In this document: positions 1 to 64,000 of the stretch, in pieces | Numbering within the stretch: position 1 is the first letter of the stretch | Layout: every line of letters begins with the position of its first letter | Source of the DNA: Sedimentibacter sp. MB31-C6 | Lineage (GTDB): Bacteria; Bacillota; Clostridia; Tissierellales; Sedimentibacteraceae | Assembly (NCBI RefSeq): GCF_035934735.1 | Contig: NZ_CP142396.1 | Location: 186,001-250,000, forward strand | Direction of reading: 5' to 3' | DNA length: 64,000 nt | Made by a program: the position numbers and the translations under genes | The notes under the pieces: generated by a model | Told to the model about the DNA's origin: nothing | Databases searched by the model: none | The model's input: only the letters and a program-made list of their open reading frames with translations

Positions 1-242
1 GTTACAACTGCACTTAAATCAGTTACAGTTATTGGTTTTTTCATAATTCTTTGACAAATATATTCAGTTACAACTGCTGAAACTACAGAAGCGATAACTA
101 AAATCAATGAATTAAATCCAAAATAAAAAATACTTGCCACTAATGCCGGTAGCAATGCAATAACTACATCTAGCATTAATTTCTGGGTCGTCTCATCTGT
201 TCTAATATGAGGTGATGATGAACCTATCAATTTATTTTCCAT
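1..242 (-). CDS. rnfD: RnfD, electron transport complex subunit D (partial, 3' end outside window)
   Basis: Only the first 80 codons are present; the gene runs off the left edge. The visible N-terminus carries the RnfD/NqrB-type opening SSSPHIRTDETTQ followed by MLDVVIALLPAL, the start of the first membrane helix. RnfD is a membrane subunit that carries covalently bound FMN in the Rnf complex, which couples reduced ferredoxin oxidation to NAD+ reduction and ion export; the flavinylation site lies outside the window. An AGGAGG site sits just before the ATG, and the start lies 12 bases after the rnfC stop, so the two are co-transcribed in the usual rnfC-rnfD order. Confidence 0.93.
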   Translation of the reverse strand, partial: MENKLIGSSSPHIRTDETTQKLMLDVVIALLPALVASIFYFGFNSLILVIASVVSAVVTEYICQRIMKKPITVTDLSAVV

Positions 243-254
243 CTATTATTCCTC

Positions 255-1586
255 CTATTTAGCCTTTTTGCGTTTAGTTAAAATTTCTTTTTTTGCAACA
301 CGTATCGTTTCAACCAAAGGTCTCTTTGCTGGACATATAAATGAACAAGATCCACATTCGATACAATCAGTTGCATGAAACTTATCAGCTTCTTCAAAAT
401 TATTTAATATTGCTTGTCTGCTGATCATATATGGCTGTAAATTAACGGGACATATACTTACACATTTTCCACATCTAATACAATTAGATGGTTCTGGAAC
501 TTCTGCATCCTTTTTATTAAGTACAAGTATACCTGAAGTTCCTTTGATAACTGGTACCTCATCAGTATATTGAGCTATTCCCATCATAGGTCCACCGTTA
601 ATTAATTTACCAGGCTCCTCAGAATAACCACCACATTGTTCAATTACATCTTTAAATAATGTTCCAATTCTAATATATAAATTTTTAGGATTTTGTATTG
701 CACTTCCTGTAACTGTTGTTACTCTTTGAATAACGGGCATTCCTGTTGCAATAACATTTCCTATAGTTGCAACAGTCCCTACATTGTCTACTATACAGCC
801 AACATCCATTGGAAGTCCGCCAGAAGGTACTTCTCTGCCAGTTATAGCATTAATAATTCTTTTTTCATCACCTTGTGGATATTTTGTTTCTAGAGATACT
901 ACCTCTATTCCTTCATAATCAGCCACAATTTTCTTCATAACCTCAATTGCATCAGGTTTATTCTTTTCTATAGCAACGTAAGATTTATTCACTCCTACTG
1001 CCTTCATAATTGCTCTTAACCCTAACAATACTAAATCTGGTTTTTCTAGCATTATTCTGTGGTCAGCTGTTAAGAAAGGTTCACATTCTGCTCCATTAAC
1101 TATTATAGTATCAATTGGCTTATCTTTCGGTGGACTTAGTTTTACGTGAGTTGGAAAACCTGCTCCACCCATTCCTGTTAAGCCAGCTTCTTTAATAATT
1201 GCCAAAACTTCTTCCTTAGATAAGTCTTCAAGTTTTCCCTTTGGCCTTACAGATTCGTGAATTTCAAATAAACCATCAGACTCAATAGTAATGCAACTTA
1301 CTTTAGCACCTGTTGTAATTTGATGCACATCAATTTTCTTTACAGTTCCAGATACACTTGAATGTACTGGTGATGAAACAAAAGCTTTAGATTCTCCAAT
1401 CTTTTGTCCTACTTTTACTTTTTCTCCTACTGTAACTAAAGAATCACAGGGGGCTCCTATATGCTGTGATAATGGAATCACAACTATATTAGGTTCTAAA
1501 GCATTTTCAATTGCTACATTCTCAGTTTTCGTTTTATGATGAGGGGGATGTATTCCGCCCCTGAATGTAAACACCTTTGCGCTCAT
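255..1586 (-). CDS. rnfC: RnfC, electron transport complex subunit C
   Basis: Full-length RnfC (443 aa). It is the peripheral subunit that carries the NADH/FMN-binding NuoF-like fold and two [4Fe-4S] clusters. The glycine-rich motif GMGGAGFPTH lies near residue 138. The two cluster motifs are CIRCGKCVSICP (about 369-380) and CIECGSCSFICP (about 408-419). The N-terminal opening FRGGIHPPHHK is typical of the family. It starts the rnf operon visible here; rnfD follows at 12 bases. A GAGGTGAT ribosome site precedes the ATG, and a sigma-A-like promoter lies about 25 bases further up. Confidence 0.97.
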   Translation of the reverse strand: MSAKVFTFRGGIHPPHHKTKTENVAIENALEPNIVVIPLSQHIGAPCDSLVTVGEKVKVGQKIGESKAFVSSPVHSSVSGTVKKIDVHQITTGAKVSCITIESDGLFEIHESVRPKGKLEDLSKEEVLAIIKEAGLTGMGGAGFPTHVKLSPPKDKPIDTIIVNGAECEPFLTADHRIMLEKPDLVLLGLRAIMKAVGVNKSYVAIEKNKPDAIEVMKKIVADYEGIEVVSLETKYPQGDEKRIINAITGREVPSGGLPMDVGCIVDNVGTVATIGNVIATGMPVIQRVTTVTGSAIQNPKNLYIRIGTLFKDVIEQCGGYSEEPGKLINGGPMMGIAQYTDEVPVIKGTSGILVLNKKDAEVPEPSNCIRCGKCVSICPVNLQPYMISRQAILNNFEEADKFHATDCIECGSCSFICPAKRPLVETIRVAKKEILTKRKKAK

Positions 1587-1609
1587 AATATCACCTCTTG
1601 TTTAAGTTT

Positions 1610-1638
1610 ATAATATAATTAACAATCCTAAAAATCAA
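1610..1638 (-). promoter_or_regulatory. Putative sigma-A promoter of the rnf operon
   Basis: On the minus strand TTGATT and TATTAT are separated by 17 bases, and the rnfC start codon lies about 24 bases past the -10. The 160-base gap to the upstream gene holds nothing else I recognise. Prediction from consensus only. Confidence 0.45.
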
Positions 1639-1747
1639 ACAAATTGATTATATCAGATTTACATTTATTTTTAAATACCTATTTTAAAATTTTTATCATT
1701 TATTTAATTTTTTTGCAAGGTTTTGTTATAAAATTTCAAATATTATG

Positions 1748-2293
1748 TTAATAATTATATAAATTCTTAATATTTTCATTAATATATTCTTTAATCCAAA
1801 GTAATACACTGCTTTCGTTTATATCAACATTTTCTAATATTTCTTTAATTTCAGTTGTACTTACTGAAAATGTTAACATATCTACCTTATGTTTATATAT
1901 TAACTCACAATCTACTAAAGAATTAATAATTGTCATAATTGTATCACCAATATTTCCCAAAGGTGCTCTATCAATATTACTTCTTTCAAAGCAGCATTCT
2001 ACCTTTGTTCCCTTTCCAATTGTAGAATCAATTGTTAAATTTCCGTTACATCTTTCACAAGCCTCTTTTAACATAGGAAGCCCTAAACCTACTTTTCTGG
2101 TTTTCCGTGTTGTATAAAAAGGATTTGTTACTTGATTTAGAATTTCTTTACTCATACCATTACCATTGTCATTAATTATAATTTTTAAAACATCATCCTT
2201 TATACTGTCCATTATTTCTATTTCAATTAATGACGCATTGGCTTTTACACTATTCATAGCAATATCTAATATATGCATGGACAATTCCTTCAT
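1748..2293 (-). CDS. HATPase_c domain ATP-binding protein of the hydrogenase-like sensor cluster
   Basis: A 181-aa soluble protein with the GHKL ATPase fold. The N box is seen in MHILDIAMNSVKANA, the G1 box as DNGNGMS and the G2 box as GLGLPMLKEA. There is no sensor, HAMP or phospho-acceptor His domain, so it is not a classical kinase; it resembles the stand-alone ATP-binding proteins found beside iron-hydrogenase genes in Clostridia. The C-terminal 70 residues match nothing I know. It is the last gene of the cluster, separated from the PHP gene by a hairpin, and has its own AGGAGG-like site. Partner and substrate are unknown; a role in phosphorylation or binding within the sensor cluster is inference. 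Confidence 0.75.
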   Translation of the reverse strand: MKELSMHILDIAMNSVKANASLIEIEIMDSIKDDVLKIIINDNGNGMSKEILNQVTNPFYTTRKTRKVGLGLPMLKEACERCNGNLTIDSTIGKGTKVECCFERSNIDRAPLGNIGDTIMTIINSLVDCELIYKHKVDMLTFSVSTTEIKEILENVDINESSVLLWIKEYINENIKNLYNY

Positions 2294-2320
2294 ACTAACC
2301 TCCTAGCAGGCATTAAATAA

Positions 2321-2341
2321 AAAGTCGCATAATGCGACTTT
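2321..2341 (-). terminator. Hairpin terminator/attenuator after the PHP gene
   Basis: A perfect 10-bp inverted repeat (AAAGTCGCAT / ATGCGACTTT, 1-base gap) begins within the stop codon of the PHP gene. On the minus strand it is followed by TTATTT. It lies between two genes of the same cluster, so it may lower expression of the last HATPase gene rather than end the transcript fully. Confidence 0.6.
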
Positions 2342-3032
2342 AATATATCTTTAAATATCTATAGACATCCTCTATTGAATCTAAATTCATAAAATTTTCG
2401 GGTTCAGATATATCTACTAACTGATGTGCATCCGAATTTACTAATTTTATATATTTTTTTAATTGTTTATCCTTTATCTCTTCATTTGAAGTAACTTCAA
2501 TAAAATTCAATTCTAAATCGATAGGTATAAATCCTAATACACCTAATATACCATTTGATTTTTTATATACATGTGCAGGAACAGTAATTCCGTGATATCT
2601 CTTTGATAAATAATAAATATCTTCTACAGAATAACTTGTTGCATTTATTAAAAGTTTATCTAATTCTCCAATTTTTTCTTCATTATGATTGTAAATATTT
2701 TGTTCTCCAAAAATTTTAGTATTATTTTTAATATTTGGTAACGAATCATATATTACATTGCCAAATGCCAAGGCGTCATCAAGAGCTTTAAAATAACATA
2801 ATATATGAACTTCTTCTTTGGTTGTTACTTCTATTCCAGGAATTACCTTTATGCCCATTTTTTTTCCTAAAAATGCAATAGCTGATAAATTCTTAGTTGT
2901 ATTATGATCAGTAATAGAAATGATATTCAAACCTTTTATATAGGACATATTAATAATATTATTGGGCGTCATATCACTATTTCCACATGGAGATAAATCA
3001 GAATGAATATGCAAATCATAATAAAATTTCAT
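2340..3032 (-). CDS. PHP domain metal-dependent phosphoesterase
   Basis: A 230-aa protein of the PHP family (polymerase and histidinol phosphatase-like). Metal-binding motifs are visible: DLHIHSDLSPCG at the N-terminus, ITDHNTTKN near residue 40, an H in the middle (VPAHVYK) and NSDAH near residue 200. The length fits a single-domain PHP phosphoesterase. It overlaps the preceding DRTGG gene by 4 bases (ATGA), so the two are translationally coupled. In related Clostridia, PHP genes sit in this same cluster beside hydrogenase-like and DRTGG genes. Its substrate is unknown; a small phosphorylated or nucleotide signal is a guess. Confidence 0.85.
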   Translation of the reverse strand: MKFYYDLHIHSDLSPCGNSDMTPNNIINMSYIKGLNIISITDHNTTKNLSAIAFLGKKMGIKVIPGIEVTTKEEVHILCYFKALDDALAFGNVIYDSLPNIKNNTKIFGEQNIYNHNEEKIGELDKLLINATSYSVEDIYYLSKRYHGITVPAHVYKKSNGILGVLGFIPIDLELNFIEVTSNEEIKDKQLKKYIKLVNSDAHQLVDISEPENFMNLDSIEDVYRYLKIY

Positions 3033-3361
3033 TTTATACCCATGGTGTGCAATCTACAAGCCACTTGATATGCACTATCCTTAGTTTTGAATATCGGTAT
3101 ATCTAATTCTTTTGCTTTATTTAAAGTTTCATCTTCAATTTCCATACCTTCAACAATAATTATGCATGATAAATCTAAGAGTTCTGCAATAGCTACAATA
3201 TTGACATGAGTTTGTATTGTAATCCAAAGGAAATTTTCTTTCGCCTTTGACATAGCAATACTTAATAAATCTCCAATATAAACACCTTCAATTTGTATTT
3301 CTTTATTTGTAACTAATAATGGTTCTAATTTTAAATTACTAGCTAAATCCAAATTCTTCAT
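3029..3361 (-). CDS. DRTGG domain protein (second copy in cluster)
   Basis: About 110 aa, made of a single DRTGG-type regulatory domain. This is the domain found in phosphotransacetylases and CBS-pyrophosphatases, where it binds adenine nucleotides or helps oligomerise. Visible features are the alternating hydrophobic strands with YIGDLLSIAMS and CIIIVEGMEI. An in-frame TTG lies 12 bases upstream, but the ATG at 3361 is preferred because GGAGGGG lies directly before it. It is a paralogue of the DRTGG gene at the head of the cluster, and sits between the hydrogenase-like and PHP genes, overlapping the latter. Confidence 0.75.
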   Translation of the reverse strand: MKNLDLASNLKLEPLLVTNKEIQIEGVYIGDLLSIAMSKAKENFLWITIQTHVNIVAIAELLDLSCIIIVEGMEIEDETLNKAKELDIPIFKTKDSAYQVACRLHTMGIK

Positions 3362-3387
3362 ATACCCCTCCAATATATTTAATCACT

Positions 3388-4623
3388 TCATGAATTAGCT
3401 CTTAAAACAACACATTCAAATATAGTCGATTGACCATTGTAAATGTCTTCTGCATGAGAGAGACAAGTAGGCGACCCACAAGATCCACAATCTAAGCCAG
3501 GGAGTATTGCCAATATTTGTTTAATTTCCTCATTCTTTTTTAATGCTTCTTTTATATTAATTTTATTTACACTTTCAGTATCCGGAAATTCAAATTCAAA
3601 AAACCCTTTATTGTATAACTTTTCAAAACATTCTAAATCAGAATTAATTGGTTCTCCATCTAATGTATTTAATATATACTTATTATTACTGCTTGCTATA
3701 AATGGATTTATAACATTAAAAGTTCCACCTACACAACCTTGAACACAGGCCAATACCTCAACATAATCAACTCCTGACAACTTGCCATTTTCTATTTCTT
3801 CTAATATCTGTATTACATTTTCCATTCCATTTACAGCAATAAAGTTTGTCAATTTAGCAGATTTTGATTGTCCGCCACACACTGACCACTTTAAGCCACT
3901 TAAAGATGGATAAGAGCAAATTAAATTGTCTTCCTTTACAACTTTTTGATATAATTCCCCATAAATTTTATTAAGAGGTATTACCCAATCAACAGAAGGT
4001 CCAAGATTTCCTATAGGATCAGTAACTGCTAACAATTTAGCTGGACATGGAGTAATATAAAACACGCCTATATCCTTATCTTCTAAGTTAAACTTCTTTC
4101 TAGCGTTATTTCTTGCTAGAATACCTGCAATTTCCATAGGTGTCTTCAATGCAATTAAATTTTCTGTTAAAGATGGATATCTTATATTTATAAGCCTTAA
4201 TGTAGCTGGACAATTAGTGTTTATAAATGGTCTGATGTCTTTGTTATTATCTATTTTTTTCTTTATTGCCTTAGCAACTAGTTCTGCAGCCCAACTTTCA
4301 TCATATACATAATCGAATCCAAGTTTTAAAATTGCATTCTGTACTACACATATATCAGTTCCTCTCGGAAACTGACCATAAATAGTAGTAGATGGTATAG
4401 CAATTTTACATTTATAAGCATTCGTTTCATTTTTCCACTCAATACATTCAGGAGAATATGCTCCATATGAACACGCTCTTATACATTCTCCACAATGTAT
4501 ACATTTTTTATGATCAATTATAGCTTTACCATTCTTTATTCTAATCGCCTGTGTAGGACACTTTTTCATACAGTTAGTGCATCCCCTACATTTTTCTTTA
4601 TCAAACATAATAGAAAAATTCAT
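3388..4623 (-). CDS. [FeFe]-hydrogenase-like iron-sulfur protein, likely redox/H2 sensor
   Basis: 411 aa with three parts. First come two 2[4Fe-4S] ferredoxin motifs (Cys12, 15, 18, 22 and Cys41, 44, 47, 51). Second is an iron-hydrogenase large-domain core. Third is a C-terminal Fe-S motif, LPGLDCGSCGSPTC, of the kind also found in RnfB and corrinoid proteins. In the H-cluster region the L1 motif reads NTNCPA instead of TSCCP, L2 reads TPCPAK and L3 reads ACVQGCVGG. All four cluster-ligand cysteines can be placed, but the proton-relay cysteine of catalytic enzymes is replaced by Asn. This argues for a sensory or alternative role rather than fast H2 turnover. It is flanked by HATPase and DRTGG genes 12-26 bases away. 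Confidence 0.8.
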   Translation of the reverse strand: MNFSIMFDKEKCRGCTNCMKKCPTQAIRIKNGKAIIDHKKCIHCGECIRACSYGAYSPECIEWKNETNAYKCKIAIPSTTIYGQFPRGTDICVVQNAILKLGFDYVYDESWAAELVAKAIKKKIDNNKDIRPFINTNCPATLRLINIRYPSLTENLIALKTPMEIAGILARNNARKKFNLEDKDIGVFYITPCPAKLLAVTDPIGNLGPSVDWVIPLNKIYGELYQKVVKEDNLICSYPSLSGLKWSVCGGQSKSAKLTNFIAVNGMENVIQILEEIENGKLSGVDYVEVLACVQGCVGGTFNVINPFIASSNNKYILNTLDGEPINSDLECFEKLYNKGFFEFEFPDTESVNKINIKEALKKNEEIKQILAILPGLDCGSCGSPTCLSHAEDIYNGQSTIFECVVLRANS

Positions 4624-4635
4624 TTGTCAATCCCC

Positions 4636-5061
4636 CTATATAAATATCGTCAATTCTATTAAAGTGCCATTTTTATCCGATATTATTTTAAATATATCAG
4701 AGTATTTTTTCATATTAGGTAGTCCCATTCCAGCTCCAAAGCCTAGCTCTCTTACCTTATCAGTTGCTGTTGAATAACCTTCAGTCATTGCTAATTCAAC
4801 ATTGTCAATTCCTGGCCCTATATCCTTCGATATTATTATAATTTTATCTTCATATAAGTCACAATAGATTTTTCCCCCTAAAGAATGAATAACAAGATTG
4901 ATTTCTGCTTCATAAAAAACTATTGCAATTTTCCTGATAACTTTAGAATCAATACCTAATGATTTTAAATTACTTTTAATATAACTTGAACTTTTGCCTG
5001 CAGTAATAAAATCATTAGAAGTTATCTCAAAACTAAATCTTTTTAATAAGTCGTTTGCCAT
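4636..5061 (-). CDS. RsbW/RsbT-like ATP-binding anti-sigma-type protein
   Basis: 141 aa, a small GHKL ATPase of the serine/threonine kinase anti-sigma class. The ATP-binding boxes are seen as FYEAEINLVIHS, SKDIGPGIDN and LGFGAGMGLPNMKK. Proteins of this size act on sigma or anti-anti-sigma factors, but no STAS partner is encoded nearby, so the target is unknown. It overlaps the 3' end of the upstream DRTGG gene by 19 bases and precedes the hydrogenase-like gene by 12 bases, which points to one transcript and probably one complex. It differs from the other HATPase gene of the cluster, which is longer. Confidence 0.8.
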   Translation of the reverse strand: MANDLLKRFSFEITSNDFITAGKSSSYIKSNLKSLGIDSKVIRKIAIVFYEAEINLVIHSLGGKIYCDLYEDKIIIISKDIGPGIDNVELAMTEGYSTATDKVRELGFGAGMGLPNMKKYSDIFKIISDKNGTLIELTIFI

Positions 5062-5405
5062 TTCCGATTTCCCTTCATGCCGTTTTTATATAATAACCCG
5101 CATGTTTCGAACATAATATTATCAGTAGCAAGTATAGTTAAAGAATTTTCAACAGCTAAATCAATTATATCTGAATTTGGTACTTTTCCTCGTACAAAAA
5201 GCACGGCAGATATATCCATTATTTCAGCAGTTCTAATCACCTGAGGATTACTTAAACCAGTAATAAGCAAAGTTTCATCATTTGCATAGGCTAATACATC
5301 ACTCATTAAGTCACTGGCAAAAGCATACTCAAATTCTTTCTCTTCATTACAAAATTCAGTTAAAACTTTCGCATTAACAATTTCAATGATTTCTTTGATT
5401 TTCAT
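5043..5405 (-). CDS. DRTGG domain protein (first gene of the sensor cluster)
   Basis: About 120 aa, a stand-alone DRTGG regulatory domain (FASDLMSDVLAY, LLITGLSNPQVIRTAEIMDISAVLFV). Such domains bind nucleotides or mediate dimerisation in larger enzymes; here it is alone. An upstream in-frame TTG exists, but the ATG at 5405 lies at normal spacing after TGGGGGA and is preferred. It heads the cluster, with a good promoter about 170 bases upstream, and its 3' end overlaps the RsbW-like gene. It is clearly related to the second DRTGG protein at 3.0-3.4 kb. Confidence 0.75.
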   Translation of the reverse strand: MKIKEIIEIVNAKVLTEFCNEEKEFEYAFASDLMSDVLAYANDETLLITGLSNPQVIRTAEIMDISAVLFVRGKVPNSDIIDLAVENSLTILATDNIMFETCGLLYKNGMKGNRKWQTTY

Positions 5406-5576
5406 ATTGTCCCCCAAGACTTAATATTATTTTATTATTAATTAATAATTTTCATCCTTCACGTATATCTATAATTTAATAAAATTTCTCTAATTTTATT
5501 ATGTTTTAACATTCTGCATCCTCACCTTTAGAGGTGGTTTTATACATTCATCTCATTTTGTAAATATTATAATATA

Positions 5577-5605
5577 ATTATAATATAAATACCGTCTTTT
5601 CACAA
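5577..5605 (-). promoter_or_regulatory. Putative sigma-A promoter of the sensor cluster, with long leader
   Basis: On the minus strand TTGTGA and TATAAT are spaced by 17 bases. The predicted leader to the first ATG is about 165 bases and contains a small hairpin with CACCT/AGGTG arms (about 5523-5536). I recognise no riboswitch class and no Rex-type operator in it. Confidence 0.55.
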
Positions 5606-5644
5606 GAGTATTTGAAAAAAGGTATGCAATTTTAAAAAATTATC

Positions 5645-5673
5645 TTTACAAAATATAAATCTTCTATTATAAT
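5645..5673 (+). promoter_or_regulatory. Promoter of tRNA-Leu
   Basis: TTTACA and TATAAT are separated by 17 bases, and the tRNA begins 17 bases past the -10. The match to sigma-A consensus is strong and the position fits. Confidence 0.7.
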
Positions 5674-5690
5674 AATAAAGCACTATAAAT

Positions 5691-5776
5691 GCGGTTGTGG
5701 CGGAACGGCAGACGCACTAGCTTGAGGGGCTAGCGAATGAATATTCGTGGGGGTTCAAGTCCCCCCGACCGCACCA
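5691..5776 (+). tRNA. tRNA-Leu (anticodon GAG)
   Basis: An 86-base class II tRNA with encoded CCA. The 7-bp acceptor stem pairs GCGGTTG with CGACCGC (one G-T). The anticodon arm is CTAGC-TTGAGGG-GCTAG, giving anticodon GAG. The long variable arm (CGAATGAATATTCG) and TTCAAGT loop are clear. It stands alone between its own promoter and a strong terminator. Confidence 0.97.
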
Positions 5777-5785
5777 AAATATAAT

Positions 5786-5835
5786 AAATAAGATAAAAAA
5801 ATTTAGAGATAATCCTAAATTTTTTTATCTTATTT
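5786..5835. terminator. Bidirectional rho-independent terminator
   Basis: A perfect 21-bp inverted repeat with an 8-base loop; each arm contains a run of seven A or T, so it can stop transcription both from tRNA-Leu (+) and from the convergent amidase gene (-). Confidence 0.85.
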
Positions 5836-5848
5836 TTAAATTTATAAA

Positions 5849-6595
5849 TTATTGTAAAGTAATATATTGAGAAAATACATATCCAATTGTACCATTGTAG
5901 TTTATATTATACCAATCACCAACTTGCTCGATTATAGTCACAGTAGCACCATTAGGTGCCATACCTATTACAGGTGCATTTAATGATGGACCATTTCTAA
6001 TATTTAAATAGCCACTAGTTAGGGTTACTAATCCAATTTGTTCTTCTTCAGGCGGAACTACTTCAGGTTGCCCATAAAAATACTCAGCAATTGAAGTAGC
6101 AATTACATTTCCAATTGAATCAATATTATTTGTTATCCAATTTGCATCTTCTATATTATCATGATAAGCAACTTCTATTAAAACAGAAGGTGCTCTTGTT
6201 CTTGAAACTTCTCCAAGGCTAGTTGTAGGAACAATTGATACAAGATCAGGCAAAGGATAAATTTCTCGAAAATTCTGTTGAAGAATTTCAGCCATTCTTA
6301 ACCCATCAGCACTAGTTGGATAGTAAAAGGTAATAACACCTCTATTCTGACCTGCTTGTGCCTCCCCTGATGCATTAGAATGTATAGCTACATGAAAATC
6401 ATAATTTCCTGCATTAGAATCTCGTATAGACGAACCAGCTGTCATTTCTGGTGTGTTTCTTGCGTATTCTATCCCGTACTGTTGTAAGTATGGTATCATT
6501 GCATCAGTTACTAAATTCATCCAGTATTCCTCATTTCCCTCTGTTACATAGGGATTAAATTCTTGTGTCGAAGGACTTAAATATATTGTAGGCAT
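5849..6595 (-). CDS. N-acetylmuramoyl-L-alanine amidase (Amidase_3) with C-terminal SH3b domain, no signal peptide
   Basis: 248 aa. Residues about 1-175 form a zinc amidase that cleaves the lactyl-peptide bond of peptidoglycan: the start IYLSPSTQEFN, AIHSNAS and VLIEVAYHDN motifs hold the metal and catalytic residues. Residues about 185-248 form a bacterial SH3 domain (GYLNIRNGPSLNAPVIG) for wall binding. No signal peptide is visible. Signal-less Amidase_3 enzymes such as CwlC of Bacillus act in mother-cell lysis at the end of sporulation. A sigma-K-like promoter upstream supports that role, but a phage-type or general lysin cannot be excluded. The ATG follows AGGGAGG. Confidence 0.9.
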   Translation of the reverse strand: MPTIYLSPSTQEFNPYVTEGNEEYWMNLVTDAMIPYLQQYGIEYARNTPEMTAGSSIRDSNAGNYDFHVAIHSNASGEAQAGQNRGVITFYYPTSADGLRMAEILQQNFREIYPLPDLVSIVPTTSLGEVSRTRAPSVLIEVAYHDNIEDANWITNNIDSIGNVIATSIAEYFYGQPEVVPPEEEQIGLVTLTSGYLNIRNGPSLNAPVIGMAPNGATVTIIEQVGDWYNINYNGTIGYVFSQYITLQ

Positions 6596-6638
6596 TTCAA
6601 ACCTCCCTTTTTATAGTATTCAACATTGTTGTTTATCC

Positions 6639-6665
6639 TATTTTATGCCACTTTATAAATCCTGT
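6639..6665 (-). promoter_or_regulatory. Candidate sigma-K promoter of the amidase gene
   Basis: On the minus strand a -10 of the form CATANNNTA (CATAAAATA) is preceded at 16 bases by an AC-type -35 (AACA). The amidase ATG is about 44 bases downstream of the -10. This matches the Bacillus sigma-K consensus, which is short, so chance is possible. Confidence 0.4.
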
Positions 6666-6752
6666 TCTTAATTTAAATTACGTATATCTATTTTTATGAA
6701 TTAATATTATTTATCATTCTTAATCATATAATATTATTAGGGGGATGAAAAA

Positions 6753-7505
6753 ATGATTAAAAGAATATATAACTGTTTATATAAAAGAATCTTTATTTTT
6801 ATTTTTATATTTTGTATAGTAATAGTGTTTTTTTCTTTAACTAATGTTCATTCTAAAAAAATAGTATTCAGTAAAATAAACCCAACTGAAAATATAAATA
6901 AAAAAGTAATTATAGACAATTGCGAAAAGTATAACATGTCTATTTATTACCCAAATACAAAAAACAGCAAGGTTAACAATAATATAAAATTTATTATTAA
7001 TAATTATAAAAGAAGGATAAAATATGATACTAAACATTTTATTCCAACTGATGATAAAGACAAAGTAATAATGAATATAGATTACAATATTACTAGCGTT
7101 AATAAAGAAATAATATCAATTATTTTCTTGGTAGATTACAGATATGGACAAATAACTAATAAAGAAATAATTACAAAGACATATAACTTATCTACAGGAG
7201 AAGAATTATATTTAAATGATATGTTTGATGAAAAATTAGGATATTCAGATCTCTTATCTATTAAAGCTAGAGAAGCTCTAATAAACAATAAAAAGATTGA
7301 TAATAGAAATTTAATTTACTTTATAGATGATATTAACTTTAGTAATATTAAAAGTTTTGATGGTTATACTTTTTCTAATTCACATTTATCTATTTATTTT
7401 AACTCTAATAAACTCTCATCAAAATTTATTGATATTTATGAAATACAAATACCATGGATAGAAGTAGAACACCTGCTTAAAAATAATATATTGCTAATTA
7501 AATAG
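6753..7505 (+). CDS. Membrane-anchored protein with DUF4163/DUF3298-like (RsiV/PdaC-type) domain
   Basis: 250 aa. A single membrane segment rich in Phe and Ile occupies about residues 12-31, and the rest should lie outside the membrane. The pattern NIDYNITSVNKEIISIIFLVDYRYG followed by KTYNLSTGEELYLNDMF is characteristic of the DUF4163-DUF3298 pair found in the anti-sigma factor RsiV, where it binds lysozyme, and in the deacetylase PdaC. No enzyme domain is attached. It is one of few plus-strand genes here, with GGGGGATGAAAAA before the ATG. Lysozyme binding is inference only. Residues are very rich in Asn, Ile and Lys, as expected for the low-GC host. Confidence 0.6.
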   Translation: MIKRIYNCLYKRIFIFIFIFCIVIVFFSLTNVHSKKIVFSKINPTENINKKVIIDNCEKYNMSIYYPNTKNSKVNNNIKFIINNYKRRIKYDTKHFIPTDDKDKVIMNIDYNITSVNKEIISIIFLVDYRYGQITNKEIITKTYNLSTGEELYLNDMFDEKLGYSDLLSIKAREALINNKKIDNRNLIYFIDDINFSNIKSFDGYTFSNSHLSIYFNSNKLSSKFIDIYEIQIPWIEVEHLLKNNILLIK

Positions 7506-7507
7506 GG

Positions 7508-7531
7508 CAAGCCGCGGATTTCCGCGGCTTG
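7508..7531. terminator. GC-rich 11-bp perfect hairpin after the DUF4163-like gene
   Basis: CAAGCCGCGGA and its complement are separated by TT. It begins just after the stop codon. There is no T run on the plus strand (a run of A follows), so it may act as a transcript-end stabiliser or be a repeat rather than a classical terminator. The rest of the 177-base gap to the next gene shows nothing. Confidence 0.5.
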
Positions 7532-7682
7532 AGGCAAAAAATTTAAGAGGCATTTATAAATTAACATTTACAAATGTAATATCATTATACTATTATATTA
7601 AAAATAATTCAAATATTTTTTTATAAATTGTAAATAGATTGTTTAACCCAATAGTAAATCATTACCTTATCTTAAAATTCAA

Positions 7683-8225
7683 TTATTTATAATATCCATT
7701 AAAGTACTTTTTTCTTTTATTCTTATAATAGCTAACTTTAATATTTCTTTCCATTAAAATCATGTTTTCTTCAATTATACCTTTTAATCCCATAATAATT
7801 AACAATAAATAAACCCATATTTTATATCTATAAATAATAATCAAAAAGCATACAATAAAAAAACTATTTGTCATTATAATATATCTAGAGACAACTTTAG
7901 AATTCAAAAAATATTCTAAAATAGATTTGCAAATATTTCCTCCATCTAAAGGCACTATAGGAACTAGATTTACAAAAGCCAAAAAAAAATTAATTTCTGC
8001 GAAGTATTTATACAATGAATTTCGAAGAACTATGTATAAAACAATATTACAAAACGGTCCAGAAAAAAACAAAATAATTTTTTTAAATAAACTAACGTTT
8101 TCTAAATCAGCATTTATATTAAATCCAAATATTGTAATTTTTACTTTATCGAATTTTATATTTAAGATAATCGCAGAAAATAAATGAGCAATTTCATGAA
8201 TGGCAAGAGCAATAAATATTGCCAC
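7683..8225 (-). CDS. spoIVFB: SpoIVFB-like M50 intramembrane metalloprotease, short N-terminus
   Basis: 180 aa, a multi-pass membrane zinc protease. The HEIAH active-site motif (residues about 10-14) and the later VPLDGG motif, which gives the third metal ligand, are both present. SpoIVFB cuts pro-SigK in the mother-cell compartment during sporulation. The substrate gene, pro-sigK, is in this window at 47.5 kb. The start is GTG; only ACG, AAA and ATT codons separate it from an in-frame TAG. The usual first membrane helix before HExxH is therefore missing compared with Bacillus SpoIVFB. It follows spoIVFA at 13 bases. Either the protein is genuinely short or the start region is mutated. Confidence 0.85.
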   Translation of the reverse strand: MAIFIALAIHEIAHLFSAIILNIKFDKVKITIFGFNINADLENVSLFKKIILFFSGPFCNIVLYIVLRNSLYKYFAEINFFLAFVNLVPIVPLDGGNICKSILEYFLNSKVVSRYIIMTNSFFIVCFLIIIYRYKIWVYLLLIIMGLKGIIEENMILMERNIKVSYYKNKRKKYFNGYYK

Positions 8226-8238
8226 AATTTTCGTCTAC

Positions 8239-8871
8239 CTAATGTGTTAATTCAAATAATTTTACTGGATTAATAGATTCACCTTGTTCCCAAACTTCAA
8301 AATGTAGTAACTTGCTTTCTTTGCTCAATGCTCCTATTATATCGCCCTTAGAAATATTATCTCCTTCTTTTACAAAAGCTTCATTTAATTTACCATAAAT
8401 AATCGTCTTATTACCTTCTTCAATAACTACATAATTAGATAATTTTTCATTATTTCCAACTTGAGTAACAGTACCAAATGATATAGATTTCACAGTCTCA
8501 GTGTTTGATAATATATCTATCCCATGATTATAATAAGTCTCATCTCCACTTTTATTCAAACCATAGTCTTGATATATTGTGCCAATAACAGGAGCAACAA
8601 ACTCTGAATTTTCTTTAGAAAAAAATGGAATACTTTGTTTTATATCTGTTACAAAATTTAAAATATTTTTTTTAACTGTCGTTGGTTCAATTGTTTCGTT
8701 AAGTTTTTGATCTGCAGTATTAATAATTTGTCTTGTTGTATCTGAATTTACTTGCTTTGTTATTATTACTGCAGTTACTAGTACTATACTAAAAACTACT
8801 TGTAATGCTAATTTCTTATTAAATTGTTCCTTTCTTTTAATACTAATTCTTTTTTTAGATATTTTATTCAT
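8239..8871 (-). CDS. spoIVFA: SpoIVFA-like, M23-domain regulator of SpoIVFB
   Basis: 210 aa with a basic cytoplasmic N-terminus, one membrane helix (about residues 24-43) and an external LytM/M23 domain (about 95-205). SpoIVFA holds SpoIVFB in an inactive complex until the forespore signal arrives. The M23 fold is seen in VAPVIGTIYQDYGLN, YYNHGIDIL and LLHFEVWEQG. The zinc-site residues are incomplete, as expected for a non-catalytic member. An upstream GTG gives four more residues, but the ATG at 8871 has GGGGTGA at correct spacing. It lies directly before spoIVFB, the conserved order. Confidence 0.85.
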   Translation of the reverse strand: MNKISKKRISIKRKEQFNKKLALQVVFSIVLVTAVIITKQVNSDTTRQIINTADQKLNETIEPTTVKKNILNFVTDIKQSIPFFSKENSEFVAPVIGTIYQDYGLNKSGDETYYNHGIDILSNTETVKSISFGTVTQVGNNEKLSNYVVIEEGNKTIIYGKLNEAFVKEGDNISKGDIIGALSKESKLLHFEVWEQGESINPVKLFELTH

Positions 8872-8930
8872 TCCTAAACTCACCCCTTCACTATATTTTA
8901 TTAAAATATTACAAGCTTTATTACAAAATA

Positions 8931-8965
8931 AAAAACTTTTGTTATATTTTTCAACAAAAGTTTTT
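8931..8965 (-). terminator. Terminator of the mre operon
   Basis: A 13-bp inverted repeat (AAAAACTTTTGTT and complement, 9-base loop) lies 42 bases past the MinD-like stop and before spoIVFA, followed on the minus strand by TATTTTG. A/T runs within the arms make it work in both directions. Confidence 0.7.
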
Positions 8966-9006
8966 TATTTTAGTTTCGTTTCTAATCATAAATTAATATC
9001 CCATCA

Positions 9007-9720
9007 TCAAACAATAGAATTTATTTTATTAATTATTTCTTTTATACCATCATTAAATATATTTTCTTCTTTGTTAAAGAAAAAGTCATTTGATAATGTA
9101 ACATATCTTGAATCTTCCTCAATAATAGCCGTTAGTTCCTTTTCTATCATTTTTTTTAGATCACTTATTTTAAGCATAATTCCTTTTTTAGATTTTTTCT
9201 TATCATATCTATTTATTACAACCATTGAACTATCTAATGAAAATTTGTTTGCAATATCTATATCATTATTTATTTCTTTTACACTTGAGTAGTCATTATT
9301 ATTAACGCTTACAATGATATCAATATTGTTAAAATCCACAAAAGATAATTCTATTGTTTTATCTATATCAACAATTATAATATCATATTTATTCTTTGCA
9401 GCTATTATCAGTTTCGAAAAATTTTCTCTTTTTACTTTATTTAATTTATCAAAAATTCTAGGATATGGAAGTATGCTTAAGTTTTCTGTAATATCTATTA
9501 TTGCCTGTTCAACTGAACAGGTGCAATCCAACACGTCTTTAATATCATATATAATATCTTCATTAACATTTAAGTATTCCGATATTTTCTTTTTCCCAGA
9601 TGATAAATCCATAAGAAGAACTTTCTTACCACTTTTTGAAAGTTCTACACCAGTTTTAATTGATATAATAGTTTTTCCTATTTCATTTTTTTGAGAACTA
9701 ACTAAAATTACACTACCCAT
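9007..9720 (-). CDS. MinD/ParA-like P-loop ATPase
   Basis: 237 aa. It starts with a deviant Walker A motif (QKNEIGKT), keeping the signature Lys and GKT but not the usual KGG. Other MinD/ParA features follow: VLLMDLSS after the first strand and IIIVDID at Walker B. It is the last gene of the mreBCD-PBP2 operon, the place where minC-minD normally sit in Firmicutes. No minC lies in this operon, and a clear membrane-targeting amphipathic tail like that of MinD is not obvious. Division-site placement is therefore likely but unproven; it could be a diverged ParA-like protein with another job. Confidence 0.7.
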   Translation of the reverse strand: MGSVILVSSQKNEIGKTIISIKTGVELSKSGKKVLLMDLSSGKKKISEYLNVNEDIIYDIKDVLDCTCSVEQAIIDITENLSILPYPRIFDKLNKVKRENFSKLIIAAKNKYDIIIVDIDKTIELSFVDFNNIDIIVSVNNNDYSSVKEINNDIDIANKFSLDSSMVVINRYDKKKSKKGIMLKISDLKKMIEKELTAIIEEDSRYVTLSNDFFFNKEENIFNDGIKEIINKINSIV

Positions 9721-9757
9721 TTTTTATCTCCCCTATTTTTTTAACAATATAAATACT

Positions 9758-12700
9758 CTATTGCGAAACCGTATTGTTTGGAATTGTATTATTTAGTTTA
9801 AGATACTCGCCTATGACCTCTCTAACAATTGGAGTTGGATACCTTCCCGAACCACCTTGAAAAAGCACGCATGCAACAGCAATTTGTGGATCATCATAAG
9901 GTGCAAAAGCAACATACCATGCAAATTCGTCGTAAGGCTCACCAGTATCGGGGTTAATTCCTTCCTTTTGTGCTGTACCAGTCTTGCTTCCAACTCCAAC
10001 AGGGAAATTAGCATAGGGCTTTGCACTATCATCTAAAGATACAAGCCTCATTCCTTCTTTTAATACATCAAAATAACTGTAGTCATTTACTTCAATTCTT
10101 TCAGATTCTCTTAAAGGTTTGTAATTTGTTTCTTTATCATCATATGTTTTAACATCTTTAATAACACTTACATTATGTTTATAACCACCACTTGCAATCA
10201 TAGCAACATAATTTGCCATTTGCAAAGTAGTATATGAGTTATTTCCTTGGCCTATACTTATATTTAAATTATCTCCTGCATTCCAAACAGCTTGATTTAT
10301 ATATGAATATTTAATTATATCAACTAAAGGAATGTTATTATCATTAGTTTTATCTGGATTTAATCTTAAAGCTTTAAGTTCATCATAAACTTCTCCTCTT
10401 GTCATTAAATCATCACGATCAATCCAACTCACGATTTCTTCAACTATTTCATTTTTCATACCTTCATCAACTTTATATCCATCTTCTAAATATCTTTCTA
10501 CATTAGCTTCTAGAAATATTCTTAGGTACATTCTAATATTTAACTTTTTTCCTTCTATACTAGGTACTCCACCGGAATATTCCTGAGGTATGTCTATTTC
10601 AATGCCTGTTTTGCTGTTTAAACCAAATTTATTTGCTGTTTCAATAATATCCTCTGCATCAACTTTAACAGTATGTTTTTGATTTGTAGCTAAATTTTCT
10701 CCTAATACAGTTGTATAAAAGTAAAAATTACAAGAATTCATAATTGCTTCATACATAGTTTGATATCCATGAGAACCACCATACATATTATAAATCCAAC
10801 AACTAAAATGTCTATCTCCAACTTCCATAGTTCCAGCACAATATACCTTAGTATTAGGATTTACACCTTTGTCTAAAGCAGCTAAAGCTGTAACCATTTT
10901 AAATGTAGAGCCTGGCTGAATAGCAGTTAACATAGAAATATTATAAAGTGGTCTAGGAGCTAATGGATTTTTAGATTCATTTATAAGACTATTCCAATCC
11001 TCACTAGAAATACCAGTTGAAAACAAATTCAAATCATAAGAAGGATAGTTGGCCATTGCTAATACTTCTCCTGTTTTTACATCTAGCGCAACTAAGGCTC
11101 CTGATTCAGCATTTTCATATTTATCTACAAAATTAAAATCTCCCCATTCACTTTCAAATACACCCCCTACATGAATTTGTTCAAGACCTTTTTGCAAAGA
11201 TTCTTCAGCTTTTTTTTGAAGATTTTTATCAATTGTAAGATACAAATCATCTCCAGGTATTGGTGCCTCGCTTGAAACAGACCTAATAGTCTTACCAACA
11301 TTATTTACTTCAACAGTTTTTTTACCTTTTTTTCCTACTAAGTACTCTTCAAATTTTTCTTCTATTCCAGTTTTCCCTATTATATCATCAGGACTATATC
11401 CTTTTTCTGTAATATACTCCTGTACTTCATAGTCCTGTGCAATTTTGCCTAAATAACCTAAGATATGCGCTGCAGAATTATTTTCCGGATAATATCTAAG
11501 AGGTTCAATTTCTACATTAATTCCATTTAACTCATGAGATCTTTCTGATATCATTGCAACAGATTTTTCTGAGATACTATAACATATATCGACAGGATGA
11601 TATGACAAATATCCAATCTTGTTATACCTTTCTCTTATAACTAACATGTTTCTTAATTCATAATCATTTATATTAGAATCAATATCCAAAGAATCTTTTA
11701 ATAAATTAAAAACTTCTTCAGCAGTATAATCTTTAGAATCATCAATTGATTTTACATTTTTAGTAATCCAATTCTTTTTATTTCTAATTGGTGTGTATTC
11801 CCAATCTGCTATTGATATTGATGGGTTTTCATATTTGAGCAACTCTATTTGAGCATAATATTTCACATCATCATTAGTAATGAGGTTGTATAACACGTCA
11901 AAATTTCTTACTGCTATTTCCTTTATAAAATCAAAAGCAATTGTATTATTATCTAAATGTAATTGGTTTAAATATTTGTTTTTTATTTCTTCATCAGTAT
12001 ATTCAAACATTATATATTCGCCATTTTCAGTGAAATTCACCGGCAAATCAGGATATATTTCTGTTAGCATTTCTATCAAATATTTACCTGGAATAAATTT
12101 TTTATTCCCTGATTGATATACTCGTTGTAATAAGTTGTTTATTGAATTATTAATTGTGAGAAGAACAAAATCATCTTTAGCAGAAGTTGTTTCTGTTATT
12201 CCTTCATACTTCATTATCAAATTTCGTTTTACACTTTTATACTCATTATCTTGAATAAATGAATATTCAACAAGTTTAATATTGTCTGCCAAACCTTTTG
12301 TTTGTAAAAATTCATAAGAAAGTCGTCTTATCTTTGAATTTGAAAACAAATTAGTAATGTAATTATTTTTTTTGATTAGTAATTGTCCCACCACAATATC
12401 AGGACTTGAATTTTTACTCAATCCATTTTCTTCAAGCCATATTTTAATTGAATCTGTTTCTATTTCTTCAGTATTATCATTATTGTTTTCAATATTTTCT
12501 TCTGATTCTACTGTTTCTCTAATAAAAATATATTGCCCATCTACTAAATCAATGGGAATGTCCATATTCTTTTTAATTAATTCCAAAACTCTTTTTTTAA
12601 CATTAAAATTTTCATTATAAATTTGTGTTTCATAATTTAACCATTCAATTATATTTAACTTAATTTCTTCAATTACCTTATCATGTGCTGTTTTATATAT

Positions 12701-13135
12701 ACTGGATATAATTTCTTCATTTGAATTTTCATCAGCTATTATATTCTGTACATTTTCTATATCTTCATTAATATACTCAAAGGTGTCTAATTCAATAGGA
12801 AATTCATCTATAGGTCTTTCTCCATTTTCATCAAGTATTTTGGATAAAATATAAGATACTTGATTAAACTGGTTGATAGGAAGTTCATCTGTATACATCT
12901 GTACAGTAAAACTTGTAACATTATCAGCAAGTATTTCTCCATTTCTATCAAAAATTTTGCCTCTTGGAGCTTTTACTGGAATATCCTTAATTTTCTTTAT
13001 ATCGGCTATTGCTCTATAATCCTCCCCTTGGACTATAGTAAGAACTGCCATTCTAAATCCAAGAACTATTAGCAAAAAAACGATAATTATATAAAATATA
13101 TTAAATCTATTTTTAAAAAATTTTTTTAAAGCCAT
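9758..13135 (-). CDS. mrdA: Penicillin-binding protein 2 (MrdA), oversized elongasome transpeptidase
   Basis: 1,125 aa, much longer than the usual 600-750 aa of class B PBPs. One membrane helix lies at about 12-33. The pedestal motifs RGKIFDRNGEILADN follow directly. The transpeptidase domain is complete: acylation Ser743 in GSTFK, SxN as Ser801 in NSCN, and Lys1051 in SKTGTA. It cross-links peptidoglycan during rod elongation together with MreBCD, whose genes lie just upstream. The additional length sits between about residues 90 and 500: acidic, Asn-rich and low in recognisable motifs. No frameshift is visible and the reading frame is open throughout. Confidence 0.95.
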   Translation of the reverse strand: MALKKFFKNRFNIFYIIIVFLLIVLGFRMAVLTIVQGEDYRAIADIKKIKDIPVKAPRGKIFDRNGEILADNVTSFTVQMYTDELPINQFNQVSYILSKILDENGERPIDEFPIELDTFEYINEDIENVQNIIADENSNEEIISSIYKTAHDKVIEEIKLNIIEWLNYETQIYNENFNVKKRVLELIKKNMDIPIDLVDGQYIFIRETVESEENIENNNDNTEEIETDSIKIWLEENGLSKNSSPDIVVGQLLIKKNNYITNLFSNSKIRRLSYEFLQTKGLADNIKLVEYSFIQDNEYKSVKRNLIMKYEGITETTSAKDDFVLLTINNSINNLLQRVYQSGNKKFIPGKYLIEMLTEIYPDLPVNFTENGEYIMFEYTDEEIKNKYLNQLHLDNNTIAFDFIKEIAVRNFDVLYNLITNDDVKYYAQIELLKYENPSISIADWEYTPIRNKKNWITKNVKSIDDSKDYTAEEVFNLLKDSLDIDSNINDYELRNMLVIRERYNKIGYLSYHPVDICYSISEKSVAMISERSHELNGINVEIEPLRYYPENNSAAHILGYLGKIAQDYEVQEYITEKGYSPDDIIGKTGIEEKFEEYLVGKKGKKTVEVNNVGKTIRSVSSEAPIPGDDLYLTIDKNLQKKAEESLQKGLEQIHVGGVFESEWGDFNFVDKYENAESGALVALDVKTGEVLAMANYPSYDLNLFSTGISSEDWNSLINESKNPLAPRPLYNISMLTAIQPGSTFKMVTALAALDKGVNPNTKVYCAGTMEVGDRHFSCWIYNMYGGSHGYQTMYEAIMNSCNFYFYTTVLGENLATNQKHTVKVDAEDIIETANKFGLNSKTGIEIDIPQEYSGGVPSIEGKKLNIRMYLRIFLEANVERYLEDGYKVDEGMKNEIVEEIVSWIDRDDLMTRGEVYDELKALRLNPDKTNDNNIPLVDIIKYSYINQAVWNAGDNLNISIGQGNNSYTTLQMANYVAMIASGGYKHNVSVIKDVKTYDDKETNYKPLRESERIEVNDYSYFDVLKEGMRLVSLDDSAKPYANFPVGVGSKTGTAQKEGINPDTGEPYDEFAWYVAFAPYDDPQIAVACVLFQGGSGRYPTPIVREVIGEYLKLNNTIPNNTVSQ

Positions 13136-13165
13136 CTTATTTCACCATATAACCTTTTCTTTACA

Positions 13166-13657
13166 CTATTTCACACTAATTCGCTCAAATAAGAGTATTA
13201 CAAATTTTAAAATCAATACTGTAAAAACAGTATTTAAAACTATTTCAATTGTTAGTGTCCTAAACATTATACCTACACTTACTAAATTGTATTTAAGAAA
13301 AAATAGAATTATATATAAAAACACATGCATAAATACTGTAGAAATTACTGTGATTATACAATATAGTACATAATTTTCTCTATTTACCTCTTCACTATGA
13401 TATCCTACTAAAGCTCCTATAATAAAATAAATCAATGAATAAATACCAAATACATCATATAACATAACATCGTATAAAAAACCTGTAAGCAACCCAAAAA
13501 AGCTGCCAGTTACACCTCCAGTCATTATAGCAAAAATAACAACTAATATTAATGAGATATTAGGTATAACTCCCAATAAATCTACAAAGTTGTAAAAAGA
13601 AGTTTGAAGGATAAAATTTATAACAATAATAGCAGTCATTATACTGATTTTTTTCAT
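13166..13657 (-). CDS. mreD: Rod shape-determining protein MreD
   Basis: 163 aa, an almost wholly hydrophobic protein with about five membrane helices and few polar loops, the typical size and pattern for MreD. It links MreC to the elongation machinery in the membrane. The family pattern GFLYDVMLYDVFGIYSLIY is visible near residue 60. The gene lies between mreC (26 bases) and PBP2 (30 bases), the standard order, which is the strongest support since MreD sequences diverge widely. Confidence 0.92.
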   Translation of the reverse strand: MKKISIMTAIIVINFILQTSFYNFVDLLGVIPNISLILVVIFAIMTGGVTGSFFGLLTGFLYDVMLYDVFGIYSLIYFIIGALVGYHSEEVNRENYVLYCIITVISTVFMHVFLYIILFFLKYNLVSVGIMFRTLTIEIVLNTVFTVLILKFVILLFERISVK

Positions 13658-13683
13658 TTAAACTACTATTCCTTTCATTTATT

Positions 13684-14523
13684 CTATCTGTCTACCATTA
13701 AGACAAATACTTTATTTAATTTAGTAAATTCTACTGCTGATTTTACTACTATCCTTTGAGTAGATGCATCTGTTGTTTGTACTACATCTGTAATTGTTCC
13801 AATATAAATATCTGGTATATATACTTCACCTATGCCAGAAGTTACTAATTGCTCGCCCACATTTGCCCTAGCCTTACTATTAAAAAAGTATCCTGTTACA
13901 GTACCATCTATGCTTCCTTGAACTATTCCGCTTTCTTCATTGTCAATATCCCTAAAACTTATTCTGCAAGTTTCATCAAGAATTGTAATAACCTTTGACC
14001 AATTAGAAGAAGTTTCTGTAATTAAGCCAACTAGTCCAACTTGAATAACACCATTTTCACTTTCTACAGCATGAATTACTATATCATTTTTCTTTAATCC
14101 ATCATTCTCACCTTTATCAATTGTAAAGCGACTAAACCAATTAGAATTATCTAAACCAATAACCTGACCTACAACATAATCATGTTCTAAATTTTTCTTC
14201 ATTTCATATTCAGCTTCAACTGCTTCAGATTTATTTACAACATTTTCAAGTATTCTAACCTGTTCCTGCAATTCGTGAACCTTTTCAGTTAATAATAAGT
14301 TTTCTTCACGCATTTTTACTATTTCCTGAACAGAATAAAAGGAACTAGTCAATGTTTGTCCAATGTTATAAGTAACTTTTTGCAGACTAGATATAAGGTT
14401 TCCTAGGAAACCTATATTAATATCTGCAAATCGTCCTACTGACGATAACCCAATTAAAATTATTAATATCAAAATTGTTAGATAAAACAAAAATTTTTTT
14501 AGATGTTTTTTAATAAAATACAT
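13684..14523 (-). CDS. mreC: Rod shape-determining protein MreC
   Basis: 279 aa. A short cytoplasmic start and one membrane helix (about 10-30) lead into a coiled coil (about 65-105, KMREENLLLTEKVHELQEQV). A beta-rich external domain follows (GLDNSNWFSRFTIDKGENDG, GLVGLITETSSNWSKVITILD, VTSGIGEVYIPDIYIGTI). It organises PBP2 outside the membrane. Size and domains match the family fully. It follows mreB by 13 bases. Confidence 0.96.
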   Translation of the reverse strand: MYFIKKHLKKFLFYLTILILIILIGLSSVGRFADINIGFLGNLISSLQKVTYNIGQTLTSSFYSVQEIVKMREENLLLTEKVHELQEQVRILENVVNKSEAVEAEYEMKKNLEHDYVVGQVIGLDNSNWFSRFTIDKGENDGLKKNDIVIHAVESENGVIQVGLVGLITETSSNWSKVITILDETCRISFRDIDNEESGIVQGSIDGTVTGYFFNSKARANVGEQLVTSGIGEVYIPDIYIGTITDVVQTTDASTQRIVVKSAVEFTKLNKVFVLMVDR

Positions 14524-14536
14524 TTATACTCCACTA

Positions 14537-15607
14537 TTACATATTTTCACATATTTTTCCTGCCCCAAGAACTACGCATGATAACGGATTATCTGCAATA
14601 TATACTTTTAATCCTGATTCTTTTTCAATATAACGGTCTAATCCTTTAAGCAATGCTCCTCCACCAGTTAAAAATATACCATTTGTAAATAAATCCGATG
14701 CTAATTCTGGTGGTGTTTTTTCAAGAACCCTTTTTATTGCATTTACAACATTATTTATTGTTTCCAAAATTGCTTCCCTTACTTCATCATGTGTTATTGT
14801 AATTTTCAAAGGTAACCCTGATACTATATCTCTTCCTCTAATATCCATAATTGTAACATTCTCTACAATCTTTTCTTCCACTGTCTCTAAACTATCGTCT
14901 AATACCATATCTTTTACTCTTTTTTCTGTTTTTTGATTATAGTATTCATTACTTGCATTACCTAAAACTTTTTTTATTTTTTCTGCTGTTACTAATCCAA
15001 TATCCATTTTATATTTTAATTTTATATAATCCTTAATATTAACATCCATATCATCTCCAGCAATTCTCAAAGAATCACTAACTACTATACCTCCTAAAGA
15101 TACAACAGCTATTTCAGTAGTTCCGCCACCTATATCAACAATCATATTTCCAATTGGTTGTTCAACATTCAAACCTGCCCCAATAGCTGCTGCCATTGGT
15201 TCTTCAACAAGTTTTACTTTTCTTGCACCAGCATCATATGCTACTTCTTCTACAGCTCTCTTTTCTATTGAAGTAACGCCTACTGGTACACATATAACAA
15301 TATTTGATTTTATAAAACGTCTGTTATTTAAAGCTTTATCTATGAAATATTTTATCATAGACCTTGTAATCTCGAAATCTGCAATTACGCCATTTTGCAA
15401 AGGCCTTATTGCGTTAATTGAAGCAGGTGTTCTATCAATCATATCTTTAGCATCTTGACCTACTGCACAAACCTGATTAAAATTTGTTTTTATCGCCACT
15501 ACAGATGGTTCGTTAACAATTATTCCCTTACCTTTAACATAAACTAATGTATTTGATGTACCTAAATCTATACCTATTTTTTGTGTAAATAAATCCATAA
15601 AACTCAT
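14537..15607 (-). CDS. mreB: Rod shape-determining protein MreB (actin-like)
   Basis: 356 aa, slightly longer than the usual 330-345. The actin-type ATP-binding motifs are present: IGIDLGTSNTLVYVKGKG (phosphate 1), VDIGGGTTEIAVVSLGG (phosphate 2) and LTGGGALLKGLD (adenosine). MreB filaments guide lateral wall synthesis beneath the membrane. It is the first gene of the mreBCD-mrdA-minD-like operon, and AAGGAAA precedes the ATG. radC lies 41 bases upstream in the same direction, the classic radC-mreB neighbour pair. Confidence 0.97.
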   Translation of the reverse strand: MSFMDLFTQKIGIDLGTSNTLVYVKGKGIIVNEPSVVAIKTNFNQVCAVGQDAKDMIDRTPASINAIRPLQNGVIADFEITRSMIKYFIDKALNNRRFIKSNIVICVPVGVTSIEKRAVEEVAYDAGARKVKLVEEPMAAAIGAGLNVEQPIGNMIVDIGGGTTEIAVVSLGGIVVSDSLRIAGDDMDVNIKDYIKLKYKMDIGLVTAEKIKKVLGNASNEYYNQKTEKRVKDMVLDDSLETVEEKIVENVTIMDIRGRDIVSGLPLKITITHDEVREAILETINNVVNAIKRVLEKTPPELASDLFTNGIFLTGGGALLKGLDRYIEKESGLKVYIADNPLSCVVLGAGKICENM

Positions 15608-15648
15608 ATATATTTCCTTTCAATCTACGATAGCGCAGTTATTCACAA

Positions 15649-16338
15649 TTATATTAAACCGTCTTCTTTAAAACTAAAAAATATTCCATCACCTATTATT
15701 ATGTGATCAATAACCTTAATACCTATAATTTTCCCGCATTCAACTAACCTGTTTGTCAGTACAATATCCTCGTGACTAGGCTCCACTTCACCACTAGGAT
15801 GATTATGGACTAGTATAATTGATGAGGAGGAGCTTTTAATAGCTTCTATAAATACTTCTCTTGGATGAACTATAGAACTATTAAGACTACCTTCAGAAAT
15901 TTGTGGAACTTTTATTATATTGTTTTTTGTATCTAAAATTATAATTTTAAAATATTCTTTTTTGCAATAACGTAATTCCTCCATCATAACAATAGCTGCA
16001 TCGTTAGGTGAAGTTATTTTTATCTTATCTATTTTTAATGTACTTATTCTTTTACTAAGTTCAACAACCGCTAAAAGTTTAGCTGCCTTAACATTATTAA
16101 TCCCTTTATATTTCTTGAAATTTTCTAATGTTCCTTCAGAAATATTTCTTAACCCTTTTCCATCCTCCATTAATAATCTTTGTGCTAACATTATAACATT
16201 TTCTTTTTTGCTTCCAGTTCTTAAAACTACTGCAATTAATTCTGAATTAGTCAAAACACTAGCTCCATACTTTAGCAATTTTTCCTGTGGTCTATCTTCG
16301 GCAGGTATTGACTTAATGGTATAATTAGTATTGTCCAT
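15649..16338 (-). CDS. radC: RadC family protein (JAB metallopeptidase-like)
   Basis: 229 aa. A helix-hairpin-helix region (LTNSELIAVVLRTGSKKENV, FKKYKGINNVKAAKLLAVVEL) lies N-terminal to an MPN/JAB zinc domain with VHNHPSGEVEPSHED. The ATG at 16338 is preferred to an earlier in-frame codon because TTGGAGGATAAA lies directly before it. The family was once called a DNA-repair protein, but its biochemical role is unsettled; it may be a zinc-dependent nuclease or peptidase. Its place beside maf and mreB is widely conserved in Firmicutes. Confidence 0.93.
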   Translation of the reverse strand: MDNTNYTIKSIPAEDRPQEKLLKYGASVLTNSELIAVVLRTGSKKENVIMLAQRLLMEDGKGLRNISEGTLENFKKYKGINNVKAAKLLAVVELSKRISTLKIDKIKITSPNDAAIVMMEELRYCKKEYFKIIILDTKNNIIKVPQISEGSLNSSIVHPREVFIEAIKSSSSSIILVHNHPSGEVEPSHEDIVLTNRLVECGKIIGIKVIDHIIIGDGIFFSFKEDGLI

Positions 16339-16427
16339 TTTATCCTCCAATATGCAATATATTACAAAATTACCAGACATCGTTTATAGATGGATGTATG
16401 AACATGTTTCCTTTTTATGTAATATTA

Positions 16428-17006
16428 TTAGAGCAATTTTTCAGAAAAATGTTTTGCACATAAATTATTCAATTTAACTAACGGTAATCCTTTTACATTA
16501 TTATAACAACCATCTATTTTTTTTACTAACAGTTCTCCATAACCTTGTATGCCATAACCACCAGCTTTATCCTTATATTCTCCAGTATTTAAATATCTTT
16601 TTATAAAATCATCATCAAATTTAATAAACTCAACCGTTGTTTCTTCGTAGTCTACTATTCTTTTTCCTGTAACATTATCTATTATGCAAATACCTGTATA
16701 AACTTTATGACTTTTACCTGATAAATATTTGAGCATACTAAAAGCTTCATCATAATTACTTGGTTTTCCCATTACTTTATGCAAATAAACTATTGTATCT
16801 GCAGCAATAATCAAACCTTTTTCATCACAAATATCATGAACGTTATTAGCTTTTTCGATAGCTATTTTCATAACTGTAGTTTGAGGTTTATCCTTTGGAT
16901 TAACACTTTCTTTAACTTCAGGTATATATCTATTTATTACATTTGCATAATTACTTAACATTTCAATTCTTCTTGGTGATTTTGATGCTAAAATAATTTT
17001 TTTCAT
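16428..17006 (-). CDS. maf: Maf-like nucleoside triphosphate pyrophosphatase
   Basis: 192 aa. Family motifs ILASKSPRRIEML (N-terminus), IAADTIVY (near 65) and the GKSHKVYTG block are present, followed by DKAGGYGIQGYGE near 145. Maf proteins hydrolyse dTTP, UTP or modified pyrimidine triphosphates to monophosphates and are linked to septum control in Bacillus. The order maf-radC-mreB is conserved, and the gene follows the DUF4321 gene by 10 bases. Confidence 0.95.
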   Translation of the reverse strand: MKKIILASKSPRRIEMLSNYANVINRYIPEVKESVNPKDKPQTTVMKIAIEKANNVHDICDEKGLIIAADTIVYLHKVMGKPSNYDEAFSMLKYLSGKSHKVYTGICIIDNVTGKRIVDYEETTVEFIKFDDDFIKRYLNTGEYKDKAGGYGIQGYGELLVKKIDGCYNNVKGLPLVKLNNLCAKHFSEKLL

Positions 17007-17016
17007 AATATTATCC

Positions 17017-17259
17017 TTATAGCTTTCTATAAGCTATTATTGCAATTAATAGTCCTATTATTCCTGCTACAGTAAGATTTGCATTAAACCCTAATGTAAA
17101 TGATACTAAATTTAAATCCAATGTAGCTGGACCAAAACCTATTGATTCGCCATAATTTAAAATAGGAAAATATGATGAAAATGCATTACCGATTATTGTT
17201 CCTACAATTGAACATGTCAAGATTAGTAAAATTAAGAAAAACGTGCTCCCCCTTTTCAT
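17017..17259 (-). CDS. DUF4321 small membrane protein
   Basis: 80 aa with two membrane helices (about 5-27 and 58-77) joined by a loop containing SIGFGPATLDLNLVSFTLGF, which matches the DUF4321 family found near maf and mre genes in Clostridia. Function unknown. It lies one base after the Gx transporter gene and 10 bases before maf, so it belongs to that transcript. Confidence 0.8.
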   Translation of the reverse strand: MKRGSTFFLILLILTCSIVGTIIGNAFSSYFPILNYGESIGFGPATLDLNLVSFTLGFNANLTVAGIIGLLIAIIAYRKL

Positions 17260-17260
17260 A

Positions 17261-17782
17261 CTAAACCTCTCTATTTTCTTTAAGTAATGTTTTATTTAAA
17301 TTATCTGTCATAAATATTGATGTATATCCTACAAAACATCCTGTAAAGATACTTATTAATGACAAAATTGGCAAATAATAATACATATTGATAGTTTCAA
17401 ACATTATTGCAGCTACACTTACTTGAGTAGCATTATGAGTTATAGCTCCTAATACACTAATGCCAATAAAACTAAAATATTTATTAAAATACTTAACCCC
17501 AAGATACATTATAATAACACTAGCGATTCCACTAACAATACTATATATAAATGATATAGGATTAGTTGCTACAAGCATGAGAAGAACGCACCTTAATATA
17601 ACTACAATAAAAGCGTCTTTAAAACCAAATACTATTATTACTGTTAATGTTACTATATTTGTTAAACCTAGTTTTGCTCCTGGTGCAATATATGGAAGAG
17701 GTATCATTCCTTCTATAATACTTAGAATCATTGCCCCTGCAGTTAATAGTGATAAAAATATATATCTCTGTATTTTACTCAT
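17261..17782 (-). CDS. Gx transporter family protein (heptaprenyl diphosphate synthase component I-like)
   Basis: 173 aa with five to six membrane helices. The segment LPYIAPGAKLGLTNIVTLTVI is the hallmark of the Gx_transp family, often annotated as heptaprenyl diphosphate synthase component I. These proteins resemble substrate-binding membrane units of ECF transporters, but no transported molecule has been established. It pairs with the NusG_II gene upstream, as in many Clostridia, where the pair is also found near polyprenyl synthase or Rnf genes. Confidence 0.85.
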   Translation of the reverse strand: MSKIQRYIFLSLLTAGAMILSIIEGMIPLPYIAPGAKLGLTNIVTLTVIIVFGFKDAFIVVILRCVLLMLVATNPISFIYSIVSGIASVIIMYLGVKYFNKYFSFIGISVLGAITHNATQVSVAAIMFETINMYYYLPILSLISIFTGCFVGYTSIFMTDNLNKTLLKENREV

Positions 17783-17856
17783 ATCTATTCTCTTTCTATT
17801 AATATTATGAAAGTTAAAACAATATTATATATCATCATTTATCTTAATTTGAACAA

Positions 17857-18243
17857 TTACGGTGCTATAAAATCAATACCATCATTGCTATTTCCTTCTA
17901 TTTTAATTAGAAGCTGATTAGGAAGACAAACAATTATTTCACCGTCAGAACTTATTTTACCCTGATAAGTACAAATTTGATCTGGGCAACTTGCTTCTTC
18001 TATCCAAATTTTCTTGTCCTTAATTTTAATTGTATTATGTCCTACTCCTGAATTTATTGTAAATTCATTTTCATAATTTTCACTTAAAATATATTTACCT
18101 ACTAATTCGTTTTTTGAATATACTAAAGCAATATTATCATCTACCTTGGATACATTTCTACTTCCGTAAAATAAAAGCAAAATATTTATTATTATTATAG
18201 CTATAATTAATGCAATATCATACTTATTAATTTTCTTTTTCAT
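17857..18243 (-). CDS. NusG domain II-containing membrane-anchored protein
   Basis: 128 aa: a basic start, one membrane helix (about 9-27), then a NusG_II-type beta domain outside the membrane. The motif EASCPDQICTYQGKI, with a Cys pair, is the clear signature. It is not a transcription factor despite the domain name. The usual neighbour is a Gx transporter protein, as here (74 bases downstream). Function unknown; a role with a membrane redox or prenyl system is only suggested by neighbours in other genomes. Confidence 0.85.
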   Translation of the reverse strand: MKKKINKYDIALIIAIIIINILLLFYGSRNVSKVDDNIALVYSKNELVGKYILSENYENEFTINSGVGHNTIKIKDKKIWIEEASCPDQICTYQGKISSDGEIIVCLPNQLLIKIEGNSNDGIDFIAP

Positions 18244-18366
18244 AATAGTCCTTTAAATTGTATTAGATTATGTAATTCTATCATTATTTAATCAAAAATT
18301 CAAGTTTGTTTAAACTTTTTTTCTTCAAATTTCTACATATTATTTAATCAAAAAACTCAAATAAGT

Positions 18367-18403
18367 GGCAATATTATCATAAAATACGAAAGATAATATT
18401 GCC
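18367..18403 (-). terminator. 12-bp perfect hairpin after the DUF4241 gene
   Basis: GGCAATATTATC and its exact complement, with a 13-base loop, begin 9 bases past the DUF4241 stop codon. There is no long T run, so it may be a weak terminator. The rest of this 168-base gap holds a direct repeat of TTATTTAATCAAAAA (about 18282 and 18341) and nothing else I recognise. Confidence 0.5.
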
Positions 18404-18411
18404 AAAAGAAG

Positions 18412-19044
18412 TTACAGTTCTACAACCATAAAATCAGTTACTAATCGTGTCAATTTGTTATTTTTATCAAAACCATAATATGTAGGAAAAACACCGTTGT
18501 TCCAACCACTTGCAAATATTATTATATTGGCTCCATTTGTTTCATCCAATACAACTTCTACGCATGAATTATCACTTTCTCTAACTACATTCTTCACTTT
18601 CTTTTCATATTTTTCTAATTCATTCTCATCCATTACATCTAAAATTCTCATTACTTTTTCATCCATAAAACAGCCAAGACCATTTTCAACTTCATAACCC
18701 ATGAATTCATCAAAAGCAAATCCTGAAGAAGATTCCCCCGCATATAAAGCCATTTCCCATTTAACTGGTTCATTATCGCTAAGTTTTAGTTCTGCGATAA
18801 TTGATTGTTTTTTTCTTTTTTCTGTTTTCCCATAATATATGTACACTGGATAAGTACCCGGCTTAATTGTTTCAGAATAGCTTTCATCATCATATAATAA
18901 AATTGGGTCTGTAGCTATAACCTTTCCAGATATAACCTTAAGCTTTCCTGCTTCAATTCTTTCAATATGCATTCTACCAAATTCAGTATCAATCATATCA
19001 GTATTACCATGCGTTATATTTAAAACATCTAGATTAATATACAT
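18412..19044 (-). CDS. DUF4241 domain protein
   Basis: 210 aa, soluble. The blocks GKVIATDPILLYD, IKPGTYPVYIYYG and GANIIIFASGWNNGVFPTYYGFDKNN match DUF4241, a family of unknown function seen across bacteria and sometimes with immunity-type genes. The ATG at 19044 is used because AAAGGAG lies 7 bases before it. A longer frame would overlap the nrdR gene. It is 19 bases downstream of nrdR in the same direction; there is no toxin-like partner nearby. Confidence 0.8.
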   Translation of the reverse strand: MYINLDVLNITHGNTDMIDTEFGRMHIERIEAGKLKVISGKVIATDPILLYDDESYSETIKPGTYPVYIYYGKTEKRKKQSIIAELKLSDNEPVKWEMALYAGESSSGFAFDEFMGYEVENGLGCFMDEKVMRILDVMDENELEKYEKKVKNVVRESDNSCVEVVLDETNGANIIIFASGWNNGVFPTYYGFDKNNKLTRLVTDFMVVEL

Positions 19045-19063
19045 AATATGCTCCTTTTTAAAG

Positions 19064-19534
19064 TTAATCACTAATTTCATTTCTTTCGTCAAGAATTCTT
19101 TTCAGCTCATCCATAAAAGTATTTATATCTTTGAACTTCCTGTACACTGAAGCAAATCTTACATAAGCTACATCATCAACTTTTTGAAGTTCGTCCATTA
19201 CCAATTCACCAATTAATTCAGTGGATACTTCATTTTGAAATGTATTATAAAGTTGTTTTTCAACTTTATCTGCAATGTTTTCAATTTCTTCAAGGCTTAC
19301 GGAACGTTTATTACAGGCTCTAATTAATCCGTTAATAATTTTATCCCTGTTATATCCCTGACGGGTTCCATCTTTTTTTATTACAACAATAGTTGTCTCT
19401 TCAATTTTTTCATATGTAGTAAAACGATGTCCGCATTTAACACACTCCCTGCGACGTCTTATTTTAAACCCATCATCTGTAGGTCTTGTATCTATAACCT
19501 TGCTTTCTGAAAAATTACATTTTGGACATTTCAT
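19064..19534 (-). CDS. nrdR: Transcriptional repressor NrdR
   Basis: 156 aa. An N-terminal zinc ribbon (CPKCNF, then [12 protein letters not shown]) precedes an ATP-cone domain ([27 protein letters not shown]). NrdR senses ATP and dATP and represses ribonucleotide reductase genes by binding NrdR boxes. Length and motifs are standard. No nrd gene is in the window, so its targets lie elsewhere. AAGGAGGGATAATAATT precedes the ATG; it is divergent from the alaX-like gene. Confidence 0.97.
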
Positions 19535-19594
19535 AATTATTATCCCTCCTTTAATAAATTTTACTAAAATTTTTCAATAAAGTAAACATATTTA

Positions 19595-19622
19595 TTCAAA
19601 TTTTCACGATTTATGTTATAAT
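19595..19622 (+). promoter_or_regulatory. Putative sigma-A promoter of the alaX-like gene
   Basis: TTCAAA and TATAAT are separated by 16 bases in the gap between divergent nrdR and alaX, about 62 bases before the ATG. The -10 is perfect and the -35 weak. Confidence 0.4.
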
Positions 19623-19684
19623 GGTAAAAATATATTTCAAATTAAATTATATACATTATAACAATAAATAAGTAGGAGCGTAAA

Positions 19685-20941
19685 ATGAATAAAACCGACA
19701 AAATTTATCAAGAAAATTCTTATTTAACAACTCTTGAAGCTAAAGTAATAAATTGCACAAAAAAAAATAATATTTATGAACTAATTTTGAATAAAACAAT
19801 TTTTTATCCTCATATGGCAGGCGGCCAGCCTAAAGACATAGGTACCATTAATGGTGTCGAAATACTAAATGTTTTCGAAAAAAATAATAAAATTATACAT
19901 GAAATTAAAGAGCCTCTTCAAGGAAATGTGTTATTATCTATTGACTTTACTGTTAGATTCGATCATATGCAACAACACACTGGACAACATTTATTATCCT
20001 ATGCTTTTGATAAACTATACAATGGTAAGACTGTTGGCTTTCACATAAGTAAAGAATATACTACCATTGACATTGATATAAACATAACTGATACTATGGC
20101 TAACGAAACAGAAAATTTTGCTAACGATATAATTTATAAAAATAAAGAAATTACATTTTCAACTTTAAATTATAACGACGCAATAAAGAGGAATTTAAGA
20201 AAAGAACCTCCTAAATTAAATAATCTAAGAATTGTTAATATTGCAAACATTGAAGCAACTGCTTGCGGTGGAACTCATGTTAATGCTACAGGAGAAGTTG
20301 GAATAATTAAAATAGTAAAGTTGGAAAAGTATAAATCTGGCACTCGAGTTTATTTTCTTTGCGGTAAAAGAGCTTTAAATGATTATAATAATAAAACAAA
20401 GGAATTATTAGAAATATCAACTACATTAACTTGCGGAACAGAATTAATCAAAGATACCATTAATAAATTAAAAGCAGAAAATAAAAATTATACTAAAGTA
20501 ATAACATCTTTATCAAATGAACTCAATTTATATAAAGCAAAAGAATTAAAAACTAAATATGTAAAAAAGAATAATATTAATTTTATATTTGAATATTTAG
20601 ATAATACCAATATTAAGGATTTAAGATTTATTTGTTCTAAAATAATTGAAGATGAAAATTATGTATTAGTAATTGTTTCTGAAACTGATGAAAATTGCAA
20701 CATAGTAATAGGTCAATCTAATAATATGAGCTATGATTTAAGAGTCGTCTTTGAAGAATGTAAAAATTTCATTAATGCTAAGGGTGGTGGTAATAATAAA
20801 CTCATTCTTTATATGTCTCTATGCTTATGGTATCTAGACATAGCGAATGATCTCTTTGTGAAATTACCGAGATTCTTCGACTATGTCTCATATATGAAAT
20901 ATATTTTTTATTTCAATTTTTCCATAAATTTTTCTTCTTGA
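19685..20941 (+). CDS. Alanyl-tRNA editing protein (AlaX-L type), 3' end altered
   Basis: 418 aa as open frame. It is a free-standing editing enzyme that removes serine or glycine wrongly attached to tRNA-Ala. An N-terminal translation-type domain leads to the zinc editing site (HTGQHLLS near 97-104 and CGGTH near 195). A coiled region and a DHHA1 domain (about 260-375) follow. DHHA1 should end in a long Gly-rich stretch, as in AlaRS (GGGGGRPDFAQ). Here it reads AKGGGNNKL and then switches to unrelated hydrophobic sequence encoded by a hairpin repeat (20836-20888). The tail overlaps the convergent thioesterase gene. The enzyme may still work, since the editing site is intact. Confidence 0.85.
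   Translation: MNKTDKIYQENSYLTTLEAKVINCTKKNNIYELILNKTIFYPHMAGGQPKDIGTINGVEILNVFEKNNKIIHEIKEPLQGNVLLSIDFTVRFDHMQQHTGQHLLSYAFDKLYNGKTVGFHISKEYTTIDIDINITDTMANETENFANDIIYKNKEITFSTLNYNDAIKRNLRKEPPKLNNLRIVNIANIEATACGGTHVNATGEVGIIKIVKLEKYKSGTRVYFLCGKRALNDYNNKTKELLEISTTLTCGTELIKDTINKLKAENKNYTKVITSLSNELNLYKAKELKTKYVKKNNINFIFEYLDNTNIKDLRFICSKIIEDENYVLVIVSETDENCNIVIGQSNNMSYDLRVVFEECKNFINAKGGGNNKLILYMSLCLWYLDIANDLFVKLPRFFDYVSYMKYIFYFNFSINFSS
20836..20888. repeat. Inverted-repeat element at the 3' end of alaX
   Basis: AGACATAGCGAATGATCTC and GAGATTCTTCGACTATGTCT form a 19-20 base imperfect hairpin with a 14-base loop. The TCGAAGAATCTC core resembles widely scattered bacterial short palindromic repeats of the CGAAGAATCTC type. 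It supplies the last codons of the alaX frame, so it probably arrived by insertion. Confidence 0.65.
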
Positions 20942-21291
20942 ATTATAAATCTTTCGTGTATTCCCTCTCCAATTTTTTTATCCTCATCATATGCTTCAAC
21001 TTTAAAAACAAGTCTTTTTCTGTCTATTTCTACAAGTTCTGCTTCAGCATAAACCTTTTTTCCTACTGCAGTCGCACTTATATGTTTAATATTTACACTA
21101 ATTCCAACAGTAGAATAACCATCAGGTAAAAGTTTCTGTATTGTATTCATTGAAGCTGCTTCCATAAGCCCTATCATCATAGGAGTTGCAAAAACTTCAG
21201 CTGCACCACTACCAAAAACTTTTGCTGTATCATCTATTGAAACAATTTTTTCTTCCTTATGCTTTAATCCTACTTTAAATCTTAATTCCAA
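20908..21291 (-). CDS. Hotdog-fold thioesterase, FlK-like
   Basis: 127 aa hotdog-fold protein. The region VFGSGAAEVFATPMMIGLMEAAS then STVGISVNIKHISATAVGKKV is typical of the fluoroacetyl-CoA thioesterase-like (FlK) group, with Glu and His candidates for catalysis. The natural acyl-CoA substrate is unknown; the fluoroacetyl activity is special to one Streptomyces member and should not be assumed. The start is TTG behind GGAGGTAAGATATT. Its 3' end overlaps the altered alaX tail by 34 bases (convergent). Confidence 0.85.
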   Translation of the reverse strand: MELRFKVGLKHKEEKIVSIDDTAKVFGSGAAEVFATPMMIGLMEAASMNTIQKLLPDGYSTVGISVNIKHISATAVGKKVYAEAELVEIDRKRLVFKVEAYDEDKKIGEGIHERFIIQEEKFMEKLK

Positions 21292-21334
21292 AATATCTTA
21301 CCTCCATTATAATTCATAAAAATAAAACTAAATT

Positions 21335-22393
21335 TTAATTTTTTTCCATATACACACTCATACTTGGAAATGCAAAAGACATACCCTCTTCTTCACATAT
21401 ATTCATTATTTTAAAATTTATATCATTTTTTACGTCCATAAATTCTCCATATTGAGAAGTATTTGTCAAATACTGAATAGCTATATCTAATGAACTAGCT
21501 CCAAAACCATCAAATTTTACTAGTGAAGAATCTTCTTTTACCATAGGATGTGAATCTAACATTTCCTTTATTTTATCTATTACTGTTAATAATTTTTCTG
21601 AAGATGTATCATATGTAGCGCCAATAGTAAAACTTGCCCTTCTATTTTCTCTCAACGTATAATTAATTACTTCTCTGTCAGTAAATTTTGCATTCGGTAC
21701 GACAACTAATTCTTTATTTATAGTTCTTATTTTTGTACTTCTCAATCCAAGTTCTTCTACAGTACCTTCACTAGAATCTACTCTAATCCAATCCCCAATA
21801 TTAAAAGACTTATCTGTAAGCACTATAAATCCGCCAAAGAAATTCTTTATTAAATCTTGCGAAGCCAATGCAAGTGCAGCACCTCCAATACCTAGACCAG
21901 CAATGATACTATTTAGCTGTTTAAAATTAAATTCTACTGCAACTGCTACAACTGCAATTACTATTATTAATACTTTTATAATTTTAAATAATAAAGGAAA
22001 TACAGTATTAGGTATTTGTATTTTTTTATCTTTACTATAATATCCTTCACTTAATAGATATGAAAAAACAGAAATTATATTTAATAAGCCTTGTGTAACA
22101 GATATAATAATACAAGCTCTGTATACCCTGTTTAAAAATAATGATATTGTAGGAATAAATGGTAAAATTGAAAGAGCAAAATATATCCCTGTGTAAGTGA
22201 AAAATCTTTTCAATGGTTCTTCTATTGATTCAACTATCAAAGTAATTCCCTTTAATTTATACTTATCTGATATTTTTTTAATAAGTTTTATTATGATATT
22301 TGTGATAACATTTTTAAACATCAAAAAGATAAAAATTATTACTAATGAATAAATTACTGTATTTAAATTAACTTGTTCTATAAAAATTATCAT
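21335..22393 (-). CDS. Small-conductance mechanosensitive channel, MscS family
   Basis: 352 aa. About four membrane helices precede the pore-lining helix and MscS beta domain: GLGIGGAALALASQDLIKNFFGGF followed by FNIGDWIRVDSSEGTVEELGLRSTKIRT. The C-terminal alpha/beta domain ends at MSVYMEKN. It opens on membrane tension to release solutes on osmotic downshift. It is longer than E. coli MscS (286 aa) because of two extra N-terminal helices, as in YnaI-like members. It is a single gene with its own ribosome site. Confidence 0.93.
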   Translation of the reverse strand: MIIFIEQVNLNTVIYSLVIIFIFLMFKNVITNIIIKLIKKISDKYKLKGITLIVESIEEPLKRFFTYTGIYFALSILPFIPTISLFLNRVYRACIIISVTQGLLNIISVFSYLLSEGYYSKDKKIQIPNTVFPLLFKIIKVLIIVIAVVAVAVEFNFKQLNSIIAGLGIGGAALALASQDLIKNFFGGFIVLTDKSFNIGDWIRVDSSEGTVEELGLRSTKIRTINKELVVVPNAKFTDREVINYTLRENRRASFTIGATYDTSSEKLLTVIDKIKEMLDSHPMVKEDSSLVKFDGFGASSLDIAIQYLTNTSQYGEFMDVKNDINFKIMNICEEEGMSFAFPSMSVYMEKN

Positions 22394-22456
22394 AATCGTT
22401 TCCTTTCATTTTTTTTCGTTTTTTAATATTATATAATGAATTATAGAATTTTAAAA

Positions 22457-22485
22457 GGAGTTTTGCAAAAGAATAACAAAACTCC
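22457..22485 (-). terminator. Terminator of the MacAB-like operon
   Basis: GGAGTTTTG and CAAAACTCC with an 11-base loop, followed by TTTTAA on the minus strand, 51 bases past the permease stop. Confidence 0.75.
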
Positions 22486-22535
22486 CGCTATTTAGTTTTT
22501 AATCCTAAAATTTATGAAATTAAATCACTAAATAT

Positions 22536-23858
22536 TTATCTTTTTAAAGCTTCAACTGGTGGTAATGATGATGCATTGATTGCTGGATATACTCCAAATA
22601 ATAACCCTGAGCACAAAGCAACACCAACAGCTATTCTAATAGAATCTAAGCTGACAACTGCTGATAAACCATATCTTGATACTACAGTAACAGCCCAAGC
22701 TCCTAATATAATACCAACTACACAACCAATAATACTAACATATACAGCTTCTAATAAAAATTGTATAAGTAAATCTTCTTGTTTCGCACCTAAAGCTCTT
22801 CTTACACCTATTTCACTTGTTCTTTCAGTTACTGCAACTAGCATTATATTCATAATACCAATACCACCAACTAAAAGAGAAACTGCAGCTATCCCTCCAA
22901 GTAGTACAGACATAATACGATTAGCTTGATCTGCTTCTTCTACAAGATTATTTAAACTAGTTATTGTTAAAGGCTCTTCGCCCTTTTCAAACACATTAGT
23001 TGAATCATCCGGGTTTTCAGGTTCTTCTACAGGCTCCTCAATAACATCGTCTATAGGCATTTCTTCTTCATTTTCATCTTCTTGCCCAGGCTTAATATTA
23101 TTTCCTATACCAATTTGTCTTTTATATATTCTGCCAAGTTGAACCATTGCAAGCTCTGCATCTTCTGCTGTATTTGATTTAGCCCAAATTTCTTCAACAT
23201 CTAAAGCTTTCGTAATTTTCATAGCTGATGTAAATGGTATGACAATTTTATTGTCTATATTGTCTCCATTTCCTTCACCCTTTTCACCTAAGACACCAAC
23301 AATCCTATAATTTATTCCATCTATTTTAATCGTTTGTCCTACTGGACTTCTACCATTTAACAGTGAATTTGCAACATTAAAACCCAGCACAGCAACTGGT
23401 GAACGTTGTTTTACATGAAGAGATGTAAAAAAGTTGCCAGAAACTACAGGATGATCTTTAATTTGAGAATAATATTGATTTACACCTAATATATCTAGTT
23501 CACTTTCATCTCTTCTCCATCTAATTGGTGCTTCTTCTTTGTAAACAACAGGCGTTGCATATTCAACTCCTGTTATTCTTTCTGCTAACCCTTCTGCTTC
23601 ATCAGTTTTAAAACGAACATTTTCTGCATTGGATTTTATTACAATTACATTTTGACCTAAACTTTCAAATTGTGCAACTATTGATTTTCTAGCACCTTCA
23701 CCTATTCCCATTAAACTTACTACAGCAGCAACTCCAATTGCAATACCTAAAACTGTAAGAAATGTTCTAAGCAAATTCGAAGTAATACCGTTAAATGCCA
23801 TTTCAGCAGAAAACTTTAACCTAATAAGTGCAGAGGTGATTTTTCCTTTATTTTTCAC
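22536..23858 (-). CDS. MacB/FtsX-type ABC transporter permease
   Basis: 440 aa with four membrane helices in the MacB arrangement: one near residues 28-50, then an external domain, then three helices (about 315-435). The GIGEGARKSI block after the first helix and VTERTSEIGVRRALGAKQ in the last part are family signatures. The external domain contains an acidic, Pro-rich insert (about 262-290). The start is probably the GTG at 23858, with AGGAGG 8 bases before it. With the adaptor and ATPase genes upstream it forms a tripartite exporter; in this monoderm-type host an outer-membrane partner is not expected. Substrate unknown. Confidence 0.92.
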   Translation of the reverse strand: MKNKGKITSALIRLKFSAEMAFNGITSNLLRTFLTVLGIAIGVAAVVSLMGIGEGARKSIVAQFESLGQNVIVIKSNAENVRFKTDEAEGLAERITGVEYATPVVYKEEAPIRWRRDESELDILGVNQYYSQIKDHPVVSGNFFTSLHVKQRSPVAVLGFNVANSLLNGRSPVGQTIKIDGINYRIVGVLGEKGEGNGDNIDNKIVIPFTSAMKITKALDVEEIWAKSNTAEDAELAMVQLGRIYKRQIGIGNNIKPGQEDENEEEMPIDDVIEEPVEEPENPDDSTNVFEKGEEPLTITSLNNLVEEADQANRIMSVLLGGIAAVSLLVGGIGIMNIMLVAVTERTSEIGVRRALGAKQEDLLIQFLLEAVYVSIIGCVVGIILGAWAVTVVSRYGLSAVVSLDSIRIAVGVALCSGLLFGVYPAINASSLPPVEALKR

Positions 23859-23870
23859 CTTTCCCACCTC

Positions 23871-25616
23871 CTACTCATTTGTACTTGGTATAAATGAGTC
23901 ATTTTCTGGTACAGTTTGACTTGGCATTAAATCCTTAGTGCTACCTGTCACTACCAACTGTCCTTCCTCTAAACCGCTTAAAACTTCAACTTGCATATCA
24001 TTCATTAATCCTACTTCAATTTCTATTACTTCAACTTCTTCATTTTCATTAATTATTTCTACTTTTTGTTTATTATCTTCTTCAAATACTGCTTCTATTG
24101 GTATAAGAAGTGTATCTAATGATTCTCCAGAATCTACAAAACAATTTGTATTCATCCCTGGTCTTAAGCCTTCTCTACCATATACCATTATTTGAACATT
24201 ATATACAGTCTTACCATCTCTGTCTGTATATTGATTTAAACTCATAACCTTCCCTTCAAATTCTTCACCTGGGAGTGCATCAACTGTAATTTCTACAGGA
24301 GCATCCTGACTAATATAAAGTACATCTAAATCACTTACAGTTGTATATATATACATTTCATCTGTATTGTACATGTCCATTAACTGCAATTCCCATTCAT
24401 CACTTGATTCAGATGCTTGTATTGTATCTCCTTCTCTATAATTTACATAAGAAACCATTCCATCCGATGGTGCTGTTACCATTAATTTAGTTGTCAATTC
24501 AGATAATTTATCTATTCTCTTATTTATATCTTCAATTTCATCATATTTAGAGTTTATACTATCTATGCTCTGCTTAATCGACTCGGTAACATCATTTCCA
24601 GCTATTCGTACTAAAATATCTCCCTCTTCAACAAATTCATTTTGACTTACAAAAACTTCAGTTGCAATAATATTTGCATTATCATCACCAGAATATTCAG
24701 TATATGGTATCTTTTTTTCATTGACAAATGAATCTACTGTACCTTGGTATGACAATGCCATTACAGGACTTCCTTCATTTTCAGTATATATTGAAACAAC
24801 CATTCCCGGTTGAACAAGTCCAGGGTTATCAGCTTCTATAACACCATTGTGAACATATGTTATTCCATCTGCATTTGGTACTTGATTAGAGTTTAATTTT
24901 TTTATAGTTCCATAATAAAATCCATCGAAAGCTGTTACTGTACCAGTTTCAGTAGGTCTTCTATATTGCATCAATACCTTTTGATTTACCTTTAAGCTGC
25001 TATATTCATATGTATTTACTTTAAATGAAATTTCAACTTTACTATCATCTACTATTGTAGCTATATTGTAACTTTCAACTCTCTCTCCTTCTTCAACATT
25101 TAGTTCTGTTATACGCCCTCTTATAGGAGCACTAAAAACTATGCCTTCATGAGGGTTTATTTGGTTAATATCAGAAATATTTTTATTTATTAATTTCTCT
25201 AAATCTTCAATTTCAGAAGTAATTTTATCTTCATTATCTTTTATTGAATCAGTTAAATCTTCTAATATATCTCCTAAATTATTAGCAGATAAACGAACTA
25301 AATTATCTCCCTTTTGAATCATTTCATTAGGCTCAACAAATACTTCTTCAACAGTATATGTAACAGATACAGATGCTCCATTTGAGTCTGTTACTCCTTC
25401 GGGCTTAGGTGCGGTTATAGAGCCTCCCCAATTACCATTTAATTGTCCAGTTATGTTAACACCTTGTTTTATATCTCCTCTGGTAACAGGTTTAGTTGAA
25501 TATTTAGGTCCTGTCGAAACCTCAGAAGAATCTGGTACTAATTGTTTAGCTGTTAAGTAACCTCCAAAAAAAACTATAACTAACACTAAAATAATTGAAA
25601 TTACCTTTTTACTCAT
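23871..25616 (-). CDS. HlyD/MacA-like efflux adaptor
   Basis: 581 aa, long for the family (MacA about 370). After a membrane anchor (about 5-22) it shows two lipoyl/barrel-sandwich halves with short coiled coils between, e.g. IQKGDNLVRLSANNLG, HEGIVFSAPIRGRI, ENEFVEEGDILVRIAGND-like and VTAPSDGMVSYVNYREGD segments. The two half-repeats suggest an internal duplication of the hairpin-lipoyl unit. C-terminal beta-barrel motifs (RPGMNTNCFVD) follow. It bridges the ATPase/permease to the extracellular side. It overlaps the ATPase gene by 8 bases. Confidence 0.88.
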   Translation of the reverse strand: MSKKVISIILVLVIVFFGGYLTAKQLVPDSSEVSTGPKYSTKPVTRGDIKQGVNITGQLNGNWGGSITAPKPEGVTDSNGASVSVTYTVEEVFVEPNEMIQKGDNLVRLSANNLGDILEDLTDSIKDNEDKITSEIEDLEKLINKNISDINQINPHEGIVFSAPIRGRITELNVEEGERVESYNIATIVDDSKVEISFKVNTYEYSSLKVNQKVLMQYRRPTETGTVTAFDGFYYGTIKKLNSNQVPNADGITYVHNGVIEADNPGLVQPGMVVSIYTENEGSPVMALSYQGTVDSFVNEKKIPYTEYSGDDNANIIATEVFVSQNEFVEEGDILVRIAGNDVTESIKQSIDSINSKYDEIEDINKRIDKLSELTTKLMVTAPSDGMVSYVNYREGDTIQASESSDEWELQLMDMYNTDEMYIYTTVSDLDVLYISQDAPVEITVDALPGEEFEGKVMSLNQYTDRDGKTVYNVQIMVYGREGLRPGMNTNCFVDSGESLDTLLIPIEAVFEEDNKQKVEIINENEEVEVIEIEVGLMNDMQVEVLSGLEEGQLVVTGSTKDLMPSQTVPENDSFIPSTNE

Positions 25617-26307
25617 TTAATATACCTCCACTATTTACGTCAGAAACTATCTCACCATCAACTAATCTAACTATCCTGCTGCCATATTCAGCTATTTCCT
25701 CTTCATGGGTAACTTGAACTATCGTCATACCTTTTTCATTCAAACCAACAAATAGCTCCATTATCATATTACCTGTTTTGCTATCTAATGCTCCTGTTGG
25801 CTCATCTGCCAATATAATAGCTGGGTTACCTGCTAGCGCTCTTGCAATGGCAACTCTTTGTTGTTGACCCCCGGACAATTGAGTTGGCAAGTGGTGCATT
25901 CTTTCTTTTAATCCTACCAATTCTAATGCTTCCTGTGCTAATTCTCTTCTGACTTTTTTATTTTCCCCTCTATATATTAGCGGAATTTCAACGTTCTTTA
26001 TAGCATCTAAATGAGGAAGCAAGTGAAAATTCTGAAAAACAAAACCTATGAATGCATTTCTCACTTCAGACATTTTAGAATCATTCAATTTATCTACGAC
26101 ATGACTTGCCAATTCATAAGATCCTCCTGTTGCATGGTCCAAACATCCTATTATATTCAATAGTGTTGATTTGCCTGAACCTGATGGTCCCATAATAGAA
26201 ACAAATTCTCCCTTTTTAATAATCAACTGTATACTCTTAAGAGCTTCTACTTGAATTTGACCAGATTTATATAATTTGGAGATATTTTCCATTTTAATTA
26301 TGTCCAT
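25609..26307 (-). CDS. ABC transporter ATP-binding protein, MacB/LolD type
   Basis: 232 aa with all nucleotide-binding motifs: Walker A GPSGSGKST, Q-loop FVFQNFHLLPHL, signature LSGGQQQRVAIARAL, Walker B IILADEPTGALD and the H-loop VTHEEE. It powers the exporter made with the adaptor and permease genes downstream. First gene of the operon, with AGGTGAAG before the ATG. The type is used for antimicrobial peptide or macrolide export and for mechanotransmission; which applies here cannot be told. Confidence 0.95.
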   Translation of the reverse strand: MDIIKMENISKLYKSGQIQVEALKSIQLIIKKGEFVSIMGPSGSGKSTLLNIIGCLDHATGGSYELASHVVDKLNDSKMSEVRNAFIGFVFQNFHLLPHLDAIKNVEIPLIYRGENKKVRRELAQEALELVGLKERMHHLPTQLSGGQQQRVAIARALAGNPAIILADEPTGALDSKTGNMIMELFVGLNEKGMTIVQVTHEEEIAEYGSRIVRLVDGEIVSDVNSGGILNE

Positions 26308-26402
26308 TCTTCACCTCTCTTAAATAATTTAGTACAAATATATTCAATTAGTATGACGTTAAATAATAGAAAAAGTTCCACAATTTAATTAATTATATTT
26401 AA

Positions 26403-27938
26403 TTATTTAATAACATCTATGTATATGGAGTCAATCCAAACCTTATTTATCCCTTCATATTCTAAATAAATATTTAACGAATCGGCATTTGTAACGTTTA
26501 TAGGTACTGTATTTTGTGACCACAAATCATCATATATATCTATTTTTGTATGAAAATTAGATGCAAGATTTCCATCCTTATAAGCTTCTAAAACAATTAA
26601 TGCTGATACATCCATTTCAGACTTAGTTTTTGCGGATACTCCTATTTGCCTTTTAAGCATATAACTAAAATCTTCATCAGTAAAGTCAACAGCCGCAAAT
26701 AATACCTTTACTTTTTCATCAACATCATTTTTTATAACAAGTGAACTAGGTCCTTCTACAAATATTTCATTGTCTTCTTTCGCTATTTCTCCTTGATAAC
26801 CTATATTATTTAATAATTCATCATTTAAATATTTTTTTTCTGTAACATTAGCATTAGATTCTTCGTTTGAATCTTCTTGGTTTGTATCATTTTCTTCATT
26901 TTCATTGTTATCTTTATTATCTTTATTTTCTTGTTGATTTGCTTCAGAAGTACCCCCTGAGGTTTCTTCAGAATCTTTTGTTTTTTTCATCAGAGAATTT
27001 CCTACAAGTAAAACTAAAACAACTAATAGTATTGATACAATTGCTCTCTTTACATCTTTATTCAATTTAAAACTTGTTTTTTTGATGTTATCTTTTTTTT
27101 CTATATCAACATTATCAATATCATTACTGTCATTACTATTTAAATAAATATCTAATACTGATTCATCAGTTTTTTCTTCAAGGTCAATTTTTGTATCGGT
27201 TGAATCTTCTTTTATATTTAAGTCTTGATTAAGTTGTTTTGCATTTTTATCAGTTAAATAAATTTCAGTATCATTAGAAAGTGTTTTCTTATTGCTAAAT
27301 ATCATATTATATATTGGTGACCTTACAAGCTCTTCTAAAGTATCTTTAGGAAACATATACTCTCTAGTCAAACATCTTACTATTATCTTTAAAATGTCTG
27401 GAGGAATTATTTCAGATATATTGTAATCAACTATTTCTGAACCAGCGAAAATAAAATGAATAATGTTTCCCAACCTTTTAAATGTTTCATTATCAGAAAT
27501 ATCGTACTCGTCTTCAAAAATAAGATTACAGTCAACAATTACTTCATTATTATTATCTATGTATACCCTGTCTAAATCAAGGATTTTTTGTTGTACAACA
27601 TCAGTCATGTTATATATGTCTGAAGCTAGCTCAATTATTTTTTTCGATAATGAAAACTGTTGCTTTATTGTTAATTTACTATTTACAAATTCTTTAATGC
27701 TTTTTCTTTCATCCTTTAAAGGTTTAGTAAAAATATAAATTCTGTCCTCAGTATTATAACATTCTATAATATTAGAAGATAATTTTTTTAAATCTTCTAT
27801 ATTAATTAGATTGATAACTTTTTGACTTGTAATAATGTTACTATAAAATATATCCCCTGAATCGTTGTCTTTGCACTCTAAAACTCTTTGAAATACATTT
27901 TCGTAAATTGTTCGTACAATCTTATAATTATTATTCAT
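26403..27938 (-). CDS. Membrane pseudokinase-like receptor protein
   Basis: 511 aa, not recognised as a named family. Residues about 5-215 keep the outline of a protein kinase: a strand pattern YKIVRTIYENVFQRVLEC, a hinge YIFTKPL, and LDLDRVYIDNNNEVIVDCN where a kinase would have the catalytic loop and DFG. The N-lobe lysine, the catalytic HRD and the DFG are all altered, so it is probably inactive. A linker rich in Asp and Ser leads to one membrane helix (about 299-317). An acidic Asn/Glu-rich stalk and a beta-rich external domain (about 370-511) follow. The ATG at 27938 follows GGAGG. It sits alone upstream of the exporter. Confidence 0.6.
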   Translation of the reverse strand: MNNNYKIVRTIYENVFQRVLECKDNDSGDIFYSNIITSQKVINLINIEDLKKLSSNIIECYNTEDRIYIFTKPLKDERKSIKEFVNSKLTIKQQFSLSKKIIELASDIYNMTDVVQQKILDLDRVYIDNNNEVIVDCNLIFEDEYDISDNETFKRLGNIIHFIFAGSEIVDYNISEIIPPDILKIIVRCLTREYMFPKDTLEELVRSPIYNMIFSNKKTLSNDTEIYLTDKNAKQLNQDLNIKEDSTDTKIDLEEKTDESVLDIYLNSNDSNDIDNVDIEKKDNIKKTSFKLNKDVKRAIVSILLVVLVLLVGNSLMKKTKDSEETSGGTSEANQQENKDNKDNNENEENDTNQEDSNEESNANVTEKKYLNDELLNNIGYQGEIAKEDNEIFVEGPSSLVIKNDVDEKVKVLFAAVDFTDEDFSYMLKRQIGVSAKTKSEMDVSALIVLEAYKDGNLASNFHTKIDIYDDLWSQNTVPINVTNADSLNIYLEYEGINKVWIDSIYIDVIK

Positions 27939-28041
27939 AGGCACACCTCCGAATATTCTTTACTATATATTAACAATATTTTCGACAAATTGAAAGCAAT
28001 TTTTAATATTTTTTAAGAAAATATATTTATTTGTATAATTG

Positions 28042-28157
28042 TAGGGTATGCATTTTATGCATACCGCGGGACGCATGCAATTAAAGTCCCCTACAGTCAT
28101 AACCGTAATATATGCAATTGTCTAAATTAACGGGACGCATGCAATGCGTCCCCTACA
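28042..28157. repeat. Cluster of three short palindromic GGGACGCAT repeats
   Basis: Three related units lie in the 254-base gap between genes. They are GTAGGGTATGCAT with its inverted arm (28042-28066), a partly degenerate GGGACGCATGCAA...GTCCCCTAC unit (28068-28094) and a full unit GGGACGCATGCAATGCGTCCC followed by CTAC (28132-28156, given here as arms GGGACGCAT and ATGCGTCCC). Similar units occur at 33403, 40985 and 62000. They look like a REP-like family. Nothing else is seen in the gap. Confidence 0.75.
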
Positions 28158-28192
28158 TTTTAATATTCGTATGTAATAAAAAAAGGAAGAAA

Positions 28193-28486
28193 TTATTCTT
28201 CCTCATCTTTATGTATTTCATATTCTACATCTTCAACAATTTTATCTTTTTTAACATTTTTATTATTCTTTTCCTTGTCATAATATTTTTTTGTTTTTTC
28301 CATAACAATACTCAACAAAAAAATAAACATAATAATATCATCAATAATACTAAATCCAAAAATTGGAGCAGGTATTAAATCAATCGGACTTAAGATATAA
28401 ATTAATGGAATTATTATCCACCATTTTTCCTTTAACGGAATATTTTTATCAAAAAGAAATTTAAAAATTAAATATATTCTACTCAT
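28193..28486 (-). CDS. DUF1232 (YkvA-like) membrane protein
   Basis: 97 aa. The core PLIYILSPIDLIPAPIFGFSIIDDI is the DUF1232 signature, a short amphipathic/membrane segment with the SPIDLIPD-type motif. The C-terminus is a charged Lys/Glu tail. Function unknown. The start lies 4 bases after the stop of the upstream UspA-like gene, so they are translationally coupled. Confidence 0.85.
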   Translation of the reverse strand: MSRIYLIFKFLFDKNIPLKEKWWIIIPLIYILSPIDLIPAPIFGFSIIDDIIMFIFLLSIVMEKTKKYYDKEKNNKNVKKDKIVEDVEYEIHKDEEE

Positions 28487-28490
28487 CGCA

Positions 28491-28862
28491 TTATATTATA
28501 AATTCTCTGCCAGGTAATTTTCTCTTAAGTTTACTAGCAAAGTTATTAGCAGGATCTTGCACATTTGGAGTGCCTAAAACAACATGAGTTATTTCATTTT
28601 CAATAGCATAATCAACAATAGTTTTTATAACATCCTTAGACCTTTTTACAACTAAATTAGCTCCAACTTCCTTTGTAATTTCAAATAAATATTCTAATGC
28701 ATCTCCATCACTTAAATTATATAACAATTTATCTTTTTCATTTACTACATGAATTACATAAAGATTGCTGTCTTCATCATCACGGGACAACATTGAGCCT
28801 TGTCTAATAAGACTTTCACATGTCCTTTGTTGTGTAACACATACCAAAACTTTCTTATGCAT
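28491..28862 (-). CDS. Universal stress protein (UspA-like)
   Basis: 123 aa. It has an alpha/beta fold starting KKVLVCVTQQRTCESLI, with LYVIHVVNEKDKLL and a final VVLGTPN-type nucleotide loop (ITHVVLGTPNVQDPANNFASKL). It resembles UspA and the Usp part of KdpD. Most members bind ATP or help cells survive stress; its precise role is unknown. The true ATG at 28862 follows AAGGAGAGTAACG. A longer open frame upstream merely reads through the tRNA-Sec gene. Confidence 0.8.
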   Translation of the reverse strand: MHKKVLVCVTQQRTCESLIRQGSMLSRDDEDSNLYVIHVVNEKDKLLYNLSDGDALEYLFEITKEVGANLVVKRSKDVIKTIVDYAIENEITHVVLGTPNVQDPANNFASKLKRKLPGREFII

Positions 28863-28878
28863 CGTTACTCTCCTTAAA

Positions 28879-28976
28879 TGGCGGGAATATGTGGGAATCG
28901 AACCCACCCAGGACGCTCTAAACGCCCCACATCTGATTTTGAAGACCAGGAGGCACACCAGCACCCATCTATCCCC
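28879..28976 (-). tRNA. selC: tRNA-Sec (anticodon TCA)
   Basis: A 98-base tRNA on the minus strand with encoded CCA. Features are an acceptor stem starting GGGGATA and ending TATTCCCG-CCA, the anticodon arm CTGGT-CTTCAAA-ATCAG (TCA at 28940-28942), a large variable arm (GGGGCG...CGTCC) and the T loop GGTTCGATTCC. Length, long acceptor/variable arms and anticodon identify selenocysteine tRNA. It lies downstream of selB with one response regulator between, and reads UGA in selD. Confidence 0.96.
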
Positions 28977-29141
28977 ATCGGTAAATAATAATAACATAAT
29001 ATCATACTTATTTCAAGAATAATTTCCATACTAAATTGAAATAACATTTATAATATTATGATACTTTTATTTTATAGCTTTACTCTTAATGTTTTCTTTA
29101 TATTAAAGGTGTTAAAAGAATAGGTATATATGCAAAAATTA

Positions 29142-29171
29142 GCTGTAAGCACTTTTATAAGTGAATACAGC
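29142..29171 (-). terminator. Terminator after the orphan response regulator
   Basis: GCTGTA and TACAGC arms plus an inner CACTT/AAGTG pair separated by a 2x2 internal loop; on the minus strand TAATTTTTG follows. The rest of the gap up to tRNA-Sec holds no gene. Confidence 0.6.
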
Positions 29172-29229
29172 CCGTTTTATATTTATTAATTATTAAAGTT
29201 GTTAAAAATTATTGAAATTTACAAAATAT

Positions 29230-29916
29230 TTATTGCTTATTTCTAAAATAATATCCTACTCCCCACTTCGTAAGAATATATTCATAACTTTCTGATTTGT
29301 TTTCAATTTTCTCTCTTAAACGTCTCACATGAACATCTACTGTTCTCAAGTCACCAAAATATTCATATCCCCATATTATTTCCAAAAGTTCTTCTCTCGA
29401 ATATACTTTGCCTGGATTAGTAGCAAGTAATAATAATAAGTCAAATTCCTTTGCAGTTAAATTAATTTCTTTTCCATTCAAACTAACTTTTCTTCCAAGA
29501 GCATTAATTACAAAATCATCAACTACAATTGTTTGTTCATTTGACTTTTGATTATAACCTTTAGTTCTTCTTAAAATAGCTTTCATCCTAGCTTTTAACT
29601 CTAAAATATTAAAGGGCTTTGTCATATAATCATCTGCGCCGTATTCCAACCCTAATATTTTATTCATATCTTCATCTTTGGCAGTTAAAATGAGTATAGG
29701 AACATTTGATTTTTCTCTAATTTTTTGACAAACTTCAAGGCCATCCATTTCAGGTAGTATAAGATCTAGTATTATTATGTCATATTCTTGAGAAGACATT
29801 TTCTTCAAAGCTTCATTGCCATCAAGAGCTGAGTCAACCTCGTAATTGTCCTGCTCCATACTATACTTTAATCCTTTTATTAATAGAAGCTCATCATCCA
29901 CAATCAATACTTTCAT
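29230..29916 (-). CDS. OmpR/PhoB-family response regulator (orphan)
   Basis: 228 aa. A receiver domain with phospho-acceptor Asp51 (IIILDLILPEMDG), acidic pair VDDE at the start and conserved Lys in DYMTKPF. A winged-helix DNA-binding domain follows (LTAKEFDLLLLLATNPGKVYSREELLEIIWG, RTVDVHVRRLREKIE). No histidine kinase gene lies next to it, unusual for this family. It sits between selB and tRNA-Sec in the same direction but with 129 bases to selB. Whether it controls selenium genes is unknown. Confidence 0.95.
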   Translation of the reverse strand: MKVLIVDDELLLIKGLKYSMEQDNYEVDSALDGNEALKKMSSQEYDIIILDLILPEMDGLEVCQKIREKSNVPILILTAKDEDMNKILGLEYGADDYMTKPFNILELKARMKAILRRTKGYNQKSNEQTIVVDDFVINALGRKVSLNGKEINLTAKEFDLLLLLATNPGKVYSREELLEIIWGYEYFGDLRTVDVHVRRLREKIENKSESYEYILTKWGVGYYFRNKQ

Positions 29917-30045
29917 ATGTTACGCTCCTTAAATTAGTTTGTTACAAAAATTAAACTTTTACCTTATATTACCTTGATAAAGAAGTATTGTCAAGCAGAA
30001 TATTAAATTGAAGTAAATCATTATTATATTTAAGTAAATTTAATA

Positions 30046-31953
30046 TTAGGTAGTCAATATTCTGTCATTTCCTACGCGTTTAGTTACTTTTTCAATGTCA
30101 AAGTATTCTAGAAGACTTATTGCGTTTTTACGATTTGTATTTAGTAAGTCTCTAAACTCTCCTGCAGTAATTTTATCATTTTCTTTAATATATTGAATTA
30201 GAATGTTTTTAGCTTTTATATATAAGCTGACTGTTGTAATACTATCTTCATTAATCTTTATTAATTTTTTTTCATCTATCATAAGAGATATGATTTCATC
30301 TGCTTCTTCACTTTTAATAATATTAATTAATTCATCAAGTCTTATGAAATTAAATTGCGTACTTTCAAGAGTTTTTAATATTTTATCTTCACAATAACTA
30401 TATTCATCATCATATTGTATTTTAAAATAAGGTAAAGAAAGAAATTCTCCCTCAATATTGATTTTCCCATTTTCAACAAATAGCAGTATAACAGAATCAA
30501 AGACTGATTGTTTAATATTTGAAAGAAATCTACTTTTTATTTCTGACTTTTTAGCACCTTTTCTGTACTTATTATTTTCATGAAATTTAAAAAGATATTG
30601 TTCTAATTTTGTTTCAAATTCTCTTTCGAAATCCTTATGCCATGTATATAATTCACTTTTTTGTTGGAAAACAGAAATTCTTTCCTGCTCATTGAGTATT
30701 TCAATACTGCTTTTTATTTCATCTTCTGTTAAAGCAGTAATTTTTGCCAACTCTGAAATAGAAGGTATTGAAATTGAATTTTCCTTAATAATATTCTCTA
30801 TTACATCTGTATTGGAACCTTTCTCTTTTACTTTTAGTTCCTCTAATAGTTTCTCATCAAATCTTTTTCTTTTTGTCGGTACTGGTTCAATTATTTCTCC
30901 TCCACCTATAGTCTCCATAGGTGAATAAAATCTTACAATAAACTTATCTCCTCGTCTTACTGCAATATTTTCTTCAAGTCTTAATTGAGCATAACAACTT
31001 TCTCCTGGAGCTAGTTCATCTTTGTCTAACAATACAACTCTACATAATATTTCACTTGTTCCAGTATAAATATGAAGCCTCGACCTGTTTAAAACAATAC
31101 GTCTTGAATTTTTAAGTAATGTTAACTTTACATCCAGCATAATTGTATTTTTCATAGAATCTACCGGTGCAATTACACATCCCCTATATATTTCTGATTT
31201 TTTAATATTAGTTAAATTAACTGCTGTTCTTTGACCAGCATAAGCATCTTCAGCATTTTGCGAATGTACTTGGATATTCCTTATTTTACTTATTTTATTT
31301 ACAGGATAAACTTCTACTACATCACCTTTTTTAATTTTTCCAGATATTAAGGTTCCCGTTATTACAGTACCAAAGCCTGAAATAGAAAACACTCTGTCTA
31401 TTGGTAGTCTAGGTATAGTATTAACATTACGCTCTTCTATTTCTTCTTCTGTTAGTTTACATATTGAATTAACAAGATTGTCTATTCCGAATCCAGTTTT
31501 AGAAGAAACTTCTATTATAGGTGATTTTTCTAAAAATGTATCTTTTAAACCTTCCTTAACATCTTCTTTAATGAGTTGTAGCCACTCTTCATCTACTAAG
31601 TCATACTTTGTCAATACAACGATACCTTTTTTCACACCTAGAAGATTTAATATATTTACATGTTCTTCAGTTTGAGGCATTATTCCTTCATCTGCAGCAA
31701 TAACCAAGAGAACTATATCCATTCCAATTACTCCTGCAAGCATGTTTTTAATGAATTTCTCATGGCCCGGAACATCTATTATACCAGCTTTATTTCCATC
31801 AGGAAGATCAAAATAAGTAAACCCTAAATCTATGGTTATTCCCCTATTTTTTTCTTCTTCCCATCTGTCAGTATCTCTTCCAGTAAGCGACTTAATCAAT
31901 GAAGTTTTCCCATGATCAATATGACCTGCTGTTCCAATGATTAAATTCTTCAT
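30046..31953 (-). CDS. selB: Selenocysteine-specific elongation factor SelB
   Basis: 635 aa. The N-terminal G domain ([28 protein letters not shown]) carries GTP and Sec-tRNA-Sec. EF-Tu-like barrels follow, then C-terminal winged helices (about 440-635) that bind the mRNA hairpin after a UGA codon. The length fits bacterial SelB. The first codon overlaps the selA stop (ATGA). It completes the comEA-selD-selA-selB series on this strand. A TCGAGG-like or other unusual feature is not seen. Confidence 0.96.
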
Positions 31954-33365
31954 ATTATTTCTCCCATAACTATCATCTTTTTAAAAGTATCGCATATTAT
32001 TTCCATATCCTCAAGTGTAACAGTTCTTAAGTCCAACATAAAGTAATCATTAACTATCCTTCCAACAATAGGTACTTCCTGTAATCTTAATTTTTCTTCT
32101 AAAGCAGCTGTTGTCATACTCTTTGGTTTAATTGTTAAGCATTCGCTAATTAATCTTTCTAATGGCAAAGATCCTCCACCAATTTGTGATTCACACTTCT
32201 GTATATTTAATTCACAATAAGAACCTAAAATAGGATTTAATATATTATATAAATCCTTTACTTGTTGATGAATTTCCTCAAAGCTTTTCAAAATCATTTT
32301 AAGAACTGGAATATTTTTAACAGCTTTTCTTTCATCTATGTATTCGCGAAATACGCATTCAAGAGCTATTGCTGTAAATTTATCAATTCTGAGTGCACGA
32401 GTTAATTGATTTCTTTTTAATTTATCAATTAACTGTTTTTTCCCTACTATTATTCCAGCTTGTGGCCCTCCTAAAAGTTTATCACCACTAAAACAAACTA
32501 TATCAACACCTGCATTTATTGAATTCTGAACTGTAGGTTCGTATGATAATCCATATTTGCTTAAATCTATCAAAACTCCGCTTCCAATATCCTCTATAAC
32601 CGGTAAATTATACTTTCGCCCAAGTTTTATAAGCTCCTCCAATGAAACTGATTCAGTGAACCCAACTATTTGATAATTGCTAGTATGTACTTTTAAAAGA
32701 GCTGCTGTATCTACATTTATCGCCCTTTCATAATCATATAAATGAGTTTTGTTTGTAGTTCCAACTTCAAATAATTTTACGCCACTATGTTCCATAACAT
32801 CAGGTACTCTAAATGAGCCTCCTATTTCTACAAGCTCACCTCTTGAAACTATAACTTCCTTATCTTTTGCAAATGTATTTAATATCAACAATACTGCAGC
32901 TGCATTATTGTTAACTGCCATTGCAGCTTCTGCCCCAGTTATTTTAGTAATTATCTTTTCAAAATGAGAATACCTTGAACCTCTTACTCCTTCTTGTAAA
33001 TCATACTCCAAGTTTGAATAACCCGTAACTATTTTATTTATTTTTTCTGCTATATCTTCAGATATAACGGCTCTTCCAAGGTTGGTATGCAGTATTGTTC
33101 CTGTACCGTTAATTACTTTTTTCATATTAAAAGAAATGTATTCATCTAAGTCATTTTTTATATACTCTAAAATATTATCAATTTTTTTGCGAATTTCATC
33201 TTCACTCTCTGAAATTCTAATATATTCCCTTAAATCTTCAGTTGCTTTTCTTACAGATTGCAATACAAAATCCCTAGTATACATTTCTGATAATTTTCTT
33301 ATCTCTTCATTTTCCATCAGTATATCAACCTTTGGAATGCTTCTGTAATAATTATTTTTATCCAT
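31950..33365 (-). CDS. selA: L-seryl-tRNA(Sec) selenium transferase SelA
   Basis: 471 aa, PLP-dependent enzyme that converts Ser-tRNA-Sec into Sec-tRNA-Sec using selenophosphate. Family blocks INGTGTILHTNLGRAVIS, NNNAAAVLLILNTFA and FSGDKLLGGPQAGIIVG, which holds the PLP lysine, are present. The N-terminal domain for tRNA binding (about 1-70) is intact. It overlaps selB by 4 bases and follows selD after 59 bases, which include a short repeat. Confidence 0.97.
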   Translation of the reverse strand: MDKNNYYRSIPKVDILMENEEIRKLSEMYTRDFVLQSVRKATEDLREYIRISESEDEIRKKIDNILEYIKNDLDEYISFNMKKVINGTGTILHTNLGRAVISEDIAEKINKIVTGYSNLEYDLQEGVRGSRYSHFEKIITKITGAEAAMAVNNNAAAVLLILNTFAKDKEVIVSRGELVEIGGSFRVPDVMEHSGVKLFEVGTTNKTHLYDYERAINVDTAALLKVHTSNYQIVGFTESVSLEELIKLGRKYNLPVIEDIGSGVLIDLSKYGLSYEPTVQNSINAGVDIVCFSGDKLLGGPQAGIIVGKKQLIDKLKRNQLTRALRIDKFTAIALECVFREYIDERKAVKNIPVLKMILKSFEEIHQQVKDLYNILNPILGSYCELNIQKCESQIGGGSLPLERLISECLTIKPKSMTTAALEEKLRLQEVPIVGRIVNDYFMLDLRTVTLEDMEIICDTFKKMIVMGEII

Positions 33366-33402
33366 TTATTTCTCCCTAGTATTTTTGAATGAAGCCAATA
33401 TA

Positions 33403-33420
33403 TGCATAAAATGCGTCCCT
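33403..33420. repeat. Partial GGGACGCAT repeat between selD and selA
   Basis: On the minus strand AGGGACGCATTTTATGCA; one arm is complete and the other decayed. It lies right behind the selD stop codon and belongs to the same family as the repeats at 28.1, 41.0 and 62.0 kb. Confidence 0.6.
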
Positions 33421-33424
33421 ATAT

Positions 33425-34468
33425 TTAGTTATAAAATGTAATATATTTATCTTGCTTTTCTACAACTTTCCCTATTAATGCGAATTCAGTTTCCAAGTTA
33501 TGTTTTAATTCATCTAAAAGTTTATCTGCATATAATTCATTTACAGATATTAATAGTCCTCCTGAAGTTTGTGGGTCAAAGATTAAATCTAAATATTCTT
33601 CATTAATACTATTAAATGACACCTTATTTTCAAAAAATTTACAATTTTTATAAGAGCCACCTGGTACTAAACCCATTTTTGCATAATCCAATGCATCACA
33701 CATTATAGGTATATCACCTATTTTTAAATTAAAAGTTACATTACTTGCTTCTGCCATTTCTACTGCATGACCTACAAGCCCAAATCCTGTTATATCTGTG
33801 CAGCTGTTTATAGGATAGTAACTAATAACTTCCTTAGCTTTTTTATTAAGAGAAGTCATTACAGAAATTGCATTTTGTTGGCTTTCTGCTGATGAAATTT
33901 CTGCTTTAATTGCTGTATTGATAATACCAGATCCAATAGGTTTTGTTAATATCAAAACATCACCCGGTTTTGAACCATAATTTTTTAAGATTTTATTTGG
34001 ATTTACTAATCCAGTCACGCATAAGCCATATTTAGGTTCATCATCTTCTATGGAATGTCCTCCAGCTAATGTAGCTCCTGCTTCCATAACCTTTGATGCT
34101 CCACCTTTTAGAATTTCTGCCATTATATCAGCTTCTAAACAATTGGGAAAACCAATTATATTTAAGGCTAATATAGGGTCTCCTCCCATTGCATAAACAT
34201 CACTTAATGAATTGGCTGCTGCAATTTGTCCAAATGTAAATGGGTCATCAACTACTGGTGTAAAAAAATCAACTGTTTGAATAATTGCTAAATCATCACT
34301 TATTTTATAAACTGCCGCATCATCAGATGTTTCCAAACCGACTATTAATTTATCGTCTACAAATTTAGGTAGCTTACTCAAAACTTGAGTAAGGGTCTCA
34401 GGACCTATTTTAGCCGCTCAGCCTGCTGCCTTTGTCATCTGTGTTAATTTTATATCCTCTATACTCAT
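33425..34468 (-). CDS. selD: Selenophosphate synthetase SelD, a selenoprotein with UGA-coded Sec17
   Basis: 347 aa when read through an in-frame TGA at 34418-34420. From the ATG at 34468 (AGGAGGTTATT upstream) the frame reads MSIEDIKLTQMTKAAG, then UGA, then AAKIGP. This is exactly the active-site context of SelD, where residue 17 is Cys in E. coli and Sec in several bacteria. The rest has the ATP-binding features of the AIRS-like fold (GLETSDDAAVYK, TVDFFTPVVDDPF, DITGFGLVGHA, DPQTSGGLL). It makes selenophosphate from selenide and ATP. Simple ORF callers will start it at 34381 and lose the catalytic residue. Confidence 0.95.
34373..34417 (-). promoter_or_regulatory. Candidate bacterial SECIS region of selD
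   Basis: Immediately after the Sec codon the mRNA can form a small hairpin (GGTC-CTGA-GACC, 34394-34405, 12 bases after UGA) and a second 9-bp hairpin (CTTACTCAA / TTGAGTAAG, 34373-34393). SelB-binding SECIS hairpins lie in this range. Which of the two is bound is not clear. Confidence 0.5.
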
Positions 34469-34480
34469 AATAACCTCCTA

Positions 34481-35053
34481 TCATTTACCTACTGTTATAT
34501 TATCTTTGAATTTTTCAAAGGTTTTATCTCCTATACCCTCTATATTTTTTATTTCCTCTATTGATGAAAATACTTTTGCATTTCGATATTCAATTATTCT
34601 TTCAGCATATACTTCGCCAATGCCTGTCAAACTCATTAATAAATCCTTTGAAGCAGTATTAATATTAATTTTACTACTTCTTAAATCATTTTCAACATAA
34701 TCTATTTCTTCATTTTCATAAGGTATGTATATTTTTTCTCCGTCAATTAACTTCCTTGCTTTATTTAGATTCCTAGTATAAGCTTTATCCTTCAAGCCTC
34801 CAGCCATAACAATTGCATCATTTACCCTACCTCCATCCATAAGTTCATAAACACCCGGATTCTTTACAGCTCCATCTATGTCAATAACTATATAAAGTTC
34901 AGTAGATTCAATTTCCATGTCATTATTAAATGAATCCTCAGTAAATTTTATTTCCTTTTCCTTCCTTGACAGTTTAATTCCTATTAAAGTCATTACTATA
35001 GTTGCAATAATCAAAACAACTGCAAGTCCTTTTTTGTAAATGCTGTTGTTCAT
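34481..35053 (-). CDS. comEA: ComEA-like DNA-binding protein (SLBB + helix-hairpin-helix)
   Basis: 190 aa. One N-terminal membrane anchor (about 8-27), a SLBB domain (IDIDGAVKNPGVYELMDGGRVNDAI) and a C-terminal double helix-hairpin-helix (ININTASKDLLMSLTGIGEVYAERI). ComEA binds DNA outside the membrane for transformation. No comEC or comEB is in the window. It lies 12 bases upstream of selD in the same direction, with its own promoter, so selD probably shares its transcript. That pairing is odd in function and may be chance. Confidence 0.92.
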   Translation of the reverse strand: MNNSIYKKGLAVVLIIATIVMTLIGIKLSRKEKEIKFTEDSFNNDMEIESTELYIVIDIDGAVKNPGVYELMDGGRVNDAIVMAGGLKDKAYTRNLNKARKLIDGEKIYIPYENEEIDYVENDLRSSKININTASKDLLMSLTGIGEVYAERIIEYRNAKVFSSIEEIKNIEGIGDKTFEKFKDNITVGK

Positions 35054-35106
35054 AAAATCCTCCCATAAGTAATTTGATGGATTCTAAATTTATAGTAAAC
35101 ACATAC

Positions 35107-35134
35107 ATTATACATTATATTTTTAAAAAAACAA
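35107..35134 (-). promoter_or_regulatory. Putative sigma-A promoter of comEA-selDAB
   Basis: TTGTTT and TATAAT, 16-base spacing, on the minus strand, about 54 bases before the comEA ATG, in the divergent gap with dacF. Confidence 0.4.
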
Positions 35135-35201
35135 AATTTTTTAATTACAATTTTACATTTTTCTGTTATACTATATTTTGTATAAATTTAAGGAGTTAAA
35201 T

Positions 35202-36497
35202 ATGGTTAAAAAGATATTAGTTTATTCTTTGATTTTTTCAATTATTATACTAAATATTAATTTAGTACAGGCACAAACGAAACCATCACTATTAAGCGAA
35301 TCAGCAATTCTTATTGATTCAAATTCAGGTACTATATTATTAGAGAAAAATCCAAATAAAAAAATGCACCCCGCGAGCTTAACAAAAATTATGACAGCAA
35401 TAATTGCAATCGAATCTGGAGATTTATCAGATGTTATAAAAGTAGATGATGATACTCCCTATGAAATATATGGAAGTCATATTGCACTTGAACCAGGAGA
35501 AATCTTAACATTAAAAGACTTACTTTATGCTTTAATGTTACCATCTGCAAATGATGCAGCTGCTGTAATTGCTAAACATTATGGAGGAAGTATAGAAGAA
35601 TTTGTTGAGCAGATGAATGAAAAAGCTAAGGACCTCGGAGCACATAATACTAACTTTGTTAATCCTCATGGATTACATGATGAAAATCATTATTCAACAG
35701 CCTCTGATTTAGCTTTAATAACAAAGTATGCTATGAAAAATGAAACCTTTAGAAAGATAGTAGGAACTGTAAAATATGAAATTAAGCCTACCAATAAAAA
35801 GTCAGAAGTAAGATACCTTGCTACTTTAAATAAATTAATTCATAATACAAGTACAAGTCAAATAATAGTAGATGGTACTTATATAAACACCAATTATGAT
35901 GGTGTTACTGGTGTTAAAACAGGATATACTCCTGAAGCTGGCAATTGTTTAGTTGCAAGTGCTGAAAAAAATGGAACTGAATTAATAGCCGTTACGATGA
36001 AGGGCGTATCTTTAGAAATGTATCAGGATGCCCATAATATGTTTAATTTTGGATTTAATGAATATCAAAGTATCACCATAGTTAAAGAAAATACTTTTAT
36101 TCAAAATTTACAAATTAAAAATGGAGACAGCAAAGAAATTTCCTTAATTACTGAAAGTGACTTTACTACACTTACAAAAAAAAAATCTGAAAATGACATT
36201 GTTTCAAAAATAATAGTTGATGAAATTACATTACCTTTAGAAAAAAATTCAATTGTTGGTAAAATAGAATATTCCTTAGACGGAAAACTATTAGGAAGTG
36301 TTAATTTAATAACTCCAACAGAAGTAAAAAGCACGCTAATTAATTCTGATGAAAGTATAATTGTAACAATAATTAAATTTATAGCAAATTTAGGGTTGTT
36401 TATATTAATTATAGTACTAGCCTTAAAGATATATAATGGAATAAGAATTAAGGCGAACAGAAAGAGAAGACGTAAAAAATATCGTGCAGATTTATAA
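35202..36497 (+). CDS. D-alanyl-D-alanine carboxypeptidase (DacF-like, S11 family)
   Basis: 431 aa. A signal peptide (about 1-25, ending near VQAQT) leads to a penicillin-binding domain with SLTK (HPASLTKIMTA), SAN (LPSANDAA) and KTG (GVKTGYTPEAG) motifs. A C-terminal beta domain follows, then a membrane anchor (about 395-415) with a basic tail. It trims the terminal D-Ala from peptidoglycan stems. It resembles DacF/DacB-type enzymes active in vegetative or spore wall building. The ATG at 35202 follows AAGGAGTTAAAT. Divergent from comEA. Confidence 0.93.
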   Translation: MVKKILVYSLIFSIIILNINLVQAQTKPSLLSESAILIDSNSGTILLEKNPNKKMHPASLTKIMTAIIAIESGDLSDVIKVDDDTPYEIYGSHIALEPGEILTLKDLLYALMLPSANDAAAVIAKHYGGSIEEFVEQMNEKAKDLGAHNTNFVNPHGLHDENHYSTASDLALITKYAMKNETFRKIVGTVKYEIKPTNKKSEVRYLATLNKLIHNTSTSQIIVDGTYINTNYDGVTGVKTGYTPEAGNCLVASAEKNGTELIAVTMKGVSLEMYQDAHNMFNFGFNEYQSITIVKENTFIQNLQIKNGDSKEISLITESDFTTLTKKKSENDIVSKIIVDEITLPLEKNSIVGKIEYSLDGKLLGSVNLITPTEVKSTLINSDESIIVTIIKFIANLGLFILIIVLALKIYNGIRIKANRKRRRKKYRADL

Positions 36498-36503
36498 TTT
36501 ATA

Positions 36504-36537
36504 AAAAAAGCTAAAGAGCTGGCTCTTTAGCTTTTTT
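36504..36537. terminator. Bidirectional terminator between dacF and first MCP gene
   Basis: A 16-bp perfect inverted repeat (AAAAAAGCTAAAGAGC and complement) with a 2-base gap and T/A runs at both ends. It serves the convergent dacF and chemoreceptor genes. Confidence 0.9.
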
Positions 36538-36546
36538 AGTTTAAAA

Positions 36547-38619
36547 TTAGGAGAAACTTTCACTTTCCTCTTCTTCAACATTAAAATTATCAATTAACTC
36601 TTTTAGTATTTGAACTTGTCCAGACAATTCTTCACTATTAGCAGCACTTGCCTCTGCAGTTGCTGCATTTTCTTGAACAACTGATGATATTTGTTCAATT
36701 CCGTCTCTTATTTGATTTACGGAAACTGTTTGTTGAGCTGATGCATTGACAATTTCTGTTATCAGATCATTTGTTTCTTTTGTTTTACTTACAATACCTG
36801 ACAATGATTTTCCTGCTTCATCAGCTAATGATGTTCCTTTATTTATAGCTGTTATTGAATTTTCTATTAATGAAGTTGTTTGTTTAGCTGCTTCTGCTGA
36901 TTTACCTGCTAAGTTTCTTACTTCATCTGCTACTACTGCAAAACCTTTACCTGCTGAACCTGCTCTTGCTGCTTCGACTGCTGCATTTAATGCTAGTATA
37001 TTTGTTTGGAATGCTATATCATCAATTACTTTTATTATCTTTCCTATCTCACTTGATGACATACTTATTTCATCTATTGCATCTAACATTTCTTTCATTT
37101 GAGCATTACCTTTATCAACTTCATTTGCAGACTCTAATGCTTTTTTACCTGCATTTTCTGCATTTTCCGCATTTGCTACTATTGTTGAATATATTTCATT
37201 AATTTCTGCTGATAATTCCTCTATAGAACTTGCTTGTTCAGTTGTCCCTTGTGCTAAAGCTTGTGAGCCACTTGATACTTGCTCTGCATTTATATTAATT
37301 GAATCCGATGAATCCTTTATTCTTCCAATTATATCCTTTAATGTACTTGATACTTTTTCTAATGCTCCTTTTAACTTTGCAAATTCACCTTTATAATCAT
37401 TTTCAAGATCCATTACTAAATTGCCCATTGCAAATTCATCTAATACCATTACACTTTCATTTATATAAATGATATATGATTTTAATCGTTTTGTTAAACT
37501 ATCTATTGACTTTGCAAGTTCTCCTATTTCATCATTGCTTTTTATATTTATGTCTACATCTAACTCTCCTAATGCTAGTTTATTAGTAACTTCTGTGATT
37601 TTCTTAATTGGTTTAGTAAGCTTACCAATAATAATATACATTAATAAAGACAATATTATTATTGTTATTATATAAATAATAATTATTGTTATCATTAAAT
37701 TTAATTTATTTGCATTAAATTCACCTTCAGGCATAGCTGATACTACTTTCCATCCAGTATCTCCAATTGTAATACTACTTCCCATATATTTTTCATTGTT
37801 ATATGTGTATTTAATAATTTCATTATTACTGTTATCTATTTCCTGAAGTAAATTATCACTTACTTCTATTTCATTTATAGATTTCAAAATATTATCTTCA
37901 TCCTTATGTGAAGTAATTACATTGTCGTTTGTTAATAAATAAAAATATCCATTATTTCCTAATTTCGAGTCTCCTACTACTTTGGATAAAGCTTCAATTG
38001 TAATATCAATACCTGTAAGACCTACAACTTTATTATTTACCTTTACTGGTGCAGTAATAGTAATTACCATATTACCCGTTGCAACATCTACATAAGGCTC
38101 GGTAACGTTTATAACATCATCAGTCATAGTTACATAATAATCTCTAGTTTTCAAATCAAATGATGCATCAGATACTCCGCTTATATCATCTACATAATAA
38201 GAAGGATCTGATTCAGCTATATACGCAGATAACATAACATCAGCTTCCTTTTTTTGAGTATCTATTAAAGTTTGTCTAACAATGTCATAACCTTCTACTT
38301 CTTCTATTTTATCTCCAATTTCAGCATTAACTAAAAAGCTTTGTAGATTTTTGTCTTGTGCCATCTGTTCAGCTATTGTAATATAACGCAAAAAAAATAG
38401 TTCAGCTTCATTGCTTATACTATTTACCGTTTCTTGTAGTATTTGTTTTTCATTTTCAGTAAATCTCGTACTTACAGTTGAACTGATTATAATACCAGTA
38501 ACAGATAACAATATTAAACTTGCACAAAACAATGCTATAACTAATTTACCTTTAATACTCCTAACGTTTTCCTTTTTCTTGATTTTTCTTTCTTTTTTTT
38601 CTCTTTTTTTAATCTTCAT
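36547..38619 (-). CDS. Methyl-accepting chemotaxis protein with dCache-like sensor (copy A)
   Basis: 690 aa. Membrane helix 1 lies at about 27-49 and helix 2 at about 303-333. Between them is a double Cache-type sensor ([48 protein letters not shown]). HAMP (about 335-390) and a long signalling coiled coil follow, with the tip motif [23 protein letters not shown]. It detects a small extracellular ligand and controls CheA. The ligand is unknown. The half from about residue 335 to 683 is identical in protein to copy B downstream in the window. No che or flagellar genes lie nearby. Confidence 0.95.
36571..37617 (-). repeat. 1,047-bp near-identical repeat, copy A (MCP signalling half)
   Basis: Matches 38791-39837 with the constant offset 2220 and no gaps. 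By eye I count four mismatches (36583, 36643, 37252, 37609), about 99.6% identity. It covers HAMP to the last coiled coil. Similarity drops sharply on both sides. Confidence 0.95.
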
Positions 38620-38667
38620 TTTAAGCCTCCAAAATTTATAATATTTAATTTTTCACCTCCACTATAA

Positions 38668-38694
38668 TTATCGTGTTTATTTCGTAGAAATTTA
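38668..38694 (-). promoter_or_regulatory. Candidate motility sigma factor (SigD-like) promoter, MCP copy A
   Basis: On the minus strand TAAA, 15 bases, CACGATAA, then TTAT. This follows the SigD/FliA pattern TAAA-N15-GCCGATAA, and the same arrangement stands before MCP copy B. Confidence 0.5.
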
Positions 38695-38718
38695 GTAAAT
38701 ATAGGAAAAAATAAATAA

Positions 38719-38752
38719 TCTCAATAAGGAATTATTATACACCTTATTGAGA
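38719..38752 (-). terminator. Terminator of MCP copy B
   Basis: TCTCAATAAGG and its complement, 12-base loop, with ATTATTTATTTTTT behind it on the minus strand. It separates the two chemoreceptor genes. Confidence 0.8.
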
Positions 38753-38769
38753 CTATTTGATTCTTTTGT

Positions 38770-40836
38770 TTATGAATTGCTTACAACTTTTTCTTCAACA
38801 TTGAAATTATCAATTAACTCTTTTAGTATTTGAACTTGTCCAGACAATTCTTCACTATTAGCCGCACTTGCCTCTGCAGTTGCTGCATTTTCTTGAACAA
38901 CTGATGATATTTGTTCAATTCCGTCTCTTATTTGATTTACGGAAACTGTTTGTTGAGCTGATGCATTGACAATTTCTGTTATCAGATCATTTGTTTCTTT
39001 TGTTTTACTTACAATACCTGACAATGATTTTCCTGCTTCATCAGCTAATGATGTTCCTTTATTTATAGCTGTTATTGAATTTTCTATTAATGAAGTTGTT
39101 TGTTTAGCTGCTTCTGCTGATTTACCTGCTAAGTTTCTTACTTCATCTGCTACTACTGCAAAACCTTTACCTGCTGAACCTGCTCTTGCTGCTTCGACTG
39201 CTGCATTTAATGCTAGTATATTTGTTTGGAATGCTATATCATCAATTACTTTTATTATCTTTCCTATCTCACTTGATGACATACTTATTTCATCTATTGC
39301 ATCTAACATTTCTTTCATTTGAGCATTACCTTTATCAACTTCATTTGCAGACTCTAATGCTTTTTTACCTGCATTTTCTGCATTTTCCGCATTTGCTACT
39401 ATTGTTGAATATATTTCATTAATTTCTGCTGATAATTCCTCTATAGAACTTGCTTGTTCAGTTGTCCCTTGGGCTAAAGCTTGTGAGCCACTTGATACTT
39501 GCTCTGCATTTATATTAATTGAATCCGATGAATCCTTTATTCTTCCAATTATATCCTTTAATGTACTTGATACTTTTTCTAATGCTCCTTTTAACTTTGC
39601 AAATTCACCTTTATAATCATTTTCAAGATCCATTACTAAATTGCCCATTGCAAATTCATCTAATACCATTACACTTTCATTTATATAAATGATATATGAT
39701 TTTAATCGTTTTGTTAAACTATCTATTGACTTTGCAAGTTCTCCTATTTCATCATTGCTTTTTATATTTATGTCTACATCTAACTCTCCTAATGCTAGTT
39801 TATTAGTAACTTCTGTGATTTTCTTAATCGGTTTAGTCATTTTTCCAATTACCGCAGCTAAAATTACTAAGAGAATGGCTATGGCGAAAATATAAACTGT
39901 TATAATTATAAGAATTAATTGTATTGTATTAGATGTAAATTCATCCTTTGGTAAGAAAGATAACACTTTCCATCCTGTATCTCCAATTTCTACACTATTA
40001 CCTAAATACTTCTCGCCTTGATATAAATATTCAACAACATCTTTATTTTTATTGTTAATTGATTGAATTATATTATCACCTAAATCTATTTCATTAATTG
40101 ACTTTAATATATTATCTTTATTATTATGCATTGCGACAGTATTAACTTTTGTCAACAAAGCAAAGTTTCCAGTGTCTCCTAACTTATATTCTCCAACTGC
40201 CTTTGATAATTTATCGATTCCAATATCTACAGCCGTTAAACCTACTATTTTATTATTTACATAAACTGGTGCTGATATCGTTATTACTAATTTCCCTGTA
40301 ATTGCATCTATATACGGATCAGTAATGCAAATTATTCCTTCTGTAACAGATTTATAGTACTCTTTTGCTGTAACATCATATGTCATATCTGAGTAAATTG
40401 TAGGTGAAACTAAATAGTATGATGGATCTCCTTCAGCAATATATGCTGATATTATAACTTCTGAATCCGTTTGTTGCGTTTCTTCAGTAGTTTTAGCTAC
40501 CGTCATAAACCCTTCAACTTCTTTAATATTATCTCCTGGTTTTGTATTAACTAAGAAATTTTGTATATTTTTATCATTTGCCATTTGTTGTACAATAGTA
40601 ATATACCGCTGAAAGAAAGTATTAGCTTCATTGCTTACTCCATGTGCAGTTTCATATAGTATTTCTTTTTCATTATCACTGAAATGATTATTGACCATTA
40701 CACTTATAATTGCACCCGTAACAGAAAAAACTAATAAACATACAATGAATAATACTAACAATAGTTTTCCTTTTATACTTTTTGCACCGGTTTTGTTAAC
40801 GTTTTCACGAACTCTGCTTTTGTTTTTAAATTTCAT
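38770..40836 (-). CDS. Methyl-accepting chemotaxis protein with dCache-like sensor (copy B)
   Basis: 688 aa with the same plan as copy A: helix 1 (about 26-48), Cache-type sensor ([36 protein letters not shown]), helix 2 (about 300-330), HAMP and signalling tip. The sensor half is only about half identical to copy A in protein, while the signalling half is identical except for the last few residues. Different sensors on one output module suggest the pair detect different but related ligands. Separate promoter and terminator show it is its own unit. Confidence 0.95.
38791..39837 (-). repeat. 1,047-bp near-identical repeat, copy B (MCP signalling half)
   Basis: Partner of 36571-37617. The break point at the left is within the final codons (after NFNVEE) and at the right within the codons before the HAMP motif [11 protein letters not shown]. 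Identity of silent sites points to gene conversion or a recent copy. Confidence 0.95.
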
Positions 40837-40870
40837 TATAATACCTCCTCGTTAATCACTGTTATATTAA

Positions 40871-40897
40871 TTATCGTATTTATATTTAAAAAAATTA
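40871..40897 (-). promoter_or_regulatory. Candidate SigD-like promoter, MCP copy B
   Basis: On the minus strand TAAT, 15 bases, TACGATAA, then TTAA. It aligns with the candidate before copy A although the surrounding leader differs. Confidence 0.45.
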
Positions 40898-40909
40898 GTT
40901 TTATAAGCA

Positions 40910-40942
40910 AAAAACAAGTTTTCCATCTGAAAACTTGTTTTT
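40910..40942 (-). terminator. Terminator of the PTS-nadD-rsfS-ridA series
   Basis: AAAAACAAGTTTTC and its complement (14 bp, 5-base loop) followed by TTTTTTGC-type sequence on the minus strand, about 64 bases past ridA. Confidence 0.85.
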
Positions 40943-40984
40943 CAATAAATGTATACAATTAAGATCTTCGGACATTGAAAAAAA

Positions 40985-41009
40985 CGGGACGCATAAAATC
41001 GCCCCCTAC
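40985..41009. repeat. GGGACGCAT-type short palindromic repeat at the end of ridA
   Basis: CGGGACGCATAAAATCGCCC plus CCTAC. One arm has lost bases. The ridA stop codon (41006-41008) lies inside its conserved CTAC end. Confidence 0.7.
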
Positions 41010-41389
41010 ATTACTGCTATTGCATCGATTTCAATATTAGCATCTTTAGGAAGTCTTGCTACTTCTACGCAAACTCTAGCGGGTTTATGATCCTTAAAAA
41101 ATTCTCCATACATTTCATTTATTAATCCAAACTGATCCATGTTTTTAATATAAACTGTACATTTTACCACATCCTTAAGAGAAGCTCCACTCTCTTGTAA
41201 AATAGCTTGAATATTTTGTAAAGAAATCTTAGTTTCTTCTTTAATGTCATTTCCTTTGTATAAATCCCCAGTATATGGATTAATTGGCAGTTGTCCTGAT
41301 ACATATATAGTATTACCAGCCTTTATTCCCTGAGAGTATGGCCCTACTGCTGCAGGTGCATTTTTAGTTTGTATTACTTCTATTGACAT
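41006..41389 (-). CDS. ridA: RidA family enamine/imine deaminase
   Basis: 127 aa, complete. Motifs are VGPYSQGIKAGNTIYVSGQLPI, the NIQAIL segment and the arginine-containing ARVCVEVARLPKDANIEIDAIA, whose Arg binds substrate carboxylates. RidA removes reactive 2-aminoacrylate-type enamines formed by PLP enzymes. It works as a trimer in the cytoplasm. It follows rsfS by 10 bases. Its TAG stop is provided within a short repeat, but the protein end is of normal length. Confidence 0.95.
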   Translation of the reverse strand: MSIEVIQTKNAPAAVGPYSQGIKAGNTIYVSGQLPINPYTGDLYKGNDIKEETKISLQNIQAILQESGASLKDVVKCTVYIKNMDQFGLINEMYGEFFKDHKPARVCVEVARLPKDANIEIDAIAVM

Positions 41390-41399
41390 ATAAACCTCC

Positions 41400-41771
41400 C
41401 TATTTCCAATTTTTTATACCATATTGTTCAACATCTAAAGAATTATTATCGAGCCATAACGATTCTAAATCATATATATCTCTTTCTTCTCTATGAAAAA
41501 TATGAACAATAATGTTATCTGTTTCTAATAATATCCATCTTCCAGTTTCAAAACCTTCTTTATGATAAAAATTCATGCCTTCCTTTAATCCTCTATCCAG
41601 TACTTCATCTGCAATTGCAACAGTTTGCCTTTCATTATTACCACTGCAAATTATAAAGTAATCAGTTATGGAACTAATTTTAGAAACATCTAATACTACA
41701 AAATTATAAGCTTTTTTATTATCACATGCATTTAAAATTACTTCAATTCTTTTTTTGTCGTCTAAATTCAA
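41400..41771 (-). CDS. rsfS: Ribosomal silencing factor RsfS
   Basis: 123 aa. The block DYFIICSGNNERQTVAIADEV and GRWILLETDNIIVHIFHREERDIYDLESLW is diagnostic of RsfS (YbeB/YqeL), which binds ribosomal protein uL14 and blocks subunit joining in starvation. The start is TTG, overlapping the stop of the nadD-yqeK gene (TTGA), with GGAGGTAAAA before it. The order nadD-yqeK-rsfS is standard in Firmicutes. Confidence 0.96.
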   Translation of the reverse strand: MNLDDKKRIEVILNACDNKKAYNFVVLDVSKISSITDYFIICSGNNERQTVAIADEVLDRGLKEGMNFYHKEGFETGRWILLETDNIIVHIFHREERDIYDLESLWLDNNSLDVEQYGIKNWK

Positions 41772-42889
41772 ATTTTACCTCCTTTCTTTAAATATTTTAA
41801 CGCCTTTAATGATTCCTCGTCAAGTTCAAAATTCCTCTTTTTTACATAATTAATTGTATTCTCTAATGATTTAACTATCGCTTTATCGAGATCTTCATAT
41901 GCTATTTTTCGAAGTTCTTCTACACCTTCATAATTTCTGGATTGTTCAATTTTATCCGCAATAAAAATTATCTTTTCTAAAGTATTCATTGATTCTTTAC
42001 CTGTAGTATGACATTTTATTGCATTTAACACATTTTCATCATATACATTAAAAAAGTCCTTTGCTAATTCTGCTCCGTCTTTAGAATGGGAAATATTATC
42101 GCCAGCTTTTTTTGATTTAGCACAATCATGTAGAAGTCCTGCTAATTTTGACTTATTAATATCTTCATTATATTTAACTGCAAGTTTTTCTGCTTCTTCC
42201 ATAGTTCTTACACAATGATTAAAAACTTTAGAAGTAGTAATACTTTTAAGTTTTATTTTAATTTGCTCTATATCATTATTATTTAAAGTATAAATACTAT
42301 TTTTAATTATGTACTGTTCTACTATCTCTGGTAGCAAATATTTTGATGTTTTTCCATATTTAAATCTTTGCCTAATATCTGTAGAAGAAATTTGCAACAT
42401 AGGAACCTGTAAGATTTCAATATTAGCTTTGTATTTTTCTTTTATTTCATTAATTTTCAATTCAACTTCATTCTTATTATTTCCAGGCCTTGAAACCGCT
42501 ATAAATTTACATAATTTAAGTAAAGTTTCTGGCTTATACCAAGTAGATATTTCTATTATAGCATCCATACCTGTTATAAAATAAAACTCAGTATTTTTAT
42601 AATGTTTTTGAAGTTCTACAATTGTATTCAGAGTATAGCTTTTACCTGGTTTATTAATTTCAATATCAGATACAGTAAATTTATCATTTGTTACTATAGC
42701 TAAATTAGTCATTAAATATCTATCATACGAACTTGCACCAATCCCATTTTTATGTGGAGGGTTTCCAGCTGGTATAAATATTATTTTCTCCAAATTATAT
42801 ATATTTAATACCTCGTTTGCAATAACCAAATGACCAAAATGTATCGGGTCAAATGTACCTCCCATAATTCCAATTCTCTTGTTTTTCAT
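41768..42889 (-). CDS. nadD: Fused NadD nicotinate-nucleotide adenylyltransferase and YqeK HD phosphatase
   Basis: 373 aa, two proteins in one. Residues 1-198 are NadD: GIMGGTFDPIHFGHLVIANE (nucleotide-binding HxGH motif), GNPPHK and the ISSTDIRQR motif. It makes deamido-NAD from nicotinate mononucleotide and ATP. Residues about 205-373 are YqeK, an HD-domain hydrolase of diadenosine tetraphosphate: FNHCVRTMEEAEKLA, LLHDCAKSK and IKCHTTGKESM. In Bacillus these are separate adjacent genes, so fusion of neighbours is the simple explanation. The frame is open across the joint. It begins 1 base after the PTS IIC-IID gene. Confidence 0.95.
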   Translation of the reverse strand: MKNKRIGIMGGTFDPIHFGHLVIANEVLNIYNLEKIIFIPAGNPPHKNGIGASSYDRYLMTNLAIVTNDKFTVSDIEINKPGKSYTLNTIVELQKHYKNTEFYFITGMDAIIEISTWYKPETLLKLCKFIAVSRPGNNKNEVELKINEIKEKYKANIEILQVPMLQISSTDIRQRFKYGKTSKYLLPEIVEQYIIKNSIYTLNNNDIEQIKIKLKSITTSKVFNHCVRTMEEAEKLAVKYNEDINKSKLAGLLHDCAKSKKAGDNISHSKDGAELAKDFFNVYDENVLNAIKCHTTGKESMNTLEKIIFIADKIEQSRNYEGVEELRKIAYEDLDKAIVKSLENTINYVKKRNFELDEESLKALKYLKKGGKI

Positions 42890-42890
42890 G

Positions 42891-44351
42891 CTAACTCCTC
42901 ATATGTTTTCCTATTAAATATATAGTATATATGATTGTTAATATTATAATAACTAAAACAATATATAAATTCTCTCGAAATGTTTCTTGACTTAAATTAA
43001 TAAATTTACCTGTGCATGCACCTAATAATGCTGAAAATATATATGAAGAATACCGTTTAATTTTGCTTTTCTTAACAAAATTTATCCTTTTAATCAGGCT
43101 TCCTTTGCCTTCATAATAGCCCTTCATCCAACCAGTATAAGATAATAGTAAAATTATTATACCAAGTAAAATAATAGGTAATAAAGCTACATAATAATTT
43201 TTATCTAAAGACAATAAAATGGATAAGGTAATAAACATAGGTGTTAAAACAACTTGCGTATAAGAATCTCCTAAACCAGCTGCAATACCCATCATTCCTT
43301 TTTTTATATACCCAATATCACTGTTTTCATTACTAATTATTTTTTTTTCTTCCAAAGAAATTATATATCCATGAATAGGCGTTCCCATATTTGGTTCAGT
43401 ATTGAAAAAGTCAGAATATTCATGAATAACTTCAGAAACTTTATTATTACCCTTATACAATTTTTTTGCTATGTTTTTCATACTATGAGCAAATGCCATA
43501 CCTTGTAATCTGTCATAACTATAACATGAATGAGAAAAGTTCATCCATATAATCCAAGAGTAAACTAAATCCTTTTTATTTATATGTAAACTTTCTTGTT
43601 TATAAGTAAACCCTGATATATCTTTTATAATATCTTTATATGATAATATTAATAAAACTACAATTGTGATAAAAAATAAAAAAGAAGAACTTATGTTAAA
43701 AAATAATACAATTAGTAAAAAGGAAACAAAAATTAAAATAAAAAGTATTTTTTTCAGATTAAAAATGATATTTATAATAGAACTAAATGTTAATAATATA
43801 CCCATTATAAAAAATATATTTTTTATACTTTCATAATAAATAAAATTATTTAATATAATCATTGTTCCAATGGAAAATGCAATTACAACAGTACTCATTA
43901 AATATAAGAGCAATTGTGGTAATAAACCATTATAAATTGCTATATTTGGATTAAGACCTTTATTATATTTTTTTTCATAAATTTTTACAAAAACTGAATT
44001 TATATTTAAACGATATTTCCATATTAAAATACCAAAAAAACCAAAGGGATATGCAATTGCAGCTGATTCAACTGGTGATAATCTAAATATAACAGCAGCA
44101 ACAGCACTGATAACTGCTGTCAGACATTGATCTCCTTTAAAAGAGCCTCCCGTTGAAACGAAATCTATATATATTAAGTTTACTATAGCTCCTGTTTGTA
44201 ATCCTGTTGTTATGTCTCCCAGTATCATACCCGCTAACATTCCAGATACTAAAGGTCGATATAATGTATAATATCCAATTCCAAAAGATAATGCAGTACT
44301 ACTACCCCAAAAATATAAAATACTTATTAAAATAAATTGAAATTCTGTCAT
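42891..44351 (-). CDS. Mannose-family PTS permease, fused EIIC-EIID
   Basis: 486 aa membrane protein. Residues about 1-240 are EIIC of the mannose/sorbose family (RPLVSGMLAGMILGDITTGLQTGA, STGGSFKGDQ). Residues about 255-486 correspond to EIID (WIIWMNFSHSCYSYDRLQGMAFAHSM, EPNMGTPIHGYIISLEE, GIAAGLGDSYTQVVLTPM), normally a separate polypeptide of about 270 aa. The two together form the sugar channel. Several residues typical of EIID are changed, so the sugar is not predictable. IIB and IIA follow the order of transcription upstream, 8 bases apart. Confidence 0.85.
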   Translation of the reverse strand: MTEFQFILISILYFWGSSTALSFGIGYYTLYRPLVSGMLAGMILGDITTGLQTGAIVNLIYIDFVSTGGSFKGDQCLTAVISAVAAVIFRLSPVESAAIAYPFGFFGILIWKYRLNINSVFVKIYEKKYNKGLNPNIAIYNGLLPQLLLYLMSTVVIAFSIGTMIILNNFIYYESIKNIFFIMGILLTFSSIINIIFNLKKILFILIFVSFLLIVLFFNISSSFLFFITIVVLLILSYKDIIKDISGFTYKQESLHINKKDLVYSWIIWMNFSHSCYSYDRLQGMAFAHSMKNIAKKLYKGNNKVSEVIHEYSDFFNTEPNMGTPIHGYIISLEEKKIISNENSDIGYIKKGMMGIAAGLGDSYTQVVLTPMFITLSILLSLDKNYYVALLPIILLGIIILLLSYTGWMKGYYEGKGSLIKRINFVKKSKIKRYSSYIFSALLGACTGKFINLSQETFRENLYIVLVIIILTIIYTIYLIGKHMRS

Positions 44352-44359
44352 GTCTTTAC

Positions 44360-44824
44360 CTATTCTATTATAATAGCTTTGTCATTGGGGAGCATTTGAA
44401 CTTCTACTCTTATTCCCTTTTCAGACATTCTTTTTAACATATTCAGTTCATTCTCGCTTAAGTGTATAGCATTTTTAAATTTTGTACGATTATGACTGTT
44501 ACTTATACCCCCAATATTTAATTTACTAATTTTTATACCTAATTTAATTAATTTATCAACATTTTCTATATATCTGCTAAGAATAAAAAGTCTTGAGCCC
44601 TCATCATTTAAATTCAAATAATTCCTTGAATCTTCTACAGACAAAACATCCACCTTTACATTATCAGGTGCTGCTTCTTTTATCAACGTTGACATAAACT
44701 CATCCTTTGAATATTCATCGTCAACAATTAATATTTCGTCTGCTTTTAAATAAGGTATCCAAGACACTATGACTTGACCATGTAAAAGCCTATCGTCAAT
44801 TCTTGTCAATAAAATATTTTTCAT
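44360..44824 (-). CDS. Mannose-family PTS EIIB
   Basis: 154 aa. The start ILLTRIDDRLLHGQVIVSWIPYLKADEILIVDDEYSKD is the EIIB-Man signature, with phospho-acceptor His15. It receives phosphate from EIIA and gives it to the sugar at the EIIC/EIID channel. Overall length matches the family. Second gene of the PTS set, 17 bases from EIIA. Confidence 0.95.
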   Translation of the reverse strand: MKNILLTRIDDRLLHGQVIVSWIPYLKADEILIVDDEYSKDEFMSTLIKEAAPDNVKVDVLSVEDSRNYLNLNDEGSRLFILSRYIENVDKLIKLGIKISKLNIGGISNSHNRTKFKNAIHLSENELNMLKRMSEKGIRVEVQMLPNDKAIIIE

Positions 44825-44841
44825 GTTTCCTCCATAATAAT

Positions 44842-45240
44842 CTAGTCTGTCGAGAATTTATCATTAACAAATACTATGCTTTTCTTACCGTTTTTTATTA
44901 TTTTTTCCGCAATATCACTTAAACTGTAAGAAGTTCTATTTACAGCTATATCAATAAATAAAGGAAAATTAATTCCTGTTATATGATAAAAATTTCTATT
45001 TTTCATTGCTTTTGTAACTGCCATATATGGACTTCCACCATACATGTCAGTAAATACTATTAATTCATCCTTTGATAGTCTCTCTATTACTTCTTCAACT
45101 TTTTTAGAAAATTCTTCAAAGCTTTCTCCACGATGAAATGATATGCTTTCTGCATCTTCAACTGTCCCAATTATTAATTCAGAGCTTTTTAATAATTCTT
45201 TTCCAAAATCGCCATGTGTAACGAGCAAAATATTAATCAT
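44842..45240 (-). CDS. Mannose-family PTS EIIA
   Basis: 132 aa. INILLVTHGDFGKELLKSSELIIG holds the phospho-acceptor His9, and ELIVFTDMYGGSPYMAV the second conserved strand. It takes phosphate from HPr. It is the first gene of the PTS set, and no sugar-specific enzyme or regulator lies beside it; downstream genes are nadD-yqeK and rsfS, so the set may share a transcript with housekeeping genes. Confidence 0.95.
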   Translation of the reverse strand: MINILLVTHGDFGKELLKSSELIIGTVEDAESISFHRGESFEEFSKKVEEVIERLSKDELIVFTDMYGGSPYMAVTKAMKNRNFYHITGINFPLFIDIAVNRTSYSLSDIAEKIIKNGKKSIVFVNDKFSTD

Positions 45241-45283
45241 AATATCATCTCCTTAATTTTATATTATTATTATAGCATACAAT

Positions 45284-45312
45284 TTGTATTTTTTGTATTA
45301 CTATGTTATAAT
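45284..45312 (+). promoter_or_regulatory. Putative sigma-A promoter of the cysteine-rich small protein
   Basis: TTGTAT and TATAAT, 17-base spacing, ending 25 bases before the ATG; AATAGGAG ribosome site between. The gap is shared with the divergent PTS genes. Confidence 0.55.
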
Positions 45313-45336
45313 CAGTTAAAAAAATAGGAGTGTCAA

Positions 45337-45597
45337 ATGAGTAAAGAACATTATAAATTTTTTCAAAATCAACAATGTGAATTTTTCCCATGTCATAAAA
45401 CAAAAAATATAGAAGAATTTAATTGCTTATTTTGTTATTGTCCCTTATATATGCTTAAAGACAACTGTGGGGGTAATTTTATAAAAAACAACGGCATTAA
45501 AGACTGCACAAATTGTCTTTTTCCTCACTCAAAAGGAAGTTATGAAAGAATTATGTTAAAAATGAAAGATGTAATAGAAGAAGGTAGCAAATTTTAA
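45337..45597 (+). CDS. Cysteine-rich small domain protein
   Basis: 86 aa with eight Cys and conserved FFPCH, FNCLFCYCPLY, DNCGGNF and KDCTNCLFPH blocks. These match the cysteine-rich small domain (zf-like) family, sometimes fused to cobalamin-related proteins in other genomes. Metal binding (Zn or Fe-S) is likely from the Cys pattern. Function unknown. Its stop overlaps the stop of the convergent hisJ gene. Confidence 0.8.
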   Translation: MSKEHYKFFQNQQCEFFPCHKTKNIEEFNCLFCYCPLYMLKDNCGGNFIKNNGIKDCTNCLFPHSKGSYERIMLKMKDVIEEGSKF

Positions 45598-46439
45598 TTT
45601 ATTAATTGCTTCTTCCAACCATCTTTTGATAAATATGATAGACTTTCAAATCCTAAGTCAAAAACAAGTTTATACATTTCATCGAAGTTACATGCAATTC
45701 CATTAATATCATGAGCATCGGAATTTATTATAATCGGAATTCCTTTTTCTTTTATCATTTTTAAAATAAAAGTTGAAGGATATTGTTCTTTTGTATAACC
45801 CCTGGCAATCCCACCTGTATTAACCTCTATAATAGATGAAGTTTTTTTAATAATATTCAAACATTTTTCTATAATTTGAATATACCAGTCAGATTTTTCA
45901 TCAAATAAAATATTGTTTTTATTGTTTTTCTTAAATAAATCTAAATGTCCTATTATAGGAGGTTCATACTTGACAACCATTTCTGAAATATGATTATAAT
46001 AAGTTTCCACTGCAAGCTTTGTATTTTCATTAAAACTTTCCTTAATACCAAGTATAAGCTCTTCAATATTATAATCAACCGTCCACATTACACCATTTTT
46101 GAAGGTATCTAGATAATGTACAGAACCTATGTAATAATCTAGCCTATCCATTAATTCTATAGAAGTTTCCTCAAATCCGATACCAGGTATATAATCTAAT
46201 TCCATTCCAACGAAAATTTCGATTGTATCTTTATACTTTTCTTTAAGTAATTCGATTTCAGTAATATATTTCTCAACATTATATTTTTGTATATTCCAAT
46301 TCGACACAAATTGTGTTGGCCCATGAGAAGAAATACCTATAGATTGCATATTGCTGTTTATTGCAGCTATAACCATATCTTCAGCGCAGTATTTTCCGTC
46401 ACAATAATTTGTATGTGTATGTAAGTTAGTTAAGTGCAT
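45594..46439 (-). CDS. hisJ: Histidinol-phosphatase, PHP type (HisJ/HisK)
   Basis: 281 aa. PHP metal motifs are LHTHTNYCDG at the start, ISSHGP, GMELDYIPG, IGSVHYLD, GHLDLF and the final NSDAHD near residue 243. It removes the phosphate from histidinol phosphate in histidine synthesis. No other his genes are here, so the assignment rests on family likeness; related PHP phosphatases with other substrates exist. Length is usual (about 270). Confidence 0.85.
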   Translation of the reverse strand: MHLTNLHTHTNYCDGKYCAEDMVIAAINSNMQSIGISSHGPTQFVSNWNIQKYNVEKYITEIELLKEKYKDTIEIFVGMELDYIPGIGFEETSIELMDRLDYYIGSVHYLDTFKNGVMWTVDYNIEELILGIKESFNENTKLAVETYYNHISEMVVKYEPPIIGHLDLFKKNNKNNILFDEKSDWYIQIIEKCLNIIKKTSSIIEVNTGGIARGYTKEQYPSTFILKMIKEKGIPIIINSDAHDINGIACNFDEMYKLVFDLGFESLSYLSKDGWKKQLIN

Positions 46440-46489
46440 CTTATCACCACCACCAGTATTTTATCTATTAACATAGAAATTATTTTACC

Positions 46490-46522
46490 TTACTATTTTA
46501 TACGAAGTTAATAAAATAGTAA
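46490..46522. promoter_or_regulatory. Perfect 12-bp inverted repeat between divergent hisJ and the repeat-protein gene
   Basis: TTACTATTTTAT and ATAAAATAGTAA with a 9-base spacer. It lies 50 bases before hisJ and 85 before the plus-strand gene. It may be an operator. I do not recognise the binding protein. Confidence 0.45.
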
Positions 46523-46606
46523 AGAAACATTTTTATATTTGATTCACTAATATCATTCTGTTACGTATATTAATTGTAAGAAATCTAATGAAGTTTGGAG
46601 GAAAAT

Positions 46607-47251
46607 ATGAATTATTCAAAATATAATAACAGAAATAATATGCCACACTATGATTCGTTGCCCTTTAGCAGTTCTGAGAAGAAAACATATATAAGGGATA
46701 GATTAAATGCTATGGAAAACACAACAAATGACAGAATGCCTGGTATGCCTGGAATGCCTGGAATGCCTGGAATGTCTGGAATGCCTGGTATGCCTGGTAT
46801 GCCTAATAATGACCAAAGACCTCGTATTCCTATAAATGGAACTATGCCATTCATGCCAAATGGTGATATGCCTGCCATGCCATATGGACCTAATGGTGAT
46901 ATGCCTTACATGCCTAATAATGATATGCCTGCCATGCCATATGGACCTAATGGTGATATGCCTTACATGCCTAATAATGATATGCCTTATTTACCATATC
47001 CAAATGGCGATATGCCTGCTATGCCTTTCATACCTGATAGTGAAATGCCAAATGGTGAAATGCCATCTATGCCTTTTATGCCAAATGGTCCTATGCAAAA
47101 CGGTCCTATGCCAAATGGCGATATGCCTGCTATGCCTAATGACGGAAATATTTACCCAGGTATGCCTGAAATGCCAAATCAAATGGATTGTCAACAATTG
47201 TTGGAATTAATGCAACGTATGAATTGTTTTGAAAATATGGATGAAGAGTAA
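46607..47251 (+). CDS. Met/Pro/Gly/Asn repeat protein, function unknown
   Basis: 214 aa, low complexity. After a polar start (about 1-40) come seven to eight MPG triplets, a 19-residue unit DMPAMPYGPNGDMPYMPNN present twice, and many further NGDMP variants. It ends in a short helix-like region with two Cys (MDCQQLLELMQRMNCFENMDEE). There is no signal peptide. Methionine is about a quarter of residues. The ATG at 46607 has TTTGGAGGAAAAT before it. Such Pro/Gly/Met/Tyr-rich proteins occur in spore coats. The gene stands directly before sigK, and a weak sigma-E-like pattern (ATATTT, 13 bases, CATTCTGT) lies upstream. Coat function is inference. Confidence 0.75.
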   Translation: MNYSKYNNRNNMPHYDSLPFSSSEKKTYIRDRLNAMENTTNDRMPGMPGMPGMPGMSGMPGMPGMPNNDQRPRIPINGTMPFMPNGDMPAMPYGPNGDMPYMPNNDMPAMPYGPNGDMPYMPNNDMPYLPYPNGDMPAMPFIPDSEMPNGEMPSMPFMPNGPMQNGPMPNGDMPAMPNDGNIYPGMPEMPNQMDCQQLLELMQRMNCFENMDEE

Positions 47252-47266
47252 CCTCTTTATAACTTT

Positions 47267-47288
47267 CTCCCACTTTTATAAGTGGGAG
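47267..47288. terminator. Hairpin after the repeat-protein gene
   Basis: CTCCCACTT and AAGTGGGAG with a TTAT loop, 16 bases past the stop. No T run follows, so termination strength is uncertain. Confidence 0.5.
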
Positions 47289-47418
47289 AGCAAGTCGAAA
47301 TTTATCTATTTTTGTGTATTTCCCGAAAAATAATAGTATAGTATATACTTAATTAAACTAAATTTAATATGTCTACAAAATTTAATAAATTGTACATACA
47401 CCATTTTTGCATTTCCTG

Positions 47419-47426
47419 CATATAAT
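47419..47426 (+). promoter_or_regulatory. Candidate sigma-E-type -10 element of sigK
   Basis: CATATAAT lies 28 bases before the TTG start of sigK and fits the sigma-E -10 (CATACANT). A CATACA/ATA-like element lies about 20 bases further up, so the spacing is imperfect. In Bacillus sigK is read by sigma-E. Confidence 0.35.
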
Positions 47427-47453
47427 GTAAGGTAACTCTGGGGGGTGGTTTTT

Positions 47454-48155
47454 TTGATTGAAAATGTATTACAGTTAGTGTTACCATTTACAATCTTCAT
47501 CTTTGGTTATATCACAAGCGGAAGCTCCTTCCCGCAGCCCTTAAACAAAGATGAAGAATTAGAACTAATTTTAAAGTCTAAGGATGGCGATTTAGAAGCT
47601 CGAAATACTCTTATAGAAAGAAATCTTCGTTTAGTTGCTCATGTTATAAAGAAATACAAGTCTGTTGGTATAGATCAAGAAGACTTAATTTCTATTGGAA
47701 CCATTGGTCTAATTAAAGCAGTTTCAACATTTGATAACAATAAAGGAATTAGGTTAGCTACCTATGCAGCAAAATGCATAGACAATGAAGTTCTAATGAC
47801 TATTAGGAGTGACAAAAAACTAAAAAAAGAAATCTCTCTACAAGGACCATTAGGAACAGACAAAGAAGGTAACAATATTTATCTAATTGATATTATAAAA
47901 TACGAAGGTGAAGAAATTGTAGGAAGGTTAGATAAAGAAGAAAAAATTAAAACACTACAAAAAATATTAGATAAAACACTGCAAGAAAGAGAAAAAACTA
48001 TCATTGAATTAAGATATGGCATTAGAAACCACGAACATAAAACACAACGAGAAATAGCAAAACTACTTGGTATTTCTAGGTCTTATGTATCACGAATTGA
48101 AAAAAAAGCACTAAAAAAACTCCATGATGCTCTCGTTGTAAATGTTGGTAAATAA
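47454..48155 (+). CDS. sigK: Sporulation sigma factor pro-SigK
   Basis: About 233 aa. A hydrophobic pro-sequence of about 25 residues (LQLVLPFTIFIFGYITSG) ends at SSFPQPLN, where the mature factor starts. Region 2 follows (ARNTLIERNLRLVAHVIKKY, DLISIGTIGLIKAVSTFD, GIRLATYAAKCIDNEVL). Region 4 is TQREIAKLLGISRSYVSRIEKKALKKL. SigK directs late mother-cell genes and is activated by SpoIVFB cleavage. The gene is intact, not split by a skin element. The TTG at 47454 is preferred to an earlier GTG that overlaps the GGGGGGTGG ribosome site. Terminator follows. Confidence 0.95.
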   Translation: MIENVLQLVLPFTIFIFGYITSGSSFPQPLNKDEELELILKSKDGDLEARNTLIERNLRLVAHVIKKYKSVGIDQEDLISIGTIGLIKAVSTFDNNKGIRLATYAAKCIDNEVLMTIRSDKKLKKEISLQGPLGTDKEGNNIYLIDIIKYEGEEIVGRLDKEEKIKTLQKILDKTLQEREKTIIELRYGIRNHEHKTQREIAKLLGISRSYVSRIEKKALKKLHDALVVNVGK

Positions 48156-48179
48156 TACATATTATGTTACAATTTATAA

Positions 48180-48211
48180 ACAAAAGCATTCATTCTATTG
48201 AATGCTTTTGT
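48180..48211. terminator. Terminator of sigK, bidirectional
   Basis: ACAAAAGCATTCA and its complement (13 bp, 6-base loop) between the convergent sigK and U32 peptidase genes, with T-rich flanks on both strands. Confidence 0.85.
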
Positions 48212-48226
48212 CTAATTACTTTATTT

Positions 48227-49444
48227 TTAAATTTTTTTTCTTAAAATAAAATATGGTTCTACATCTTGTGATATATCAATCTGTACAATTTGTTGGGCAT
48301 GTGGCGCTGAATCTATCTTATTTCCTTTTTCATCACATAAATTTTTTGCTATTACTTCAAAATGCTTACCTTTAGGTCCAAAGCACTCTAAAGTATCTCC
48401 TTCACTAAATTTATTTCTCTGCTCAACAATAGCAGTACCATCTTTTTTACTATATGACCTAATTATACCAACTACATCATAAGTGCGAATATAACTACTA
48501 GATGTATATAACTGTCCATCTTTATAAGGATTTCCAAAATAAAATCCATATGAATAGTCTCTATGAGAAGACTTTTCAAGTTCTTCTTTCCAATATTGTG
48601 TATTTCTTTGATTTTCAGGTAATGATAATTCATTTAATGCATTTCTATATGATCGTACAGCTATTGCCGTATAATATTCACTCTTATTTCTTCCCTCTAT
48701 TTTCATTGCAGTAATTCCTAAATCTGCAAATTTTTGTACATGTTCAACCATACACATATCTTTAGAATTCATTATAAATGTTCCTTCATCATTTTCTTCA
48801 ATAGGATAGTATTCTCCTGGCCTCTTTTCTTCAACTAAATTATATTTCCATCTGCAAGATTGGGCACAGTCTCCTTTATTTGAGAATCTTCCTGTCATAA
48901 AGCTACTTAATAAACATCTGCCAGAATAAGAAATACACATTGCTCCATGAACAAAAGTTTCAAACTCTAAATCTTTAGGTGAATTTTTAATTATTTCTTC
49001 TATTTCTACAAAAGATAACTCTCTAGCTAACACTATACGATTAACACCTTGTTTATACCAAAATCTAGCAGTTTGATAATTTGTTGTATTTGCTTGAGTA
49101 CTAAGGTGAATTTTCATATCAGGTATCGTTTGTTTTATTATTTCTATTATCCCTGGATCTGCAACTATTAATGCATCTACTCCTATTTTTTGTAAATATT
49201 TAAGGTATTCTTCAATTCCTTTTAAATCCTCATTATGAGGAACTATATTAACTGTTATATTTGATTTTCTACCATACTTATGGCAGTATTCTACTCCATT
49301 TTCTAAATCTTTACTAGTAAAGTTTTTGCCTCCTGCTCTCATTCCCATTGATTTACCAGCAAAATAGACTTCATCTGCCCCATATTCTACGGCCATAACT
49401 AATTTATCAATATTTCCTGCAGGTGCTAATAATTTTGGTAACAT
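48227..49444 (-). CDS. Peptidase U32 family protein (TrhP/YrrO-like)
   Basis: 405 aa. It starts PKLLAPAGNIDKLVMAVEYGADEVYF and carries the U32 signature FVHGAMCISYSGRCLLSSFM, then GDCAQSCRWKY, with four Cys likely to hold an Fe-S cluster. In Bacillus and E. coli homologues (TrhP/YrrN-YrrO) are needed for 5-hydroxyuridine in tRNA wobble positions; the peptidase name is historic. Last gene of the mltG-OMT-U32 series, 16 bases behind the methyltransferase. Confidence 0.92.
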   Translation of the reverse strand: MLPKLLAPAGNIDKLVMAVEYGADEVYFAGKSMGMRAGGKNFTSKDLENGVEYCHKYGRKSNITVNIVPHNEDLKGIEEYLKYLQKIGVDALIVADPGIIEIIKQTIPDMKIHLSTQANTTNYQTARFWYKQGVNRIVLARELSFVEIEEIIKNSPKDLEFETFVHGAMCISYSGRCLLSSFMTGRFSNKGDCAQSCRWKYNLVEEKRPGEYYPIEENDEGTFIMNSKDMCMVEHVQKFADLGITAMKIEGRNKSEYYTAIAVRSYRNALNELSLPENQRNTQYWKEELEKSSHRDYSYGFYFGNPYKDGQLYTSSSYIRTYDVVGIIRSYSKKDGTAIVEQRNKFSEGDTLECFGPKGKHFEVIAKNLCDEKGNKIDSAPHAQQIVQIDISQDVEPYFILRKKI

Positions 49445-49460
49445 ATTTTCTCCTTTTTAT

Positions 49461-50105
49461 TTACTTAATTAATGTAACTGCCAATCCGTCTCCTAAGGGT
49501 AAAACAGATGTTATATATCTATTATCCTGTGAAATATACTTTAAATAATCTCTTAAATTTCTAACTAAAGTTTTTTTTCTTCTAACGACCAAATCATCAT
49601 TTGCTATCATTCCTTGATATAATACGTTATCTGAAAGTACTATAGCACCTGATTTCATCTTTTTACAACATTTATCAAAAAAGGTACCATAATAACTTTT
49701 TGCTGCATCAATAAAAGCTAAATCAAAAGTACCGTCAATTGTATCTAACAAATCAACAGCATCACCATAGTGAACTTTTATATTATTTTCAAGATTAAAT
49801 TTTTTAACATTCTCTATAGCTTCATTATAAAATTTTTCGCTTCTTTCTAATGTAACAACTTTCCCTTCATTATTCATTTCATGACTCATAAAAATTGATG
49901 AATAACCGACATTAGTTCCAATCTCAATTATACTTTTAGCATTTATTTGTTTTATTATAAGTTTAATAAATTGACCTACTTCTTTGTGTATTATCGGTAA
50001 TTTCCTTTTTTCACATTCCTTTCTAAATTGTTCTAACTTATCGTCCTCATTTTTAATAAGACTCTTAATATAATCATCTATATATTCCATATTAATATTT
50101 TCCAT
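49461..50105 (-). CDS. SAM-dependent O-methyltransferase (TrmR/YrrM-like)
   Basis: 214 aa. SAM-binding motif IIEIGTNVGYSSIFMSHEM, acidic loop VVTLERSEKF and DLAFIDAAKSYYGTFFDKC with the metal-binding Asp residues of the catechol O-methyltransferase-like group. In Bacillus the YrrM homologue (TrmR) methylates 5-hydroxyuridine in tRNA to form 5-methoxyuridine. The neighbouring U32 gene, which makes the hydroxyl group, strongly supports the same role here. Confidence 0.9.
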   Translation of the reverse strand: MENINMEYIDDYIKSLIKNEDDKLEQFRKECEKRKLPIIHKEVGQFIKLIIKQINAKSIIEIGTNVGYSSIFMSHEMNNEGKVVTLERSEKFYNEAIENVKKFNLENNIKVHYGDAVDLLDTIDGTFDLAFIDAAKSYYGTFFDKCCKKMKSGAIVLSDNVLYQGMIANDDLVVRRKKTLVRNLRDYLKYISQDNRYITSVLPLGDGLAVTLIK

Positions 50106-50161
50106 ATTGTTTCCTTTTTATTTTTTCATACCACTAATTTTTACAGATTTTTAAAATTTCA

Positions 50162-51181
50162 TCACTGCATGTACTTATCCTTTGCTGCTAAATGGTCATC
50201 ATAGTTATTTGAAAAATGATGTGTTCCATCTCCCTTAGCGACAAAATATAAGTAATCTACTTCAGCAGGCTCAAGAACAGCCTTAATCGAAATTTTACCT
50301 GGTGAATTTATTGGAGTTGGTGGCAATCCTTCTAAGAGATATGTATTGAATGGAGAATCAACTGCAATATCTTCAAGAGTAAGATATTCTTTCCATTCAC
50401 CAAGGGCATAATTAACTGTAGCGCAAGATTGAAGTTTCATATTTATATCTAATCGATTTAAAAAAGTTGCTGCAACTTCATCTCTTTCTTCGTCAAGTAA
50501 AGCTTCTTTTTCTACTATACTTGCTAAATTAATAGTTTCCTCAAAATTTAACTTAGAATTTTCAAGTAAAGGTTTAATTTCTTCTAAATAAAAACTATCA
50601 AATTGAGATAAAAGAAATCTTACTATATCTTCTTCTGAAAAGTTTACATATACATTATATGTATCAGGCATTAAATATCCTTGAAGATTTGTTATATCCT
50701 GATTATCCAACATAAATTGAAATTCATCATTAAACATTTCTCCATGTTCCATAATATTTACAAGTTCATCAAAATTCAATCCTAACTGTTCAGAAATTGA
50801 CATTGCAGTGTCTTCAATAGTTAAACCTTCTATAATAGTAATATTTGCAGTATTTCCTGAAATGCCTCCTTTTATGAGTTCTTCTAATATTTTATCAACA
50901 TTCATTTCCCTAGAAAGCACATAATCTCCTGCTTTCAACTTACTGTCAGCACCTGTTTTATTAGCATAATATTTAAATATCCGTTTATCTCTAATTAAAT
51001 TATTATCATATAATATTTCAGCTATTCCGGATGTTGAACTACCTTGAGGGATTTCAACAATAATTTTAGCATTGTCATTGGAATCAACAGCTTGTAAATT
51101 TGCATCTATATAATTATTTACAATAATGTAGCTTCCGATTATTACAACCAAAATAACGAGAAAAGTAATTATTTTTTTCAT
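50162..51181 (-). CDS. mltG: Endolytic murein transglycosylase MltG (YceG-like)
   Basis: 339 aa. One N-terminal membrane helix (about 4-24) and a LysM-like domain (IPQGSSTSGIAEILYDNNLI) precede the YceG catalytic domain. The catalytic Glu lies in LASIVEKEALLDEE, followed by VAATFLNRLDINMKLQS and SPFNTYLLEGLPPTPINSPG. It cleaves nascent glycan strands at the membrane. Standard length. First of the mltG-OMT-U32 genes. Confidence 0.95.
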   Translation of the reverse strand: MKKIITFLVILVVIIGSYIIVNNYIDANLQAVDSNDNAKIIVEIPQGSSTSGIAEILYDNNLIRDKRIFKYYANKTGADSKLKAGDYVLSREMNVDKILEELIKGGISGNTANITIIEGLTIEDTAMSISEQLGLNFDELVNIMEHGEMFNDEFQFMLDNQDITNLQGYLMPDTYNVYVNFSEEDIVRFLLSQFDSFYLEEIKPLLENSKLNFEETINLASIVEKEALLDEERDEVAATFLNRLDINMKLQSCATVNYALGEWKEYLTLEDIAVDSPFNTYLLEGLPPTPINSPGKISIKAVLEPAEVDYLYFVAKGDGTHHFSNNYDDHLAAKDKYMQ

Positions 51182-51447
51182 AAGTCCTCCATATATTTAA
51201 TGTTAAAACAATAATATCAATTATACATCCTAAATTTTAAAAATTCAATATATATAACCATTTTTTTGCTTAAATCCTAAAAAACCGTCAAAAACCTTAA
51301 ATATTAAAATAATATGAGTATATATTTTTTAACATAGGATATAATAATTATGCTTGTTACTTTTATCATATGAATTAAAATTCTTGAATGAAATTTCATT
51401 AAGAGAAATTACTCTTTTGAATTTAATTCGTGGAAGGGTTGATTCTA

Positions 51448-51690
51448 TTGGACAGGTTAAACAAGGGAAACGCTCCTAATTTAAAAAGTTTTAACAAATT
51501 AACTGAAATGAAAATAAAAAGGGATGTACAATCTAATTTATCTAATGAAGTATCAGGTAAATTCAATCCTGAATTAAATAGTAAAGTAAACAAAGTAAAT
51601 ACAAGGATTGAGGATAAAAGAATTGTTAATAATAAGCCATCCCAGTTTGGACCTATATTAGGTGTTAACTTTCATATGATTAAAAGATAA
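51448..51690 (+). CDS. Small basic protein of unknown function
   Basis: About 80 aa, not recognised. It is polar, rich in Asn and Lys, without membrane helix or Cys, and ends FGPILGVNFHMIKR. The most plausible start is TTG at 51448, with GGAAGGG 9 bases before it; GTG at 51430 is possible. A strong terminator follows at once, so it is a real transcript unit. It lies, with the peroxiredoxin gene, as a plus-strand island inside the conserved rnj-mltG block. A small spore or regulatory protein is possible but unsupported. Confidence 0.55.
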   Translation: MDRLNKGNAPNLKSFNKLTEMKIKRDVQSNLSNEVSGKFNPELNSKVNKVNTRIEDKRIVNNKPSQFGPILGVNFHMIKR

Positions 51691-51696
51691 ATAAGT

Positions 51697-51730
51697 AAAA
51701 GAAATCACGGTAATCGTGATTTCTTTTTTT
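51697..51730 (+). terminator. Terminator of the small basic protein gene
   Basis: AAAAGAAATCACG and its complement (13 bp, 5-base loop) followed by a T run. Confidence 0.88.
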
Positions 51731-51785
51731 AACAATTAACACTTTAATTCATATTATGATAGTAAAAAATAATAGGAGCGTTAAA

Positions 51786-52493
51786 ATGATTCCAAATAAT
51801 GATGATTCAACAAATACATATATTGAAAATAGAGAATGCTTAACAATAGGTCGTATTGCACCTGATTTTACTGCAATTACCACTCAAGGTGTTATATCTC
51901 TATCCCAATATAGAGGAAATTGGGTTGTATTATTTTCACATCCTGGAGATTTCACACCGGTTTGTACCTCTGAATTTATTTCTTTTGCCCAACTTTATCC
52001 AGAATTCGAAAAAAGAAATGTACAATTAATAGGTTTAAGTATAGATAGTAATCCATCTCATATAGCATGGTTATATGATATATTTCAATTTACTGGTCTT
52101 TACATGCCGTTTCCTTTAATAGCAGATAGAGACGCGATAGTTTCTAATCTTTATGGAATGGTAAACCCTGACAGAATTTATGAACAAAGTGTAAGAGATG
52201 TATTTATTATTGACCCTCTACAAAGAATACGTGCTATTTTAAGTTATCCTGCTACAGTTGGGAGAAATATGTATGAATTATTAAGACTAATTGATGCACT
52301 TCAAATATCTACTGAATATGAAGTAAGCACTCCTGCAAATTGGATGCCTGGAGAACCTGTTATTCAACCATTACCACAAACATATGATGAAGCAATAGAA
52401 AGGGCTGAAGATCCTGAAAGTTTTGGTGTTGAATGTCCTCGATGGTACTATTGCTTTGAAGATTTAGATAATCAACTCCAAGAAAATTTGTAA
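51786..52493 (+). CDS. Peroxiredoxin, Prx6/archaeal-type
   Basis: 235 aa. The peroxidatic Cys60 lies in SHPGDFTPVCTSEF, the Thr/Cys/Arg site of the family. VFIIDPLQRIRAILSYPATVGRN is the second conserved block. The long C-terminus (ANWMPGEPV to ECPRWYYCFEDL) includes two Cys, as in archaeal thioredoxin peroxidases with an added resolving cysteine. It reduces H2O2 and organic peroxides, a defence for an anaerobe. ATG at 51786 follows AATAGGAGCGTTAAA. Flanked by terminators; the Fur-family regulator is 1.7 kb away in the other direction. Confidence 0.93.
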   Translation: MIPNNDDSTNTYIENRECLTIGRIAPDFTAITTQGVISLSQYRGNWVVLFSHPGDFTPVCTSEFISFAQLYPEFEKRNVQLIGLSIDSNPSHIAWLYDIFQFTGLYMPFPLIADRDAIVSNLYGMVNPDRIYEQSVRDVFIIDPLQRIRAILSYPATVGRNMYELLRLIDALQISTEYEVSTPANWMPGEPVIQPLPQTYDEAIERAEDPESFGVECPRWYYCFEDLDNQLQENL

Positions 52494-52506
52494 TTAAATA
52501 GTAAAT

Positions 52507-52530
52507 AAAAAAGGACTTCTGTCCTTTTTT
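52507..52530. terminator. Terminator of the peroxiredoxin gene, bidirectional
   Basis: AAAAAAGGAC and GTCCTTTTTT with a TTCT loop. It lies between the convergent peroxiredoxin and RNase J genes. Confidence 0.88.
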
Positions 52531-52531
52531 A

Positions 52532-54217
52532 TTATATAAAATCTTCACCTTTAACTTCTACAATAATAGGAAGTATCATTGGGTTACGTTTAATTTTTTC
52601 ATATATAAAGCTACTTAAAGCATCTTTTATAGACATCTTTATATTGTTCCATTCTTTGATATTTCCTTCGCTACACTTATTTAAAGCACTTCTAACTACA
52701 GCCTTTGACTCTTCAATAAGATCTATATTTTCTCTTACATAAATAAATCCTCTTGAAACAATTTCTGGACCTGCAACAACCTTTCCTGTACCTTTTGCTG
52801 TAGATAGCACTACTATTATTAGACCATTCTCTGATAACAGCTTTCTATCTCTTAGTACTATATTTCCAACATCTCCAACACCTAGTCCATCTACTAATAT
52901 ATTGCCAGATGACACACTTCCATTCCTTACAATTGATTTCGATGTAATTTCTATTACACTACCATTTTTTGCTATAACAGTATTTTTTTCAGGTATTCCT
53001 AATTCTACAGCAAGTTTAGAATGTTGCACTAAATGTCTATATTCACCATGAGCAGGAATAAAAAACTTTGGTTTTAAAAGAGTTAGCATTAACTTCAACT
53101 CTTCTCGTCTAGCATGACCAGATACGTGAACTGGAATTAGTGCATCATATAATACTTCTGCTCCTTTTTCATAAAGCGTATTTATAACTCTTGATACAGT
53201 TTTTTCATTTCCTGGAACTGGACTAGCTGATATTATTACTAAATCGCCTTCTTTAATTTGTATTTTTTTATGATCATTATTAGCCATCCTTGTAAGGGCC
53301 GACATAGGCTCTCCTTGGCTCCCTGTTGTTATTATAACTATTTCATTATCTTTTAACTTTTTCAAATCATTTACATTAACTATTGTTCCTTCAGGCACAT
53401 TTAAATATCCAAGTTCCTGAGATACCTTAACAGTATTTAACATACTTCTTCCTGAAATTGAAACTTTTCTACCATAGGCTACTGCGGCATTTATTATTTG
53501 CTGGACACGATGTATGTTTGAAGCAAAAGATGCAACTATTATTCTTGACTGGCTATTTTTAAATATCTCCATGAATTTATAGCCAATTGTACTTTCAGAT
53601 TCTGTGTACCCAGGTCTTTCAACATTTGTACTATCTGACATGGCTAGTAGCACACCTTTACGTCCTAATTCAGCAAATGCATCTAAATCAATTACATCTC
53701 CATTTATAGGTGTATAATCAATTTTAAAATCACCAGTGTGAACTATTGTTCCTATAGGCGTATTAATTGCTATTCCTACTGCATCAGGTATGCTATGATT
53801 ACTTCTAATTAATCTAACTTTAAAGCATCCTAAGTTAAAAGTTTTTCCTGGTTCTACTACATTTAAGGACACATCATCTAGTTTATGTTCTAAAAGCTTA
53901 TTTTCAACAAGTCCCAATGTTAATTTCGTTCCATATATTGGAATATTGATTTTCTTCAATAAATATGGAATAGATCCAATATGATCCTCATGACCATGAG
54001 TTAATATTATACCCTTTATTTTATCTGCATTCTTTATTAAATATGTTATGTCTGGTATTACAATATCTATACCTAACATTTCATCTTCTGGAAATGACAT
54101 ACCGCAGTCTATAATAACAATATTGTTACCATATTCAAATACAGTCATGTTTTTTCCAATTTCGCCCATCCCCCCTAATGGAATGACTTTTAATTTATGT
54201 TTCTTTTCTGTTGCCAT
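52532..54217 (-). CDS. rnj: Ribonuclease J
   Basis: 561 aa. The metallo-beta-lactamase site is seen in LTHGHEDHIGSIPYLL and VHTGDFKIDYTP, the beta-CASP part in SDSTNVERPG and SGHARREELKLML, and the C-terminal domain is present. RNase J acts as 5' exonuclease and endonuclease in mRNA decay and rRNA maturation. The ATG at 54217 follows AAAAAAGGAGAATTATA; its first codons overlap the end of the fur-family gene by 23 bases. It ends right before a terminator. Confidence 0.95.
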   Translation of the reverse strand: MATEKKHKLKVIPLGGMGEIGKNMTVFEYGNNIVIIDCGMSFPEDEMLGIDIVIPDITYLIKNADKIKGIILTHGHEDHIGSIPYLLKKINIPIYGTKLTLGLVENKLLEHKLDDVSLNVVEPGKTFNLGCFKVRLIRSNHSIPDAVGIAINTPIGTIVHTGDFKIDYTPINGDVIDLDAFAELGRKGVLLAMSDSTNVERPGYTESESTIGYKFMEIFKNSQSRIIVASFASNIHRVQQIINAAVAYGRKVSISGRSMLNTVKVSQELGYLNVPEGTIVNVNDLKKLKDNEIVIITTGSQGEPMSALTRMANNDHKKIQIKEGDLVIISASPVPGNEKTVSRVINTLYEKGAEVLYDALIPVHVSGHARREELKLMLTLLKPKFFIPAHGEYRHLVQHSKLAVELGIPEKNTVIAKNGSVIEITSKSIVRNGSVSSGNILVDGLGVGDVGNIVLRDRKLLSENGLIIVVLSTAKGTGKVVAGPEIVSRGFIYVRENIDLIEESKAVVRSALNKCSEGNIKEWNNIKMSIKDALSSFIYEKIKRNPMILPIIVEVKGEDFI

Positions 54218-54668
54218 TATAATTCTCCTTTTTTCTACAATCACTGCAGATTCCGGTGAATTTAACGTTATGATTTAATATTTCAAAATTGTATTGTTTT
54301 TCTATAATTTCTTCCAATGAGTTCATTAAATCTTCCTTGACCTCAATAATTTTGCCACATTTTTTGCATATTAAATGATGATGTTGATGAATTTCATTAT
54401 TGTTTGGCAATAATATTTCATATCGATTGCAGCCTTCATCAAAATTTAGCTTATATACTAATCCTATTTCTTCAAAGAGTTGCAAAGTTCTATATATTGT
54501 AGCCAATCCAATTTTTGGATGTTTGTGTTTAATAAGTTCATAGACTTCTTCTGGGCTTAAATGTGCATCTTTTTTTTCCATTAATATATCATATACTACT
54601 CTTCTTTGAGTAGTCATTTTGTATCCCTTATCACCCAATATATCTTGAAAATTATCTATTTCACTCAT
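54195..54668 (-). CDS. Fur-family metalloregulator
   Basis: 157 aa. A winged-helix half (YKMTTQRRVVYDILMEKKDAHLSPEEVYELI, GLATIYRTLQLFEEIGLV) is followed by a metal/dimer half with HQHHHLICKKCGKI and the final CSDCRKK, the two CxxC of the structural zinc site. Whether it is Fur (iron), Zur (zinc) or PerR (peroxide) is not decided by visible residues. It lies between DUF1292 and RNase J genes, a conserved place in Clostridia. Confidence 0.94.
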   Translation of the reverse strand: MSEIDNFQDILGDKGYKMTTQRRVVYDILMEKKDAHLSPEEVYELIKHKHPKIGLATIYRTLQLFEEIGLVYKLNFDEGCNRYEILLPNNNEIHQHHHLICKKCGKIIEVKEDLMNSLEEIIEKQYNFEILNHNVKFTGICSDCRKKENYNGNRKET

Positions 54669-54686
54669 AAGAACACCTCTTCAAAT

Positions 54687-54932
54687 TTAAATTAGTTCAT
54701 CTGCTATTCCTTCGTATATTTCTACAACTTCTTTTAATTCTTCTTCATCTTCTACTATACTAAAAATAACTTCTCCGTCCTCAGTTTCTTCTACACAGTA
54801 AATCATACCTTCATCAGAGTTAATTTCATGAAGTACTGCATACTGGATATCATCAACGTGAAAGGTCGCTTCAACTACTAATTTTTCAGTTTTACCTTCA
54901 TCATTAATCAATTCTACAATATTATTTTTCAT
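54687..54932 (-). CDS. DUF1292 family protein (YrzB-like)
   Basis: 81 aa, acidic. The pattern IVELINDEGKTEKLVVEATFHVDDIQYAVL and EDGEVIFSIVEDEEEL is DUF1292. The genes nearly always sit between ruvX and fur or mltG in Firmicutes. Function unknown. The ATG at 54932 follows GGGAGGTCGA; an upstream in-frame ATG overlaps that site. Confidence 0.9.
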   Translation of the reverse strand: MKNNIVELINDEGKTEKLVVEATFHVDDIQYAVLHEINSDEGMIYCVEETEDGEVIFSIVEDEEELKEVVEIYEGIADELI

Positions 54933-54947
54933 TCGACCTCCCATTAA

Positions 54948-55364
54948 TCATTTTGTACTTCGCTGCATATATGAAGTCAATATTTGAACCGCAGCTAATT
55001 TGTCTATAACTTCTTTTCTTTTCTTTCGTTTTACATCTGCTTCTATGAGCATTTTCTCAGACATTAATGTGGTAAAACGTTCATCTTCAAGCTCAACAGG
55101 CAAATCAATATGTTTTTTTACCTTTTCTAAAAATTCCAGAACTTTTTCTCCTTGTATCCCAACACTTCCATCTAATCTTTTTGGTAGTCCTGATACAATT
55201 TTAGTAACTTGGTATTCTTCAATTATTTTTTTGAGTTCCTTAATATCATTTTTAATATTTGTTCTTTTGATAGTAGTTACACCCTGCGCAGTTATCATCA
55301 ATAAATCACTTACTGCAACTCCTATTGTTCTATCTCCCACATCAAGACCCATTAATCTGTCCAT
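54948..55364 (-). CDS. ruvX: RuvX/YqgF, putative Holliday junction resolvase or pre-16S rRNA nuclease
   Basis: 138 aa, RNase H-like fold. LMGLDVGDRTIGVAVSD at the start holds the first catalytic Asp, KIVSGLPKRLDGSVG the middle block and VELEDERFTTLMSEKML the last acidic residues. It processes the 5' end of 16S rRNA in E. coli. ATG at 55364 with GAGGTAGCT before it; longer frames overlap the aldo/keto reductase gene, whose stop is 7 bases upstream. Confidence 0.93.
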   Translation of the reverse strand: MDRLMGLDVGDRTIGVAVSDLLMITAQGVTTIKRTNIKNDIKELKKIIEEYQVTKIVSGLPKRLDGSVGIQGEKVLEFLEKVKKHIDLPVELEDERFTTLMSEKMLIEADVKRKKRKEVIDKLAAVQILTSYMQRSTK

Positions 55365-55371
55365 AGCTACC

Positions 55372-56319
55372 TCATACAATTTTGATATAAAAATCCGCAC
55401 ATTCACCAGCACAATAACTGCATAAAACACATTTACTCATATCTACTTTACATTTTCCATTAACAATTTTCAATGCATTTTGTTTACATTTCTTTGTGCA
55501 TTTTCCACAGCCTACGCACCACTCTTCTATAACAAGAGTACGTTTTTGATTTCTAATTTTACTTTTTATATTATTTTTTAACTCATTGTTTTCTAAATAA
55601 CAGATATTAGCTTCTATTTCTTCAATAGTACTCATACCTATAGCTAAAGAGTCCACATCCTTTAAATTATTCGCAAAGTTAAATGCATCCTTTGCTTCTG
55701 AAATTAGATGTCCTCCTCCATATATTTTCATAGCTAAAATAAACTTACCATTTAACTTAGCTATTTTTACAGCATCCAACATATCTTCTATTGTTCCATC
55801 CTGTAGGCCAATTCCTTTCATATTTATTAAAGGAAATACTATATCAATTTCTTTAAATTTAATACTGTCTTTCACTGCTTCCACTCTATGTGTAGATATA
55901 CCAAAATGTTTTATTATTCCTTCATCCTTGTACTTCATAAAGCGTTTAACAGCCTCATAATGACCAATAAAATTATTGCCATTATCTTGTTCATGTAGCA
56001 TAAATACATCGATATAGTTTGTGTTTAATTCTCTTAATGCCTTGTTAACACTATATTCTGCTGTCTTTTTATCATAAGCATAGCTTTTTGTAGCTATTAT
56101 TAGTTTATCCCTGTCTTTATCTTTTATGAATTCTTTTAATATATTATAATTATTATAAAGTTCTGCTGTATCATAAAAATTTATTCCTTTTTCATAAGCA
56201 TAATTTAATAAATTTACTTTATTGTAAACATTATCATCATTTTGCAAATTACTTAAAGCTAGTGTTCCATAACAAATTTTTGATATTTTATTTCTAAATA
56301 ATTTTGTATATTGCATCAT
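55372..56319 (-). CDS. Aldo/keto reductase with C-terminal 2[4Fe-4S] ferredoxin domain
   Basis: 315 aa. Residues about 1-255 form an aldo/keto reductase barrel (FYDTAELYNNYN with the catalytic Tyr region, HFGISTHRVEAV, AIGMSTIEEIEANI). The C-terminus has CVGCGKCTKKCKQNA and CVLCSYCAGEC, eight Cys for two [4Fe-4S] clusters. Such proteins are common in anaerobes and may use ferredoxin-like electron flow rather than only NADPH. Substrate unknown. It is inserted between ireB and ruvX, which are adjacent in most relatives. A second ATG at 56316 is an equally good start. Confidence 0.92.
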   Translation of the reverse strand: MMQYTKLFRNKISKICYGTLALSNLQNDDNVYNKVNLLNYAYEKGINFYDTAELYNNYNILKEFIKDKDRDKLIIATKSYAYDKKTAEYSVNKALRELNTNYIDVFMLHEQDNGNNFIGHYEAVKRFMKYKDEGIIKHFGISTHRVEAVKDSIKFKEIDIVFPLINMKGIGLQDGTIEDMLDAVKIAKLNGKFILAMKIYGGGHLISEAKDAFNFANNLKDVDSLAIGMSTIEEIEANICYLENNELKNNIKSKIRNQKRTLVIEEWCVGCGKCTKKCKQNALKIVNGKCKVDMSKCVLCSYCAGECADFYIKIV

Positions 56320-56412
56320 TTCACCACTAGTCTATATAAAAGATAGCAGTATATTAATATACTGCTAAATAATATTATTTATTTTGTATATGCGACTATT
56401 GAAAATATCGTA

Positions 56413-56682
56413 CTAATTTTCTTCAATTACATCCAAATAAACATTTATTATTTCTTCTAACAGTTCGTCTCGCTCAATTTTTCTTATTAAACTTCTTGCA
56501 TTATTATAATTAGTTATATAAGTTGGATCTCCTGATAATATATATCCTATGAGCTGGTTATTTGGATTATATCCCTTCTCTTTCAATGATTTATAAACTT
56601 GGGATATTACTTCTCTAGCCTCATTTAACGATTCTGTATTGTAATTAAATTTTGTTGTATTGTTATTTACATTCTTATCCAT
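56413..56682 (-). CDS. ireB: IreB family regulatory phosphoprotein (UPF0297)
   Basis: 89 aa. The block [37 protein letters not shown] is diagnostic. In Enterococcus IreB is phosphorylated by the kinase IreK and affects cephalosporin resistance. Thr residues near the N-terminus (NNTTKF) are the candidate phospho-sites. ATG at 56682 follows GGGGTGGTATTA. Downstream of alaS by 137 bases, the conserved order. Confidence 0.95.
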
Positions 56683-56819
56683 TAATACCACCCCTATACA
56701 TAACTTAATTTATTGTACTACATTATTTATATAAAATCAATTAAATTATTAGATATTATTTTTCAAATATTTGCAAATTATATTTATGTTATTATAAAAA
56801 CCCTTGTCATCCTAAATTT

Positions 56820-59459
56820 CTAATTGATTTCTTTAATTTGATTTTTTACTACTTCAAATGCTTCATTAATTTTTTCTGGATTTTTTCCTCCAGCTTGTGC
56901 GAAATCTGGTCTTCCTCCACCACCTCCGCCAGCAACAGTTGCTGCTGTTTTAATTATATTTCCAGCATGAATTCCTTTTTTAACCAAATCCTTAGTAACA
57001 GATGATACAAATAACACCTTGTTTCCTAAGTCAGATGCTAGAATTATAATACAGTTTTCATTTTTATCTTTTATTTTATCAGCCATTTCTCTTAAAGAGT
57101 TAGCATCCTTATCTTTAGTTTTAATCGCAAACAACTTTAGCCCATTTATTTCTTCATAATCATCAAGAATTTCATTTATATTATTCTTTAAAATTTCATT
57201 ATTAAGCTTATGAATTTCTTTATCTTTATCTTTTAACTCTTTTTTTAGATTATTCACTTTACTTAAAAGTTCTTCTCTCGTAGTTTTCATAGTTTCTGAC
57301 AATCCATCAACTAAATCATTTAAATAATTTAAATAATTTAAAGCAGCTTTTCCAGTTATAGCTTCTATTCTTCTCACACCTGAAGCTATACTACCTTCTG
57401 AAATAATTTTAAATAAACCTATTTTCCCAGTTTCATTAATATGTGTGCCTCCACAAAGTTCTTTGCTAAAGGTATCTATACTTACAACTCTCACAACACC
57501 ATCATATTTTTCATCAAATAAAGCAGTAGCTCCAGATTTTTTTGCATCCTCAATATCCAACAAATCAGTAAATACCTTATAATCTGCAAAAATTGCCTTA
57601 TTTACTCGTCTTTCAATTTCCTTAATTGTTGCTTCATCAATAGTCTCAAAGTGTGTATAGTCAAATCGCAGTCTCTCTTCTGAAACATAAGATCCTGCTT
57701 GATTAACATGTTCTCCCAAAATTTGCTTTAATACTTTATGTAATAAATGAGTACTAGTATGATTCTTAGCTATATTTTTTCTTTTATCAACATCAATACT
57801 AGCTATTATATTATCACCTACAGAGATAGAACCTTTCATAATTTTAGCTTCGTGAATATAAATATCTTTATTATACTTATTAGTACTTATAACATCTGCT
57901 TCAAATTCATCTGCAGCTAACTTACCTGTATCTCCAACCTGTCCGCCGCTTTCAGCGTAAAAAGGAGTTTTATTAAGTATAATAAAGCCTGACTGCCCTT
58001 CCTCTATAGTATTATTCTCAACACCATTAACTATTATTTTAAGAACTTCAGCTTCATCTGATACTTCTGTATATCCAGTAAAAATTGTTTTAGCTGCATC
58101 AATATTAAAATCTTTATTCTTCCAACCTGAACTACCTGTTTTATTTCTAGCTTCTCTTGCCATTTTTCTATGTTCTTCCATTATTGCAAGAAATTCTTCT
58201 TTATCCAATTCAAAGTCATTTTCATTTAATATTTCTTCGGTAAGCTCATACGGGAATCCATAAGTATCATATAACTTAAATGCAATACTACCATCTAAAA
58301 CATGTTTGTCAGCTTCTTTGATTTTTTGTATTTCCTTCTGTAAAAGCTCTAACCCTTGGTCTATTGTTATTTTAAATTTTTCTTCTTCAAGATTTATAAC
58401 TTTTAATATATAACTTTCCTTTTCTGAAAGTTCAGGATATGCTTTTTCCCACTCATTTATAACTACTTGAACAGTTTCTGTTAAGAATTCTCTATGTATG
58501 CCTAAAAATTTACCCTTACGGATAGCTCTTCTTATTAATCTTCTTAAAACATATCCTCTACCTTCATTTGAAGGAATAACTCCGTCACCAATCATAAAAG
58601 TTGCTGCTCTTGAATGGTCGCAAATTATTTTCATTGCAGTATCCTTATTCTTGTCTTTTCCATAACTTAAGTTTGTTATTTCTTCAATCTTTTTAATTAT
58701 CGATAACAATGGCTCAACATCAAATACTGAAGGTTTACCTTGAAGAACTGTAGCAACTCTCTCAAGTCCCATTCCTGTATCTATGTTAGGATTTGGCAAA
58801 GGATGATAAACTCCTTTTTCATCTTTGTCAAATTGGGTAAATACTAAATTCCATATTTCAATATATCTGTTACAGTCACAACCTGGTTTACAATCAGGTA
58901 ATCCACAGCCTTTACCTTCTCCAGTATCATAATATATTTCAGAACAAGGACCACTTGGACCTACTTCTAATTCCCAGAAGTTATCGTCCTTTCCAAGCCT
59001 GACAATTCTTTCAAGAGGAACACCTACTTTTTCATGCCATATTTTTTCAGCATCAGTATCCTCTTCATATACTGTTACCCATAGTTTATCTTCTTCAATC
59101 TTTAATGTTTTTGTTAAAAATTCCCACGCCCAAGAAATAGCTTCATCTTTAAAATAATCACCAAAAGAAAAGTTTCCGAGCATTTCAAAAAAAGTTAAAT
59201 GTCTTGCAGTAATTCCTACATTATCAATATCTCCAGTGCGTACACATTTTTGACATGTAGCCATTCTATTAGATGGAGGTATCTCTGCACCTGTAAAATA
59301 TCTTTTCATAGGTGCCATTCCAGCTCCTATGAGAAGTAAACTTTTATCATTCTTTGGTATTAATGAAAAGCTTTGTTCAGTTAAATGTTCTTTACTTTTA
59401 AAAAAATCCATAAATTCTTTTCTTATATTATTAATCGAAAATCTATCTAAATTATCCAT
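56820..59459 (-). CDS. alaS: Alanyl-tRNA synthetase
   Basis: 879 aa. Class II catalytic core at about 1-360 (GNFSFGDYFK, DTGMGLERVATVLQGK), editing domain with zinc ligands (HTSTHLLHKVLK and CGGTHINETG) and C-terminal DHHA1 domain ending GGGGGGRPDFAQAGG. It charges tRNA-Ala and clears Ser-tRNA-Ala. The ATG at 59459 follows ACGGAGGAAAA. It has its own near-perfect promoter and no T-box leader, unlike many Clostridia alaS genes. It also gives the reference for what the alaX tail at 20.9 kb should look like. Confidence 0.97.
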   Translation of the reverse strand: MDNLDRFSINNIRKEFMDFFKSKEHLTEQSFSLIPKNDKSLLLIGAGMAPMKRYFTGAEIPPSNRMATCQKCVRTGDIDNVGITARHLTFFEMLGNFSFGDYFKDEAISWAWEFLTKTLKIEEDKLWVTVYEEDTDAEKIWHEKVGVPLERIVRLGKDDNFWELEVGPSGPCSEIYYDTGEGKGCGLPDCKPGCDCNRYIEIWNLVFTQFDKDEKGVYHPLPNPNIDTGMGLERVATVLQGKPSVFDVEPLLSIIKKIEEITNLSYGKDKNKDTAMKIICDHSRAATFMIGDGVIPSNEGRGYVLRRLIRRAIRKGKFLGIHREFLTETVQVVINEWEKAYPELSEKESYILKVINLEEEKFKITIDQGLELLQKEIQKIKEADKHVLDGSIAFKLYDTYGFPYELTEEILNENDFELDKEEFLAIMEEHRKMAREARNKTGSSGWKNKDFNIDAAKTIFTGYTEVSDEAEVLKIIVNGVENNTIEEGQSGFIILNKTPFYAESGGQVGDTGKLAADEFEADVISTNKYNKDIYIHEAKIMKGSISVGDNIIASIDVDKRKNIAKNHTSTHLLHKVLKQILGEHVNQAGSYVSEERLRFDYTHFETIDEATIKEIERRVNKAIFADYKVFTDLLDIEDAKKSGATALFDEKYDGVVRVVSIDTFSKELCGGTHINETGKIGLFKIISEGSIASGVRRIEAITGKAALNYLNYLNDLVDGLSETMKTTREELLSKVNNLKKELKDKDKEIHKLNNEILKNNINEILDDYEEINGLKLFAIKTKDKDANSLREMADKIKDKNENCIIILASDLGNKVLFVSSVTKDLVKKGIHAGNIIKTAATVAGGGGGGRPDFAQAGGKNPEKINEAFEVVKNQIKEIN

Positions 59460-59500
59460 TTTTCCTCCGTTCAAGTATTCGATTCATTCTTTATTAAGAA

Positions 59501-59530
59501 ATTATAATGTATTCTTTACCATATTGTCAA
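59501..59530 (-). promoter_or_regulatory. Sigma-A promoter of alaS
   Basis: On the minus strand TTGACA and TATAAT, both perfect, with 18-base spacing, 42 bases before the alaS ATG. It lies just downstream of the last hairpin of the array, so alaS starts on its own. Confidence 0.8.
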
Positions 59531-59550
59531 CTATAAATAAATAATAAAAA

Positions 59551-59739
59551 GAGTTGCTTCGCAACTCCGCTAGGGGGACCTATGTCCCCCTTCGGCGTAA
59601 AAATGCTTTATTAATGCATTTTTACTGAGCACCCCCCTTAACGGCAAGGACGTTCCGTCCTTTGCAATCCTCGTTTTTTATTATATAGGAAAGGATAACT
59701 TTCCTATATAATAAAAAAGCGGTAGCAATAATCAACCGC
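59551..59739 (-). other. Array of six perfect hairpins between iscU and alaS
   Basis: This fills the 302-base gap between alaS and iscU. From left: GAGTTGC-TTC-GCAACTC (59551-59567), GGGGGAC-CTAT-GTCCCCC (59573-59590), GTAAAAATGC with complement (59597-59625), AAGGACG-TTC-CGTCCTT (59646-59662), a 20-bp perfect repeat with 5-base loop (59674-59718) and GCGGT/ACCGC (59719-59739). On the minus strand the last-named ends in TTTTTT and can end the isc operon; the first ends in TTTTTATT and is a terminator too. The stretch between may be a short structured RNA or a decayed mobile repeat. GC content is far above the surroundings. Confidence 0.7.
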
Positions 59740-59761
59740 CCCCGCAAATTATAATATGTTA

Positions 59762-60190
59762 TTAATGACAGTGAATTTCATCATCCTCTGGTACATAATT
59801 TTCTAATCCCTTAATTATCTTACCTGTTTTCTGTGAATAATCAAATAACGCTGACTTAACTGCTTGCTCTGCTAATACTGAACAGTGAACCTTAACAGGT
59901 GGAAGTCCTCCTAAAGCTTCAATAACTGCCTTATTAGTCATTTCCACAGCTTCATTAATATCTTTGCCTTTTATAAGTTCTGTTGCCATACTTGATGATG
60001 CAATAGCTGAACCACATCCAAATGTTTCAAATTTTACATCCTCTATAATTTCTTCATCATTAATCTTAAGATATATTTTCATTATATCCCCACATTTAGG
60101 GTTACCAACTTGCCCAATTCCATCAGCATCTTCAATTGAACCTACATTTCTTGGATTTCTAAAATGATCCATTACTTTTTCTGTATACAT
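59762..60190 (-). CDS. iscU: Iron-sulfur cluster scaffold IscU/NifU
   Basis: 142 aa. The three cluster-binding Cys lie in GNPKCGD, FGCGSAIASSS and VHCSVLAEQA, with the conserved Asp after the first. It collects sulfur from IscS and builds Fe-S clusters. MYTEKVMDHFRNPRNVG is the usual start; the ATG at 60190 follows GGAGGAAGAT, so an earlier ATG is unlikely. Third gene of iscR-iscS-iscU. It ends in DDEIHCH, a Clostridia-type tail. Confidence 0.96.
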   Translation of the reverse strand: MYTEKVMDHFRNPRNVGSIEDADGIGQVGNPKCGDIMKIYLKINDEEIIEDVKFETFGCGSAIASSSMATELIKGKDINEAVEMTNKAVIEALGGLPPVKVHCSVLAEQAVKSALFDYSQKTGKIIKGLENYVPEDDEIHCH

Positions 60191-60283
60191 ATCTTCCTCC
60201 ATTTATATATTTAATTCAATTTCTTTTTCAATAAATCTTTACTACCTTTCAACCTATAAGGTTAGAAACACTCTTTTGCCTTT

Positions 60284-61459
60284 TTATAAATCATTGTCAT
60301 CCTTAAGAGGTGATATTGATCTTAGTCTAGTAATTATATTTTTCATTGTTTCAATTACATAATCAACATCGTCTTCTGTAATTTCTTCACTTAAAGTCAT
60401 TCTTATTGAACCGTGTGCAGTTCCATGATCAAGACCAGTGGCCAAAAGTACATGAGAAGGATCCAATGATCCTGACGTACATGCTGAACCGCTAGAAGCT
60501 GCAATACCCTCCATATCTAACAATAATAATATAGATTCACCTTCAACATATTTATATGAAAAATTTACATTATTTGCAAGTCTTTCTGTTGGATGGCCAT
60601 TTAATACAACATCTGGAATATTTACCTTTATTCCATCCATAAGTCTGTTTCTAAGACTAGTCAAACGTTCTATATGTTTGTCGAAATTTCTTGAAGCAAT
60701 TTCTACAGCTTTACCAAATCCTGCAATGTTTTGTACACCCTCAGTACCAGCTCTTTTTCCTCTTTCCTGTCCACCGCCATGTATGAAGTTGTCTATCTTA
60801 ACACCTTTACGAATAAAAATTCCACCAACACCTTTAGGCCCTCCAATCTTGTGGGCAGACATGGACAATAAATCTATATGTTGTTTCTTAACATCTATCT
60901 TAACACTGCCTAAAGCCTGAACTGCGTCAGTATGGAATGTTATATTATGTTTTTTAGCAATTTCTCCAATTTCCTCAATATGTTGAATAGTTCCTATTTC
61001 ATTATTTGCATACATTACAGAAATTAGTATTGTTTCAGGCCTTATGCTAGTTTTCAACTGCTCTAAATCTATCATTCCATATTTATCTACATCTAAATAC
61101 GTTGTTTCAAATCCGAATTTTTTCAAATATTCACAAGTATGAAGAACTGCATGATGTTCTATTTTAGTTGTTATAATATGATTTCCTTTATTTTTATTAG
61201 CAAAAGCTACGCCTTTAATAGCCCAGTTATCTGATTCTGTACCACCAGCAGTAAAATATATTTCTTTTTCATCAGCATTTATAAAATTTGCAACAGTACT
61301 TCGTGCATTTTCAATTGCTTCCTTTGACTTTCTTCCAAGTTCATATAAAGAGCTTGATGGATTTCCATACATCTCATCAAAATAGCCACGCATTTCTTCT
61401 ATTACTTCTTTTCTTACTTTTGTTGTGGCAGCATTATCAAGATAAATTTTTCTGCTCAT
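60284..61459 (-). CDS. iscS: Cysteine desulfurase IscS/NifS
   Basis: 391 aa PLP enzyme. IYLDNAATTKVRKEV at the start, TAGGTESDNWAIKG, HTDAVQALGSVKID, the PLP lysine in SAHKIGGPKGVG and the active-site Cys in SGSACTSGSLDPSH are all present. It frees sulfur (or selenium) from cysteine (selenocysteine) and gives it to IscU and other carriers. It overlaps iscR by 23 bases. The host makes selenoproteins, so it may also feed SelD. Confidence 0.96.
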   Translation of the reverse strand: MSRKIYLDNAATTKVRKEVIEEMRGYFDEMYGNPSSSLYELGRKSKEAIENARSTVANFINADEKEIYFTAGGTESDNWAIKGVAFANKNKGNHIITTKIEHHAVLHTCEYLKKFGFETTYLDVDKYGMIDLEQLKTSIRPETILISVMYANNEIGTIQHIEEIGEIAKKHNITFHTDAVQALGSVKIDVKKQHIDLLSMSAHKIGGPKGVGGIFIRKGVKIDNFIHGGGQERGKRAGTEGVQNIAGFGKAVEIASRNFDKHIERLTSLRNRLMDGIKVNIPDVVLNGHPTERLANNVNFSYKYVEGESILLLLDMEGIAASSGSACTSGSLDPSHVLLATGLDHGTAHGSIRMTLSEEITEDDVDYVIETMKNIITRLRSISPLKDDNDL

Positions 61460-61883
61460 TATTATCCTCCGTTAAAATTTTTTTATGATCCTCGTACATA
61501 TCAGCAAGTGTTATATTATCAATTACGTCATTAATGCTATTTTCTATTTTTTCAAAAATAATTCTTGTAGCGCATATTGATTCTCTTGAACAAATATCTT
61601 TACCTAAGCAATCAGAAGTCGTAATATCTCCCTCTAATGTTCTAAGAATCATTCCAACTGTTATTTCCTTAGGATTTTTTGCAAGCATATATCCGCCTTG
61701 AGGTCCTCTTACTGTTTCTATATAACCTTTTTTCTTTAACTTAGCAAATAGTTGTTCTAAGTAATTTTCAGATATTTCATATTTTTCTGATACTTTCTTA
61801 AGAGAAATCGGGCCAGATCCATAATTTAGTGAAAGTTCAAATACTGCTTTCAAACCATATCTGCCCTTCGTTGATAATATCAT
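61437..61883 (-). CDS. iscR: Rrf2/IscR-family Fe-S regulator
   Basis: 148 aa. A winged helix (TKGRYGLKAVFELSLNYG, ISENYLEQLFAKLKKKGYIETVRGPQGGYML) is followed by the cluster-binding loop with three Cys in C-x5-C-x5-C spacing (DCLGKDICSRESICATR), the same spacing as in E. coli IscR. It senses Fe-S supply and should control its own operon; an inverted repeat overlaps the promoter. First gene of the isc operon. Confidence 0.94.
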   Translation of the reverse strand: MILSTKGRYGLKAVFELSLNYGSGPISLKKVSEKYEISENYLEQLFAKLKKKGYIETVRGPQGGYMLAKNPKEITVGMILRTLEGDITTSDCLGKDICSRESICATRIIFEKIENSINDVIDNITLADMYEDHKKILTEDNNEQKNLS

Positions 61884-61918
61884 ATCTATCTCCCTTCTCT
61901 TTTAATCCCTACTATTTA

Positions 61919-61962
61919 ACTTGGGTTTAATTAATTATATTATACCCAAGTAATTTTGTCAA
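61919..61962 (-). promoter_or_regulatory. isc operon promoter with overlapping inverted-repeat operator
   Basis: On the minus strand TTGACA (61957-61962) and TATAAT (61934-61939) are both perfect, with 17-base spacing. The spacer holds ACTTGGGT and the start region holds ACCCAAGT (61919-61926 and 61944-61951), an inverted pair around the -10. IscR binding here would block RNA polymerase; the site identity is inferred from position. Confidence 0.75.
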
Positions 61963-61999
61963 CAATATTTATAAAAATTTGTCTAACAAAAAAAGAAAC

Positions 62000-62024
62000 A
62001 GGACGCATACAATGCGTCCCCTAC
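62000..62024. repeat. GGGACGCAT-type short palindromic repeat
   Basis: AGGACGCATACAATGCGTCC plus CCTAC, in the gap behind the DUF3343 gene and before the isc promoter. Same family as the units at 28.1, 33.4 and 41.0 kb, in the same orientation as the 28.1 and 41.0 kb units. Confidence 0.75.
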
Positions 62025-62066
62025 ATTTAATTTGTTTGCAGGACATTTACATCACACAGTATTAAT

Positions 62067-62339
62067 TTAATCAAAGGTTAAAGGTAATAATTTATATACT
62101 AATAATCCATTTTGTTTTATTGTACTATAAACATTATCTATAGGATATTTTCCTCGACACTCTCTTATAATTAATTTTAATGTTTCTAAATCTTTGGTTT
62201 TTAAACATAAATCACATTCGCTTTTGATACTAAAAGGTGTTTGAGAAAGTTTTATATTTGTTAGTTTATACTTTTCTAAATTGCTATAAGCCGCAATCGT
62301 ATAGTTACCATGCTTAAATGTAATAATATATAACTCCAT
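62067..62339 (-). CDS. DUF3343 protein (putative Se/S carrier-like)
   Basis: 90 aa. ITFKHGNYTIAAYSNLEKYK and QTPFSIKSECDLCLKTKDLETLKLII match the DUF3343 pattern, described as putative selenium/sulfur carrier-like proteins often close to IscS-type or selenium genes. The two Cys (SECDLC) are the candidate carrier residues. It lies upstream of the isc operon in the same direction, and Sec genes are in the same chromosome region. The carrier role is inference. Confidence 0.7.
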   Translation of the reverse strand: MELYIITFKHGNYTIAAYSNLEKYKLTNIKLSQTPFSIKSECDLCLKTKDLETLKLIIRECRGKYPIDNVYSTIKQNGLLVYKLLPLTFD

Positions 62340-62454
62340 ATTATTCCTCCTTTATGCTGTGAAAAACTCTTATTTAACATATTTTATTAAAAATAAAATA
62401 ATAAGTTACAACATAAAAAAGTATTATTATATGCCAGTTAAAAATAATCTTTTA

Positions 62455-62958
62455 TTAGTTTAGGTATTCATGTTCTTCTTCGCTCTCATAAATGCTTAAT
62501 TCATATTTCAAATCTTCTAAATTTGATACATATTCTTCCATTGAAATTTGATTAGAGTATAACAAATTATCCAACTTATTTTTTGTATCTTCATATATAA
62601 AAATTTCTTTACATGGCCAAATAATATTACTTATTTTATTAGAATCAGAAATCAATATAGATATATTCATTTCATCTTCAACTAAGTCTAAGATTGTGCC
62701 CATCAGATAGCATTTATTAATTCTAATATTATTTTTTTTAAAGAAATTTCTTATCTCTTGAATAAATAAAAAATGTTTCCTCTTAATCTCATATGATACA
62801 TTTTCATTTAAACTATCATCCACTAAATCTTTATTATAAAATTCAACGGACACATCATATCCCTTATTTAAATCGAAATCTTCAAGATTTATTTTATTAT
62901 TTAACTTCTGTCCTATATCTAAATTATTAATATTTGAATTTGAAAATTTAAAATCCAT
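62455..62958 (-). CDS. Hypothetical protein
   Basis: 167 aa, not recognised. It is acidic and rich in Asn, Asp, Ile and Leu, with no signal peptide or membrane helix. The middle shows a beta-like stretch (INKCYLMGTILDLVEDEMNISILISD) and the C-terminus is a charged helix (YVSNLEDLKYELSIYESEEE). AGGGGGATTATT precedes the ATG. It is 15 bases downstream of rarA in the same direction, so probably in that transcript. No function can be assigned. Confidence 0.6.
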   Translation of the reverse strand: MDFKFSNSNINNLDIGQKLNNKINLEDFDLNKGYDVSVEFYNKDLVDDSLNENVSYEIKRKHFLFIQEIRNFFKKNNIRINKCYLMGTILDLVEDEMNISILISDSNKISNIIWPCKEIFIYEDTKNKLDNLLYSNQISMEEYVSNLEDLKYELSIYESEEEHEYLN

Positions 62959-62973
62959 AATAATCCCCCTATT

Positions 62974-64000
62974 CTAAGGAACCTGATTCAAGTATTCCAT
63001 AAACTTTTTAATTCTTGATTCATAGCCTGAATCCTTTGGTTCATAAAAGTTTACACCCTTCATAGTCTCTGGTAAATATTGTTGTTTTACATAAAATTTA
63101 TCATAATCGTGTGGGTACATATAGTTTGTAGCTTTATTTAACTTTGCTGCGTTCTTATAACTTTTATCCCTTAAATGATCAGGAACTTCCAAAGAACTCC
63201 TTTCAACAGCTTCTAAAGCTTTATTTATAGCTATATAAGATGCATTACTTTTTGGAGCACAAGATATATATATAACAGCTTGAGCGAGAATTATTCTGCC
63301 TTCAGGAAATCCAATTATCTCAATTGCTTTAAAAGCATTTACCGCTACTTCTAAAGCTCTAGGATCAGCGTTGCCAACATCTTCTGAAGCGCATATAATA
63401 ATTCTTCTTGCTATGAATTTTGGATCTTCTCCACCTTTAATCATTTTAGCAAGCCAAAATACTGCTGCATCCGGATCTGACCCTCTCATACTTTTTATAA
63501 AAGCTGAAATTGTATCATAATGGCTGTCCCCATTTTTATCATATTCAACTTTCTTTCTTTGAATACATTCTTCTGCTATACTTAAATCGATTTTAACTTT
63601 ACCATTAACTTCTTTAGTCGTTTCTATCCCAAGTTCTAATGCACTAAGAGCTTTTCTTATATCTCCATTTGAATTATTAACTATAAGATTTAAAGCATCT
63701 TCAGTAACTTCTATATTTTTGTTACCGTAGCCTTTTTCTTTGTCTTCAATAGCCCTTTTCATAACATTTTTGATATCTATATTTGAAATTTTTTTAAACT
63801 CAAATACTAGAGATCTAGATATCAACGCTGAATTAACCTCAAAATATGGGTTTTCAGTAGTGGCACCAATAAGAATTATAGTTCCATTTTCAACATAAGG
63901 TAAAAGGGCATCCTGTTGAGCTTTGTTAAATCTATGAATTTCATCAATAAAAAGTATAGTTCTTTTATTATAAAAAGACAATTCATCTACAGCAAATTTT
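62974..64000 (-). CDS. rarA: Replication-associated recombination protein A (RarA/MgsA), 5' end outside window
   Basis: Partial: the last about 342 residues. The frame stays open through the right edge (KFAVDELSFYNKRTILFIDEIHRF), so the TTG at 63981 is internal. Walker B ILFIDEIHRFNKAQQDALLPYVE, sensor 1 IGATTENPYFEVNSALISRS and the C-terminal domain with GSDPDAAVFWLAKMIKGGEDP and IICASEDVGNADPRAL are typical. RarA is a clamp-loader-like AAA+ ATPase acting at stalled replication forks. Confidence 0.96.
   Translation of the reverse strand, partial: KFAVDELSFYNKRTILFIDEIHRFNKAQQDALLPYVENGTIILIGATTENPYFEVNSALISRSLVFEFKKISNIDIKNVMKRAIEDKEKGYGNKNIEVTEDALNLIVNNSNGDIRKALSALELGIETTKEVNGKVKIDLSIAEECIQRKKVEYDKNGDSHYDTISAFIKSMRGSDPDAAVFWLAKMIKGGEDPKFIARRIIICASEDVGNADPRALEVAVNAFKAIEIIGFPEGRIILAQAVIYISCAPKSNASYIAINKALEAVERSSLEVPDHLRDKSYKNAAKLNKATNYMYPHDYDKFYVKQQYLPETMKGVNFYEPKDSGYESRIKKFMEYLNQVP

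Follow-up and report, generated by a model that had tools for sequence, protein, structure and literature searches.

A conserved six-gene cassette with a group-D [FeFe]-hydrogenase-like protein ahead of rnf in Sedimentibacter, a possible redox-sensing kinase unit

Our analysis of a 64,000-nucleotide stretch of the Sedimentibacter sp. MB31-C6 genome (hereafter the window) supports the conclusion that six genes lying directly before rnf form one conserved cassette, which in most genomes is found beside a bifurcating hydrogenase. We give about an even chance to the reading that this cassette is a sensory-regulatory, redox-sensing kinase unit that tunes Hyd or Rnf. The gene set, its order and co-occurrence, natural fusions, intact motifs, the folds of homologues and the loss of proton-relay residues were all established by computation. 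It has long been asked how anaerobes choose among H2, ethanol and an ion gradient, and the cassette is relevant to Rnf, the energy source of many acetogens and amino-acid fermenters.

Gene content, conservation and genomic setting

Six intact open reading frames with ATG starts span positions 1748–5405 on the minus strand, as do all features given below, and they are confirmed as real, intact and close-packed genes. In cassette order, they encode DRTGG1 (5043..5405, 120 aa), a DRTGG-domain protein; HATP1 (4636..5061, 141 aa), a SpoIIAB/RsbW-like ATPase; HydL (3388..4623, 411 aa), a group-D (M2e) [FeFe]-hydrogenase-like protein; DRTGG2 (3029..3361, 110 aa), a DRTGG-domain paralogue; a PHP phosphoesterase (2340..3032, 230 aa); and HATP2 (1748..2293, 181 aa), a GHKL ATPase with a C-terminal domain. 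The sequence-only reading had listed two HATPase proteins, two DRTGG proteins, a PHP and a hydrogenase-like protein, and the Pfam and NCBIfam matches agree: PF07085 was matched twice (E 6.7e-8 and 9.9e-7), PF02811 by PHP (E 1e-7), PF02518 by HATP2 (E 6.8e-16), and PF02906 (E 4.6e-28), two 4Fe-4S motifs and PF04060 (E 3e-10) by HydL. HATP1 scored 25.5 bits against Pfam, slightly below the 26.4-bit cut-off, and matched the NCBIfam SpoIIAB model with E 2.6e-10. The tight packing and the place directly upstream of rnf, also claimed there, hold as well: DRTGG1/HATP1 overlap by 19 nt and DRTGG2/PHP by 4 nt, the remaining gaps are 12, 26 and 46 nt, and rnfC (255..1586), first gene of rnfCDGEAB and a neighbour and possible target outside the cassette, starts 161 nt beyond HATP2. 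The remaining rnf genes of the Sedimentibacter locus are found in L006.

The genes do not travel independently. Among 60 HydL loci with 49 family codes, hand-picked among the matches listed, 41 have all five partners inside 9 kb and on one strand, and 51 have at least four. The six genes recur with their order unchanged ahead of rnfCDGEAB in L007–L011 and L013 and ahead of hydB-hydA-hydC in one Bacteroidales MAG (L012), and this repetition is more than chance. In a draw of 398 genomes across the phylum, HydL occurs in 157, of which 147 also have PHP and 153 DRTGG1, and all three are absent in 223; the Fisher tests applied to this co-occurrence, as to the association of Gln252 with hydA below, ignore kinship. 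Natural fusions join DRTGG1 to HATP1 in seven loci, PHP to HATP2 in six, HydL to DRTGG2 in two and HATP1 to HydL in one, all of them gene-order neighbours, a pairing that operon adjacency by itself favours, and the single-locus cases are possibly assembly errors. The suggestion that the six genes act as one unit stands as regards a conserved cassette, but their linkage is not strict, since split and HydL-less versions exist. One locus (L115) holds a decayed cassette. Selenocysteine was considered for the split HydL of L116 and L117 and rejected, the breaks being frameshifts.

The usual site of the cassette is beside the bifurcating hydrogenase HydABC. Similar sets had been expected near hydrogenases, and hydA or hydB is indeed near HydL in 50 of the 60 loci. 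The cassette stands directly before rnf in the Sedimentibacter window and likewise in other lineages. That the cassette merely happened to land between an mre/min cluster and rnf, leaving a functionless inherited synteny, seems unlikely to us. It would fit the mreBCD cluster that flanks the cassette on the side opposite rnf, the presence of mreBCD near the HydL-less cassettes of L109–L111, the promoter-like box of rnf itself, and the fact that one related group makes up 7 of the 18 rnf-adjacent, hydA-less HydL rows; however, rnf adjacency recurs in f50, f100, f160, f169 and f182 and, without HydL, in f92, and 11 of the 60 loci have rnfC downstream in the same orientation.

Two further features went unremarked in the sequence-only reading. 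A terminator-like hairpin (2321..2341) lies in the PHP/HATP2 gap, which contains a hairpin in 7/7 Sedimentibacter-type loci, of differing sequence in some, and the promoter-like element ahead of rnfC (1647..1675) has a -10-like box conserved in 7/7 related loci. Therefore, a single transcript covering both the cassette and rnf is improbable. We count both the hairpin ahead of HATP2 and rnf's own promoter-like box against the redox-sensing kinase model. A search with a loose pattern for Rex-like sites gave nothing over the window's first 8000 bases and no conserved site in relatives.

HydL-less cassettes carry CBS domains on HATP1 in 7/8 cases, which would suit a HATP1 that receives the input. 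Their neighbours are cell-wall genes and not redox genes, which is likewise counted against the model. An assignment of these neighbours as molybdenum hydroxylases was rejected; by Pfam they are MreB, MreC, MreD, PBP2 and cell-wall hydrolases.

The hydrogenase-like protein and its proton path

HydL has the group-D architecture of two N-terminal 4Fe-4S motifs, an H-domain and a C-terminal Cx2Cx4Cx16C motif (cysteines 379, 382, 387 and 404); no PAS domain was matched in Pfam up to E 1. The H-cluster cysteines 138, 193, 293 and 297 are kept in 121/121 full HydL rows, as are all 16 Fe-S cysteines in 121/121 rows. The group-A Cys299 is replaced, with Asn at position 137 of the window HydL, and Lys196 is kept. 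Of the group-D proton path the window HydL retains Glu289 alone, with Gln252 (codon CAA, 3868..3870), Cys249 and Asn265 at the other positions, in the residue numbering quoted in PMC10407848, by which HydL was compared, the sequence of TamHydS itself standing outside the alignment. Gln252 is shared with six relatives. Glu252 is the proton relay of group D, and TamHydS E252V/D variants had <0.01% of H2 oxidation and 10–20% of H2 evolution left (PMC10407848). TamHydS is the experimentally studied one among these proteins.

Because Glu252 is changed to Gln and Asp265 to Asn, H2 sensing is doubtful in the Sedimentibacter lineage. Of the redox/H2-sensing cluster proposed earlier, the Fe-S sites are present and the H2 part is in doubt; to judge from its residues, the Sedimentibacter HydL seems to have abandoned hydrogen chemistry for a sensor role only. 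Across the loci, hydA is absent nearby for 23 of 25 informative Gln252 proteins versus 14 of 81 with Glu252, a link that rests on few events (at least four changes by parsimony, with Asp scored as changed) and for which an independent-pairs test has at most four pairs, so that significance is out of reach. Lys196 is lost in 19 of 31 Gln252 rows, often to Arg or Gln. We tentatively propose, with more doubt than confidence, that the rnf-linked HydL lacking a nearby hydA is a post-hydrogenase sensor, a former [FeFe]-hydrogenase that lost its H2 chemistry and kept every [4Fe-4S] site, and that may report the redox state of ferredoxin to a SpoIIAB-like kinase controlling Rnf. In one family with such a HydL, no further Fe-hydrogenase, HydF or HydG was found.

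It is fairly unlikely that the Sedimentibacter HydL, too, is an ordinary group-D H2 sensor with a full H-cluster and another route in place of Glu252, the cassette then reporting H2. Such a sensor would explain why the window HydL keeps all four H-cluster cysteines, Lys196 and Glu289, and it agrees with a genome that encodes HydF, HydG and four other Fe-hydrogenase genes, with the hydA adjacent to two Gln252 rows and with Glu252 being kept in 3 of the 18 rnf-adjacent, hydA-less HydL. Yet positions 252 and 265 are both amides in the window HydL, the E252V/D exchanges nearly abolished H2 oxidation in TamHydS, and Gln252 accompanies the absence of hydA.

Lost H-cluster maturation was tried as a clean predictor of Gln252 and rejected. 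At an E threshold of 1e-90, 46 of the 157 HydL genomes lack a HydG match, 26 of these 46 being at least 95% complete; among 12 HydG-less genomes with fetched loci, ten keep Glu252 and four have a motif-intact hydA beside the cassette. A missing HydG is therefore no proof that the H-cluster is absent. Five f162 genomes have no HydF or HydG match over the cut-off, and four of them have a strong hydA-type match, read with intact motifs in one (L201).

Partner proteins and proposed mechanism

HATP1 has the Bergerat fold of SpoIIAB-type kinases, including the N, G1 and G2 boxes, and its Glu51, Asn55, His59, Asp80 and GxGxGxG box are invariant (63 rows). A homologue model matched SpoIIAB (1til) with Z 18.5 and rmsd 1.9 over 132 aligned residues. 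Neither a STAS partner nor a sigma factor was found among the six genes or annotated neighbours. In DRTGG1, Ser35 and Thr49 are invariant (50 rows), and in DRTGG2 Asp31, Ser34, Thr48 and Asn54 (63 rows); from this conservation we propose putative phospho-sites and a DRTGG–kinase pairing. For DRTGG1, a homologous natural fusion matched the fold of AF1212 (2ioj) with Z 17.5; homologous fusions are what was modelled, and pTM values of 0.70 and 0.58 leave the domain contacts unfixed.

The PHP ligands H8, H10, D42, H43, E68, H76, H154, D201 and H203 are kept at 98–100% (57 rows), and a homologue model matched EndoQ (5zb8) with Z 24.4. The best structural matches of the HATP2 model are MutL and topoisomerase VI-B. 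Its GHKL domain begins at residue 8 of 181, and Pfam matched no dimerisation domain ahead of it; a histidine kinase was therefore rejected, the model being nearest MutL. The best NCBIfam matches of HATP2 are histidine kinases, so some kinship remains. The parts of a switch seen by the sequence-only reading are in place, with the kinase site of the SpoIIAB-like protein and the metal site of PHP both intact and the Fe-S sites present, with the correction that HATP2 is MutL-like and not a whole histidine kinase.

For the signal, the phosphorylation, its direction and the target, we infer the following scheme. Through its [4Fe-4S] clusters, HydL would sense how reduced the pool of low-potential electrons is, and in HydABC-linked relatives possibly H2 as well. 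Its state would pass to HATP1, which may phosphorylate or bind the DRTGG proteins as SpoIIAB does SpoIIAA, with Ser35/Thr49 and Ser34/Thr48 as candidate acceptors in DRTGG1 and DRTGG2, respectively. PHP could reverse the phospho-mark or remove a nucleotide signal, and HATP2 could be an ATP-driven clamp on the output, which would tune whichever electron machine lies next to the cassette, mostly HydABC across genomes but Rnf in Sedimentibacter. The cassette contains no DNA-binding or sigma gene, a further point counted against this scheme.

Some GHKL ATPases, Hsp90 and MutL among them, perform mechanical work, and in many loci HATP2 is flanked by hydC and hydB. Both points would suit a cassette for the assembly or repair of Fe-S or flavin complexes (HydABC, Rnf), with the ATPases as chaperones and HydL as scaffold. 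We regard this as quite unlikely, given that HydABC and Rnf exist without the cassette (the hydCBA of the window genome has no cassette gene inside) and that HydL-less cassettes adjoin unrelated genes. The cassette offers a natural experiment in three forms: next to HydABC it has an H2-competent sensor, next to Rnf one that is apparently H2-incompetent, and elsewhere CBS domains replace the sensor. The natural fusions are ready-made constructs.

Comparison with known systems

Group D is already described and called putatively sensory (PMC8163306, PMC10407848). The set had been put forward as a candidate for an undescribed system, and this may apply to the cassette, of which a literature search found no description, and not to HydL.

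HATP1 resembles the SpoIIAB/SpoIIAA and RsbW/RsbV systems in its SpoIIAB fold, its E-N-H and glycine boxes, and its translational coupling or fusion to a small partner. The cassette differs in that this partner is a DRTGG protein and not a STAS protein, in having no sigma factor, and in that phosphorylation by HATP1 is putative. The DRTGG fold is shared with the CBS-DRTGG regulatory region of pyrophosphatase and the N-terminal domain of HPr kinase, and CBS domains are a further shared element, accompanying DRTGG there and found on HATP1 in HydL-less cassettes. The cassette DRTGG proteins differ in standing alone, with no pyrophosphatase or HPr kinase domain. Group C HydS/HfsB likewise combines a sensor resembling a hydrogenase with neighbouring genes of kinase- or phosphatase-like type, and deletion of the group-C relative hfsB shifts fermentation (PMC5707799). 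In the Sedimentibacter genome, group C occupies a separate locus (L004); it has PAS and a serine phosphatase, in contrast to the DRTGG proteins, PHP and two GHKL ATPases of the cassette.

The closest comparison for HydL is TamHydS of Thermoanaerobacter mathranii (group D/M2e), with which it shares the 4Fe-4S/H-domain/Cx2Cx4Cx16C layout without PAS, the lost C299 position, Leu291 and Ser/Thr191, and, for the cassette HydL in general, the usual site near a bifurcating hydrogenase (PMC8163306). The window HydL differs in its proton-relay residues, where Glu and Asp are exchanged for Gln252 and Asn265, and by its place before rnf. The neighbours named for the TamHydS gene encode an ATPase and an AraC regulator and do not amount to the six genes found here; the route by which group-D sensory hydrogenases would hand on a signal is a stated open question (PMC8163306). 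The cassette supplies likely partners for group D: a kinase, a DRTGG pair, PHP and a GHKL ATPase.

Gene order and co-occurrence of the cassette

The minus strand of the window carries at 1748-5405 six intact genes, namely DRTGG1, HATP1 (SpoIIAB-like), HydL (group D [FeFe]-hydrogenase-like), DRTGG2, PHP and HATP2 (GHKL ATPase), with rnfC 161 nt further on; our domain scans bore out the assignments of the sequence-only reading for all six. Downstream of rnfC, the window genome continues with rnfDGEAB, pncA and nadV, then a convergent hydC-hydB-hydA set (locus L006). The six-gene order and the rnf neighbour are identical in L007-L011 and L013, but in L012, from a Bacteroidales MAG, the order is kept before hydB-hydA-hydC. 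The commonest order is DRTGG1-HATP1-HydL-DRTGG2-PHP-hydC-HATP2-2Fe2S-hydB-hydA. The nearest named records to the window HydL belong to Sedimentibacter and relatives (61-67% identity). Opposite to rnf, the window cassette is flanked by a cell-shape gene cluster; cell-shape genes also adjoin the HydL-less cassettes of L109, L110 and L111 (a scan of L109 names maf, mreBCD and pbp2). The window further holds a tRNA-Sec gene (28883-28976) and a Clostridiales-2 RNA (59585-59679). A decayed, frameshifted cassette adjoins intact hydABC and rnfC in L115 (G037).

Profiles of HydL (E <1e-80), PHP (1e-40 or better) and DRTGG1 (1e-15 or better) were run against a single 398-genome sample of the phylum, and 157, 155 and 169 genomes, respectively, were positive. 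HydL occurred with PHP in 147 and with DRTGG1 in 153; 146 genomes had all three and 223 none. The HydL count leaves out 31 genomes with a weaker match, some of these being split or divergent HydL (L116, L117, L119). In 60 loci hand-chosen from the matches listed (49 family codes), the partners encoded no more than 9 kb from HydL and on its strand were DRTGG1 (48), HATP1 (56), DRTGG2 (56), PHP (49) and HATP2 (52). The genes, proposed earlier as one set, thus travel together, all five partners being present in 41 of these 60 loci; the same holds for 93 of the 125 HydL loci with context.

Proton path, context and maturation of HydL

The window HydL carries the group D marks as defined in work on TamHydS of Thermoanaerobacter mathranii (PMC8163306, PMC10407848, PMC13104023), except in the proton path, where Gln replaces Glu252, Asn replaces Asp265 and Cys replaces Ser249. 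In TamHydS E252V/D, less than 0.01% of H2 oxidation is reported to remain (PMC10407848). Of the 125 loci, 91 have Glu at position 252, 31 have Gln and two have Asp; one has a gap. Each of the 121 full HydL rows has the complete set of 16 Fe-S cysteines. Lys196, which we take to correspond to CpI Lys358, the partner of the [2Fe] cyanide, is retained in the window HydL and in 90 of 91 Glu252 rows; Arg or Gln takes its place in 19 of 31 Gln252 rows.

Among 108 informative loci, Glu252 was found 67 times with hydA near and 14 times without, Gln252 twice with and 23 times without, and Asp252 twice with. Gln252 occurs in 15 of 18 HydL with rnfC but no hydA near, seven of the 15 being of the Sedimentibacter-type group, and in none of nine with both near. 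On a quickly built tree this link between residue 252 and context takes at least four changes, and it falls short of significance in an independent-pairs test. The f160 loci L190, L195-L197 and L199 retain hydC and hydB, hydA being absent between hydB and rnfC; their hydC-HATP2-2Fe2S-hydB, right before rnfC, resembles a HydBC-like unit that lacks a hydrogenase and is coupled to Rnf.

The strongest single case on HydL and H2 is the f39 set of four genomes, G173 and G223 (both 99% complete), G295 (91%) and G379 (84%). Each has one Fe-hydrogenase match, HydL itself, with Gln252 and Gln196, and no HydF or HydG, the H-cluster maturation proteins, scored over the cut-off in these 84-99% complete genomes. 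The six-gene cassette is isolated in L055 and L203-L205, where hydC or 2Fe2S genes appear no nearer than some 7 kb upstream and on the opposite strand. HydG is present in f39 genomes G108 and G247, both without HydL. Absence of HydG alone is weak evidence, since it is missing in 46 of 157 HydL genomes, and fetched loci from such genomes keep Glu252 in 10 of 12 and hydA with intact motifs in four of 12. The window genome encodes HydF, HydG and four other Fe-hydrogenases, so its HydL could acquire an H-cluster.

HydG was not found in G337, G024, G063, G275, G448, G499, G520 and G541 despite hydA-type genes, whose motifs we read as intact in G337, G024, G063, G275 and G520; another maturation route, a divergent HydG or missing sequence are options. 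Next to hydB and hydC, L125-L129 carry ORFs that resemble hydA, about 311-358 aa long and forming a tandem pair in L126-L129; their match covers no more than roughly the first 215 residues of the scored region of the hydA profile.

Fusions and the proposed input to HATP1

Open-frame fusions join DRTGG1 to HATP1 (L063, L064, L075, L076, L101, L102, L135), HATP1 to HydL (L100), HydL to DRTGG2 (L056, L131) and, in a single family code, PHP to HATP2 (L049, L125-L129). As the fused pairs are neighbours in gene order, the fusions favour contact without proving it.

HydL-less five-gene cassettes occur in L105, L106 and L108-L110, and DRTGG1-HATP1-2Fe2S precedes rnfC in L107 and L138. HATP1 bears CBS domains in seven of eight HydL-less loci with HATP1 (exception, L113), and CBS-HATP1 stands alongside HydL in L057, L082 and L139. 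A cassette without HydL coexists with a HydL locus in G304 and in G387. In L111 and L112 a DRTGG1-DRTGG2-PHP-HATP2 block is separate from HATP1-HydL. From these HydL-less, CBS-bearing and split variants, our reading is that the input enters at HATP1, from either HydL or CBS.

Active sites, folds and known systems

Conserved positions comprise E51, N55, H59, D80 and the glycine box in HATP1 (63 rows), N14, D42, G44, G46, F59, G69 and G71 in HATP2 (59 rows), the metal ligands of PHP (57 rows), S35 and T49 in DRTGG1 (50 rows), and S34 and T48 in DRTGG2 (63 rows). Structure models were built for natural fusions of other species; the two fusion models have confident domains (pLDDT 92.1 and 90.6) and loose mutual placement (pTM 0.70 and 0.58). 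HATP1 resembles SpoIIAB 1til (Z 18.5, rmsd 1.9, 132 aligned), DRTGG1 AF1212 2ioj (Z 17.5, rmsd 1.8, 111 aligned), and PHP EndoQ 5zb8 (Z 24.4, rmsd 2.5, 218 aligned). HATP2 resembles MutL (1bkn and 9n2k) and topoisomerase VI-B equally well, at Z 13.3. Downstream of HATP1-HydL, L071 (11947-14532) and L104 (12000-14732) encode proteins of 861 and 910 aa, whose HATP2-profile match spans nearly their full length.

In our reading, the cassette is a kinase system that senses redox state and tunes Rnf or the bifurcating hydrogenase HydABC. Our searches of the openly licensed literature brought up no description of the six-gene set. The hyd and rnf clusters are reported to be adjacent in Tepidanaerobacter acetatoxydans (PMC4374699). 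By eye, we recognised in the window genome a separate putative group C sensory hydrogenase of 571 aa (L004, G000:C1:1171627-1175307), preceded by a 2Fe-2S protein and followed by a SpoIIE-like phosphatase gene. Group C already offers an example of a regulatory hydrogenase-like protein: deletion of hfsB in Thermoanaerobacterium saccharolyticum is reported to have raised ethanol yield and hydrogenase activity (PMC5707799; see also PMC11837493).
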